A program made the translations under genes and the position numbers. This document shows, in pieces, positions 1 to 64,000 of a stretch of 64,000 nt of DNA (position 1 is the first letter of the stretch; the number at the start of each line of letters is the position of its first letter). The DNA comes from Enchytraeus crypticus. Lineage: Eukaryota > Annelida > Clitellata > Enchytraeida > Enchytraeidae. The DNA lies in contig CAJHZI010000307.1 of the NCBI GenBank assembly GCA_905160935.1, forward strand, positions 62,001-126,000, given 5' to 3'. Under the pieces are notes generated by a model. It was not told where the DNA came from. It worked only from the letters and a program-made list of their open reading frames with translations, and did not search any database.

Positions 1-644
1 ATTTTAATTGATTTGATTGATTGATTAAAACAGCAACGGCAATGTTTGTTAACAATGTCATATGGATTACTTGGGTATTTGGGGTCTTGTAGATCGCTGC
101 TCTCTTCTTCTGAAGGTGATGTGTGGTGTAAGTGTATAGGCAATTAGTGTTTGTATTCGTACTAGATGTTGAATAGATTCTATTTTTATTCCTTTATTGT
201 AATATTGACTGCTGTATGTCTGAAATAAATAAATGATGATGTTGAACGACGATGATGATGCTAGTAATAGTTGCCAAACTACCATAACGTTGATCCTCCT
301 GTGAAATATTATGATGCAATTGTGATCTACATGTATGTATGGATAAATTTATTACTAGGTCTACAACTGGACCGGCATTCCCAATAGTACACATTCACCG
401 TTAGCAGACCTTCTTATATTTTTTACTTGTCTTAACTGTGTTTCTACTGTGCTCGAAGTTGTCATAGACGACGGTATACATTCTAATTGCTTCGCAATCA
501 GTCGACTAACTACTAAATTAATTAACAAGGATTTGACTATCGATATTTAAATAACGAATGAATTCCCATTTTGATCTACAACATGCATTGGCGATTCAAG
601 GTTTTCGCGAAATATGATCACTTAATAAAGCATTTGGGTAAACA
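1..644. other. Gene-free stretch
   Basis: AT-rich; a few ATG/GAT trinucleotides near 235-265. Nothing else recognised. Confidence 0.6.
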
Positions 645-895
645 GGATTGTTTTCTCAGAGAATGACGCCCCTGCCCAGCAAAAGTTAGTCGAAGCTGAG
701 GAAGGCACAGCGTGCCCACCTTGTCATAAGCAGAATCTACTAAGAATAATGGTATATCAAAAGGACTGTTATAGATGATTCATATATCCACTCGTATGTG
801 GATGTGAAGAGGAAAACGGAAGACAGAGAAGAGTGGAGGCGTTATATGCCATGGACCTGCCAGTAGGCAGTGCACTACGAGAGTAAGTAAGAGAA
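645..895 (+). mobile_element. Repeat with RTE-like 3' end (copy 1)
   Basis: The first ~125 bp (TTTTCTCAGAGAATGACGCC onward) match 11730-11870. The last ~105 bp (CCACTCGTATGTGGATG to CAGTAGGCAGTGCACTA) match the 3' end of the RTE-type LINE. Confidence 0.65.
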
Positions 896-899
896 TAAA

Positions 900-2260
900 G
901 CATTAACTGAATCAAAGGCAGGTATGATACATCAGGCGAAGGTATGTGTACACAAGGTATCGCTGCAATTGAAAAATATCCTGCTATACCCTCATAATTT
1001 ACTATGTTTATTTGTTTTCACGACAAACATTTATCAGAAAAGAATGGAATTAAGTCCCTATTGTATTCATCGTTGCATATTCTTCTGTGACGATTAACAT
1101 TATTCCATGCAAATGGAATTAATCACGTAAGATCACATGCGTGCACGCTCAGCATTACGCGGAACTTCGGCTTTTGATTAGAGGAAGTGGATGGCGCCTG
1201 TAGATTCACGAATATTAAAACTCTGAATTAGCATCGTGCCGGTGTGTCTAAATGTTCAACAAAACCTTTGTTTTGAAATGATAGATGGCTGTATCAGTTG
1301 CAGAAGATTTACCTGCTGTAGCGGCGTCTTTCAAAGCTTCTTCCTTCTTTTTCTTATTTTTCTTCGTCTTCTTCTTAGCTTATGTCGCACTCGTTCCATC
1401 ATCGTCTATACAGAACATCACCTGTATGTTGACTGTGTTACGAGTTGTTTAAACGGGTATGGCTGAGATTCTTTAAATTATCTGTGAACTTTGTCAGACA
1501 ATTCTATTCTATTCTGCCGATAATATTTGTTTGTGAAGTTAAATATTTCGGCTAAGCACGTCCTGAGTTGTGCGCGTGAACCTGTGCTCACATGAAGTGC
1601 CTTGCACATTGACTTACCTGGGCTTGAAACAAGGCCACCTGCATCCGAGGCGAACATTCTAACCGATACGCCCTATCCCCTTCCAAGCCTTCCCTGAATT
1701 GTTTTAGCTTGACTTATTCTGTTGCGTCTACTGTATCTTTTACTTAAGCAGAATAATTCTTAATTTAATCAACTATAAAATCAATAGAAGTCTTTGAATT
1801 TAGATGAAGGAAGGCTGTTGTTGTAAAGATTAGAATTAGATTCTGCATGAACTAAGTGGTGCAATGGTTTTATTTGACTATTTCAAGCACTTAAAGTAGA
1901 AGTTAAATGTTTTCAGGGAGTACTTTTCCATTTCGACGATGGAAAACATGACTTTGTCACAGTTTTTAAATGAGTAATTATGAAGTCGGAAGCTTGATGC
2001 AGCAGCATACACGTGAATACATATACCTGATCTAGTGGTAACATAAATATTGTAATAAGCAGGAGGCCAAGAGCTCTATACCCGGTTAGATTTTCTGTAA
2101 CAGTTCATTTGCGGTATGGAAACAAACGTTAAAATTAGCAATAGTTTTAATTCAATATAGAGTTGACACTTTTCAAAATTCTCTTTTAAAACATACAATA
2201 GCATTCTCAGCAAATTTAAGCTCCTCTCAAATACCTAAAATATCAAAGTTTGTAGGTATT
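900..2260. other. Gene-free stretch
   Basis: No conserved protein block or repeat family seen. A 76-codon frame (1236-1466) has no recognisable features and lies partly in a pyrimidine run. Confidence 0.5.
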
Positions 2261-2261
2261 A

Positions 2262-2350
2262 TTCGGCTTGTCTCTACGGTTTTCAAATCCTGGGCTTACC
2301 CGTCACTGACATCGCTTTCGAGTGAGGCAACTGACGTTAACATGAGCATT
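2262..2350 (+). mobile_element. SINE family D fragment
   Basis: 3' two-thirds of family D: TTTCAAATCCTGGGCTTACC, CGTCACTGACATCGCTTTCG, AACTGACGTTAAC. The A-box half is missing. Confidence 0.75.
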
Positions 2351-2784
2351 ACCAGCTTCATTCACAGCGTAAATACCTAATTTTTCCGAGCTTAAAATCA
2401 CGACATTTAGGCCTACGATTGTAAATGGGGAGAAGGGTTAAAATCCTTTGCAATTGAAATCAAATTCTAAAACGGCGCCTGCTTCTCACTATCCACACAA
2501 TCACTTTCATTACATCAGCGCTGCGTTCATTCTGACCCACTAATAGCTATCAACTCACTGTCAACCCGTAATGACGAATATCATCTAATATCGTCCACTG
2601 GGAGAGGACTCGACGCTCCGGTGTTGATGATAGAAGCGAGTGTAAGGAAATTCTATTAACCGCACAACACCCTCAGTATTAACCGTGATCTAGAGGCGTG
2701 ACGCGTGGTTGAGCAGCAATACAGTACTGGCCAGAACTACTTTCAAAGGAGTACAAACTTCATGTATACATGTATGCACTATGT

Positions 2785-2966
2785 GTCAAGTACGTTTCAA
2801 GGTCAAAATCAAGTACTTTAAAAGATCAAAATCAAGTACTTTGCAAGATCAAGATCAAGTACTTTGCAAGATTAAGATCACGTAATTTGCTAGATCAAGA
2901 TCAAGTACTTTGCAAGATCAAGATCCAGTACTTTGCAGGATCAACATCAAGTACTTTGCAAGATTA
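2785..2966 (+). repeat. 23-bp tandem repeat
   Basis: About seven copies of a unit containing GATCAAGATCAAGTACTTTG. It holds open a 108-codon frame (2770-3096), which I take as a by-product: 23 is not a multiple of three and the frame cycles through three phrases. Confidence 0.8.
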
Positions 2967-2969
2967 TAT

Positions 2970-4317
2970 AATTTCTTTAATCGTACAATGCATATACGTG
3001 TTTTATGAATACGCTATTGGCAAAGACAGATTTCAGAGAATTGAAAGAGGAAAAGATGACCTCTTCTTAAATTTAAATTTAAATATAATTAATTGACAAT
3101 GATTATTCATGTTTAAAAATGCAATAGCCAAAGTAACTAAAAATGATGCAGCTTATAATTTAATTTAAAATGTTTATTTTCAAACTTGCAAGCGTGCAAA
3201 AGTTTAGAGATTTGAGTTCATCTAATGGAATACGCAAAAGACATAGGGCCTAAGCCGTTTTGGAAACTGTCAAATATGTCAGTTGTATGCACAACTGAAA
3301 GTGAATAATTAAAATGTTACACGAGCGGGTAACGGATTTGTTAGTCCAAGACTACCAGGTCATTTTATAGGTCTTTTACTGACAGATTTTAGACTCTCCA
3401 ATGCATTTAGAAATACGTAAATGAGCATAGGCCCGACTATAATTCTAAATATTACTTTATAGAAGTTTAAGCTAAGTTTAACGTCTTTTTCCGTATCTCA
3501 AGGGACACTGTTAGAGTCGGTCCTGCCGGAATTTCCACCAAGGGCCTGCTGGTGCTCTTCATGCAGATTTCAGGGAAATTTGCAGTGGGCCTTCCACCAG
3601 GGTTTTAATATGCCTAAACGTAGTTCATATAATTAATTATTACATATAATCTGTACTCATCATTTTCATGATAGGAAAACATACGTAGGTCCTATAAAAG
3701 TATTAAAAGATAGAGGTAACCTACTATAAAATTACTCTATTTTGATAAAAGAAAAATAAATAAATAAATTATAATTATTTAATTATAATTAATTAACATT
3801 AAATAAGTAAATAAAATTACATTTATAATTAATTAAAAATTTAATTAAATAAGATCTAGAGAAAATCTGATATTTTGCGTTTATTACTTACATCTGGAAA
3901 CTAATTAAACAGTTAAAAGGACACTCTGTTAACTGACACAGTCCTCTGTTAACAACTGTCCAATTTTAGAATCTTCTTGGTTCATTTGAGGAAGCACCAC
4001 GGACGAGGGACTATTTAGAAGAAGGCTTAGTGATATTGGCTTCAGGAACTTGTTCAGGAACCACTGGAGCTAGACGTGCTGTGATGATTGAAGGAGCATT
4101 ACGATATGTTCCGTCCTATCCACATCCGAGCCCCGTGAGTCCCAATAGAATCTGTTGAACTGGTCATTTCCTGACGCCATCTAGAAATTGTCTCCCTCTC
4201 TTCCCTCTTTAGCTCTGTTTCTCTCTCTCTGCTTCTCTTTCTCTCTCGCTTTCTCGCATTCTAGAATCACAGAATTAGGCCTATCAAAATTAGAAAATGT
4301 AATTTTGTTAAAATTCC
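2970..4317. other. Gene-free AT-rich stretch
   Basis: Very AT-rich around 3740-3850 (TAATTAATTA words). No gene seen. Confidence 0.5.
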
Positions 4318-4477
4318 GTACAGTTACACACATGACATACCGCATGTGCTACATAATTTCCTTTCTTAGATGCTGTTTTTAGTAGTTTACGTTATTTCTT
4401 CCTTTTCCTCTCCATAGTTATTAGTAATCATTGCCCTTCGTTAACGCTCCAATAGCAACCGGCGCGGATTTAAGAAT

Positions 4478-6062
4478 GTCCGATTCATAAGTCAGGTCCT
4501 AGTACCGAAATTTCAAATTATAGACCAATCAGTCTTTTAACTTGCTTCTCTAAAATATTTGAGCAAATTATTGCCAATAGAATGCTCTCTTTTATTGACC
4601 ATCACAAAGTCATTACTTCAGCCCAATATGGATTTAAGAAAAAGCACTCTACATATATGGCCCTATTAAACATGCATGATAGGGTGTCTAAAGCTATTGA
4701 CAATAAAGAATTTTGTTTGGGCATTTTCATAGATCTCTCAAAAGCTTTTGACACTTTAAACCATGAAATATTACTTAAAAAACTAGAAATGTATGGTTTT
4801 AGGGGAGTATTTAATACTAAAAAGTTACTTCTAAAAAGTTACTTAACCAATAGACAGCAATATGTGGTATATAATAATTCAGAATCAAATTATAGAACTA
4901 TTCAATGTGGTGTCCCACAAGGTTCAATATTGAGACCTTTGCTGTTTCCGATTTATGTCAATGACATATCCGAGATTAGTGAAATTCTTGCCTTCATATT
5001 ATTTGCAGATGATACAAATATTATCTGCACAAACCCTGATATTTTGAAACTAATGAATTCAACTAATACTGAACTCCTAACACTCTCTGACTGGTTTAAA
5101 GCGAATAGATTATCCCTAAATATACAAAAAACTAATTACATGCTATTTGGGTATAAATACAAATATAACAATAATTCTGAAAATTTAATTATATACATAG
5201 ATTATGATAGCAACATTTCTAGAATAGATAAGACTAAATTTTTGGGAGTGATTCTTGATGAAAAATTATCATGGCAATATCATATTTCTTATACTGCACA
5301 AAAATTATCAAAATCCATTGGATTAATCCATCGGGTTAAAAATAAGTTACCTAAACATTGTATGTTAAATTTATTCTACAGTCTAATATATCCGCATCTA
5401 ATTTATTGTAATATTGTTTGGGGGAACGCTTCTAAAACCTTGCTCAACGAATTGATAGTACTCCAAAAACGAGCAATTAGAATAATTCAACATGCAGAGT
5501 TTAGTAGTCATACGAACAATATATTTAAAGAACTTAAAATTTTAAAGTTAAGTGATATTCATAAACATTGCTGTTGCGTATTTCTGTATAAACTTATTCA
5601 TAATGATATGCCTTCATGTTACAACTATTCGTTGCTATTAAATAATGTTGTAAATTCTGTTTATAAATTTCGACAAGTTTCGGAATTTACTATACCATCG
5701 TTCAGAACCCTCTGTCGCGAAAAGCATACAAGGCCCTAGATACTGGCTATCCCTTCCACCTAATTTACGATCATCTCGTTCCGTTAACTGTTTCAATATT
5801 AATCTTCGTCAGTACTTATTAAATAGTTATTAATGATACTGATCTTAAATGTATAATTATGCCTACCTATTATCATTAATTTTCTTTATTTTGAATTTCT
5901 TTATTTCAATTCTTTAATTTCTACTTTATATTTTCGTTTTAAGTTCACCATGGTTCACATTTAATTGTGCTCACTTATTGCATTTACTTGTTTGTTTGCA
6001 TTGCTTGTGAACTGTACAGGGTTGAATGACCCTTTTTGGTGATCTAATAATAATAATAATAA
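4478..6062 (+). mobile_element. CR1/Jockey-type non-LTR retrotransposon, 5' truncated
   Basis: The reverse transcriptase starts inside the element (frame from about 4479: CPIHKSG, SNYRPISLL) and runs to 5739. [14 protein letters not shown] and FADDT are visible, the last intact, so this is a rather young copy. The usual GPLLF is RPLLF. A frameshift near 5739 separates the last ~30 codons (YWLSLPPNLRSSRSV, to about 5831). The 3' UTR ends in AGGGTTGAATGACCCT (a small hairpin) and a (TAA)n tail, the 3' form of CR1/Jockey-like elements. No endonuclease domain or ORF1 is present. Confidence 0.9.
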
Positions 6063-6308
6063 TAACACACATTATAGTGATATGATCCACTATGTTGATA
6101 TCTATCACTTTTAATACCACATGTTAAATCCGTTAGGCAATTTAGTCCATTTTCCGTGCAATCAGTCCAGTGAATGTCCGAGATTTTACTCTCAGATCAG
6201 CGCGGCTGGGATTCGAACCCACGAGAGTTCGATTCACCTCAGGGTCTGTCATTTAAAACTTCATGACGTTATCTACACCCGTAACCATTGCGCTATTGAG
6301 ACACTCAA
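6063..6308 (-). mobile_element. SINE family B, copy 1
   Basis: tRNA-derived SINE: A-box-like TAGCGCAATGG, B box GGTTCGAATCC, a body with GTAAAATCTCGGACATTCAC, and a (TTA)n tail that abuts the (TAA)n tail of the preceding LINE. Near full length, about 245 bp. Confidence 0.85.
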
Positions 6309-6518
6309 TTCGTTCTAAATAAATAAACCTTCCATCACTCTGGGGAATATTTGCATTCAAAGCTTTGGACACTCGGTCTTCCAAAGTGATCGCCTATAAT
6401 TTTCTAACCGTGCACAACTTGGCTTTACTTCGTTCAATTGACGCGCAGCTTAATTGAGTGCGCTAAATGTATGACGTTAAATGTAGGACGTTAAATGTAT
6501 GAAGCTAAATGTATGATG

Positions 6519-6665
6519 TCGCCACTGACTAGAGCCAGTGGCGACGTCGGTTACGGTCGGTAAGATACTCGACCGAGGATCAGTATGTGCGGGTTCAAAT
6601 CCTGGGCTCTCCCGTCACTGACATCGCTTTCTAGTGAGGAAACTGACGTTAACCTTAGCTTTAAA
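6519..6665 (+). mobile_element. SINE family D copy with folded-back 5' end
   Basis: tRNA-derived: A box TGGCGACGTCGG, B box GGTTCAAATCC, conserved end GAGGAAACTGACGTTAACCT. The 5' edge reads GTCGCCACTG-spacer-CCAGTGGCGAC, a small inverted copy of the A-box head. Confidence 0.8.
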
Positions 6666-7294
6666 TCCCAACCCTAAAAATTATGTTTTCGAAATCTCTT
6701 GATTGCGATTGTGCCCTGGCCCAGCAAGGAGCCAACGTGCTACTAACGACAAAGATCCTTTTTCAAGAGTGTAATGATTATGTAATTAGTTCCTTTCTAA
6801 AAATGAATACAATGTGTATCATACTGCAGAGCCAATATGATACACTCATCATAGAATACAGAATTCTATAGTACACTGTATATTATACATGTAGAATTTT
6901 AAGTGTGGATATTTTTCTGTGTGTAAACTTAAAGTACGTCAGTATCTGTCATGATATAGGGCATTGCTTTTTCTCGCATCCTACCACACACACCGACACA
7001 CCCACTTTTAGTTGACTCTTTTAGTCGCCAGGTTATCGGACTATAGACACGTCTCTAGGACTCATCTTCGTGCTGGGTTCTTGTGAGCATGGGATTTCCT
7101 GTTTTCCACATCCGCAGACATCTTCCTACTTCTGTTTGTAATGTGCAGTTGATGGTCGCGGTCAATTGATAAATGACTGCTTTTCTTGCAGAGGTCAAAG
7201 TTAAGGAGAGTTCAAAGGGTTAAAGCACGAACTACAGTTTAAACTTCTTGGAGTTAGGTGTTACTCTAATTTAAACTTTTATAATTTATAACCA

Positions 7295-7520
7295 TATTCT
7301 CTCTTTAGTGCTCTGCTAAATAGCAGGTCAAAGGCACAAATTCATACACAGAGTCTGATCTCAAGCTCTTCAAAGAGCACTCCATAGATCAACTAATTAA
7401 TACCTGATTCACGTCATTATGTAGCCTATGGATAGGGAAAATATATGGTTTCTGAGGTGGTTTTCCGTTACCTTCCTCGATTCATGCTTATTCGCCTCTT
7501 ACAGTTAACGATTAACGATT
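7295..7520 (+). mobile_element. SINE family G copy
   Basis: CTCTTTAGTGCTCTGCTAAA, TAGCAGGTCAAAGGCAC, CAAAGAGCACTCCATAGATC, TTATGTAGCCTAT, TTCTGAGGTGGTTTTCCGTT. An inverted partial copy lies at 7650-7785. Confidence 0.7.
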
Positions 7521-7649
7521 GATCAATTAATGATGGAGTTAACGATTTGTCCATTATACAGTGTCGCGGACACAACGATGAAAAACTACACATATTTTAA
7601 ATTTATAAATGTTTAGAAAACATGTTAAATGGAATCTAAGGCAGCTCAG

Positions 7650-7785
7650 CCACAAAACAAGGAAGGGTTTAACTTGTTGAGCTATCCATGAAGTGCTCTT
7701 TTTGGATCTTGAAAGCAGGCTCCGAGTATGAATATGTACTTTGGACCTGCCACTTGGTAGAATACAAGAGAGAGAGACAGATTTT
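7650..7785 (-). mobile_element. SINE family G partial copy
   Basis: Plus strand: GAAGTGCTCTTTTTGGATCT, GAATATGTACTTTGGACCTG, CCACTTGGTAGAATAC, then GAGAGAGAGA. Inverted relative to 7295-7520. Confidence 0.7.
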
Positions 7786-8147
7786 AAACTTGCAGTAATC
7801 TAACTGTTATATAATATGCTTTTGACCATTTGTAATTAGACTGCTTAACTCTTTATTTGCAATTTTAGCGCCACTGTAGCATTCTGTATTGAGCAGTAGA
7901 TCTGGGAAGAAATGACCAGCCATTAACTATTTACATCTGCTCGAATGGTCTGCACAATATGGTCTTCTATTATCACATTTTCGGGCAAAATTCAGAAAAA
8001 AATAGTTGATACACTGTAGATTATTTGGTTCAGAATACTATTCGCAATGAATTGCCGTATTCATTGTTATAGGATTTGATCGTTCAAATTGGCAATTTGA
8101 ATTTTGATCACGAGCTAATTGCTACAAGTTGATTAAGAGACATCATT

Positions 8148-8230
8148 TAAGATTTGAACTTTTCTGCAAGACAACTTAATGCTTACATACTGTAAGTATT
8201 CAGTTGTCTTGTAGAAAAGTTCAAATCTTA
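8148..8230. repeat. Long hairpin: 40-bp arms, 3-bp loop
   Basis: Arms 8148-8187 and 8191-8230 differ at three positions (start TAAGATTTGAACTTTTCT, loop TAC). It does not match the SINE or LINE families here. Confidence 0.9.
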
Positions 8231-9194
8231 TGTGAAGTATGGACGAATTGCACTTACAATTGTAATGAGCTTATTAAGCGTGTTGAACACCCTGCAAGTA
8301 AAAATGTTCTATTTTTTAATTCATTGGTTCGCAAAGTTTTCGATAATAATTTTTTTTATGAATAACGCTATCGTTTGACGTGATGCAGATTTAATTGATT
8401 TCGAAACTCGAGACTCTAAGGTTAACATTTAGATATTAATAATTTAGCATACTTATAGTTTGCTCAAATTCTCACATTCTCTCGCTGCGTCTCTCTGTTT
8501 CTGTCTGCCTGTCTGTCTTTCTCTTTCTCTCTCGCTCTCTCTCTCTCTCTTGCTCTCTCTCTAAGATCCAAATCCTAAAGCTTTTCCATTTAAGCCATCG
8601 GGGGCTTCCGTTCGAAACCAGTTAAATAGATTATATCATTAAATTGTACTAGAAAAACGTAATTGACTTCTTATTTAAACAAAATCTTCCGGGTCTTCTT
8701 ATTCCAAGTTCATTTTGAGTTATACAATAACCACTGCGATTAATTAACGTTTAATCTACATGTACTTTGTATTATAAGCACGTTGCTAGGATCCAAGAGT
8801 ATCGACAATGCTAGTGAAGCAGGCTACTAGTTTCAACAATGTCAATGAAGCAGACTACTCCAGTTAAGATCAGATCATTTCTGTCAACTAGACGTCGACA
8901 CTTTCGCTGGAGTGCTGCTCTATAGAAATAGACCAGAATGAACAACTTGTAGTAATCAACGAGCTGTTGCTATACACAAGCCGCCACTTCAGTTGTCACT
9001 CAGGTATACTTAAACAACGAAAGTCCACATATTTCTATATGTTTAACTTATGCTATTCAGCGAGGTTTGATAGGTTTATCTATTTGCTGAAGGGTGAATA
9101 GCTTTTAACATGCACGATCGTTCTTTTAAATGATGATATTAAAATATGTACATGTAGGCCTATATACACATACATCTATATATAAATATATATA

Positions 9195-9650
9195 TATCTT
9201 AGTGCACTGCCCACTGGCAGGTTCATCGTATATAGCGCCTCCACTCTTCTCTGTCTTCGGCATTCCTATTCATGTCCACATACGAGTGGGTCTTTCCGTC
9301 TTAAAATCATCTAACATACCTAGTCTCGGACTGCTTCTGCCTCTCTTTCCTTCCATTCTACCCTCTGTGACCTCTATAAATAGACCTTCCCCCATTATTA
9401 TGTGTCCTATCCAACTCTTCTTCCTACATTTATCAACTGTCTATCTGTGCCAACTCTCTCCAGGACTTCCTCATTTGTAACCTTTTGAGTCCAGCTAATC
9501 CTCTCCATTCTTCTCCAAATCCACATTTCCAATGCCTCTAGTTTCTTAATATCTTCCTTCCTTAAGGTCCATGTTTACATCCATATAACAGCGTTGTCCA
9601 TACCAAGGTTTTCTTTATGTCTTTCTTTAGACTTTTTGTTAAAAGATATT
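9195..9650 (-). mobile_element. RTE-type LINE C-terminal fragment
   Basis: Minus strand reads [48 protein letters not shown], then the same VCGHE...[12 protein letters not shown] end as the 32 kb copy. It adjoins a (TA)n tract on the 5' side. Confidence 0.8.
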
Positions 9651-9652
9651 TC

Positions 9653-9653
<1 letters not shown>

Positions 9654-9701
<48 letters not shown>

Positions 9702-9746
9702 TATATATATTATATATATATATATTATATATAATATATATATACA

Positions 9747-9798
<52 letters not shown>
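9654..9798. repeat. (TA)n microsatellite
   Basis: Almost pure TA with a few CAG and TTA breaks; adjoins an antisense RTE fragment. Confidence 0.9.
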
Positions 9799-9803
<5 letters not shown>

Positions 9804-10190
9804 ATATAAATAAATATATGATTTATATATAATAAATCTATTATTTATATGTACATGTATATATTGATTGATATATTATGTCTAATTGATTAATTTTGTG
9901 AATTAAGCTATCATGTAATCAACTAAACTTAAGTTCTGAATCACTTAGTCAACTAAATGATTAACTCACTTAATTAATCAATCAAATCAAAAAGTCGCTA
10001 AATCACCCCATCAAATGAGTGATTGATTAATAAATCATTTAAATAGAACGAATAGGGTCTATATCTAAAATCTCTGCACATTGCTCATTAAGCCTGTTAA
10101 GCTGTTTGGTTAAGCTGTGATGTTAAGTTTAATTTCCATCTTAATTTGCGAAGTCATTTAAGCACTATTTTTGCCGTTTATTAGTTTTTT

Positions 10191-10237
<47 letters not shown>

Positions 10238-10719
10238 GTTTAACGTCTGTTTCATCAAACACATTACTCCTGAATAATGAACAAAACGGTTGCTTTCATG
10301 GTAACGTAAGTAAAACAATTCCATACACGCCTACTTCTAAAAAACTTATCCAACAAGTTTGTAGGCGCTAATTCTTTAGTCATTACCCATAAGAGCTCAA
10401 GATAGTTATTACATATAAATGAAGTGTCGCTAGATCCTTAGAAAACTCGATCATTGCTTTCAACTTCAAAAGCCATTCGCCGCATTCCTGGCAGATGAGC
10501 GATATGCAGATTAGAGTCGTATGACGTTCAACCCTTACATGAGTTCAACCCGTATATGGATTGAATGAATGTTCAACCATTATATAGGATATTTTTAGTT
10601 ATATATACTAGTACTATTAGTATTATTATTAGTACTATCAGTAATATTCTATCAGTACATGCTTAACTGTCAGTACATAGGCGTACTCAGTGCAAAGTAC
10701 ATTATCAATAATGCCTGCT

Positions 10720-11310
10720 ATGAAATAAATGTAACGATATTACATGAAATAAATGTAATGACATTACATGAAATAAATGTAATGACATTACATGAAATAA
10801 ATGTAATGACATTACATGAAATAAATGTAATGACATTACATGAAATAAATGTAATGACATTGCATGAAATAAATGTAATGATATTACATGAAATAAATGT
10901 AATGACATTACATGAAATAAATGTAATGATATTACATGAAATAAATGTAATGACATTACATGAAATAAATGTAATGATATTACATGAAATAAATGTAATG
11001 ACATTACATGAAATAAATGTAATGATATTACATGAAATAAATGTAATGACATTGCATGAAATAAATGTAATGATATTACATGAAATAAATGTAATGACAT
11101 TACATGAAATAAATGTAATGATATTACATGAAATAAATGTAATATTACATGAAATAAATGTAATGACATTACATGAAATAAATGTAATGATATTACATGA
11201 AATAAATGTAATGATATTACATGAAATAAATGTAATGACAGTACTTGAAAGAAATGTAATGACATTGCATAAAATAAATGTAACGACATTAGGCCTACAT
11301 GAAATAAATG
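10720..11310. repeat. 24-bp satellite array, open on both strands
   Basis: About 24 copies. Unit = ACATGAAATAAATG + TAATGACATT. It contains the palindrome ATGTAATG-A-CATTACAT. Copies alternate GACATT/GATATT over 10860-11130 (48-bp higher order). Because the unit is 24 bp, one frame on each strand stays open (M-T/I-LHEINV on plus). Edge copies are the most worn. No gene signals. Confidence 0.9.
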
Positions 11311-11729
11311 CTAATAGTTGGAATTAAATGCTTTTCCTCAAGAGCGTAAGCTTCTAACAAGGTCAATTATTCTGACTCAATTAAGAATATTAAAATTTTG
11401 TTCTGACTCGAAAGCAACTGTTTTACCAACTCAAAAGGATTCCATAAATTTAATTTCCCGGCTTAAACCTGAAAATCTAGCTCTCTTTCCTCCCCAGTGA
11501 AGGTCTACTTTCTAAGTGCTTACCCATGATAAATACCACTTTAAATCATTTATCCTCTGGGTTTATTTCCATCTTTGAGCTCTGCATTATATCAATGCGT
11601 CATCCAACAACTTTTTTGGTCTTATTTTGTCTTTGATTTGTTCTCTTATCCAACTTAAGATATCAAATTACATAGCCAATCAGTTTTAGGACACCTTATA
11701 TTTGTTAGTAATTATTGTTAATGTAGACA

Positions 11730-12005
11730 TGATAGTTTTCTCAGGGAATGGCACCCTGCCCAGTAAATATTAGTCGAAGCTGAGGAAGGCATAGGCCCTA
11801 AGGAGCCCATATCTTCATAAGCAAAATCCCCCAAGAATATTGATATATCATGTTAAATGCTTTAAATATCCACTCGTATGTGGACATCAAAGATCTTTAA
11901 ATTAAGATTTTCTTTACTCTATGATGGACATGTTGAGAAAACAGAAGACTTGGAAGAGTGGAGGTGTTATATACCATGGACCTGCCAGTGGGCAGTGCAC
12001 TAAGA
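11730..12005 (+). mobile_element. Repeat with RTE-like 3' end (copy 2)
   Basis: Same order as 645-895: the head (GCCCAGTAAATATTAGTCGA, GCTGAGGAAGGCA) joined to the RTE terminal words (TGGACCTGCCAGTGGGCAGT), with about 50 bp of extra sequence between. Confidence 0.65.
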
Positions 12006-12009
12006 CAGA

Positions 12010-12970
12010 GATTGTTATTAATTCAATCTTGCGCTCCTTTCATATCAACTAACCACACTGACTGTCACGTTAGTATTCAGTGTTCATTACGCAACTCCAA
12101 TCATTCAATATGTTGCAACTGTTTTGCCGCCTCGGAATCTTATAACTTAAAGTGCCCCACTCAATTGTCGCTACCACTTCGAGTCTAATATTCCGCAGAC
12201 AGTCAATACTGTTGAGAGTGTCAAAACTAGTGAGATTGATCTGATGCAGTGCTACCACTGCAGACAAGAAAAGGCCATGTCAGATCGAGTTTAAACCAAT
12301 CCACACGCGATTTCGTTAATTTTTTTTAATACAACTAAATTCCTTTTTTTAAATTCTACTAATGCTACAAAGTTTATGACAGAAAAAAATACCAAGACTG
12401 CTTAATACCTTCAGGTCGGTCAATAGATATTACAGAAAATTTTCCGTTCAACACCGTTCACACTAGAATAATTCAGTAGCACACTTTGTTAAGTCAACAG
12501 TCAAAAAGTGCATGACATAACCATTGTCTCAAAGTTACCGACGTCACTGTTTGAAGCTTTAAGTCCATGAGCCGATATTTTAATTAATTAGTAATTAAGT
12601 AGCCCTATAGCGTCACAGGAATAATCGATTTGTGGATTTGAAGACCCTATGGAAATAGAAATGAATAGAATTTTGATAGCATCTTGACTTCCATAAAGTC
12701 TACATTCTCATGTTCTTTGAACAGATAAAATGAAACGTCGTCCAGACATCAGCTTGAGGAGTGAAAACAGGCGTAAAAATGCATTTTTCAATACATTAGA
12801 GATTAGAGATGCCTAATAGCTACACTGCAATTGATTATAAGCCATAACTCTTCTACTGTATTAAAGAGTAATGCATATTTCGATTATGCTACATTATAAA
12901 AATCTAGTAGTATTGCATGTATTCGTCGCTCAGCCAGCATACCAAACCCAGTGTCAACACTGATTTAGCA
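12010..12970. other. Gene-free stretch
   Basis: Nothing recognised; two overlapping short open frames on opposite strands at 12070-12188 have no family resemblance. Confidence 0.5.
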
Positions 12971-12974
12971 TAGG

Positions 12975-13090
12975 ACCAGCCGATAGCATGTCGGTAAGGA
13001 ATCCGATTGCAAATCAGTAGATGTAGGGCTCAAAATCCAGTATTTTCCCCCTCTCTGACATGCTTTCGAGACAGGACACTGAAATAAATG
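12975..13090 (+). mobile_element. SINE family D, diverged
   Basis: ATGTCGGTAAGGAATCCGAT, then GGGCTCAAAATCCAG and TCTGACATGCTTTCGAG keep the family order with many changes. Confidence 0.5.
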
Positions 13091-13244
13091 GCCCTCCAAA
13101 CAAGGAGCATGACCATATTTCTGTTACTTAATAGCTACAGCTATATAAATAGTCGCCAGTATCAAAATGGATAAAACGGTATACCAGAGAAGAGTTCACG
13201 CTAAGTTTAAATTGGGTTTCATATTATATAAGTTCTTTTTGTTC

Positions 13245-13415
13245 GTATGACACACATGACATACCGCATGTGCTACAAAGTTTAAGCCTCTTTTTTAGTT
13301 TCTATTTTTGTAGTGTTCGTTATTTCCTCATTCCTCTCCATGGCTACTAGTAATCATTGCCTTTTTTATCGCATTGGTTGCAGCCGGCGCGGATTTAAGA
13401 ATAACCTTCCAACAT
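13245..13415 (+). repeat. Repeat family A, left half
   Basis: CATGACATACCGCATGTGCT, CTCCATGGCTACTAGTAATC, GCCGGCGCGGATTTAAGAAT match the left half of the split copy at 4318-4477. Confidence 0.7.
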
Positions 13416-14060
13416 CAAGTGTACCATAGGAGACGGTAACAAAGCTAACCCCTTCAATTGTATTCTGAAGAGGACAACATATACATGCACTTCTCTGACA
13501 ACAATGGTCGTAGTAATGTATACTTGTGTAAACATATTCTGTCACTATTGCAAGCAATTAAACTTGTAGCCAACAAAAATAGATATTTATTACTATTATT
13601 TGATTTTCAACTACAAAGCACGTCATGTTAATCTTAGTTTTAGCAAATGTATAATCTGTAACATAGCAAAAATATCAACAGAAAACGCCTAGTATCATGC
13701 GAAGTGTCTACGAAAGTGAATAAGACTCAATTGTCAATCTAGTTATCGTTTTATTCTGAATAATACGCGAGAATTGTTCGGTAAAGAAAAGCATCAATAT
13801 TCAACTATAATTAATAATTACTGTTATAATTAAAATATTAGAATAATATGCCTGATCCAAGAGGTCCACCAGTTACAACATACGATAAAGGCCAGTAACT
13901 ACCAATCAAAATTAAACCCACTAGTCAATTAACTGACGTTAAATTTGCCATTAGCCCTTAAAATTTCACAGATGAAGAAAGTAACCAGAACAAATGAAAT
14001 AAACACCAATAAAGTAACAATGTTGCATGATTTAATCACCACAGAATTCTTTTAAAAGCA

Positions 14061-14094
<34 letters not shown>

Positions 14095-14098
14095 CATG

Positions 14099-14177
<79 letters not shown>

Positions 14178-14180
14178 ATA
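14061..14180. repeat. (TA)n microsatellite
   Basis: TA run ending in (CA)n. Confidence 0.9.
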
Positions 14181-15528
14181 TATTAATTAATAAATTTGGG
14201 CCAAAACTTCTCGAAAGACAGTGCAAACGTTTCATACGAATTACTGTATACATTCTATAGTAAGCATTTCTCGCGTTGTGTCCGGGTCACCAGAGACAGA
14301 ATAAACCACCTACGGCTGTTGTCATATTCGGCAACTAAGCTAAAACTGAAGAGGGAAATGGGAAACCACATCACAAGTGATATTTTAGCAGACTGTGAGC
14401 AAAAATATGTACCTTAGCCCCGAAACTACGCAGAACACGAGAGGAGAAAGCATAAAATATTCAAGAAAATGCAAAAAGAAACCTTTTCGACACCTGCTGA
14501 GCAGCAGAAAATTACATATAAACACTATTGCATTACAATACGTATTCAGATAACTTCTGAATAAAGAGCCCCCCACTTCTTTTAACTAAGAGAGCCGGTT
14601 TAAATCAAGTGAAACAGTAACTAAAAAAAGAACTGTAAATAAATAGCACTTATGAAGATGCATTTTGCATGAGCCAATCATCTCATATCTCACTAACTTT
14701 AAATATAACACATTAAAATAATATTGGAGCATCTTTACAAAAATCTAGGCAATCAAACTGCTCATTGATCATATCTTTAGCAATCAATTCCTCCTACGAT
14801 AGCATCTTAATATTAAAGAGTAACGTCAACGATCTATAGCTTACTGACATTCAAAACGCAGCAGCAAAAATTGAAACTGAGAAAGAGAAATTGAAACAAG
14901 AAGTCATAGAAAAGCCGTTGGGGTTACCAAAAAGTCACTAGAGGGCAGCGAAGTCAAGAACAAAATATGCAAAGTCAAGAACATCGTTAAATTAAGCAAA
15001 TACATATTATAAAATTTCATCAATATCTTAAATGCTAAGGAAATCTGTATTGTTCGTGTGGTTGTCTCTTAAGTGAGCCTTAGATTACAGCTGTCAGAGT
15101 ACATATTCTATGAATGTTATCTCCATAGTAACAAGTATATATGAATACATGTACTTCACTCATATAAGTGCAGTAGATATTTCACTAGTATCTACAACAA
15201 ATTATCATTTAATATTCAATCAGAGAACCTCCTCGAGTACTTTGCAAATACAAGACAAACAACGGCATAGGAAGTTTCCATTCTTCGGTGAAATCCAAAG
15301 AGCCAAATCTACTAAAACTTTCACGATTTCTCTAGGCTTAAAATAGTACCAACCAGTAGACGTTTCACAGGGCAAGATGACGTTCCCAACATCATCTTCA
15401 ATAGTGGATAATAACGTTAAATCCTTACTGTATCGTACTGACGAATATCTAAGAGCGCTAAGTTCAGTAGAGAGAAACAAGAGGCCGTGTAGAGATGCAC
15501 AAACACTGCTAGCTAGTTACCATAGAGA
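14181..15528. other. 3' flank of ARP3
   Basis: Presumably includes the ARP3 3' UTR at its right end. Contains CGTTGTGTCCGGGTCACC near 14275, which resembles a family F head. No second gene seen. Confidence 0.5.
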
Positions 15529-15624
15529 CTACGACATTGCACCGAACACTGGGTTGTGTCTACAGATGGACGGCCCATGCTCATCATAGTCAGCCTTAGT
15601 GTGGCACACAGAATAGAACTCAGG
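15529..15624 (-). CDS. ACTR3: ARP3 exon 11 (residues 388-418 and stop)
   Basis: Encodes [20 protein letters not shown] and [11 protein letters not shown], then TAG at 15531-15529. Acceptor TTGTAG. The intron sequence just upstream is a B-type SINE whose T/G-rich tail ends 38 nt before the splice site. Confidence 0.97.
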
Positions 15625-18600
15625 CTACAATCAACACATACATACAAACATACAAACAAATAAACACACATTATAGTGAAATGATCAACTGTGTCGATAT
15701 CTATCACTTTTTAATACTACATGTTTAAACCGTTAGGCAATTTAGACCATTTTCCGTATAACCAGTCCAGTGAATGTTCGAGATTTTACTTTCAGATAAT
15801 CGCGGTTGGAATTCGAACCCACGAGGGTTCAATTCACCTTAGGATCTGTCATTTAAATCTTCATGACATTACCCCTATGCTATTAAGACATGCTATTAAT
15901 TAATAGACATTCTATTAATAATGCTAATTCATATATAAGCATACTTATAAGACTAGTTGACAAAGTTTAGTTGATAAAAATGTGGTACATTCAAAATATA
16001 CTATATCTCTAGAACGATATCAGAATACCTGGCATGAAGAACACGTTAAAAATTGAACAGTATAACAAATAGTGCTAATTGATATCATGATTTCCATGTG
16101 AGTCGAACTTTAAAGTTATTAAACAAGTTCTTAAAACTTTCAGTAAGAGCAATGTTTGCATCCTTGCCCCAACTATAATTAGTACACATATAAAGTGAAA
16201 CACACTTTAAAATAGGTTTAGCGCACAGCTCAAATAAACATATTGAAAATTGTGACATACCGTTGAAGCAAGCATACTTCCACCGAACCACACTGCATAT
16301 CTCTGCATCGAATGAGACACTACATTGACATCTATTGGCTTCGGCTGTCACACAATCAAGAAGGAATCAATTTATCAAATCTTGATTTGGCATTAAATAG
16401 GTTCATAACTTCAACAACATCAATCCCCCAATTTGTCGTAACAAATCATTACACAAATTATAATATAAATTATTACACTACACAGTAATAATGCAACTAA
16501 AACACTACTCATATAATTACTAAATACATTTGGCCTTTGCATCATAAAGGTTAAACATGTCCAAAATTTATAAAAATTTAGCAGACAAACCCATAACTCT
16601 GTGTATTTGCTTTACTCCGTTTTATTGTGTACTTTATTATTTAGTTGTGCATATTTTGCCTTCAGTTGACAAAACGAGAAAGTCATATCTTTGCACGTTG
16701 CATCTCTTATCAGTGATTAAAGTGGGGGAAGGAGGGGGGGGGGGGGAGAATGTGCAGGGAAATTCAGTTCCACCAGTGGTCATTTTCTCTGAAATGAGTT
16801 CCCCAACTAGGGACCCATATTAGATACTACGGCCCTGTACAAGAGAAGGGGGACCAATAATTTAGAAAGTTTCACTTACTTCCTACTTTAACCACTCATT
16901 TGAAGTGTCTATAATAAGATCTGAATTTAAATGGAAAACTAAACTACAGCAGCACACTGAAGTACCTTGAGCCTTCCCCCGCTAAGTTCCTCGCTGATCT
17001 TCAGCCTGTTGTCGACTGATCTCTTCACATCTCGCTGCAAGCGTCTGCCAAAATCTCTGAACATCGTTGAACCTCCGGATAGCACAATGTTCTGCAGGAA
17101 AATTAAAACACAATCAATGCTTAGCAACATCAACAGATTTGAGTAGTAGTGTATAAAGAAATAGTAGCGTGTTAATAAATGGTTCTCTCTGTTGTCTGCC
17201 AGTGCCATTAATTTTATTGAATAACAGTGTATTCATGAATTTACCTGTGTTGTGTCCGAGTTTCTGAAGGATAGAATAACCGTGGACTGCACGTGTCGTA
17301 AAAGGTCACAAAAACACTATTATATAAACCAATTTCAGAAAGGGCATTCAGTTCTTGAGCGCCTAGGCTCCAGAAATTGCTACAACATATTCTAATCCTG
17401 ACCCTAGTTAAACTGGGATTCAATGGAAGATGAGGACGATGATGAGTATGTTCATGTAATATTTTAGTTGGATTAACTGTAAAAATTTAATTTAAATTCA
17501 GTTTTAAAATTATATTATTGAACACTCATAACTCTATATACATGTATATTAAATACGGCATATATATAAAACTTTTATAATTAAAATTTGTAAAAATAAC
17601 AATTTTGACATCTCTCTATAAGTTGCAGATCTATCTATATCTATATGTTGCTTGTCAATGAAAAATATATCCTGTGCTAGAATAATTTAATTTATATTCA
17701 ATAAATGTATGAAACACTCCACAATTATAGTAGAATTGTTCATTGCATTAAATTGACATTATAATTTATTATTATTATTATTAATAGGAATATTATATAG
17801 TAGTGTCTTGTTTGGAATCTTGATGAAATGCTCAGCAGAAAGAAACTGAAAACTATTCACTTAAAACAAAATCAGTACTTAGGATATACATTTGTCAATT
17901 TTTAATGGAAACAAAGGGGGCCAACTGCCAAACTATCTTGGAGCATATAAAATCTTGCAAACATTGTTGAAATAAAAGAAATATTGAAACAAAAGAAATC
18001 TTTTTAAAGAAATCTCATTAATTAAACAAAAAAAAAGGATTCAGACCTTGTACAGGCCACGCCTAACGTCTATGGGGCAGTTCTGTATCACCTCGTCCAC
18101 TGTCTCCGAGATAGGAACCGTGAAGTCTGGGTTAGCAAACTGAGTACAGAAACACACATAGAAGTAATTTAAATAAATATGATAAAAATATTAACTGATG
18201 ATGTGATGATGTCAGGGAGGTCCCCACAGCACACATCACTACAAATTAATTCACCCAAACCAATCTGCAAAAGAAATGTGCTTAGAAGTCCTTGTAGGCA
18301 TTAGAATTATAATCCTTTTTTAATATTAAAATGATAACACGCATTGCAGTGAAAAGACAGAGAGGGTTTGAGACGATTTGTATTTGTAGAAGAGGATTTG
18401 TATCCCGACCCTCTTTAAACTGGGATACAGGGGAAGATGATGATGATGATGATAAAAATAATAACGCAAAAGAACAGACTAACGTCGTTGAACTGCTCAA
18501 AACCATACACTTCAAGTCATACACGTTTCAAATCATACACCATAAACGTTTCAGATGTCAGCACCATCAATACTTAGTATTTTAATTGTGTCCTTACAAT

Positions 18601-21600
18601 ATGATCTGGTATAGGATAAGCTGAAATGCTTTCACAACTGGATGCTACAGCCTTTAACTTTGAAATAAGCCTGTCTCAAACTCTCAAAACGGCAGGGTGT
18701 TACAATCATTCACGACAACACTGAGCACTAAGAAGCCAAAAATCAATCTTCAAAACATTTAAAAAATCAATTAGTAAGTCAGCATACCTCCGGATGAAAG
18801 AAGATCTCTGGCCCCAGGAAGCGCTCGTATCCCACGTCCACTGAGAACGGCTGCTTGCTGATGGAATTGACGCTCTCGTGCTTCTTGATCCACTTGCTCG
18901 GCTCAGTGTCGTACTTGGTGAACTCCTTCACGATGTCCGGGCAAACGTACGAGTACTTCTCCTGCAGGTAAATAAGTCCACATCATTACGGCGGTAATAT
19001 TTAAGTCTTCACTAATCATTTACTACAATAGAAAGAGTCAATATATTAAAATATAACGATATGCATCGTACTAAATGCTATTATGAGTTTATATGTATCA
19101 ATACAGTTAAAGTATTATGAAATGTTTGAAAACCCATCCTTCTATCACTCTCTCTCCCTCTCTCTTTCATTAGTGCTCTTTCAAGCAGCAGGTTCAGGTC
19201 ACGTTCTCTGAAAAGTTCTCTATCGGTCAACGAGTTCTTCCCAACATAAGCCTCAGTCTTCATCAATCCATAATGTTACCATGAACTGGAGATAAAAATC
19301 GTTTCACTAACGATTTTAAAATAACTTTGAATTAAGTGTATATCAAGCCCTAAAAATGGTTGGATGCTTCCATCGTTCAAGACAAGACTGAGCGCTATAT
19401 CAATCCTCAAAACATGTGAGAAATCAGTTTGTAAGTCTGCATACTACAGGATGGATATGCACAAGGTTTATTATTAGTATACATCACTATAGTAAAATAA
19501 AAAATGTCACAGCTATCACAACATATTTTAATTTTAAAATATATAATTGAATTAATAATAATAATAAATAAATAATTAACATCAAAAGTCTTAGGACTGG
19601 AGAAAATCTATTCGTATTCCGACCCTGGTTGAACTGGGATTTAAGGGAAGATGATGATGATGATATCATAGACTTAATTATAATTATTTAATGAGAAACT
19701 GATAACTTTAGTTTAAATTAATTTACTGTTGAGTAATTAATTCAATTACATAATTTTTCAAATCGCATATAATTTAAGTTAAAAACAAATTGGTGGCTAT
19801 TTTTTTAAATAAAATCTTCAAATGAATAGAATAGAAATAAATGCAATATCATTTCATGAAAATTACTAACCAGAAATCAGCATGAAGAACAGAAAAAATA
19901 ACAGAATAACGAAGACTAAACGTACACTGAATGTGTTTCTCTTAGAATTGATAATCCTATGATAACAAAACTTACGATAAATATCAAACCCATGAGATGC
20001 AGATGTTGTATTTCATTACTCTCAAATTTAAAAAAAATAAACAACAATAATTACAGTATGAAATAAGTTTGAAGTCTATACCTTGATGGCCTTGGCAGTC
20101 TCCATAGATTGCTCAGGTGGAATGTTGACCTCTCTCTCTCTCAACAGCTGCTGAATGAAGTAGGTTATATCTCTACCAGCTATAGGGATGTGCTTTATAC
20201 AACTCCCTATAACATAGCCTTCCGCCTACAATACAAAACATTCATGTTATAATAAAATTTCAATATTCTTTTCATCATCTGACAATCATATCAGTGATCA
20301 AACAAATGTCATATATAAATTTTAGAATAACAGGAAATCATAGTAAATTGAGTGAAATTTGAAACAAAAGAAATATTTCTAATACGCAGTCATATTTCTC
20401 GGCGATGGCAATAGTACTAAATATGGCCAGAGTCGGTAAGATAGCCGATCCCAGATCAGTATGCGTGGGTTAAAATCCTGAGCTCGCCAGTCACTGATAT
20501 CACTTTGAGCGATGAACATAACATCAGCTTTACAGCCTCTATTACAACAGGCAGTCATATTTCTTATGCACTAGTACTGAATAATTGCTGAAACGTCATA
20601 GTTTTCTCTGATCGATAGAAGAACTATTCTACATGTAATGCTACATAAAGAAACCAACAAGTCTAAGAAATATCACGGGAGAGCGATGGTTAGCGGGCAC
20701 CACAAGATAGGAGACAGTAATATACGAGACAGATACATGTATATAGGCCTATATAGTATGTAATATTTACATACATGTATATACAAGCATGTATATGTAT
20801 GTATGTGTATATTACAAAGCTGGTAAAGCTAATGTTAACATCAGTTTCCTCACTCGAAAGCGATGTCAGTTACGGGCGAGCCAGCTTTTGAACACCGCAC
20901 ATACTGATCCGCGGTCTATGTATATATGTATGTATGTATGTATGTATATATATAAGTATGTATATATGTATTAAACTGAGAGACCACTAACCACTGGTAT
21001 GACGTGAGTGACACCGTCACCAGAGTCTATGACAGTGCCTGTCAGCGTACGTTCAGACATCTGCTTAGAGGTCCACGAGGCTGCCAGCGCTAGAACAGCC
21101 TACAAATAAAGAAAACCACCAACATCAACATCAGACTGAAAAGGCACATAAAAATTTGAGCCAATTAGAATTGAAAGAAAATGGTATATACAATAACTTC
21201 AATAGGCAAAATGTAGCCAAATTATTTAGCTTTCATATTGTTTTTCTATAACAACAATACATCGTGAATAAGTTCTAAATCAAGAGACTATTTAAATAGT
21301 CTTTTCAGTAACTGGAAGTGTTCAACGTACAATGCATAAAAATTAATACATCTATAGTTAAATATATGGCTATTAAGTATAAGTAGTTTTAATATTCAGT
21401 CTACGTAGGAGTTCAATTGAATTGTTAGTAATTGTTAATAATTGTGAATGGATACACATATTATGGGTATCCATTCATTCATTCTCACACTCTCACTAGA
21501 CAAAATTGACAACAGTTATTAACAATTTTATATCATTAAGAAAATTTTACGATAAGTTATGAATGTTTAGCATTAAAATAATTAGCATTATTACATTTTA

Positions 21601-24600
21601 ATAAATAACACAATTTAATAACATAAATATAATACCAACTTAATAATTATTATTCATATTATTAAGAATACTAACATTACTATCACTACTGTTTGTTAAG
21701 CATTACTGTTAATGCTAAATTCGTAATATAAAACAAATCTAATTGGGCACAGACCTGCACGGCAATGTAGAGACCAGGCACGTTGAAGGATTCAAACATA
21801 ATCTCAGCAGTATACTCCCTGTTCTCAGGAGTGTTGAGAGGCGGCTCAGTCTGCAATACCACGAGAAGATACGTTAAACATCAACAATAATTTTATATAA
21901 TTAATCATTCCGCACCCGTTCATGTATTAATATTAAAAATTATAAACCTTAAATAAGCAAGAGCCTCGTCAGCAGCTCTCAAAGAGAAATTTACATTTTT
22001 GAACAGTAGAATTTTGCCAGAATTTTACTGAACAGCTAAAACTGAAAACTAAAATATTATTCAACAATGAACAGTAAAATTGAAAAATGTATCAGATTGC
22101 TGCCAACTGGCGATATTAGCAAAAAATGTCATTAACCATGGAAAGGATTGATAGAAATTTGCCAGGAACCTCTCTGGCAGCCTTAAAGACAGGTCACTGA
22201 CCTTGACACTGCTAATAATTTGTCGGTGGTTAAGTTTTTTTCGCTAAGAACTTGTAATTGTACATACCACAAAGAGCCAGGAATAATAAAAAATTGAATC
22301 ACAATTATTATTATAAACTGACTTGATTAATAATAATAATAAAGGTATAACGTCTGTTTCCTCATAGAAGGATGATGTCAGGGAAGTCAGGGATTGGGTT
22401 TGTATAGTGCATATAATATATATTTGTAGGACCTGATCAGAATATTGCACCTTCTAAACTACTCATTAATAATAATGAACTGCAGTGGGGAAGTAAACTT
22501 AAGTATTTACGCATTGTTTTTTAATCGGGTAAATCTCCTTCTGTGGATCTATCTGAATGCAGAAGGAAGTTTTTCGCAATTGTTAATATGATATTAAAGC
22601 TAAATCATGTAATGAAGTGGTTAAGTTACATCTTTTGGAGAGTCATTGCTTACCTATTCTATTATATTGTATTGAATCAATTAACTTAAATACCTCTCAG
22701 TTAAATCTACTAAATAGTTGGTGGAACTCTATATATAGGACTCTTTTTGGATATAATAAATGGGAATCAGTTAAGGAACTTGTACATAATTTGGGGAGAA
22801 TTGATTTGAAAAGTTCTGTGCAACTAAGAAAACTATTGTTCATAAGGAAATGTCTAAGTGATTACTGCAGCAATTCTAATCAATACGTGTTTAGCATTAT
22901 GCTAAATTTTGCAAATAGACCTTACTGCTATTCTCTCTGTGTTAATAACTCCTGTGACATTGATTGGTCAGTTTTATCCATTAAGGAAGCTGTTCGTAGA
23001 AAATTTGTTAGCAGTGTGGAATAGTCACTCTTGAGTGCTTCACTGATAGTTTAACATTGTTTCACTCTCAGATACTTGTTTGCATCAGCATTGGTTGCTT
23101 GTTGTGTATGTTTTGCACATTTTTGTAATTTCTTTCTTTATACTTTGTCTGTGGATTTATTCACGACTAAATAAATAAATAACTAAATAATATAATTATC
23201 CAATTAAAATTTCATTCACTTTATTATATTTTTATTATTCTTATTTCTTATTACATTTATATGACATAAATACAAGCATCCATTTCAGCATGCAAACCTG
23301 CAAAAAACAAAAACCTGCATTGAAAGACAAGTAAAAAGTAAAAGTGCACCAGCGGAAGAGTGTAACTAAGTGATGAACTAACGAGAAGGAAGTAGTGATC
23401 TTCAGGCTCCGCCCTCAGGTACTTAAAGATAGCTTGCTCCATGAATCTCTCCATCAGGTCCCAGTCCTCCACGATACCATGACGAATAGGCCACTATAAG
23501 CAAACCACACAAACCACACTTAAACACTATACCATGACGAATAGGTCACTATAAACAAACCACACTTAAACACTATACCATGACGAATAGGTCACTATAA
23601 ACAAACCACACTTAAACACTATACCATGACGAATAGGTCACTATAAACAAACCACACTTAAACACTATACCATGACGAATAGGTCACTATAAACAAACCA
23701 CACTTAAACACTGTACCATGATGAATAGGTCACTATAAACAAACCACACAAACCACACTTAAACACTATACCATGATGAATAGGTCACTATAAACAAACC
23801 ACACTTAAACACTGTACCATGATGAATAGGTCACTATAAACAAACCACACAAACCACACTTAAACACTATACCATGATGAATAGGTCACTATAAACAAAC
23901 CACACTTAAACACTGTACCTCAACAAATAAACAAACAACACAAATCACACCTAAACACTATACCATGATGAATAGGCCACTAGAAACAAACAACAAAAAC
24001 CACACCTAAACATTTCTTCTTCTTCTTCAGTTCACTGCCAAGTTGCAGGTTCAAAATACATATTCACACTCAAAGTCTGCTTTCTCGCTTCATAAGAGCA
24101 CTCCTTAGATCAACAAGTTTATCCCTTTACAAAGTCTATGCCTTATCCATACCTTATGTAGCCTATAGCTTAGGAAACTTATGGCTTCTGAGGTGGTTTC
24201 CTGTTGCCTTCCTACCTAAACACTATACCTTGACAAATACGCCACTAGGAACAAACAATACGCACAGTCAACAGACATTACTTATTCACCGACTGAAGCT
24301 AATTTCATATCACATTTTATACATTTAGAACACTTAGAAAACTGAAAATTAGTTAAAGGACAGCATACAGAGTAACGTTATGGCAATATTTTACATTTAA
24401 ACTGTGCAAGTACAACTAACAAAAATTAAGGTAATTGAAAGATCTGAACATGATACGAGATGACCTCTCTTTGATATGAAACTTTCGGACAAAAGTGAAT
24501 AGTTCCGCTCTCAAACTTTCCTACATTAGGCGCTTTGTTTGAGTTGTAACAAGGCAAAAACAGGCTTCAAAATTCAAAATTGTAATATATAAAATTAAAC

Positions 24601-27600
24601 ATTGAACTACAGAATTTTTTAACAAACCTTAACAGAATATGTAGAAGCTTCAAGCGCCTCATCTCCAATGAAGAAATCAAGATCTTCTACACCCTTTCCC
24701 AGTCGTCTAATAGCCTGGTCTCCTACCTTAGCAGACTCCTTGATTGCAATACAGGATGGAATGATATACTGTGGCTCAGTATTTCCCGCATAACCCATCT
24801 TAGTATATCTAAACACAAAAATTATTCATTTATAAAAAAATTAATCATCCAAAACATGCCTCATGGTGTTGCCTAGTGAAGCTCTATGGCATATAGTTCA
24901 TCCCATTGTCTCTATTCTCATTTTTTCTTTATATCTGCATAAAAGCATGACGATATCGCACAACATCTGTCGCTAATTTTTGTCATCCACTAATTCATAC
25001 ATTTTTATCTATTCATTGAACAGAAATTAAACAATAATAAAGAACAGAAAAGTTTTACATCTGTTTACATACCATACTGCACAAATACAGTTACTTACAG
25101 GTCTTCAAAAGATCTTTAAATAAGAAAACCTAAAGATTTAAAGCAAATCCTTAAACATCTCAACTTTCAGTCTCTCATAATTCTTTCCCCTATATTTTTT
25201 AATTCAAACGTATCAAAAATTACAAATTACACCCAATTAAGTGCCTGTTTCTATACCACAAACACACTGTCAGTACTGCAAAGTTTTTAGCCTGTGATCT
25301 TCTGCATATCAGGCAACATTGGGTCATTAATTATATAATCACTTTCAAATATTACAGAAATAACAGAGCTAAGTATTACATTGGTATTTTAATGCAGGTG
25401 TCGTCAGCGATTCAGATAATCACATACACTTTTGATCATGCATATGATTTCAAAGCAGTCAGTTTTAACAACATTACTCACTTGAAAATTTAAAAAAGTT
25501 CATGAAATTGTTAACTATATACAATCAAATCTGAACAAAAAAGCAAAATCAATGCTTTCTTATTATTCAAATGCTAGCCTTACATATTTTTGTCAAAGTA
25601 ATATTTATGTGACGAATACAGTAGGATTCGACGACTTCAATACATATCAAGCCCACTAGAAGAGATTACATGAAGTTACAGGAAGTCCTCCATACTATCT
25701 TTGCTAACCAGTTTTCTTTTCGACCAACAGGTTCTCCCACTGCTGCCCTTATCACTCTCTTTCACAAAATATCCTCAATACTTGAAAACCAAACGTTTGT
25801 TGGAGTGATAGCTCTCGATTTCAGTAAGGCATTTGATACCGTCAAACATTCACAGATAATTTCAAAGCTTTGCAGGCTGAATATCCCTGATTCTGTTAAT
25901 GGGTGGATTGCTAGCTTCTTATCTGACCGTACTAATACGACCATCTTTGAAGGTCAATTATCCTCTCCTAAACAATAAATGCAAGTGTTGTCCAAGGCTC
26001 TGCCATTCATTGGTTCTCCTGTATTTATTGTTGTTTCCTCTGATCTAAGGACATTGCATTCAGCAAATTCTTTACTAAAATTTGCTGATGATACATATCT
26101 CATAGTACCATCATCACATTTCCATCTAACTGAAGTAGAATTAATGAACTTAGAAAGATGGGCTTCAGTAAACAATCTACAGCTAAACAGAAATAAATCT
26201 AAGGAAATAATCTTTAAGTCACCTAGCTTTAAGTGTCAAACAATTGAATTGCCCTATTTAGATGGAATAGAACGAGTCTCAAAATCTCGAATGTTTGGGA
26301 GTCACGATTTTGTGTAATTTTTCCTTGTCTTCTGATATATCCAATCTTATATCCTCATGTTCGAGTAATATTTTTGCTTTATACTCCTTGCGCACAAAAG
26401 GTCTATCAAATGAATTCCTTCAGATAGTGTTCCAGGCTTCTACTCTTAGTAAATTACTCTATGCCTCACAATTTTGGTGGAGGTTTACTTCTCCTGACGA
26501 CAGAAGCCGCCTAGAAGCATTTTTAAGATGTGCAAAAATGGCTGGTTTTTATATAACAAAGAGCAAACTTTTAAGAATCTCTGCCTGTCAGCTGACAGTA
26601 AGCTATTTAGCTCATTCTGTAATAATCCTAATCATTTGCTGGCTCCGCTTATGCCCTCACTAAACCAACATTCATTCCAAACCCGCAGAAACATTGCAAA
26701 AAGAAGTTACGCCATACCAACTAAGCGTAGCTCTTTGAATGATAAAAACTTCATCCCCCGCTTGACACTAAGTGATGCTATGAAACTATAGCTAATTTAA
26801 TCTTGGTTTAAAATGCATTGTTAGTATTTTGCATGACTGTGACATTATCTTCTCGAATAATGTAGGCTAATCATGTTCGTATGAAACCTATCTGCGGCTG
26901 TTAGATTGTTTTGAAATAAAAGCAAGATTTATTATATTTTAAGATCAAGCTCAGTGGGAGGACCCTCCATCTTAAATACCATTTAAACGCACTCCTTTCG
27001 TGGTTTTGATATTATCATTAGAATATCGTATAATGACTGTTATGAAACATTATCTAGGACTATTGTTATCTTCGTATTATTGAACTTTCTATTTGCTTTT
27101 TGTTCCAACTATGTTTGTACGTTTTCTGCGGTATGTCAGATTTCAAGTAATAAACGAATATATATATATATATATATATATTATATTATATATATATTAT
27201 ATTATATATATATAATATATATATATATATATTATCTCTCCTTCTGGCGTATACGTAGATATCCAGTTATAACATTGCTTTAGATGCATATACAGAGTAC
27301 AAGAAAGATTCCTACTAAGCCACCGCAATTCAGGTACGTTCATGTAACTCCTAAGATTTATGCATCTCCATCCAGTAAGGATGTAAAATATATGCAGCTA
27401 GTTTACAGGTAACGCCTCCAGTAAAACCATGTACAATAAAATACTATAAAACAATTTATAATTGCGAATAAAGCATAACCTACGAATATATAAATTCAGC
27501 TCCACATCAGTATCAAAACATTTAAATAATGAAATTGTACTTGCACCTATTTTTAAAAAATTCGTCGAATAATTTAACAACTTGAATAAAATCGAGGCTT

Positions 27601-27653
27601 AGTCATTACCCGGTTCCATTGTCGATGACCACTGCTGGCATACGTCCTGCCAT
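15529..27653 (-). CDS. ACTR3: Actin-related protein 3 (Arp2/3 complex subunit), 11 exons
   Basis: Joined exons (minus strand): 27653-27610, 24808-24628, 23493-23383, 21850-21755, 21099-20992, 20225-20082, 18961-18788, 18139-18047, 17091-16966, 16344-16261, 15624-15529. They give 1257 nt, 418 aa plus TAG. ARP3 is the actin-fold subunit that, with ARP2, forms the nucleus of a branched actin filament in the cytoplasm. Visible marks: N-terminal [45 protein letters not shown], the second phosphate loop DSGDG (residues 169-173), [35 protein letters not shown] and the terminal NPVFGAMS. Human ARP3 also has 418 residues, so no exon is missing. The start has A at -3 and G at +4. All introns are GT-AG; intron 1 is phase 2, the rest phase 0. 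ATTAAA (minus strand, 15213-15208) is a possible poly(A) signal. Certain as ARP3; UTR limits unknown. Confidence 0.98.
15663..15893 (-). mobile_element. SINE family B, copy 2, in ARP3 intron 10
   Basis: Same sense as ARP3. Tail GTGTGTTTATTTG and the following TGTA-rich tract lead directly into the exon 11 acceptor. Its antisense strand contains an open frame shared with the other B copies, which is a by-product. Confidence 0.85.
16261..16344 (-). CDS. ACTR3: ARP3 exon 10 (residues 360-387)
   Basis: Encodes [20 protein letters not shown] then GGSMLAST. Acceptor GACAG, donor GTATGT. Intron 9 upstream (16345-16965) contains a G/C homopolymer tract near 16727-16747. Confidence 0.97.
16966..17091 (-). 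CDS. ACTR3: ARP3 exon 9 (residues 318-359)
   Basis: Encodes [20 protein letters not shown], then [20 protein letters not shown] and LK. GGS is the adenosine-site loop shared with actin. Acceptor CTGCAG, donor GTACTT. Confidence 0.97.
17236..17450 (+). mobile_element. SINE family F in ARP3 intron 8
   Basis: Head GTGTCCGAGTTTCTGAAGGA, middle GAGCGCCTAGGCTCCAGAAA, end GACCCTAGTTAAACTGGGAT and a GAT-rich tail. The middle ~60 bp present in other copies is missing. Antisense to ARP3. Confidence 0.75.
18047..18139 (-). CDS. ACTR3: ARP3 exon 8 (residues 287-317)
   Basis: Encodes [20 protein letters not shown] then [11 protein letters not shown]. Acceptor ACTCAG, donor GTCTGA, phase 0 at both ends. 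Confidence 0.97.
18199..18285 (+). repeat. Repeat family C in ARP3 intron 7
   Basis: GATGTCAGGGAGGTCCCCAC, AGCACACATCACTACAAATT, CAATCTGCAAAAGAAATGTG match 36090-36170. Confidence 0.7.
18350..18455 (+). mobile_element. SINE family F 3' part in ARP3 intron 7
   Basis: GACAGAGAGGGTTTGAGACG, TATCCCGACCCTCTTTAAAC, TGGGATACAGGGGAAGATGA and a (GAT)n tail. Confidence 0.7.
18788..18961 (-). CDS. ACTR3: ARP3 exon 7 (residues 229-286)
   Basis: Largest internal exon but one (174 nt). Encodes [20 protein letters not shown], the variable [20 protein letters not shown] and [18 protein letters not shown]. Acceptor CTGCAG, donor GTATGC. Confidence 0.97.
19587..19658 (+). mobile_element. SINE family F 3' part in ARP3 intron 6
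   Basis: TATTCGTATTCCGACCCTGG, TTGAACTGGGATTTAAGGGA, (GAT)n tail. Confidence 0.65.
20082..20225 (-). CDS. ACTR3: ARP3 exon 6 (residues 181-228)
   Basis: Encodes [40 protein letters not shown] and METAKAIK. Acceptor TTGTAG, donor GTATAG. The GC-rich flanks seen in exon 5 are absent. Intron 5 upstream holds an inverted pair of D-type SINEs. Confidence 0.97.
20423..20535 (+). mobile_element. SINE family D in ARP3 intron 5 (plus)
   Basis: AGAGTCGGTAAGATAGCCGA, GGGTTAAAATCCTGAGCTCG, CAGTCACTGATATCACTTTG. Antisense to ARP3; inverted partner at 20820-20925. Confidence 0.75.
20820..20925 (-). mobile_element. SINE family D in ARP3 intron 5 (minus)
   Basis: Plus strand shows GCTAATGTTAACATCAGTTT, CCTCACTCGAAAGCGATGTC and TACTGATCCGCGGTC. 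It is flanked by (TATG)n runs. Confidence 0.8.
20992..21099 (-). CDS. ACTR3: ARP3 exon 5 (residues 145-180)
   Basis: Encodes [20 protein letters not shown] then [16 protein letters not shown], which carries the second phosphate-binding loop. Acceptor TTGTAG, donor GTTAGT. The exon is clearly more GC-rich than its introns. Confidence 0.97.
21447..21478. repeat. Short inverted repeat in ARP3 intron 4
   Basis: GAATGGATAC and GTATCCATTC around an 11-bp AT-rich spacer, then (CATT)n. In intron 3/4 region of ARP3; no known role. Confidence 0.6.
21755..21850 (-). CDS. ACTR3: ARP3 exon 4 (residues 113-144)
   Basis: Encodes [20 protein letters not shown] and [12 protein letters not shown]. Acceptor TTGCAG, donor GTCTGT, phase 0 at both ends. 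Intron 3 upstream (1532 bp) contains an antisense LINE fragment. Confidence 0.97.
22440..23195 (+). mobile_element. LINE 3' fragment in ARP3 intron 3
   Basis: C-terminal part of a non-LTR reverse transcriptase [22 protein letters not shown] upstream, then the open frame 22617-23024 with [36 protein letters not shown] and LHNLGRID-like blocks, a 3' UTR and an AAATAAATAAAT tail. Antisense to the host gene. 5' truncated; palm motifs absent. Confidence 0.75.
23383..23493 (-). CDS. ACTR3: ARP3 exon 3 (residues 76-112)
   Basis: Encodes [20 protein letters not shown] and then [17 protein letters not shown]. Acceptor TTATAG, donor GTTAGT, both phase 0. Its 5' edge and acceptor are the source of the minisatellite filling much of intron 2 (see 23474-24008). 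Confidence 0.97.
23474..24008 (-). repeat. Minisatellite made from the ARP3 exon 3 splice acceptor
   Basis: Units of 46 bp, some 55 bp with a 9-bp insert (ACCACACAA). Each contains, in gene sense, TTTGTTTATAG followed by TGACCTATTCGTCATGG, i.e. the acceptor and first codons of exon 3. The exon itself is copy 1. Eight copies have TGA in place of the TGG of W76; one is degenerate (23916-23960), and the next (about 23961) keeps TGG. A further worn copy follows the inserted SINE (24213-24265). Confidence 0.9.
24008..24215 (+). mobile_element. SINE family G inserted in the ARP3 exon-3 minisatellite
   Basis: CTGCCAAGTTGCAGGTTC, ATAAGAGCACTCCTTAGATC, TTATGTAGCCTATAGCTTAG, TTCTGAGGTGGTTTCCTGTT. Flanked on both sides by ACCTAAACA from the minisatellite, probably the target-site duplication. 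CTTCTTCTTC marks its 5' side. Confidence 0.8.
24628..24808 (-). CDS. ACTR3: ARP3 exon 2 (residues 15-75)
   Basis: Acceptor TTTAG at 24813-24809; donor GTTTGT. Encodes [20 protein letters not shown] and the following KVGDQA and [10 protein letters not shown] blocks that are near-invariant in ARP3. 181 nt, ending in phase 0. Confidence 0.97.
25640..26935 (+). mobile_element. Degenerate LINE in ARP3 intron 1
   Basis: Reverse transcriptase with [34 protein letters not shown], then (after a frameshift at about 25970-26012, where [11 protein letters not shown] is readable) [40 protein letters not shown], and a second shift to [20 protein letters not shown]. At least three frame changes or stops mean it is dead. 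Resembles Jockey-superfamily elements common in marine invertebrates. Antisense to ARP3. Confidence 0.85.
27159..27233. repeat. (TA)n microsatellite in ARP3 intron 1
   Basis: TA run with ATTATAT interruptions, downstream of the intronic LINE. Confidence 0.9.
27610..27653 (-). CDS. ACTR3: ARP3 exon 1 (residues 1-15)
   Basis: Codes [14 protein letters not shown] plus two bases of G15; donor GTAATG, phase 2. DNGTG is the first nucleotide-phosphate loop of the actin fold. ARP3 proteins usually have a Cys where Asn stands here (DCGTG), so this copy looks more like conventional actin at that position. Intron 1 (2801 bp) holds a LINE and a (TA)n tract. Confidence 0.95.
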
Positions 27654-27900
27654 GTTGATTTTTTTCTATCCAGCCACAAATGAAATATACTAGAAAATAC
27701 ACTATGCGACAGCAAATAGGCAGTTAAGATAAATGATTCCGGTTAGGCGAATGAGCGCCTAATTCATTGACACACCCACGATAAACCCGGAACCTCTCTA
27801 TTTATTTATCTAACAACTTCCTGTCTAGTACTGCTACCATAGACAAAAGTTAAATCACGAATAACAAAATTATGTAACGGTTCCAATTTATCATCAAGAA
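27654..27900 (-). promoter_or_regulatory. Presumed ARP3 5' flank with ETS-like and E2F-like words
   Basis: Upstream of the ARP3 start lie CCGGAA words on both strands (about 27739 and 27789) and a small inverted repeat TTAGGCG/CGCCTAA (27744-27763) resembling an E2F site. No TATA box is obvious. Motif matches this short occur by chance, so this is only a place to look. Confidence 0.2.
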
Positions 27901-28039
27901 ATTATCGTCCAGAAATCATGATAATTTCGAGCACTCTTATAAAACGTCAGATAAAATATAGCACTAAAACAAATAAAATATGGATTCGTCTATAATTTTA
28001 ACGGAACACTGTGTCAAGAAGCACAGATGCTTATTTAAG

Positions 28040-28290
28040 GCCCATTTCCTCCTTCCTCTCCAAGGTTATTAATAATCGTTGCCTTTTGATGGCGCATCAA
28101 TTGCAACCGGCGCCTATTTTAGAATAACCTTCCATTCACCGGGGATTTTTTCCTACTAAGCTGTCAACACCCGGTCTTCCAAGGTGGTCACTCACAATGC
28201 ACTAATTAACCAATGCCGAAATAGCTTAACTGAATTCGATTATTGACGAGCAAACTAACCCAAATGCGCTAAATCCCGCCGTCAAGTACG
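28040..28290 (+). repeat. Repeat family A
   Basis: CTCCAAGGTTATTAATAATC, GCAACCGGCGCC, AGAATAACCTTCCATTCACC, CCCGGTCTTCCAAGGTGGTC. Spans the point at which the 4.3 kb copy was split. Confidence 0.7.
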
Positions 28291-28772
28291 CCACATCCAG
28301 CCGTTTATAACGGCAAGCTAAGATAGTATGGTCATGGTCCCTTTTTTAACCGCATAGAAAACTTATTTGAAAGATTTAAGAACTACGTACTTCTACTCTA
28401 AACTTAAAATAAAGATATGTAAATATTTATTCTATGGCCTAGAAATGACTTCTGTTGCAAAAAATTCTAGCACTGAACTTACCATAATAAATTCTAATGA
28501 CTGAAATTATTTTTTATTCTTAGGCCTACGTACAGTTACATTATTAGTATTTTTCATTTTTGCCATAATTTAATTCTGGGTACGTTATACATTTATATCA
28601 CCTTTGGATATTACACCTATTAAGGCTATTATATACTAATACATAATTTACCAGCGAAGTTGTTGAACATAGCTACTCTATCGTTCGTTCAAAATCTCGT
28701 TAAGTACCAATTAAAAATCAAATCTAGTAACTATCCTCACTTCATATATTGGCATAAAAAGTAAAAACAATA

Positions 28773-29011
28773 AACACGCATAATAGTGAATAATCAACTA
28801 TGTTGATATCTATCACTTTGAAAACCACATGTTTAATCCGTTAGGCAATTTAGACCATTTTCCGTATAACCAGTCCAGTGAATGTCCGAGATTTTACTCT
28901 CAGATCAGCGCGGCCGGGATTCGAACCCACGAGGGTTCAATTTACCGCAGGATTTGTCATTTAAAACTTCAAGACGTTACCCCTACGCTATTTAGATATT
29001 CTAAATATTCT
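28773..29011 (-). mobile_element. SINE family B, copy 3
   Basis: Intergenic between ARP3 and Rab5. B box intact (GGATTCGAACCC on the plus strand); A-box end slightly diverged. Confidence 0.85.
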
Positions 29012-29363
29012 AAGGCATACCTGTGATATTTCAATTATATTTATGTTTTCCATGGCTTCCTTCAGCGGCCATTTCTCAAACCTTTTGCTTCATAATTCCA
29101 TGTTTTTAAATCATTAAGTCTTTTTAATTAAAACAAAGTAGAAGCAGTTGACTTGAGTTTCTGAAGATGATGAAGATGTTTTAAAGACTCAGAAATAAGT
29201 TTGTTTATTTATTTGTAGAATAGAAGATTCTGAGGAATGTAAATAAATATGTGTATTTTATCTAAATTTGATATATAACCATACATTTTTGTATCTTATA
29301 TCATTCCACATTGGTTAACTGTCGAACTAGATAAGTTTATTTGCATAGATAAGATATCAATTA

Positions 29364-29389
29364 CTTAGAATAGTGCACACTATTCTAAG
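29364..29389. repeat. Short palindrome
   Basis: 12-bp arms CTTAGAATAGTG / CACTATTCTAAG around CA. Just outside the 5' truncated LINE at 29550. Confidence 0.8.
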
Positions 29390-29549
29390 CACTTATTTGC
29401 GTCGTAGTTTCTTATATAGTAATGACCCAGCTGCCAATTCCTATCTCTTGTCATAGTTTTCAGTTGACAATCTGAACCGTCATAGTTTTAAGAATGTTAT
29501 ATGAAGGAGCAGTAGTTGATTAAATTTTTCTCTAGTTCATTACGTTCAG

Positions 29550-31060
29550 TTTTTTCTACGCTATCTAAAAAAGCACTCTACAGTAGACGCAATTTTCAGT
29601 AGTTTAAATATGATACTTTCTCAGAAAGGCTATAAAATCATACACTGGGACTCTTTCTAGACCTGAGCAAAGCATTTGACACGGTCGATCATGACATCCT
29701 CCTAAATAAATTAGAAAATTATGGTATAAGAGGTTTACCACTCAGTTGGCTAACCTCGTATCTTACAAATAGACAGCAATATTCAGTTATAGGCGACTCA
29801 GTTTCTTCCACTAAACCAATCTCAGTTGGAGTTCCACAAGGCTCTATATTAGGGCCATTACTTTTCCTAATATATGTCAATGATATCCATCTTTCTCCAA
29901 ACGTTTTGCTGATGATTCAGATGCCTTTATTAAGGGAAATAACTTGATAGATTTGTTTGCATGTGCCAATTCGGCAAGTAAAAAAATTTGTAACTGGTTC
30001 CAAAGTAATCGTTTAACTATTAATACAGCTAAATCAGCATATATTGTTTTCTTTCCGTCTACCAATGACGAAGCGTATATACGTGATAACAATTTTACAT
30101 TATTTATGGACCATAATCAAATTGCAAGAGTTAATTGTATTAAATTCCATGGTGTAGAAATTGACGAACATTTAAGTTTTAAAAAATCATATCGAAAAAA
30201 TTACGAAAACTGTTAAAAGTGCTAACAGATTACTCTTTAATCGAAGAGAATTTATACCAATGTCCTGTCGCAGGAACTTGTATCTCTCTATGATATATTC
30301 TTGTGTAAGATATTGCATTGAAATTTATGGTTATGCCACTTGGAATGTTTTATAACCACTACATATTGCTTGTAACAGAGTTCTGCGAACCTTGCAGGGA
30401 AGACATAGTTACTGTAATGTTAAAGATCTTTATGTTTCTTATGATATTCTGCCAGTTCATCTATTGCATAAATACTGTATGGCCAAGTTGATTCATAAAT
30501 GTATTAGCAGTAATCTACCTAAGTCTACAGTATTGGCTAATATGTTTGATCTCAACCACTCTAACCATAATTATTCAACTAGACTGCTTGACTCCAACTA
30601 TCTGTTTAAAAAATCCAATGTGACATTCTATAAATCTCATGTAAATGAGGCATGTATGGACTGGAATAAAAGTCCACCAATATTACGCAAAATCAAATTG
30701 CTACCAACCTTTTCTAGAGTATTTAAACAGTATTTATTAGAAAATTTGTCACAATAAGAAAAATTGTTTTTTTTTCTCATCCAACTTCTGCTTTGTTGTA
30801 ATTTAAAATCTTCTATGATTGACACTTTCACTCTTTTATTTTGATTAAAAGTTTGATTTAGACATGTGGGACGCTTGTTAGCGGGGTGATTGATATCCGG
30901 GTGTCAACTCGATAGGGTATTATGCTCCCTCATTGATGGCCTGGTTTTTGCATGTATTAGTGTGCCTGTCTTTGCGTTTTACTTTGTACCTTTATGCTAT
31001 TCGAAATATGTTGACTGTCGTGCTGTGTGATATGTGAACAAATAAACATATGTTTCTATT
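29550..31060 (+). mobile_element. Degenerate CR1/Jockey-type LINE between ARP3 and Rab5
   Basis: Visible blocks in shifting frames: KKHSTVDAIFS-like start, [54 protein letters not shown], then a shift, WFQSNRLTINTAKSAYIVF, and a C-terminal frame at 30392-30757. The 3' UTR contains a word set (TCAACTCGATAGGGTAT, GATGGCCTG) that recurs at 48200-48290. It belongs to the same broad type as the 4.5 kb LINE and is 5' truncated. Confidence 0.85.
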
Positions 31061-31323
31061 CGCTATCGACGAAACCCTTTCAATATTCTATTGAACAGAA
31101 TCATTATTTTGAGAAAGGACGATTTGCAGCCTTGATATACTTTGATTACACTATGTTAAAGAATCTGACAGTGAGCGCAATAATGCGAAGAAGCTGATAG
31201 ATTTCACTATATAGACTCTCTAGGGTTTGACTTATTAATTTTGAGTGTTTAATCTTTAGAGAATTGATTATTAAAAATTTGCTTTATAATACAATATGTT
31301 TTATATACTTTCTGCAGTATAGT

Positions 31324-31507
31324 ATGGCCACTGGTGAAGTATCAGCGGGCAGACCTGCAAATGCCGGTCAGAATAAAGGGAATACCAAAGCAAGACTCTA
31401 TCAATCTAAATTAGTTCTTTTAGGTGAATCAGCAGTGGGTAAATCCAGTCTTGTGCTTCGATTTGTTAAGGGCCAGTTCCATGAATATCAAGAAAGCACT
31501 ATCGGAG
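31324..31507 (+). CDS. RAB5: Rab5 exon 1 (residues 1-61)
   Basis: Encodes the variable N-terminus [20 protein letters not shown], then [20 protein letters not shown] and [20 protein letters not shown], ending in G61 plus one base. Donor GTATAG. Intron 1 (1915 bp) contains an antisense RTE-type LINE and a long (TA)n tract. Confidence 0.97.
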
Positions 31508-33290
31508 GTATAGTAATACTAATGTAATAAATCTTATAAACTTATTGTGGAGAATGCTTACTGCAGTTCTCCCGATTGTAAGATGATGCCATGAATTTGA
31601 GTAATACCCAATATAATAAACGGAAAGATATTCTCGCCGATAGCAATCTCTACCATTTGACTTTATCCGCGAGATAACTACCAATCTGCTTTTTGCATAC
31701 TATGAAACTTCTCTATTCTCACCTTTATCTTGAGTCTGTAACGTCACATTTCCAAGAATTCTAACCATTTAAGCGGATTTCGCGCTCTCCTATTGGCTGG
31801 AGTCACCTGTGACGGTTGAGTATCAGCCCCTGGCAACGACTTTTGTTTTAATCTACCGGTGAGAATAACCGCCCGATCTCGAAACAATAACTATCCCGTC
31901 ACATGCAGCTGAAATCAGCTCAGATACCGACCGACATCTCGTTCATAAGATGCAAAAGCGACTTACAGCGACGATATCGTTCTGATCTTCGCTTTATAAG
32001 ATCGGCGGTTAGAACCAGATACCGAAAGTCATTATTAGTTTGTGCCGATTATGATCAGTTTAAGTGAAATTAGGATGAAACATTATTATTTATAAATTGA
32101 TAAATGTCTCAGAGGGCATCCTCCAAAGAATAAAACAAACATACTTTTAATAAGAACACTTATGAACTGTCCTGCTCATTTACGCTAGGCTTAATCGTAG
32201 GAGATATATATGTCATAGGTAGGAGAGTTGTTAACATCACGTGTGTTTGTACCATATGATCCATAAAAATGTCTAAAGCGAAGTCTTAGTTTCACTTTTG
32301 TAACTGTCTCAAACGTTTCTCAATGACTTGATGAGCTCTGAATTTGAATCCTACTCCCACTGAGCCACAATCTGATTGCTTACGGGTATGCAGCCAGCTA
32401 TAGCCATTTAGATATGATTTCTCTTTTAGTGCACTGCCTACTGGCAGGTCCATAGTATATAATGCCTCCACTCTTCTTTGTCGTCCATTTTCCGTTTCAT
32501 GTCCACACACGAGTGGATCTTTAAAGCTTCTAACATTCCAATCTCTGTGTGCCTCTACTTCTCTTTCCTTCTATTCTACCTTCTATGGCCTCGTTACATA
32601 AGCTATTCTCCTTTTAGAATGTGTCCTATTCAATTCTTCTTCCTATTTCTTATAGCATTTATCAGTTGTCTAATATTTGTATCCACTATCTTCAAGGCTT
32701 TTTTATTTGTAACTTTTTAGGTCTAGCTAATCTTTCCATTCTTCTCCATATCCACATTTCAAATGCGTCAAATCTCCTGACGTCTTTCTCACTTAATGTC
32801 CATGTTTCACAGCCATATAGTATTGAATCTGATTGCATGTTGAATCTCATTGCTTAAATTTTTGCTCATTTAGTAGTTCATATCAAATTTTCACTATCTT
32901 TATCTTTTTAGATTTCTTTAGACTTTTTGTTGCATGTTCTATCCTATTGTTAAAATCCTGTTTTGCTCGTGCTATCCTACTAAAAATTCAGTCTCACATT
33001 TCCCCTCGTCTGTTATAGTGTTACCCAGATATTTGAAACTCATTACTTGTTCCAAGCTCATACCATTTATTGCAATATTGACTTCTCTATCGCTATCCAG
33101 GCACACTCTCATCACTGTTTTTCTTTTTGATGCTAACCTTCAAAACCATATTTCTATGTCACATCATTCAGACTATTTATTATCTTTTGCAGTCCGTTTT
33201 CACTTCCTGCTACCATTCCCCGATCATCTGCAAGGTATGATTTATGCAAATCAATAAATATAAATATATATATATTTAAATATATATATT

Positions 33291-33359
<69 letters not shown>

Positions 33360-34585
33360 GTATATACATGTATATATATATATTTAAATATATAAATATA
33401 TTTGATATACATTTTGTTGCAGCCGCATTCCTGACTCAGAAGGTCATACTGTCAGACGCTATAGTAAAGTTTGAGATCTGGGACACTGCTGGACAGGAGA
33501 GATACCACAGTCTGGCTCCCATGTACTACAGGGGCGCACAGGCTGCCATCGTTATGTATGACATCACCAGTAGGGTTAGTATGATATCACCAGTAGGGTT
33601 AGTGTGACATCACCAGCAGGGTTAGTATGATATCACCATTAGGGTTAGCATGACATCACCAGTAGGGTTAGTATGATATCACCAGTAGGGTTAGTGTAAC
33701 ATCATCAGTAGGGTTTGTATGATATCACAACGTTATAGTAGGTTCTTTTCTTACAGATGTATAGTACTGTGTCTCATTGCATGGCGATCTCAATGCTTTT
33801 GCTTATCGAATAGCATTGCATGTTGAATATCATGGCATGTTGAATATCAATGCTGGTTGAATATCCTTGCATGTTGAATATCATTGCATATTGAATCTCA
33901 TAGCTTAAATTTTTGGCTCATTTAGTTATACGCGTGGCACATTGATAGTGCTAAAGAGGTTCCTTGCTTTGCTGATGTTTTTGTAGTTTTAAAATTATTA
34001 TTTATCGCTATGGTAAATAATAATCGCTGCCTTTTGATGGCATAACTGCTGCCTTCCAGCACCTTGGGGTAATTATTCAATCAAAGCTCTAGACTTTCAG
34101 TCTTTCAAGGTGGTCGCCCCTACAAGTACTAACCAAGCCATACATACATACATATTATATTTTTAATTACATATAAATACATATGTTAATCATATTATAC
34201 GTTACATTGCTAGTCTTCTTGCATATGATCTCATAATATTATCAAATATCTTGCTCGCGTTGATGTTAAATTTTGATTTCATATCATTGAATGTTTCTCA
34301 TGTTAATATATCAATAATTGCTAAATTGTGATTGTGTTTCATAGGATAGTTTTAATCGAGCTCAAACGTGGATTTCAGAGTTACAGAAGCAAGCCAGTCC
34401 TAATATACTCATAGCTCTGGCTGGTAATAAAGTGGACTTGGAAGAGAATAGAACAGTCAGTTCAGATGTTAGTATCCAGCTATGTTATTTCTTTAATACT
34501 CAATTTCTTTAATACTGCTTAACAGTTTTCTCGTATTATGTACTGTTTTTATTCTGTTGTGTCTGTTGTTGTTGTGACTGAAGAC

Positions 34586-34630
<45 letters not shown>

Positions 34631-34673
34631 ATAACTAATATATATATATAGATATATATTAAATATATAATAT

Positions 34674-34739
<66 letters not shown>

Positions 34740-36857
34740 TAACTGTAAATGTCACATGTCGTTAGAGTCAAGCATTCAAGATCTAAGGAAGGTAAGCAGA
34801 AGTTGGCCCAGAATGTTTTGTCCAAGCTAGTAACTACATTAAAGTGTGGAAGGGGCTTAGCCTTCTGTGGATTGATTAACTTATTAGAGTGTTTTTTACC
34901 GAGTGTGAAAGCAGACTTCAAAAAGGAATATATGCCTCTGACCTGCCACCTGAAAATACACTAGAGAGACAGTGATTGAGAGAGAGAAAGAGAAAGAGAG
35001 AGAAAGAGAGAGAACGGGAAAGATATATTTTACTAGTTGACACTTGTTTCTGGAACAAAGTAGGCTCAATGAAGTTTCTTGCCTGGGTAGCTGTAAGTTG
35101 ATACTGTTCCTGTTTAACTATAAATTTTGAGTAGCATTTCAAAAGTAATGAGACTGACTTAATTATAAAGTAATGGGATATTGCAATAAGATAAAAAGTA
35201 TCAGAAATGCTTACCTATATGTCCCTTATTTTTCCACATAGTCTCCTTCAACAGCAGTGCATTTCTGCCAGCATAGCGCCAGATTAAAGATGCTCCTCTA
35301 ATAGAACTCATTCGCTATCTGTCTGAACCTGACTTAGCGGGTATGTGCATCAATGATGCTCGCATAGTGTTTTCATTTCGGCTCTCTCGTCGTCATGCTG
35401 AAAAAATGAAAATCCGATCGTGCAGTTTGGCTAAATAAAATTACTTCTCAAAATGTATTAAAATTATATTCAAATAATATTGACAATTTTCCTAATATTG
35501 TGCAGTAATCAATTCTGCAACTGAACCTCTAGATAATTTCCTTCTGAGGATTCAATTAAATTGGCTATTGCGACTTGATTGCTTTGCTGACATTGTAACT
35601 AATATATTGTTCATACTAAGTAATCATACTAGGAGATAGGCTTGGTTAGCAGTGATTATTGAGTTAATCGTCATCGCTTTTGTAATGTTATCTAAACTGT
35701 ACTGAAACTGTATCAAAGTGACATTGCAAATTGTCAGTATAGCTGGCTTACAATTAGCCTTCTATTGGGAGATCTATTTTTTGTAAACAGCAAAGCCAGT
35801 GAATTTGGCTATTATTGATGCATATTTACTAACTTTTCAGGAAGCCAATGCTTATGCTAATCAGCTCGGCATTTTGTTTCTGGAAACCTCTGCAAAGACG
35901 GCATTCAATGTTGAAGAAATCTTTACAGCCATTGGTAAGTTTGGATCTTAAGACTTTCAATACGACTGAATTGTATTAGCTTTGGCATAATTGTGGATTA
36001 TTGCTTTTTTCTATATCTCAGTTATATTACTCTTAGAAATGTTATTAATTCGCCAATTAATCAGAGAGCTCTTGTGATAGTTGAGCCTAGCTGATGTCAG
36101 GGACGTCCCCACAGCACACGTCACTACAGATCAATTCACCCAGACCAATCTGCAAAAGAAATGTGCTGAGGAGAAGTAAGAAATGTGCTGGGGAGAAGTA
36201 AGAAATGTGCTGAGAAGTAAGAAATGTGCTGAGGAGAAGTAAGAAATGTGCTGAGGAGAAGTAAAAAATGTGCTGAGAAGTAAGGGCCAAATTGAAAGCC
36301 GGTCTGGTGATCAAACTGGTGATCAAAAAATTATCAGGACGAGAACATGAGCTAAGATTAGGAGGCAAGGAGTTTCAGCTCCTGAAAGCTGCATTGGAGA
36401 ACTTCTGTCATATGAAGTGAGAATATTTGAATATTTGAGAGAATCTGTGAAATGAAATAATTTAGGCTATTTAGCTATGTATTGCAGGATTTGTTCAGAA
36501 GCTGTGGGCCATTGGTTCGAATCTCGAAGCAGAAGGCCAATGGTTCGAATCTCAGCCGGACCATCTCTGACAGTATCCTTTTTCAAACGGAAACAGACGT
36601 TAAACTTAGCTTTATATTAATTATAGTTAATAAGTAGTGGAAGATTGGAAGATTCCTTTCTTAATCCAACCTAAAGAAGAGTATTTTTTAATTCTATATC
36701 ATGTTAACTTTATGTACTAAACAAGATTTTAATTAATTCTGTTTGTATAATAGCGAGAAAGCTTCCTAAAGGTGAGCCGGTTGGTCAGGTGAACACACCA
36801 AATAGAGGAATAGAGCTACGTCCGGAGCATCAGCGTCAGTCTAACTGCTGCAATTAG
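31324..36857 (+). CDS. RAB5: Rab5 small GTPase, 5 coding exons
   Basis: Joined exons 31324-31507, 33423-33574, 34345-34467, 35841-35934, 36754-36857 give 657 nt, 218 aa plus TAG. Rab5 is the GTPase of early endosomes, controlling endocytic vesicle fusion on the cytosolic membrane face. Motifs: P-loop GESAVGKS (34-41), switch I with T59 in [17 protein letters not shown] (81-89, catalytic Q86), NKVD (140-143), ETSAK (168-172), and two C-terminal cysteines for geranylgeranylation (C216, C217, then N218). Human Rab5 paralogues have 215-216 residues and end CCSN; here one residue less follows the cysteines. Start: first Met of the family N-terminus, A at -3 and G at +4; TTTCTGCAG at 31309-31317 may be a 5'UTR acceptor. 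Intron phases 1, 0, 0, 1. A, B and C isoforms cannot be separated; invertebrates usually have one Rab5. Confidence 0.98.
32290..33245 (-). mobile_element. RTE-type LINE, degenerate, antisense in Rab5 intron 1
   Basis: Read on the minus strand, [20 protein letters not shown] and a [10 protein letters not shown]-like block mark the palm/thumb end of an RTE-clade reverse transcriptase. Then come [40 protein letters not shown] and the C-terminal [20 protein letters not shown]. Stops and frameshifts run throughout. The 5' side is cut by the (TA)n tract at 33258-33409. Confidence 0.85.
33258..33409. repeat. (TA)n microsatellite in Rab5 intron 1
   Basis: TA run with TTTAAA breaks, ending 13 nt before the exon 2 acceptor; so the branch point must lie in or beyond repeat DNA. 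Confidence 0.9.
33423..33574 (+). CDS. RAB5: Rab5 exon 2 (residues 62-112)
   Basis: Acceptor TTTTGTTGCAG, only about 13 nt after a (TA)-rich tract ends. Encodes [40 protein letters not shown] and [11 protein letters not shown]. Donor AGG|GTTAGT at 33572-33580. The last 12 coding bases and the donor are the first copy of a 23-bp minisatellite. Confidence 0.97.
33563..33731 (+). repeat. 23-bp minisatellite made from the Rab5 exon 2 splice donor
   Basis: Seven 23-bp units and a partial eighth, starting at 33563, 33586, 33609, 33632, 33655, 33678, 33701 and 33724. Copy 1 is coding (ATC ACC AGT AGG) plus donor GTTAGT. Units alternate between endings ATGAT and TG/CATGAC-like, giving a 46-bp higher order. 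Reading past the true donor meets TGA at 33605. Confidence 0.9.
34000..34140 (+). repeat. Repeat family A fragment, Rab5 intron 2
   Basis: AATAATCGCTGCCTTTTGAT, GCACCTTGGGGTAATTATTC, CAGTCTTTCAAGGTGGTCGC. Diverged and missing the GGCGCGGATT core. Confidence 0.6.
34345..34467 (+). CDS. RAB5: Rab5 exon 3 (residues 113-153)
   Basis: Acceptor TTTCATAG, donor GTTAGT, phase 0 at both ends. Encodes [40 protein letters not shown] and D; NKVD reads the guanine base. Confidence 0.97.
34586..34739. repeat. (TA)n microsatellite in Rab5 intron 3
   Basis: TA run, beside a worn family G SINE. Confidence 0.9.
34790..35025 (-). mobile_element. SINE family G, diverged, Rab5 intron 3
   Basis: Plus strand: TTAGAGTGTTTTTTACCGAG, ATATATGCCTCTGACCTGCC, ACCTGAAAATACACTAGAG and a GA-rich run, matching the inverse of family G loosely. 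Confidence 0.5.
35841..35934 (+). CDS. RAB5: Rab5 exon 4 (residues 154-185)
   Basis: Acceptor CTTTTCAG, donor GTAAGT. Encodes [20 protein letters not shown] then [11 protein letters not shown] plus one base; ETSAK is the G5 loop. Confidence 0.97.
36090..36300 (+). repeat. Repeat family C with internal tandem array, Rab5 intron 4
   Basis: GATGTCAGGGACGTCCCCAC to AAATGTGCTGAG matches 18199-18285; the end (GAAGTAAGAAATGTGCTGAG) is then repeated about six times in units of roughly 17-22 bp to 36285. Confidence 0.75.
36490..36612 (+). mobile_element. SINE family D-like, diverged, Rab5 intron 4
   Basis: A B-box-like word GGTTCGAATCTC occurs twice in a ~33-bp duplication, followed by AACAGACGTTAAACTTAGCT. 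Only the 3' end is convincingly family D. Confidence 0.5.
36754..36857 (+). CDS. RAB5: Rab5 exon 5 (residues 185-218 and stop)
   Basis: Acceptor TATAATAG. Encodes [20 protein letters not shown], then [14 protein letters not shown] and TAG at 36855-36857. This is the hypervariable tail with the prenylation cysteines. Confidence 0.97.
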
Positions 36858-38192
36858 AGTGTAAAGATGTCTACAGCTGTTTACTTTCGTCAAGCTATTC
36901 TCCATCGTGATCGTTTTCCAGTGCTCTGTCAATTGACAGGTCTAACTTTGAAGCTTATACAGTGTACTGTCTCGCTCTTTAGCAAGCATATAGTGGCCGA
37001 GTTTGCATTTAGTTGCTCCTCATCTTCCACGGAAATAAATCTCGTGGCTCATTTTTCCACTACCAGAAATTTATGTCATGTTTCAATCTTCTCTGCCTGA
37101 AAGGGCTGGAGGTTTAAAATAATTATTCCTATTTCACAAAATTTTGTGTTTAATTCGTCCTTTGTATCTGCGTAAGAATTCAAAATGCATTGTTTATTAA
37201 AGTAATAGTTGTGACCTTTTTGCTCTTCCCTTTTCAGACTCGTTTGAATGAACTGTTTGTATTGAACAGAAACTAGAGGCTTTGTACTTGAGACTATGTA
37301 TCCAACATTCTTAATTGGATTAGGTGACTCAACAGATTGTACACTCAGCAATATGAAGCGGAACAACGACCTGATGCAAATAGTTAATCTAAGCAACCTG
37401 CAATCTTTTGGGTGCTTAGTGAACTTATTTTACGTGTATTTAATCTAAACGGAATGAATTTAATTGTGTTTAATTTCTATATGTATTTGATATTCCAATT
37501 TTATGCATATAATACATTTTGTATTTATTCCAAGCTGCTTCTTTTAATAATTGAGTTGAAATATATGTTACGGTTGTTGACAGATGCTTGTAAGCATTAT
37601 TATGTATGTATAGTTCGGTATATATATTTAACACTCTTTATTAATACTGAGTATTTGTACTAGTTAATTCTTCCATAATTTAATTTATAAGTTTTGTGTA
37701 TAGATTTGTGATCATCTGACAAAATATAGGCTTGCTTATGTGGAAAAAATGACAGAAATCATTTCAATGTTGCCTTTGAACCTCAAACCATTTTTAGATC
37801 TTAAACGAATTCCGTCGTTTAGATCATAGTCAGAGTGCAACCAATATCCAAGCGATAAACTAATTACTAGTGTGTACTGTAAGATAAAGTATTTCATATT
37901 ACCAGTATCCTATTCAATCAAGTTGTGAAAAAGCTTATATTTTTTAATTTATCATGTTGGTTAAATTTTTAATATCTTTTATAAATGCATAAGATATTTA
38001 TATGCTTTTGTGCACTGTATCTTCTATCGTCAGTAGTTTCTTCATTTCTTATTTCTTATTTTTTCTCTGATACTCGGAAATGAGAAGTTAGATTGCACGT
38101 TTAAAAATATTTTGAATTCAAACAAGAAATAGTAGCAATATTAACAATTGTTGGAGACCAAATGTTATTCAATAACGAAAGTTAAATAGTTT
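36858..38192 (+). other. Rab5 3' flank, probably 3' UTR in part
   Basis: Unique-looking AT-rich DNA with AATAAA at 37034. Rab5 mRNAs often have long 3' UTRs, so the transcript may extend far into it. Confidence 0.5.
37034..37039 (+). terminator. Candidate Rab5 poly(A) signal AATAAA
   Basis: First AATAAA after the Rab5 stop, 177 nt downstream. Other AATAAA hexamers occur farther out (for example near 40214), so the real 3' end cannot be chosen without transcripts. Confidence 0.3.
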
Positions 38193-38440
38193 GAATGTCT
38201 CAATAGCGCAATTGTTAGAGGTCTAGATAACGTCATGAAGTTTAAAATGACAGACTCTGAAGTGAATTGAACCCTCGTGGGTTCGAATCCCAGCCGCGCT
38301 GAGCTGAGAGTAAAATCTCGGATATTCACTGGACTGCCTGTACGGAAAATGGACAAAATTGCCTAACAGATTTAACATATGTGGTATTAAAAGTGATAGA
38401 TATCAACGTAGTTGATCATTTCACTATAATGTGTGTTATT
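38193..38440 (+). mobile_element. SINE family B, copy 4
   Basis: Starts TGAATGTCTCAATAGCGCAA (A box), B box GGGTTCGAATCCC near 38280, ends AATGTGTGTTATT. Lies 1.3 kb after the Rab5 stop and is the plus partner of an inverted pair with copy 5. Confidence 0.85.
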
Positions 38441-38526
38441 AAAGATAAGACAGGAAGTTAAACTGTAAGATGAAGAAATCTTTTATTATTTTAAAAGAAA
38501 AAGCACTTCTCTAATAAAAGTAAAGT

Positions 38527-38765
38527 AAACATGCATTATAGATGAATAATCAACTATGTTGATATCTATCACTTTTTAAAACCACATGTTTAATCCGTTA
38601 GGCAATTTAGATCATTTTCCGTATAACCAGTCCAGTGAATGTCCGAGATTTTACTCTCAGATCAGCGCGGCCGGGATTCGAACCCACGAGATTTCAATTC
38701 ACGTCACTCAGGCTTTGTCATTTAAAATTTCATGACGTTACCCCTACGCTATTTAGACATTCAAT
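38527..38765 (-). mobile_element. SINE family B, copy 5
   Basis: Opposite orientation to copy 4, 87 bp away. B box intact; a 6-bp insertion-like CGTCACT lies between A and B boxes. Confidence 0.85.
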
Positions 38766-38769
38766 GAAT

Positions 38770-40600
38770 AAATGTTGTGATTTTTTCATACTCGGTAATA
38801 CGTGTCAATTAGTATAACATATTTGTAATCTGTAATATATTAAGAAATTATATTTATTTCGAAGTGTGCACTGTGCAATGGAATTAGAGGTTAAATTTTA
38901 AAAGTTACTGTATATTTATTTTGTACTGATTTTGTCTGCTGAGTTCACTCTAAATATATCTCAAACATTTGAATTGCGTCATCTAGCAGTATCATCTGTC
39001 GTATATCACTGTCAGTAGACCTGAAAATTATCACAGAACTCTTTATTAACAAGTTGCCATTGTGAAGTATTGCAAAGCATGAACTATTACGAACTATGAG
39101 ATGAATGATTACGAACTGGTGATTGTAAATATTACACTGTAGTTATGGAGTTTATTTATGTGCTTAATGCAGATTGTAAATATAGCATCAGAGTAATTGT
39201 GCAATGATTATTCGCTTTGCATTGTCAGCTTATTGTATTTTACTTATTACTTGAATGCTTTCAATACGTACAATACTGTGCTTATGCGCCTCTCATATTT
39301 CTTAATATGTTAGTTAAGAATAATTCTGGCAGAATTTATTCTTTCCTCTTCGTAATTGAAATCAGCAGTTTCGTAACGTCGAGAACTTTTACAACTTGTA
39401 TAATTAGTGATTTGGAAGATATGACTCCAATTAGGACTCTGTTCTATTATTGGCATCCCTACATTCTCTCATGATATCATTGATATCCAGTCGGTCTATT
39501 TTTATACACTGAAGAAGCCCACTGTGCCGTGCAGGGTATTTGTCTCACATTTACGCTGATAATTAATGCCAGATACTGAAAAGCGAATGATAGTAGTGAT
39601 TGGCTTAATGGTTTTAGGTTTCACATTTGCCGATAGGGTTAAGTCTTTACTGTCAATGACTAGACAGTTTTTAAGCTATTCCTGCATGATGTAACCTTTA
39701 TAAGAGAGACCGGAAATTAAATCTTAATTACAAGTTTTGTAGCCTATTAGCTCTTGGTCCAGTTGCCTATCACAATGTTTACACCTCTATTCGTTGTTTA
39801 TGATGTCTTTTGCGTATCTCGACCTTAATGTTCCTAAAAATTCTAAAACTTGTGTGCAACATGCCCCTGGACAGAATGGCTTAGGTTTATGCTGTATGGT
39901 AAATCTTAATCCGGTCTAGCTTGAAAATTAACAGTTTTCCTCTTTGTTTGATTAAATAGCAGTTTGGTCCATTTACACTGTACTCTTTAGCGTCCATTTA
40001 CACTGTACTCTCTTTCTTCATGTGTGATAAACCTGTCTGCATGGACACTATAGTGATTACTGGTCTATGCGTGACTGTAATATTAATATTTTAGTTTCAC
40101 TGTACTGCAATATACTTGTCTTATGCAGAATTATCTGATAGATTTTAATTTAGTTGATTGTGGTGTATTGGTTTGCTTAGTTGTGCTATTATCCATATTG
40201 CTGCATTGCAAAAAATAAATCTGAAAAATTGGAAATATGATAATAGACTGAGGGCTGCAATTAATTCCACGCTTATTTCAGCATTTTATTAGTCCTGCTT
40301 GTGTCTTGATATTTACCTGCTCATATTTTATTTTTGTTTATAGCATGTACTGAACGCAGGGGGGTTTTAACTGTGGCATTAATTGGTTGGTTTAAAATGT
40401 AAAATATTAGTATCTAGGCTTGAGAATGATATTTTTAGTTTAACTCCGGTTCACTGCACGAAGATCCTTCGATAGGCTTGTTTAAATTGGAATCTGATAA
40501 TTGTAAAACGGTGTTATAATTTCATTTTTTACTCTGAAATGGCGAAATGAAGCCAAAATCTATGAATATATCTTAAATTAACATTTTCTCGATTTTCTTG
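38770..40600. other. Gene-free stretch
   Basis: No repeat family or conserved coding block seen. Could still be Rab5 3' UTR in part. Confidence 0.45.
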
Positions 40601-40604
40601 CCTT

Positions 40605-40830
40605 TTTAAGAATAAGTTATGAAGCTCACCTCTTGAACGAGAGGTCGCGGGTTCAAGACTGCGTAGCGACGTGGGTTTTTCTCTTCCGAGGGGCGAATAA
40701 AAACCTACACGTGTACACTCGGTGGTGTCAGCCCGACGGATAGCCGACCTTAAGGTTCCATTTCCCATCTAGATCCCTCCGTGTCGATCCCGAATAGAGA
40801 TATACGGCACGTTAAAAGAAGTTTTTTTTA
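40605..40830 (+). mobile_element. tRNA-like SINE, family E (single copy here)
   Basis: GAGAGGTCGCGGGTTCAAGA is a B-box region; then TTTTTCTCTTCCGAGGGGCG, GTGTACACTCGGTGGTGTCA and ATATACGGCACGTTAAAAGA. Higher GC than its surroundings. No second copy in the window, so family status rests on its tRNA-like look. Confidence 0.55.
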
Positions 40831-41107
40831 AGATTAAGTTATTACATATCTGTTGTCGTTGTACTGCAGTAACTTCTCAAGCATACGCACCCTCAACTGA
40901 TTTCTGTTCTGTAATATTATTCTTACGCGTCGTTATTTTAACAATATGACGAGCTATGCGATTTCGATTTAAAGGTATTATGCAACTTTCGCTGTTTCTA
41001 ATCTCTGCTATTAAATTCTAGTAACTAACATTGATTCCATAATAATTTAATACTCTTGAAATATATTGCATCATTTTAAATGACACGTCCAGTTCCAGTT
41101 GTCCAGT

Positions 41108-41390
41108 TCCCCGTGTTGTATCCAGGTTGTTTGAAGAATTAACCAATTGGTGACTGCACGTGTCGTAGAAGGCGACTAAAGCACTAAGATCAACACCAAC
41201 GTCAGAAAGGGCATTCGGTTGGTGAGCGCCTAGGCTCCAGAAATTGCCACAAAAATGTAAACGAATGTAAAAGTCTCAAATAGTGGATTGACTGATGGAT
41301 GATATGATGTAGGACAGAGAGGATTTGAGACAGTCTATTCGCATACCGACCCTAGTTAAACTGGGATTCAATGGAAGATGGTGATGTATT
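41108..41390 (+). mobile_element. SINE family F, near full length
   Basis: Head TTGTATCCAGGTTGTTTGAA and GCACGTGTCGTAGAAGGCGA, middle TGAGCGCCTAGGCTCCAGAA, 3' body GACAGAGAGGATTTGAGACA and GACCCTAGTTAAACTGGGAT, then GATGGTGATG. About 280 bp; the best reference copy here. Confidence 0.8.
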
Positions 41391-41394
41391 GAGT

Positions 41395-42270
41395 TGTCCA
41401 GTCCACTTTTGAATTAACTACATGTTCGTGTAATACTCATTCCAATGCCTGTGGAGATTATAGTGTGTGTGTGCTGTGTATGTGGAGATTATAGTGTGTG
41501 TGTGCGCTGTGTATCATGTATAACTGAGTTGACATTAAATGTAATCGGTTTTATAGTTGAATGAAGTTGTGAAGTTAAATGTAGTTTGAGTACTTCTACA
41601 GTACAGGATTACCTGAATTACTAGGTTACCACAGATATTAGGTTACCTCTTGTAGGTTACCTTAGATACTAGGCTAATAGGTTACCATGGATACTACGGT
41701 GTATGGTGTCTCGGATACTTGGTTACCTGGGATACTGCAGTGTACATGTTTGCTGCTGGGATACTAGGATACCTCGGATACTACCCTGCAGGATCTCTCT
41801 CTAAGCGCCGTGCCTGTTCCAAGCCTGGCCGGTCATGGTCATATTCCTCCAAATGTCTCTGTTCATTGTTGCTCTGATCATCTCTGTTTCAGTTAACTGC
41901 ATTCATTCGCTAAGATTCTGAATAAGCGTCATCCGCTGTTGACCCTTGCATCTTTTTCCTTGCAGGATACTACTACAATACTCAATGCTGCAACGCAGAA
42001 AATTTAGTTTATCCAACGAAATGCTAACATTTTGTTACTCCTGTACACTTGGATACTCTCACTATGCTGTGGTGAGTGACGAATTTGTCTCTGTTACTTA
42101 CGTATTACTGGAGCGTTCACTATTTACATGACAAAAATAAAATATCACGGGTACCTTAATTTTTGGCCACCACTGTAGCTATGTACGTAGTAAGGGCCTT
42201 ATGTCCACCTCAAGTGCTACTAAACCACGTAATATGACGAAACTTAATAAGCGTAAAACTCAACTCAAGT
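41395..42270. other. Gene-free stretch with small repeats
   Basis: TGTGGAGATTATAGTGTGTG is duplicated at 41450-41510, and a GATACTAGGTTACC word recurs about eight times in degenerate form at 41610-41780. Confidence 0.6.
42150..42177. mobile_element. Possible solo Tc1-like terminus
   Basis: TTTTTGGCCACCACTGTA resembles the inverse of the CAGTGGTGGCCAAA ends common in Tc1 elements. I found no partner end, so this is a guess from a short match. Confidence 0.25.
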
Positions 42271-42274
42271 TTCC

Positions 42275-42640
42275 TGGCTGGAGCCAGTGGCTAAGTCGGT
42301 AAGACACTCGACTGCGGATCAGTATGTAAAAGCTAAGGTTAACGTCAGTTTCCTCACTCGAAAGCGATGTCAGTGACGGGTGAGCCCAGGATTTGAACCC
42401 GCACCATCAGATCCGCGGTCGAGTATCTTACCGACTTCGCCACTGGCTCCAGCCAGTGGCGAAGTCGGTAAGATACTCTACCGACTTCGCCACTGGCTCC
42501 AGCCAGTGGCGAAGTCGGTAAGATACTCGACCGCGGATCTCGGTATGTGTGGAAGTCGGTATGTGCGGGGTTCAAATCCTGGGCTCGCCCATCACGGACA
42601 TCGTTTTCGAGTGAGGAACCTGACGTTAACCTTAGCATTT
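42275..42640. mobile_element. Cluster of SINE family D copies in head-to-head order
   Basis: Order: plus head (42275-42328), minus nearly full copy (42330-42449), plus head (42451-42478), minus head (42479-42499), plus full copy (42511-42640). Two palindrome centres share the word CACTGGCTCCAGCCAGTG. Confidence 0.85.
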
Positions 42641-43084
42641 AGCTTTTTACCTGGACAACAAACTCTTCTAGTGTCTCTGTATATGTGCGTTGATCATATT
42701 GTGTCAGATTTGTTCAGTAAAAAAATTGTGGCACAATATCAGATTTCAGTTTATGCCCACAATGTATCAATTGAACAGTCGCCTCTTACACTATGTGCAG
42801 TGTACAGCTGGTCTATTCGTCAGATTCTAGAACACAACACGATAAATGTTTTGATATGCGACCGAGATTTTAATAAGCTCTCTGATGGTTTTATCGCCCA
42901 CATTCATGCTAGCTGTGATATCTGCGCTTTGACTCGTAGCACGGCGCTATAGATTCACACTTTACATCTAGGCCTATACTCTATTTAACTGTAGGATGTG
43001 ACGGACCTTGTAATCATTAACATTGAGTTCATCAACTGCTTGAACACGTGCGGTATTCTTTTAAAAACCTCACCTTCAGGCGGT
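42641..43084. other. Unassigned
   Basis: One plus frame continues through to 42952 from the SINE cluster, but its unique part has no recognisable domain. Confidence 0.4.
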
Positions 43085-43212
43085 CGTACACGTCTTACGT
43101 CGTCCCGCGCGTGGGTCGTCCACATCTTACGTCGTCCCGCTCATGTGGCGTACATATCTTACGTCGTCCCGCGCATTGGTCGTACACATCTTACGTCGTC
43201 TCGCGCATGCGC
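43085..43212 (+). repeat. CpG-rich 32-bp tandem repeat, 4 copies
   Basis: Units at 43085, 43117, 43149, 43181, each with CTTACGTCGTCCCGC. Five to seven CpGs per unit, against an AT-rich background with few. Confidence 0.9.
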
Positions 43213-44242
43213 TGGGCATTTGATGACACTATAATTTTAGAGGATCTGAGCGGTTTGAGGCCTTATTGACGTCGCCAAATGTGCGTTAGTTTAGTATTGT
43301 AAATGAATTAGTTTAGGCCTATTTGTTCCGCTATAGTTTAAGCAAGCGTATAATTGGTGTTTTTAAGTGAACTGCCTGAATCTAATAGTATTGTCATGTT
43401 ACATGTAGTAGACCTATAGTTGCAGTGTCATTTTAAGACTGCTTGGTCAAGGAATTTTTGTACATAATGCGAACAATTTCTACTCCACCTGTTTTGTCGT
43501 ATATTACCATGTAATGTGCGACAAAATTCGCATACCGAATTCTGATTCATCGTTAGTAGCATATTACCATGCATGCCAGCAATTGAAGAGCAATTAAGGT
43601 AGTACAGTTAATTACGTTAATTAATTCTTTATTTTAAACCAAAATATACGATAGCCGTACACTGGTAGTAAACGAGTTACAAGGTATACGTATGGGCTTA
43701 GCTATAAGCAGCAATTACATTAGTAGCAAGATAAATGTCACAAACGTGATTTCTTGATAAAGCAATGAAGGAATCTCTCTCTCTTCTATCAGTAAATTTA
43801 CGGAATAAATACGAACGAACGCCTATATATAGGCCTAATTATTATTATTAGTTGCGTAATTATAATAGACATAGAGATGATTTATTCACCATCGTGCCGG
43901 ATCTTAACTATTGTAATAGTAAATTTCATAATGTAGTCAAGGATTAAGTAAACGAGTTGGCCTCTAATAAGAAAAAATAATTCAAGAATTCTCTAAAGCA
44001 GCTTTGAAATAACCAGTTACAGACAGAAGTGTTTCTTTAATTGCAAAAAATATTTTACGAAAACATAAACCAGGTAATGCTAGGAAATCCTCAGGAATAA
44101 ATCTGATCACTCTACCTTGTAACACTACACGCTCTCAAAAGTATTAATACGCTACTCAAAGGCTTTAAACCAATCAACAGGCCTTCAACGTTAGACGTTA
44201 TTTAATCTATTTTACACTCCATATTTTACACTAACAACTGAT

Positions 44243-44303
44243 GTACACTTTACAGTGCAATATGGGTGTAGTTGCTGCATCCATATTACACTGTAAAGTG
44301 TAC
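44243..44303. repeat. Hairpin: 26-bp arms, 9-bp loop
   Basis: Arms 44243-44268 (GTACACTTTACAGTGCAATA...) and 44278-44303 differ at two positions; loop TAGTTGCTG. The mismatches (C/T, G/A) would both be G-U pairs in one RNA strand. Confidence 0.9.
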
Positions 44304-45354
44304 CTCATTTGGATGCATTCAGGTTTAATGTTTAATAGAGTATATCATGCTAAGGCATCTCTATACTTTAGAACAGTTACTGTAAAGCAAGCAATATACA
44401 ATGAAATGCACATAGTAAAAATCACTGCAATTCAGATACGTGCCTCCTAACTCATTCAATTTTCTCTTTCTACCACTTATCATATAAGCACACGAATACT
44501 ATTTCAATCACCACGTCTTGCTCAGCAATAAATATTTCCCTAAGCTCATTTTAAACGCATTCTTTCTCTTAATTGCTTCTAATGCATAATTAGTTAGCTT
44601 AAGATCTTACAGTTATCGAAAATGCTTATCAATGCCGAGGGGCAGCTTGTTCTAATTGCTGCAGATGTAGATCATACATGTATATCCCATATATCTATTT
44701 TATCACCGTCACCTTCGACTGACGAAACTAACATTAAACGTGATTTAATGGCGGGTTCGGTCGTCTACTCTTACGGGCTGTAATGTAAGTTGTTCAACTT
44801 GAGTGTTGATGAACGCACGTACAAGTGAGACGATACTTTTCTCAAACACTCTAATAACGTCAACCGCAGTATTCTGACCGTTGCGCTGTCGTGTAAAGGC
44901 TTCCGTTATCTCAGACACAATTTTCTAACGCTTTCATTCGTGTTATAAATGTATCGCTCCTACGTTAAAACTTCCTGATATTTGTAAAATTTTAGTAGCA
45001 ATTTTTTGACCGTGTATCATGAGAAAAATGTACCAGTTTATAACACTTGAAATTTTATAAAAGGATTGGTTCTAAGGAAGAGGTTTAAATTTTGATCCAA
45101 ACCAGAAGCTTATCTTAATTAGTTCTCAGCAGTTGATTTTCTACAGCGCTGATTGAATCTTATTTTCCTTAAATACAGCCTACTTAATTTGCTCAGAATT
45201 TGTCTTTAGACATCAGAGAGATCCTATAAAATATAAATGCACTGTTGTTAATTTTGAAATGCAGATATTAAGACGCGTTAAGTGAAGTCGAGAAAAATAA
45301 CATAAGTCGTGGCTTCACCTGTAATGACAATGCCTTCTACGAACTCCAGTCGAT

Positions 45355-45589
45355 AGACAGTGGGATATACAGAGAGAGAGACAGTGGGACAAACAGAGAA
45401 AGACAGTGTGATATACAGAGAGAGACAAGGGATATACAGAGAGAGACATGGGATATACAGGGAGAGACATGGGATACACAGAGAGAGGCAGTGGGATATA
45501 CAGTGAGAGAGACAGTGGGGTATACAGAGAGATAGTAGGATATACAGAGAGAGACAGTGGGATATACAGAGAGAGAAAAGGGGATATAC

Positions 45590-45623
<34 letters not shown>

Positions 45624-46069
45624 TGGGGTATACAGAGAGAGACAGTGGGACATACAGAGAGACGGTGGGATATACAGCGAGAGAGACAGTGGAATCTACA
45701 GAGAGAGACAGTGGGATATACAGAGAGACAGAGGGATCTACAGAGAGAGACACTGGGATATACAGAGAGAGGCAGTGAGATATACAGAGAGAGATAGTGG
45801 GATCTACAGAGAGAGAGAGTGGGATATACAGAGAGAGACAAGGGATATACAGAGAAAGAGACAGTGGGATATACAGAGAGAGACAAGGGATATACGGAGA
45901 GAGACAAGGGGACATACAGAGAGAGAGAGTGACAGTGGAGTATACAGAGAGAGACAGTGGGATATACTGAGAAATAGTGGGATATAGCCTACTGAGAGAG
46001 AGAGAGAGAGAGAGAGAGACAAAGAGAGAGAGTGAGACAGAGACAGAGAGAGAGACAGTGGGACAAACT

Positions 46070-46115
<46 letters not shown>

Positions 46116-46160
46116 CAGAGAGAGATAGAGAGAGGCTGAAAGAGAGGATATACAGATAGA
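45355..46160. repeat. GA-rich minisatellite, ~22-bp unit
   Basis: About 30 copies around AGTGGGATATACAGAGAGAG, later decaying to plain GA repeats. Long frames on both strands inside it (up to about 209 codons) are repeat artefacts. Confidence 0.9.
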
Positions 46161-46259
46161 GATAGGCCTACTAGAAAGCAGAGAAATATAGAGTTTGTGG
46201 AGGGAATGAGAAATAGAAATCTAGAAATGTAGAAATTGCAACAGTTTTCAATGTATGGG

Positions 46260-46261
46260 CT

Positions 46262-46296
<35 letters not shown>

Positions 46297-46337
46297 ATAT
46301 ATATATATATATATATATAGCCTATATATATATATAG

Positions 46338-46382
<45 letters not shown>

Positions 46383-46400
46383 GTATATATATATATAGGC

Positions 46401-46441
<41 letters not shown>

Positions 46442-46506
46442 ATATACATGTATATATACATACATATATATATTTATACATGTATATTTGTAAATATATA
46501 TATATA
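46260..46506. repeat. (TA)n microsatellite with TAGGCTATA breaks
   Basis: TA run broken by GCCTATA and TACATGTATA words. Confidence 0.9.
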
Positions 46507-46509
46507 AGC

Positions 46510-48189
46510 TGTGTTTGTATAATCGATGCCCTTATTGTCAAAAAAATAAAGGCGTAACGAGCTGACCGGTGAAATGTCGTTTTAAAAAATCTTTAATAAC
46601 AGGAAAGTTATAATAGATTCTCGAAGATGAGTAGGGTCAAATAATAAATTTCCACTCCAGTGATACAAGCATGTTACTTGCAACGTATGTAACAATTTAT
46701 GTTTGTATTTCACAGCTTTATTAACATTACATTATTATTATTATTATGGCTTATCTACACATCAGGCCATTGTGATACTATCATAATAGATATTAGATAA
46801 TAGATAATAGATGCTACCAGTACGGCACCAGCCTATACGGTTATGTGTGCAGGTATAAGGAGTACAACGGAGAACGAAGTGGGAAGTTAATAAGTGCCAA
46901 TCAGTGGGAAAAACATTGACAAATAGTGAGATTGTGAGAGAATATTTTGTTAACACGGCGCAATCAACATTGAAGAGAAGAAATGTGTGGTGTATGTCCT
47001 TGAAATATAAAACGGTAGGCCCTTTTCTAAGTGTGAAAAAATAAAGCTGAAAAAGCCAGGTTTCCGTCTCTTTCCTTAACCCACTGGATACTGCAAGAGA
47101 TGATCCAGATGGGATTTGAATAGGTGGCCTCCTGCTTCTCAAGCAAGAGTGCTATCCATTCGTCAATTCGGTCAGTGCAATTCATTCGTCTTGTTCCATC
47201 TAAAACAAATCGTTTCACTTCTTGCATGTCAGTTTGATCAGTCAAAAGCTTTCAAATGGAACTTTAATCATTGAATGTGGCATAGTTGGACAATCATTTG
47301 GTTTTTGTTGATACTAACTGGTTTGAATAATATAGTATTATTGGCAGAAAATTGTGCATGTATATATACATATAAAACATTTCTAGTGGTTTTCCTAAAG
47401 AAATGAGTAGGTTAGTCATTAACTTCCGTGAAGCTAGGTTCCCTGATCACCTGTAAAGTCAAAGAGTCTCACGAAAACTCTTCCATGTAAAGAGCCAACA
47501 AGTAAAACGATCATGTCTTCTTCAATTACACGTACTCTCCACACGCATGGAAACATAAGACATTACTAAAAATAGCTCGACGTCAGAATAAAGTTCTAAA
47601 ATTAGGATATACTAAATATAATTCTGAGTGCTCATCACAATAGATACAGTTGTCTAGCATTTATCCGGTAGCTGTCTCCAGAATTATACCATATGCGTCT
47701 TAATATTAATATTCCTAATTAGATTATGCATTTCTTAACTCAAATTATTGATAATTATTTCTAAATGTTATTCGCATCATTACGCTATTAACATATAGAT
47801 GATTAAGTTATAAAGCTAATTTTAACGGCTGATTCCACATGACATACTTTCAAAGACGATCCGGATAGGATTGGAACACACGGCCTCCTTTTTCTAACCG
47901 AAGTAGGCTATCATTTCGGCCATCCAATCAATACAATGAAATATCAATTCAATTTAAATAGAATTTCGCTACATGATGAAGAGAACATTTGCGCTTCTGA
48001 GCCAGATAAGAATTTGACCTTGTGTTTCTGAACATTTGAAACAATCATGATTCATTGTAGTCCTGATTGTTGAATGCCGTCAATTGTTGTACAACAGTTT
48101 TTCGAACTTGCGCGCCGGTTAGTCGGTACTGCTTTTTCGCTAGTAACTTTTGCTAATTTTAAATGTACATGTATGTTTGGCTGTTTTTG
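46510..48189. other. Gene-free stretch
   Basis: Two fragments read like tRNA-type SINE ends on the minus strand (GATTTGAATAGGTGGCCTCC near 47113 and GATTGGAACACACGGCCTCC near 47869), too worn to assign. Confidence 0.45.
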
Positions 48190-48297
48190 CGTGTTTTCTG
48201 GCTGTCAACTAGATAGGGTATATATGCCCTCTTTGATGACCTTGTGATTGTATGTATACTTTTATGTTTATTTCAATAAACATAGTTCTCTCTCTGT
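48190..48297 (+). mobile_element. LINE 3' UTR remnant
   Basis: Matches the 3' UTR of the LINE at 29550-31060: GTCAACTAGATAGGGTA, TGCCCTCTTTGATGACC and a terminal TTTCAATAAACATA. No coding part is left; the upstream limit is uncertain. Confidence 0.55.
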
Positions 48298-48472
48298 TTC
48301 ATAAGTAACCAGAGCAGATCAATGCAGGTATGTTTAGTAAAACTCGACTAGCGCGGGTTCTGTGAAAGGAATTATGAAACAAAATTCATTATCTCTTCAA
48401 ATAAAAACCAAATGTTTCTTTTTCTTCTTCATCTTCTTAGCAGATATCGTATTATCTTACCGTACTATCATA

Positions 48473-48586
48473 AGTCGATAAGATACTCGACCGCGGATCA
48501 GTGGGTGCGGGGTTCAAATCCTGGGCTCACCCGTCACTGACTTCGCTTTCGAGTGAGGAAATTGACGTTAACCTTGGATTTACTTA
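48473..48586 (+). mobile_element. SINE family D copy
   Basis: AAGATACTCGACCGCGGATC, GGGGTTCAAATCCTGGGCTC, ACCCGTCACTGACTTCGCTT. Lacks the first ~15 bp of the head. Confidence 0.8.
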
Positions 48587-48889
48587 ACTAGACGAACACT
48601 ATAAGCGTTACGCCATACCCTCTCCCTATGTTTCCTGGATGACCTACTTCAAAATTTCACTTGATTGGATTTTACCCTATTTCCAGAACTGTTAAACTAA
48701 TGGCTTTTCTTTGTATCGTGTCTATTGTCTTAAAAGTATCATATTCTAGCTTATATGCTAACTCGTATGACTTATTGCTTAATTACCTCAACGAACTACT
48801 TAATTACGTTTGCATTGACATCTTCATACCTGACACCTAACGTCTCTATTTTTCGCTCTATTTTCTTTCTCTCTCTCTCTCTCTTTCTC

Positions 48890-48937
<48 letters not shown>

Positions 48938-49503
48938 GTTATCTGCAAAGTTCCTGTCCAAGATATTAAATGAAATATTAAACCTTCTCACCTCTCTCAC
49001 TCTAACCTCCGAAAAAGAGGTGGAGCTTCGACTTACTTCAAACCATGAATTAGCTTAGAGAATACCAAATTGTGACTAATCCATAGTTCGTCAACACAAT
49101 TCACTCCCATAGTATGTATTGCATACTTAGTGTTACGAAAATTGAAGTTAAAGCTATTGATTTATTATTAATTTGCCTTATATATCATTGTTTCTAAATC
49201 GCAAAAGGTCTCCCTGAAGCGTGATTGTGATCACTTATTCTGCTAAAATCCATAAAAATTCAAACATGGGTACGACCCTTCCATGAGTCCAAGACCCCGA
49301 TAATTGTCACTCATTTAATTGATAAGGAGACAAAACACCATAATACATTGCTTGTTTGGCATATTCCGTAATACAAAAATATATGGCAGTGATTAGCGTA
49401 CCGATAAAACACATCACCCTGATCTCTAAGCTTTTCTTGATTTCTTTCTTTATTTCTTTCTTTCTTTCTCTCTCCCAATCTTTTTTTCTATCTTTCTTTC
49501 TTT

Positions 49504-49584
<81 letters not shown>

Positions 49585-49703
49585 GTTCTGTTGATGCTGT
49601 GAGAATTGCGATCATCTGAACAACAAAATATGTCTAAAAGAATGAGCTTTCACTGACAGAATGTGACAGGATCTCTCGTGAAACTTATATTATTCGTTAG
49701 GCA

Positions 49704-50095
49704 TACTAAGTAACACAAGTAATACTAAGTAATACTAAGTAACACAAGTAATACTAAGTAATACTAAGTAACACAAGTAATACTAAGTAATACTAAGTAA
49801 CACAAGTAATACTAAGTAAAACTAAGTAATACTAAGTAATACTAAGTAACACAAGTAATACTAAGTAACACAAGTAATACTAAGTAACACAAGTAATACT
49901 AAATAACACAAGTAATACTAAGTAATACTAAGTAAAACTAAGTAATACTAAGTAATACTAAGTAACACAAGTAATACTAAGTAATAGGAAATAACACTAA
50001 ATGATGGCAAGGAATACCAAGTATCACTAAGTAATACTAAGGAATACGAAGCAGCACTAAGTGATACTGAGTAATGCTAATAATTGTTAAGTAAG
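49704..50095. repeat. Minisatellite of AAGTAATACT words
   Basis: 29-bp units (AACACAAGTAATACTAAGTA + ATACTAAGT) give way to 19-20-bp units and then decay; about 18 copies of AAGTAATACT. It ends at a family F SINE. Confidence 0.85.
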
Positions 50096-50101
50096 TATAC
50101 C

Positions 50102-50387
50102 TCCGTGTAGTGTCCGGGTTGCTTGAAGAATAGACAACCGTGTAAATATGCACTTGTCGTCGAAGGCGGCATAAAAACTAGATCCAAACCAACATCAGAA
50201 AAGGCTTTCGGTTGGTGAGCACCTAGGCTCTAGAAATTGCTGCAAAACTTAAACGAATTAATAGGAGATTGACTGATGATATGACATGATATGATGATAT
50301 GGTGAGGGACAGAGAGGATTGGAGAAGGTCTATTCGTATCTCGACCCCAGTTATACTGGATTTTTAATATACGATGATGATGATGGC
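50102..50387 (+). mobile_element. SINE family F, near full length
   Basis: Head GTGTAGTGTCCGGGTTGCTT, GTGAGCACCTAGGCTCTAGA, then GGGACAGAGAGGATTGGAGA and a (GAT)n tail. Same order as 41108-41390. Confidence 0.8.
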
Positions 50388-51224
50388 GACTAAGTATACC
50401 CCCAATAGCGCCCCTAGTAGACTCAGTTACTGTTATCCATACATTGCTCAATACGTGGCACTTGTTGCCGACCAACTGCTTCTTGTTTGTTGTTATACCT
50501 GCTCTTGTCTGATTGACTATTTAGCGTGCGCTGACTTCAATGTACAGTAATGTACGGTGTATAACTACATGCTCTCACATTATGCAGATTACTTGCTTCA
50601 GCGCTATTTTGGCATTTGACGCACACTTGTAGAAATATTGAGTTATTTTTACGATATCACCTGCTGTGAGGAAGCTACTCCAGGTATAGGTCATATAATT
50701 ACGTTATTGGTGCTATCGTCTTCTAGATATGCACAAATTAATTAATTAAAATTAGTTTGCTATTTCGATTAATTAAGAGTCAATCGAAATAGCTAAAAGT
50801 ATAGGATACCGGTCTCTGAAAATCTCACTTTAATGTAATTATTCACGCTTTTATTATACAAAGTTTTTTTCAGAAATGGGTTAAATTTTCTCATTGCTGC
50901 TGTCTCACTTTAGTCGTTGATTTTCACAGTATTTGACTACTACAGATACACGTACATATAGATGTAGATTTACTATTTACAATTCAGGCTGTACTGATAT
51001 AATATTATGCATTTCAGGCTCAATTTGACAGCGGCTTTTTTTATAAAGAAAACCCTTGTGGAATTTGATAGTTTTAAGGTTAAACCACACATTGAGTGTA
51101 TAATGAAATGCCATTCACGACGATTCTTGTAATTTTTACTACCATATACTTACGCAAAGCGCTGAACAAATTAGTATATTATAGATTTACCGATCACGTG
51201 AAGGTGTAAGATTTTAATTTTTCG

Positions 51225-51320
51225 CTTATCCAAGGCTACCGAGGTGCAAGGTTAAAATACAGTCTTCTCCCCGTAACTGACATGCTGTTCGAGTAGGAAA
51301 CTGACGTTAAACTAGGCTAT
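51225..51320 (+). mobile_element. SINE family D, diverged
   Basis: CAAGGTTAAAATACAG, CCGTAACTGACATGCTGTTC, AGGAAACTGACGTTAAACTA keep the family order. Confidence 0.55.
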
Positions 51321-52022
51321 GACTCTTACCCCAGATGTTGAGCTCACGGGAGCTCAGTCCATTGGAGAATCGGTCGTCTAAGACTTCATGATATTTGTGG
51401 GCGAGCTACACTGTGAGCCATTGGGATAAATAATGAAGAATAACGAGTGTCACAATTACTTGACTTCATTTAACTTGTTTAATGCCTTCTGCAACAAAAT
51501 TAGTCAGACACTATAAGGATTTGCAATCATATGTGAATGCAAAAGACACTGGACTAGTGTTTATTTTTTCAAACAGGATCTATTTTATTTACCCTTAGTA
51601 TGTTTTCAGTATTGTACGATAAATTGATCATAAACAAGACCTAATTTTACGAATCGAAAACTGTTTGGCGCAATAGGTAAATTAATATTTCTTGGAAAAT
51701 AAGACGAATTACTCAAAGCCATATTTAGAGTATGCATTTTGAATAGTTGGAAATCCTTTTCAGTCACACGGTCTATTGAAAAACACTCACAAATTACTTA
51801 TTCTATATTAGGGATAAAGTATTGAGAAAGAAGAATAAGATTGGAAATGATAAGCTGGAACTAGCTAGCATTGTGTAAATCAATCAATCACAATGAAATG
51901 GAAAAAGTTACCTAACAACAACGTTACTATAGTAGTATATCAACGTTCATCAACAAGTGCGAATTTAAAATGGTATCAGCTCAAATGTAATTATAAAAAG
52001 GAAAATAACTGACCAAATGTCC

Positions 52023-52255
52023 GTCTTTCTTTCTAGTGTTCTGCCAAGTGGCAGGTCCAAGGCACACATTCCTATTTCCAGCCTGCTGCAACGCTTCATA
52101 AAGAGCACTTAATCTATCAGTCAGTTAATCATTGGCTATGGCTTATCCACACTTTACTGTAGCCATAACTTTAAAGATTAGGGCTTCTGGAGAGATTTTC
52201 AATGCCTTCCTCAGTTTCTGTTTAGTCGCCTCATGCGAAATCTGTAGTTTACGGT
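52023..52255 (+). mobile_element. SINE family G copy
   Basis: GTGTTCTGCCAAGTGGCAGG, GCTTCATAAAGAGCACTTAA, ATGGCTTATCCACACTTTAC, TTCTGGAGAGATTTTCAATG. Confidence 0.75.
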
Positions 52256-52839
52256 TGGTTCTATTTTAGTTAGCCTGATACAACATGGGACTATCTAATA
52301 ATATTAATATTAAATTACTGCGGTTTTAATTACAACATCAGAAAGTGTATTTCGTTGACATGACAGCTCTCTACTATCTTACAAATTTTAACAATGCGAA
52401 GTTGAAGATATAGCGTGATGGGCTTTATGTAATCAATACCGTAAAACTTACATGAGAGATATAATAATGCCAGCTACTGTATCTCTGCATGCAAATATAC
52501 AATTTGACGTGACATTAGACTCCGTTATTGTATTCCGATTTGAGAATTTTGTATAATTATTGCATGATGTCTTTGTAATTACCCTAAGGAACTGGTTTCC
52601 TCTGTACAAGAGTAACGTTGCATGAAGAACATTGACGAAAACTTCCATAACAGTGATGGGCAATTACGGTACATCAGAAGCAATAAGCTCTTTCGTGGTT
52701 TTGCATTTTAATTATATAAAATACAACAATTATAATCTAACTGCTTTCTAATAAGTATTGACTTTTACTCATGATGTCTCTATTAATATTGATTTTTTTA
52801 AGCTTGGCTATTTTAACTCATATGGGTTGCCTTTTTTCT

Positions 52840-53215
52840 CTCCCAACCGTTTGCAAGCACGTCCAAAATTATTGTCTTTCACATGTTGTTATCGAGTCCT
52901 CTAGACTTTAATCTCGAGCATTCTTTCTCTGCCTCGCAATCTTCACTGATTCCCCATGATTCGAATCATAAAGTATAAATTAGCACTGTTAGCTTTCAAA
53001 ACTCTGTGCTTTGTCAAATCATCTTACTTATCAGAAATCCTCCTTCCCAATTTCGCCTCTTACATGTTCTTCGATCCTCCAATGTCAATCTTCTCTCAGT
53101 TTCAGACAATCTCAGTTTCTCACATCATGAGCAGAAGTTCTTTCTCTAATGTAGCTTCCACGATCTGAAACCCTTATGCGTACTAATCTTCCCTCTGTTC
53201 TTCTCTTTCTACTTT
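52840..53215 (+). mobile_element. LINE ORF2 C-terminal remnant
   Basis: Frame 52956-53168 reads IIKYKLALLAFKTLCFVKSS YLSEIL, the C-terminal block after the reverse transcriptase in many non-LTR elements (typically KYKLALL...YLS.L). The rest is eroded. Class not assignable. Confidence 0.5.
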
Positions 53216-53217
53216 CA

Positions 53218-53352
53218 CTGGTGAAGCTAATGTTAACGTTAGTTTCCTCACTCGAAAGAGACGTCAGTGATGGGCGAGCCAGGATTTGGATTTGAACCTT
53301 GCACATACTGATCCGCGGTCGAATATCTTACCAACATCGCCAGCCAGTGGCG
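53218..53352 (-). mobile_element. SINE family D copy with folded-back 5' end
   Basis: Plus strand: GCTAATGTTAACGTTAGTTT, TCCTCACTCGAAAGAGACGT, TGATCCGCGGTC, then CATCGCC-AGCCAGT-GGCGATG, an inverted head at its own 5' end. Directly follows a LINE remnant. Confidence 0.8.
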
Positions 53353-53359
53353 ATGAAAG

Positions 53360-55015
53360 GTTAAGAACTTAAGACAAATTTCCTCTCATGTTAGATATCT
53401 CCGTCTACCCTGAGAATCCTTTGATCATCGAACTGCCTTTATTTAGGACTCTACTTATAGCGTTGGGTGAATTGATTTACAGCCATGTGTCCTGAGATAA
53501 TAATTAGAAGCGGAAACGGACGCGAAACCTGTATTGTTACTACCATTATGTAATATAACTATAACATCAAAAGAGTGTGTTTTTTGTTCAAAAGTAAATT
53601 TCTGTCAAGCAAACTTTAACAAATTACGAAGGAAAATTGACAAAATAGTTAACGCTATGGTTCAAAACAAATTAGCGAGATTTACGCGGTTTGAAATTGT
53701 TGTACTACGATGCGGCTTTAGATACGTACATCTATTCATCGTTGCTGTTATAGTCTAGCATGAGGGGACCAGAAACTGCTTATTGTTATCCTTGAAGTTT
53801 TAAACATTACAGTTAAATTACATTTTAAGCAAAATGAAGTTAGAAAGCAACATGACGTAAATAAACACTTGAAGCTGTTTGAAAGTTTTAAATACCAAAC
53901 AGAAAGACCAGAACAACCATTTCGCAAATGTATTGTATAATTATAAACGCCTACTCTTGTATTGAATATAACATTATCTCATTACCACTAATAAATTGCT
54001 TACATGTTTAGCAATTTAAAGCGTTAGCAAAACAACTTCAAATTGCATCAACGTTCGTGAAGAAAGGTTAGCTTAAAACTAAATTTCATTCGCTGGTTGG
54101 TCCACAAACACTATTAATACTCATAGAAGTTCTTTACCGGGTTGCTTTGAGAACTTAGAGACGGGTTAAGAATTGAAGATATTGTTCTGCTTGTTTTGTT
54201 TTGTTACAATTTAATTATATTTTAAAACTATAATTAACAATGCAACTGCTTCTATGGCTGAATTAGATCTATCATTAATTAAGTAAAATTTTTAGTCGAA
54301 ATACTTCAGTTAAACTACTTTCTACAAGTTTAATGATATACATAATTGTTAACGTCTGCCTTAAAAAAATAAATCGCTGAATCTCAGTAAATTATTTCAT
54401 TTAATGTGGTATTTTAAAAACGGTTGAGCTTTCTATTAATATGTTTAATATGGTTTATTTTGACTGATTGAGTGATTGGTTGATTGATTGGCAGATTAAT
54501 TGCGTTATTGATGGATTGTTTAATTGATTCATTAAAAGAAAGATTGATTAAAATATTAATTGATTGATTGATTAATTCACTAATTTTTTTATTTAATATC
54601 TATTATTGCTTGATTAGCTATTGATTGATTGATTGAATGATTGACTGATTGAGTGAGTGATTGAATGATTGGTTGATTTTTATAGAAATCGTAAACTAGA
54701 CGCGAAAACTGTATAAGGAAATGTGTAAAGATGTAATGTGTAATGTGTAATGTGTAACAGCGAGAAATAAACATCTAATGCATTTTTAAGAGTGTCTCAC
54801 CTAACGAGAGACCCAAGGATTATAGCTACTTCCAATAGTATCATCACTACCTAATTTTACCTTATTAGTATTACTTCCTTATTTCCATTTTATGTTTTTC
54901 TATTCTTTTCTATGCAAGAATGCGTATAAAATTGTCTGATCAATATAGTGCGTAAAATAACATTTTGATTAATAGCATTTTAAATTATAATGAAATAATG
55001 CAGTACACTTAGTTA
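53360..55015. other. Gene-free stretch
   Basis: A 74-codon frame (53534-53758) has no recognised domain. The rest is AT-rich with the (ATTG)n region at 54455-54690. Confidence 0.45.
54455..54690. repeat. Degenerate (ATTG)n region
   Basis: TTGATTGATTGA words, imperfect. Similar short areas at 9855-10040 and 58380-58450. Confidence 0.75.
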
Positions 55016-55019
55016 TTTA

Positions 55020-55145
55020 ACATCATCATCACCATCATCTTTCCTGGAATCCTAGTTTAGCTGAGGCCGGGATACGAATATATCTTTTTCACTTCTCTCT
55101 CTCCATACCACATCATCAGTCAATCACCGATTTTTCATATCTATC
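55020..55145 (-). mobile_element. SINE family F 3' part
   Basis: Plus strand starts CATCATCATCACCATCATCT (the tail) followed by GGCCGGGATACGAATATATC, the inverse of the family's conserved end. Confidence 0.6.
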
Positions 55146-55594
55146 TCAATCACCGCATCCTATGTAAGTTGTGGTCTAACTCTATCTAAATTAACCTCCA
55201 TCTCATTCCTCCAAACTCTTTTCACTGCTCTCTGCCCGGCTTAATGTTTGTCCATACCATCTCAATCTCGACTGAGGCAACCTATCCCTGATCCCCTCAA
55301 CACTCAAATTCATTCTCACATATTCATTTTCCATTATATCAATTGACGGGTCCTACAGCCGTTTTGATAATGCTAATTGATGGCTCATATAGTTATCGGG
55401 TGCACTGGTTGCACCCATTAGTGTGTGGCAAAATCCTTAACATTATAGTACAATATATATGTAGTCTAAAATATACCTAACTGAACTTTTACATGCTGAC
55501 GAATGTGGAAGAAATCCGTAGTGCATACGTCTGCTTCACTATTTTGAAAAACATGCTTTCTTGTGGATGCGCATGTATACATGTATGTGAAATA

Positions 55595-55682
<88 letters not shown>

Positions 55683-55683
55683 A
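55595..55683. repeat. (TA)n left of the mariner element
   Basis: Pure TA run; with 56409-56489 it was one tract before insertion. Confidence 0.9.
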
Positions 55684-56405
55684 CAGGGTGAGTAAAAAAA
55701 TGATTACACCTGCAAACCTGCAAAAAGTTTGAATATCTCAGGCTATTGTTAATATTTTCAAATAAAACTTTTACCAATTAATAAAGGACTAATTTGTGAT
55801 GGGGTGGCCAATTTTCATCCATTTCAATCTATAGATTGGCCAGTTATACAAGTTTCAGCAGAGCAACCCCCCATTTTTACCTAAAAATGGCGTTTGCTAC
55901 AACGGTAAGGGCAGATTGCACTTCATTGACGAGAAGGTAAAGGTGAACTTTCAGTATTACGTAAACACTTTTATTCAGGAGCTGTTTTTGATTTCTATGT
56001 TCTTCTGGCAAATGGTTTCATCTTTCAGCAGAATGGTACTCCGGCTCATGCATCGCGTCATTCACAGGAATGGATCAGCGAGAGAAACTCGGATTCCATC
56101 AAGAAGAATCCTCTGGATTGCCATGTCTGGGGAACCATCTGCATCTCTATCAGAAACATCAGCCGAAGCCTAAAATCAAGACAGAACTGCAGGAGCTGCT
56201 TTATGCCATTTTTAGGTAAAAATTGTGGGGTTGCTCTGCTGAAACTTGCGTAACTGGCCAATGTATGTACAAAAATGGATGCAAATTGGCCACCCCATCT
56301 GAAATTAGTCCTTTAGTAATTGGTAAAAGTTTTATTGGAAAATATTAGCAATAGCCTGAGATAGTCAAACTTTTTGCAGGTGTAATCTTTCTCTTTTTAC
56401 TCACC

Positions 56406-56408
<3 letters not shown>
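55684..56408. mobile_element. Internally deleted mariner-type DNA transposon
   Basis: Ends CAGGGTGAGTAAAAA / inverted, flanked by TA in (TA)n; each arm is an inverted repeat of roughly 190 bp (for example GGGGTGGCCAATTT near 55800 against the inverse near 56295). The middle still reads FIFQQNGTPAHASRHSQEWI and NPLDCHVWG, fragments of a mariner DDE transposase. The catalytic Asp of the QQDGAPAH motif is Asn and the SPDLNP Asp is deleted, so it cannot encode an active enzyme. Probably mobilised in trans. Confidence 0.85.

Positions 56409-56489
<81 letters not shown>
56409..56489. repeat. (TA)n right of the mariner element
   Basis: TA run passing into (GT)n. Confidence 0.9.
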
Positions 56490-56504
<15 letters not shown>

Positions 56505-57655
56505 AATTTGCTAATTTGAATGATGGAAGTTTTTGAATTTGCTAATTTATCTGATTGAAGTTATGTAAGTTTCGCAATATTTTTATTTTTATTTTATTAG
56601 TCATTCAGCTCGGCTTGTACATGTAGCTTACAAGTTCAACTTTATATGTATTATTATGAACTGTGAACTAATACTATCTTTGTTTAGAATTGTAAGTAGC
56701 ATAATTATCACGGTAGTCAGCTAGATAAGATACTCTGTATCTTCACTGACGACCAATTTTTCTCGCTATAGATGTAGAATTTGCTGTTGAGGCATTGTAT
56801 GTCGACCATGCATTTTTGTCTTTGCTGAAAAATAAACATATTATCTATTCCATTCTATTCTAAATAGATAAACCTATACTTTATACATTTATTATAAATA
56901 TATACATTTATACTATATAAGTATATATATATATATATATACATGTATACATATATATGCATTGTGTATAATATATATATTTATATAAAGTATATATATA
57001 GACTATATAAAGTAAGTGCAATAATAAACGTTATGTTTACAAATTTATGCTTATTAAACGTGACATGTGGAAGTATGTGAATGCCAAGCTCGAACCTGAT
57101 ATACCTGTTTAATTTGATGTCTATAAATACCAGTTTAATCAATAAGGCTGATTGAGCAAAACATGGGATGTATAGTACTTAACGTCAAGTCTCAGAAGCA
57201 CTATGGTTCATATCACGCGAACTATCGTCACTCTTTTTAAGCTTTTAAGTTTAGTCTATGATTATTACGATTAGTTAGCTTCTTGAGCAATGTATGCATT
57301 GAAATATACAGAGCGCTGTATTGCGAAATGCAGATGCTTTCAGTTTTGCATTGTTGCACGCAAGCTACCCTTTACTGTAGCAAGTAGTGAGGACAAATGT
57401 CACTATGACTTTCTCTATAGAGTTTTACTCATTAACAATTTATCATTAATTTTACATAATAAAATAAATTATTAGCCTAATTACTATTAGTCGCTCAAGT
57501 TGAAAACCACAAAAAGCATTGAAAAATTTACATTTTCTATAATTATTTTCGTTTTTGGATTCCTCTTTCATTACTCCCTGTCTGCATCTATATCTTCTCA
57601 TTTTTCTTCTTTCACTCTCTCTGGGCTCTCTCTGTTTGTTCATTTCTCACTTTAA
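56490..57655. other. Gene-free stretch with (TA)n patches
   Basis: (TA)n at 56923-57000; otherwise unremarkable. Confidence 0.5.
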
Positions 57656-57659
57656 CATG

Positions 57660-57960
57660 TTATTATGCTGACTTCTTTCTCTCTCTCTCTCTCTCCCTCT
57701 CTCTCTCTCTTGTACTTTGTGTACATACTTTTTCTGTATTCTTTCTATTTCTATTCATTTTTCACTCTCTAATCTCTATTCTTTTATATTTTTCTTTCCT
57801 ATTTCTCTCTCTCTCTCTTTCTTACTGTCTCTCTTCTTTCTATGTCTCTCTCTCTCTCTATCTCTCTCTCTCTCTCTCTGTTTCTCTCTCTCAATGTCTA
57901 TCTCTCTCTCTCCCTTTCTCTCCCTGTCTCTGTCTTTCTATCTTTCAGGCTACCTCTCTT
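57660..57960. repeat. (CT)n-rich tract
   Basis: Long pyrimidine run, plus strand. Similar tracts at 4185-4260, 8455-8565, 48862-48940 and 49435-49582; none looks like more than simple sequence. Confidence 0.85.
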
Positions 57961-58904
57961 CGCCTCGCTCGCACACTCTTTCACTATTCATTCTCTCATC
58001 CTTCTGTTCAGGTAAAAAGACGCGACGTACAATCGCCTCGAATATCAAGTCAACGAACGAAAAGCCAACCTAAGCCTGAACCACACCGTGGTGACAGCAG
58101 TCGAGTTGTTATGAAGTAATATACCTGTTGTAGCTCGGCATCTGCCCATTGCGCAACTGTCGCCAACTCTCCTTGCTATTTGATTAAGTCAAAGTATTCA
58201 TAAAAATATGAATGATGTCAGATGTGCAATGCGTATCTCAGAATTGTTGTATTGCAGTTCAATAAATTTAGTAATTTGTTTTTCAGTATACCAATCATTA
58301 AGCCAGATGGCTTGCAAGTCAGTCAGTAATCGCAGTGATCTGTCAGTCATTCAGCCATCTTGTTAGCTAGCCACTTAATCAATTAATGTATCAATCAATC
58401 CATAAATGTATCGGTCAGTTATCAAATCAATCAATCAATAAATAGACCGCTAAGTCAATGTTTCTTTCAGTAGCTTTATAATATTATCAATCGCTAATTG
58501 AATCAAAATTTGTTAACATATGTCAATGTATGTCTTTACGCCATAGGTCTACATTTTGACCCTCTTGCCTTGGATCTTGGCCTTGCACTGGTTTGATCTC
58601 ACTTTCTCTTGTGGTCTCCTGTAGGCCTACTCAGTCGTCATCGTGTGGTGTTTTGGCGCCTGTTTGTACAGAGTCTGCAAGAGACGTCTCAAACATTGCC
58701 TTATGGCGAGGAACAGGAAGTTAATTTTGTATGAATTGCTTGACTGATTGTATGTGTCTATGTTTTGCTGTAGGGGTAGATATTGATTGGTTGCAGTTAA
58801 AACTATGTCTTTGTTTCAAAACTAAGCTATGATCGTAGTAAAATTTCACAGCTATTAATTGTATTCATATATTAAATGCACCCTTGTGTGTATAGCCTAC
58901 ACTA

Positions 58905-59168
58905 TGAATGTCTCAATAGAGCAATGGTTACGTGTGTAGATAACGTCATGAAGTTTTAAATGATTGATCCTGAGGTGAATTGAACCCTCGTGGGTTCGAA
59001 TCCCAGCCGCGCTGATCTGAGAGTAAAATCTCGGACATTCACTGGACTAGCTACACGGAAAATGGACTAAATTGCCTAACGGATTTAACATGTGGTATTA
59101 AAAGTGATAGATATCAACACAGTTGATCATTTCACTATAATGTGTGTTATTATTATTATTATTATTAT
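58905..59168 (+). mobile_element. SINE family B, copy 6
   Basis: Full-length copy with A-box-like TAGAGCAATGG, B box GGGTTCGAATCCC, body and a (TTA)n tail at 59146-59168. Confidence 0.85.
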
Positions 59169-59639
59169 GTGTAACACAAGTATGCATGCAATATGTAAAA
59201 TATATTCTGTAGTTACAACATATTTTTTATCAAAAGTTAGGAGTATAATGACAATTTTGTAAGTAGTAAAATTTAACAATTTAATGAACACTAAATTAAA
59301 CTCGTTAATGTTGTCATGGATAGCAATATCACTATAATTGTTTTGTATTACATCCTTTGCCTCCTGACCTAATGCTACACTGTCAAGTTTAACTGTAGCT
59401 TACCTGTTATAAATTTGCTCAACCTCAAAGTTAATTAAGCCCAGCGTGGTGTTATACTAATTCACTGCTCATACTCTGCCCCCGCTGTTACAGTGCTGTG
59501 CCCTAATATGTTCTATTACAGGTGTAATGCATTTCAAAAATTCGACTACAGGTATTCATTTTCTGACACTTTTATAATAGACAAATAACTAACAAATGTT
59601 GTTTGTTTTGATTTAGTTGTTATGTTTAATTTGGTAAAG

Positions 59640-59715
59640 ATGTAAACTCTCGCTCTCTCGCTCACCAGTGTTCTGCCAAGTGGCAGGTCCAAGGTACATA
59701 TTGCTCTTCACATGC
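59640..59715 (+). mobile_element. SINE family G 5' fragment
   Basis: Only the start is left: CACCAGTGTTCTGCCAAGTG, GCAGGTCCAAGGTACATATT. Confidence 0.6.
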
Positions 59716-59879
59716 TAACTAACAACTATAACAGCCTAAAATCGATGGCACTCATTTAGTTTTAAAGCAATCGAATACTCAGAACCATCGCAATTTCTCA
59801 TCTCTCGTTTCAGTCAATTGCTGTTCTCTTCTAAAGATCGTCTTCTCAGATCAACAGAGTTCAAATGGATGCGCCAGAA

Positions 59880-60050
59880 GACTGTTGCCGCAGCAATATG
59901 AAGCAGTAACATCAGCAAATAAGGCAACAACAGCAACAACATCAGCAAACAAGACAACAGCAGCAACAGCAGAAGCGACAGAGTTGCTTCGACAGCAGGT
60001 ACAGTGCTAGAAAGCAAGCAACTCCCAGAATCTCCATGAGGCTTTAGAGT
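59880..60050 (+). repeat. CAA/CAG trinucleotide repeat with short Q-rich frame
   Basis: About 59910-59990 is (CAA/CAG)n. One plus frame, 59910-60047, reads glutamine-rich then KRQSCFDSRYSARKQATPRI and stops; a TAA precedes it. It could be an exon end only if an acceptor lay inside the repeat. I treat it as a repeat. Confidence 0.5.
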
Positions 60051-60124
60051 TGTAGAGCCATTTTATGAAAACTTGCTCCTAAAATGGATTTACAGTTTCA
60101 TTGTAAATTATTTTAAAATATCAA

Positions 60125-60331
60125 GTACAATAATAATAATAATAGTAATAATAATACTAATACTAATAAAAACAATAATAACATGAAGTTTGTCATGTAT
60201 ATTACTTTTTAAAATATCTAGTAAAATAATAATAATAATAATAATAATAATCTTTTTTTAACTTTTAATTAAATAAAGTCTCCTTTATCTTATTTTTTAG
60301 CCCAGTACCCTTTACAGCCCAGGGCATTAAA

Positions 60332-60362
<31 letters not shown>

Positions 60363-60790
60363 AATAACAAGAAAATAATAATATAGCATTAATAATATTA
60401 ATATGAATATCCATATTAATAGTATTACTATTAATATCAATATTAATATTTAATAATAATAACATTAGCAATAATATTAATATTTATATTAGTTTAATCA
60501 TAATCATTCTTATTATTATTATTATTATTATTGTTATCATTATTATTATTAATAGCAATAATTTCGATATGAAACCCGGGAGTTTAATATAATATACTAA
60601 TAATAATTTATAATAATACACTAATTATAAAATAATTATAATTTAATAAATAAATAATAAAATATGAATAATTACAGTGACGATGTTAATAATAGTAATA
60701 TAAAAAGTGCTATTATTATCAATATTAATAAAAATTACATTATACTAATAATAATAACTCATAATATAATTAGATAAATCATAATAATTA
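60125..60790. repeat. Degenerate AAT/ATT trinucleotide region
   Basis: Many (AAT)n, (TTA)n and mixed runs; no other structure seen. A 42-bp (AAT)n also lies at 10193-10234. Confidence 0.85.
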
Positions 60791-60919
60791 TAGTCTTAGC
60801 AAATGTAAAAGATATAAATCCAAATTGCCTCAACTTAATTGTTAATCTCTAGGCTCAATTATTAATTCTGATTGATGAGATTATTTGACTAAAATTTTGA
60901 ATATGAGTAAAACATATAT

Positions 60920-61225
60920 CCCCTGTTGTGCACGGGATACTGAAAAATAGACGAACCAACAATTTCACGTGTCGCAAGAGGCGATAAAGCAAAGCCTGAA
61001 GAAGGCAACGGGAAATCATTTCAAAAGCCTACTTTTTACCTAAGCTATAGGACACATAAGATATGAGTAAATAAAGCATAGCCTTTTGTGAAGATATTAA
61101 TTTGGATATCCATGGAGATTTCTATATTATATGGTGCAAAATAGCTGACACCGAGTAAGAATATGTACTTTAAACCTGACACCTGACAGAATACTTGTGA
61201 GAGAGAAAGAGAAAGAGAGAGAGAG
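60920..61225 (-). mobile_element. SINE family G copy with F-type head
   Basis: Plus strand begins TGTGCACGGGATACTGAAAA, ACGTGTCGCAAGAGGCGATA (the head word of family F), followed by CGGGAAATCATTTCAAAAGC and ATGTACTTTAAACCTGACAC, the inverse of family G, and a GA-rich run. Confidence 0.65.
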
Positions 61226-61539
61226 AGACTGACATAATCTTAGACAGACCTATAAAGTCAACTTTTCCTATCACTGTAAATCAAGTATATTTTACTCTAA
61301 TAAGTATTTTTAATGACTGCGATGAATTTTATTCAGGGACGGATTCCAATTCAAAATTAAATGTTGGATATTTGGTCCCAGTGTTGTGTCCCACCACTGA
61401 AGAATAGACTAGCTATAAGTTTCATAAGTGCAACAGAACAATAAAGGATTGAGGAAGGCAAGGGCAAACCACCTCAGAAGCCATATTATTCTCAAACTAT
61501 ATACTATATCTATGATCTGATAACAAATTCATATATAGA

Positions 61540-61625
61540 GATGAAAAGGATGGCTGAGGATAGAATTGGTTGGAAGAGTTAGGTCTATATGCCGTGAACC
61601 TGCCGTTAGGCACTGCACTAGAAGA
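61540..61625 (+). mobile_element. RTE 3' end fragment
   Basis: Reads GATGGCTGAGGATAGAATTG, then TGGAAGAGTTAGGTCTATAT, and CTGCCGTTAGGCACTGCACT. This is the usual RTE C-terminal coding end (M.EDR..W...L...NLP.G.AL). Confidence 0.55.
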
Positions 61626-61629
61626 CGAA

Positions 61630-63845
61630 GATAGGCTATATTGCACATGCATAGGCTTTTGCCATAAACTCTTTCAAAATCTTTCATTCGAGTATCTCAG
61701 ATTTAGAAGAAATCCTCTTAATTAAACAAATTTATTTATTTAATGGATTTATTTAAATATAATCTCGTGGCTTATAGTGGCATATAGTCATCATTGTGAA
61801 CTACATCGTTGTGTTTCTTTCTGCTCTGCATCACTTTAAATGTCTGCACTGCGCAGAAATGAATGAAACTCTTGTACTAACAAGCGCATTTATTGATCAT
61901 GCAGATTTGTGAAATCTGTAATATTTAATTATGAATTATTCCGTTTCTCCGGTATGAGAAAATTACTCTATGGCCCCCCTGGGCTAGAATTTCTCGTTGA
62001 TAACTCTGGAAACAAGGCAGCTGTTTCTTTAAAGAAAGTACAACGTTGACACCAGGGGGATGATTGAAAATGACGTAATTAGTAAACCTATCGGTCGACA
62101 ACGTGGATGTTTAATTAACTAGATGATACTTTTATACCTTGCTTGGCTCCCTTTTTGGTTTTGCATATTGGCATTAAACGTTTTGCATTGATCATTGCAT
62201 TTTGGCAAACCTCTGAATCTAGGACATATATCTCATAGGTAGGATTTGAAATCAGAACTGTGAACTGTCAGTATTACATTTATGACTCTATGCACTGTAG
62301 TATTACAGTACTGCATATGTTATTTGATGAGTTCGTCTTGAACATAATGATAGCAAAACATTAAATAAGCAAAAAAATGTAGAATTTCAGCGAGAAAGCA
62401 CATTATTTCATTCCTCGCAAATTGCGAATGAATGAAATGCAATGAATGTGTTATTCTTGCAAGAAGTCGTGAGGAAAGAAACTTAATAACAAGCTTAATG
62501 ACTTAATGAAGACACTTTATAATAATCTTAAAATTTATTATGAGACTGGATAAAAGTCACCTCTGTGGATAAATGTACCTAGTGGACTGAGTTTTAGTTT
62601 GAACTAATGGTATCACCTCTAAGATGACGATACTGTTCCCTAATAGTAGGAGTGCAGGAGCCCTACGAATGTTTCGATTGTCAAGAGACATGTATAGGTC
62701 ATTATATATTCTACTTTTATCGGCACTGTAGGTTTCTTTTTTTTTAAAAAGCGTAAGAATGATGTAAATGCAAGAATTACAAAACTTGCAGTTGCAACTA
62801 TATACATTAGTTAAACAATTACAAGAATTAGGCCTACATATGACATTAGTTAAAGAATTGCAACTTCGATATTTTTGGGAAATGAGATTAATTTGACGCA
62901 GGGACTACAATAGATAATGGCGCGTAAAATGCGTTTTCGTAAAAATTTAGAAATTTTGACGTGTTGCTGGATGATAGAATTTCAAGTTTGATGTATTTTT
63001 TGTTAGGGTATAATTAAAATGCGAGAGACCAGCGTCTATGATTTTGTATGCGATACAATAAAGGAGATGAACTCTACTTCATGCTGTACACGACAGAAAA
63101 GAAACTCTTGTGCACAAGAATTCATAATTTAGGCAAAAACATTACAAATGAAATATGAAATGCAAATATTTGGTTTATCAGAAGATGTTATAGGAAAAAG
63201 TAAAGAACTAAAAGAAGATTATTCTGGAAGATATAAGACAGGTGCTGACCGTGACGTTGAAGTATTCAACAGTAAATCTGGCTTCAGAAATGGCTGTCAT
63301 CGGTCAATCCTGTCTGATATAACATTCAAATTACATATGTCAGACTAGATGTCTCAGATGAAACAATCCAAAGACAAATATCAGTTTTTTAAGAAGTTTT
63401 TCAGGACATGTCTATGACTTTAAAGGCATAGTATTGAAGTATAGTATTTATGTATAGTATTTATGTATAGTATTCAGGTATATTTGTTAAATTGTTATTC
63501 AGGTTTATAATTTAAAAGTATATAATATTTTGTTTGACACCCTTAGACAAAATAAACAGAACATTCAGACTGCAGCGCTGAGCCCAAATCCCCCCCCCCC
63601 CCTTATATAAATTTTTTCTTAATTTTTGTTGGCTACCTGATGTTTATTTGCCACATTAATTTCAATGATCTTTCCTGGTAAATTCTACGCGTTTTCTTAA
63701 AATCTCATGTGAATACGTGCTGTAGAAGTAGAGAGTTTACAGCCAAACGTTTTTGATTCCAATGCAGTGTGTCACTGAACACTGCTTCGGAACGTGTTGA
63801 GTGTTACCGACCTATTGTTTATAGGTCTACTGTGGTATTTAGCAT
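61630..63845. other. Gene-free stretch
   Basis: A 66-codon frame at 63148-63348 (charged, KSKELKEDYSGRYKTGADRD) has no family I recognise and no clear splice context. A poly-C run lies at 63590-63602. Confidence 0.45.
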
Positions 63846-63849
63846 TACG

Positions 63850-64000
63850 TATTATTATTGTTATTATTATTATTAGTAGTAGTATTATTATTATTGTTGT
63901 TATTATCATTATTATTATTAGTAGTAGTAGTATTAGTATTATTATTATTGTTGTTATTATCATTATTATTATTAGTAGTAGTAGTATTAGTATTATTAAG
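63850..64000. repeat. (ATT)n with repeated higher-order block
   Basis: TTATTATTATTAGTAGTAGT blocks recur with a spacing of about 65 bp up to the window edge. Confidence 0.85.

Follow-up and report, generated by a model that had tools for sequence, protein, structure and literature searches.

The window analyzed here, a stretch of 64,000 nucleotides, carries a gene for ARP3 whose second intron is about half filled by copies of the start of the following exon. This raises the question of whether such a row of decoy acceptors serves to adjust ARP3 output or is neutral. The first-pass annotation had left both readings side by side.

The array at the end of ARP3 intron 2

The spliced translation of the gene (Table 1) matches Arp3 in the PDB over 418/418 residues (E 9.3e-259), and its coding length of 1257 equals 3 x 419; exon 5 ends at 20992 (CCAGTG/gttagt, the slash marking the splice junction here and below). 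In a genome search, all 10 hits of at least 70% identity fell in one contig (C224), the 15-residue exon 1 giving none, and hence a single ARP3 locus was found. On the minus strand, the first base of exon 3 is 23493, in the acceptor context ...TTTGCTTATAG/TGGCCTATTCGTCATGG. Its donor lies 111 nt from this acceptor, and the nearest decoy acceptor lies 55 nt upstream.

TRF reported a tandem repeat at 23509-23995 with a 46-bp period and 10.2 copies, each 46-bp unit consisting of approximately 22 nt of the intron end and approximately 24 nt of exon 3. Aligning the acceptors gave 10 decoys in intron 2 upstream of exon 3, in line with the roughly ten near-identical sites that had been proposed to precede the true one. 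Eight consecutive copies carry TGA as the first codon, as had also been described (first "exonic" bases at 23548, 23594, 23640, 23686, 23732, 23787, 23833 and 23888), and the two outermost carry TGG (23979 and 24244). Counted outward from exon 3, the acceptors are spaced by 55, 46, 46, 46, 46, 55, 46, 55, 91 and 265 nt. Sequence, TRF and spacing thus agree with the earlier description of a 46/55-bp unit that carries the exon 3 acceptor and takes up about half of the intron. Three details had to be amended. An eleventh copy lacks an acceptor. In place of the TTTATAG acceptor given for the unit, the two outer copies read TTTCTAG or TTCCTAG. Finally, the extent given to the array, 23474..24265, does contain the repeat copies but also an interspersed repeat that is no part of it. 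This repeat, which we call SINE-like as judged by reading, sits between the two outer acceptors, within their spacing of 265; it has a TTC-rich end. Together, the array and the SINE-like repeat occupy 772 of the 1134 nt of intron 2.

In a comparison with the exon 3 edge over -16 to +24, the eight TGA copies agree at 35-37/40 positions and the two TGG copies at 35/40 and 31/40. The AG is kept in all 10 decoys found by the scan, while an eleventh copy has lost its site together with the surrounding bases. The four decoys nearest to exon 3 are identical to one another over 40 nt. Decoys 5-8 differ from them by one or two bases, and here the alternation of 46 and 55 bp forms a 101-bp double unit; the ninth decoy is 4 bases and the tenth 8 bases away from the inner four (32/40 for this outermost copy). 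The array therefore has a concerted core and diverged edge copies, and it is graded, the most diverged copies lying deep in the intron and the identical ones adjoining exon 3.

When the genome was searched with the array (23495-24010), two matches were found at the ARP3 locus and one at another place, L010, which was rejected as a relative, its repeat being a separate 13-bp unit. Because the search matched nothing besides these, the array most likely arose locally, by expansion from the exon 3 edge at this very locus. The acceptor alignment and the locus-limited match thus support the earlier proposal that this edge was the seed.

A reading-frame test gave a premature stop for each of the 10 decoys, caused by shifted frames and additional stops. 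With a TGA copy as the acceptor, the stop falls at residue 76, exactly as the first-pass annotation had predicted. With the first codon of these copies treated as sense, the next stop came at residues 100-117, and the two TGG copies stopped at residues 95 and 86. The TGA stops are therefore redundant, since every decoy stops prematurely even with a sense first codon. Judging from the pattern, the eight contiguous TGA codons would most simply go back to a single G-to-A change in a founder of the inner block that was amplified with the block. On both counts, the suggestion that the built-in stops are meaningful in themselves is not supported.

Table 1. Features of the ARP3 and RAB5 loci in the window
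Feature	Positions	Strand	Description
ARP3 (ACTR3)	15529..27653	-	11 coding exons, 418-aa protein; from exon borders and spliced translation
ARP3 exon 2	24628..24808	-	Donor AAG/gtttgt, phase 0
ARP3 intron 2	23494..24627	-	1134 nt
ARP3 exon 3	23383..23493	-	First codon TGG (W76); true acceptor gcttatag/TGG
Outermost, most diverged copy	24214..24265	-	TTCCTAG/TGG; 31/40 identical to exon 3 edge
SINE-like interspersed repeat	24010..24213	.	Splits the array; 89-94% matches at 40 or more further genomic places
Older copy	23951..24009	-	TTTCTAG/TGG edge; from acceptor alignment
Degenerate eleventh copy	about 23906..23950	-	Acceptor lost; 91-nt gap between acceptors
Inner block of array	23509..23905	-	Eight 46/55-bp copies of acceptor and ~24 nt of exon 3, first codon TGA in all
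RAB5 exon 3	33423..33574	+	Donor AGG/gttagt; second boundary array of the window
23-bp array	33551..33728	+	Repeats the 3'-terminal 18 nt of RAB5 exon 3 with the donor GTTAG (5' mirage)

Arrays at other exon edges

A second array of this kind lies at a donor of the RAB5 gene, which is on the plus strand and matches Rab5C in the PDB (E 4.2e-77). It holds six decoy donors (33598, 33621, 33644, 33667, 33690 and 33713). GT is kept in 6/6 of them, and each would give a premature stop in the frame as read. The window contains further large minisatellites at 10720-11291, 45355-45986 and 49703-50084, with 24-, 22- and 10/29-bp units and no identified exon attached. Three open frames (4474-5736, 25625-26660 and 29636-30754) resemble non-LTR reverse transcriptases by eye, the last two being split across several frames.

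Exon edges were then surveyed in the Ras family. From 151 reported matches, 70 exons were taken, namely the best 30 as loci and 40 of the next 46. The six left out (the RAB5 exon of the window, C380, C739:215348, C788, C313 and C356:1935110) followed no stated rule; the five besides RAB5 have stop codons within the match, as do some of those retained. These 70 exons provided 107 edges, 57 acceptors and 50 donors, which are probable splice edges because the domain match ends inside the domain there. TRF flagged 31/107 edges, and visual inspection showed 12 acceptors and 3 donors whose repeat unit includes both the splice site and part of the exon. Four of the flagged Ras loci (L071, L063, L064 and L031) and exon 2 of L089 were not counted, no exon piece being demonstrable in their units. 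Comparing exon pieces with the adjoining intron by BLAST gave matches at 14/107 edges, versus 9/321 with introns of other loci. This added one acceptor, L047, where the copies span the boundary, and one donor, L018. L035, with its repeated matches to L037, was not counted as a boundary array, and neither were L068, for which BLAST gave three overlapping short hits, and L031, with two on the donor side. In total, boundary arrays were present at 13/57 acceptors and 4/50 donors of the Ras family. When exons were clustered at 80% identity and L047 and L018 were excluded, the counts were 9/39 and 3/34, respectively.

Relatives of actin were sampled in five stretches with 14 exon matches, some of whose edges may fall inside exons. 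Here, arrays were seen at 3/14 acceptor-side edges and 1/14 donor-side edges (4/28). The loci L088, L089 and L090, which are ARP1- or ARP2-like by reading of their translations, also bear boundary arrays (31-bp, 87-bp at a donor, 74-bp and 112/162-bp), and the feature is therefore common to three actin-related genes. For the genes of the window, TRF gave 1/20 edges in ARP3 and 1/6 in RAB5, of which four exons were found. Overall, 23/161 edges, or about one in seven, carry a boundary array (17/84 acceptors and 6/77 donors), counts that rest partly on by-eye reading of alignments, include some close paralogues and have probably missed old arrays.

Mirage minisatellites and the host

Repeats of this design are called mirages, a name reportedly owed to Canestro in 2002. 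Mirage minisatellites are tandem duplications of an intron-exon boundary and have been described in lancelets, in Adh3, the globins Gb6 and Gb9, and troponin C (PMC3087553, PMC3902484); in the portions of these papers accessible to us, the second one mentions troponin C and compares the PGBD5 repeats with mirages, and mirages are reported not to disturb splicing. As far as these portions go, the lancelet mirages and the ARP3 and RAB5 arrays have in common that tandem repeats span the boundary at the 3' or 5' end of an intron and that many units retain the AG or GT. The lancelet arrays likewise show a homogenised core with distinct edge copies, their units ranging from 10 to about 160 bp. By its structure, as far as sequence can tell, the ARP3 array is thus a mirage minisatellite. 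Unlike the lancelet mirages, it is found in an annelid and not in a cephalochordate, together with arrays at so many of the edges examined. Occurrence in cephalochordates, however, describes where mirages have been seen and lies outside the structural definition.

The identity of the host was read from its mitochondrial genome. Contig C802 (15,205 bp, of which 15,000 were read) is mitochondrial, and the protein genes found on it share a strand and follow the order cox1, cox2, cox3, nad6, cob, atp6, nad5, nad4L, nad4, (gap), nad1, nad3, nad2. Ten frames were checked with Pfam, nad6 falling below the curated cut-off (28 versus 33.2 bits); nad2 matched only a family shared with nad4 and nad5 and was assigned by its place and length, nad4L was named by eye, and cox1 came from a separate search. 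The gap between nad4 and nad1 is presumably where the rRNAs lie. The derived features of annelids listed in the accessible part of PMC2639372 are nad6/cob after cox3, atp6 between cob and nad5, interchanged nad5 and nad4L/nad4, and nad3 between nad1 and nad2. All four are present in C802, which indicates that the host is an annelid, and a lancelet host, to which the mirage papers had pointed, was rejected on this gene order. In annelids, mitochondrial genes are on one strand according to the part of PMC4505326 available to us. Genome searches for the GFP family (0 matches) and for mollusc haemocyanin were empty, weak results given that no control genome gave matches. Short COX1 fragments occur in contigs C361, C424, C796, C373 and C166 of the same assembly (G000) and are probably nuclear copies of mitochondrial DNA.

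Two further systems are worth comparing. The units of a minisatellite in human IFI6 (6-16) form multiple splice sites of one exon (PMC4526556); according to the accessible text, these differ from the ARP3 copies in being donors rather than acceptors and are reportedly used, giving isoforms. Earthworm metallothionein genes resemble ARP3 in that they are annelid genes with intronic minisatellites, but the mean units of 178 and 181 in two clones are longer, and a splice-boundary origin of the unit goes unmentioned in the accessible part of the paper (PMC12783039). In the searchable literature, which leaves most subscription journals outside, the term mirage was found among papers on amphioxus or minisatellites only in PMC3087553 and PMC3902484. 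Searches of the same scope for annelid boundary arrays, for boundary minisatellites and for decoy sites with nonsense-mediated decay, insofar as the sources were accessible, gave nothing closer, the annelid result resting on the titles and abstract openings of 20 of 57 papers.

Origin and effect of the decoys

In our view, the ARP3 array is probably a near-neutral mirage and one example of what happens at many exon edges of this minisatellite-rich annelid genome, with the exon-proximal site being the one in use. A tandem duplication would have taken in the end of intron 2 together with ~24 nt from the start of exon 3, and slippage or unequal exchange would then have multiplied the unit and made its copies partly uniform. 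Judging by the reading frame, the exon-proximal acceptor should be the one spliced, because the ARP3 protein results only from that site. From what is established about splicing, exon definition acting from the donor of exon 3 probably makes the spliceosome skip the decoys, and transcripts in which a decoy is occasionally used would be removed by nonsense-mediated decay. Some leak toward the decoys is plausible because the eight near ones differ so little from the true acceptor.

The same near identity to the true acceptor, the AG kept in the ten decoys found and the premature stop that each of the ten gives would also suit an array that tunes ARP3 output, with the copy number setting the share of decoy splicing and the stop at residue 76 sending this share to nonsense-mediated decay. 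We consider tuning very unlikely. Boundary arrays are frequent at other sampled genes and hence not special to ARP3, which weakens a role specific to it; amplification of a single mutation explains the TGA block most simply, and its stop is redundant; and the lancelet mirages, in the accessible text, are reported to leave splicing undisturbed. Moreover, conservation of the decoy AGs is not raised. Among the decoys of 13 arrays (12 from the Ras family plus ARP3), 64/77 retain the AG; the scan behind this count overlooks copies that have diverged beyond alignment and picks up a small number of low-complexity windows by chance, which would inflate AG loss. Where an array has at least 3 decoys (nine arrays), the AG was mismatched at 16/142 positions versus 148/1207 at 17 neighboring positions. 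No selection preserving or removing decoy AGs was thus visible in these nine arrays, since the AGs mutate like the bases around them. Of the two alternatives left by the first-pass annotation, the neutral one is therefore better supported. Tandem arrays are also error-prone in assemblies, but an artefact that invented or collapsed the ARP3 copies is hardly credible in view of the graded divergence among them, the nested interspersed repeat and the recurrence of the same design at many loci with different sequences.

It is possible, and we propose this tentatively, that a mutational process linked to acceptors makes the 3' ends of introns preferred starting points, for example through pyrimidine or TTGA-rich tracts that promote slippage. 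Minisatellites with a period of at least 15 covered 1425/14260 far-intron test positions versus 16/107 Ras edges, the latter being an automatic set different from the hand-counted arrays; without clustering and over both sides combined, the ratio of edges to far positions was 1.4 (95% range, 0.8 to 2.2). Between -100 and -30 of acceptors, the cover was 0.32 versus 0.12 far from edges (one-sided cluster bootstrap P about 0.005, 39 clusters). Donors showed no clear excess, with 0.16 near the site (P about 0.24, 34 clusters) and 0.05 at the site versus 0.12 far away. The counts of the Ras sample point in the same direction, acceptors carrying arrays more often than donors. However, the excess is weaker at the acceptor itself (0.24 versus 0.12, cluster bootstrap P about 0.05), the test is confined to a single gene family, and old arrays escape TRF. 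Taken together, these comparisons indicate that a minisatellite-rich genome accounts for much of the pattern, with some preference for acceptors on top, and the excess near acceptors means that calling the arrays pure bystanders may be too simple. An acceptor-linked process concerns the formation of arrays and is compatible with the near-neutral mirage reading. A bolder version, in which acceptor-biased duplication is ongoing and independent of that in lancelets, places decoys at approximately one acceptor in five and, through leaky use feeding nonsense-mediated decay, affects the expression of genes such as ARP3, ARP2, ARP1 and the Rabs, seems unlikely to us.

Mirages have so far been, in the searchable literature, a feature of a handful of lancelet genes, and they now extend to several genes of an annelid. 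This points to mirages as a more general consequence of genomes rich in minisatellites. They also amount to a natural experiment on splice-site choice, in which many true sites compete with near-identical copies some tens of bases distant and related exons differ in whether they have an array. One such exon, at L066 (contig C165; Rab14-like by reading), has a 42-bp acceptor array of 15 copies at about 590-1217 in coding orientation, with 13-14 decoys. At L072 (contig C569), a related exon 93% alike over 162 nt was searched for an array, and none was found there. The sequences of this pair suggest that a boundary array can be gained or lost while the exon itself persists.
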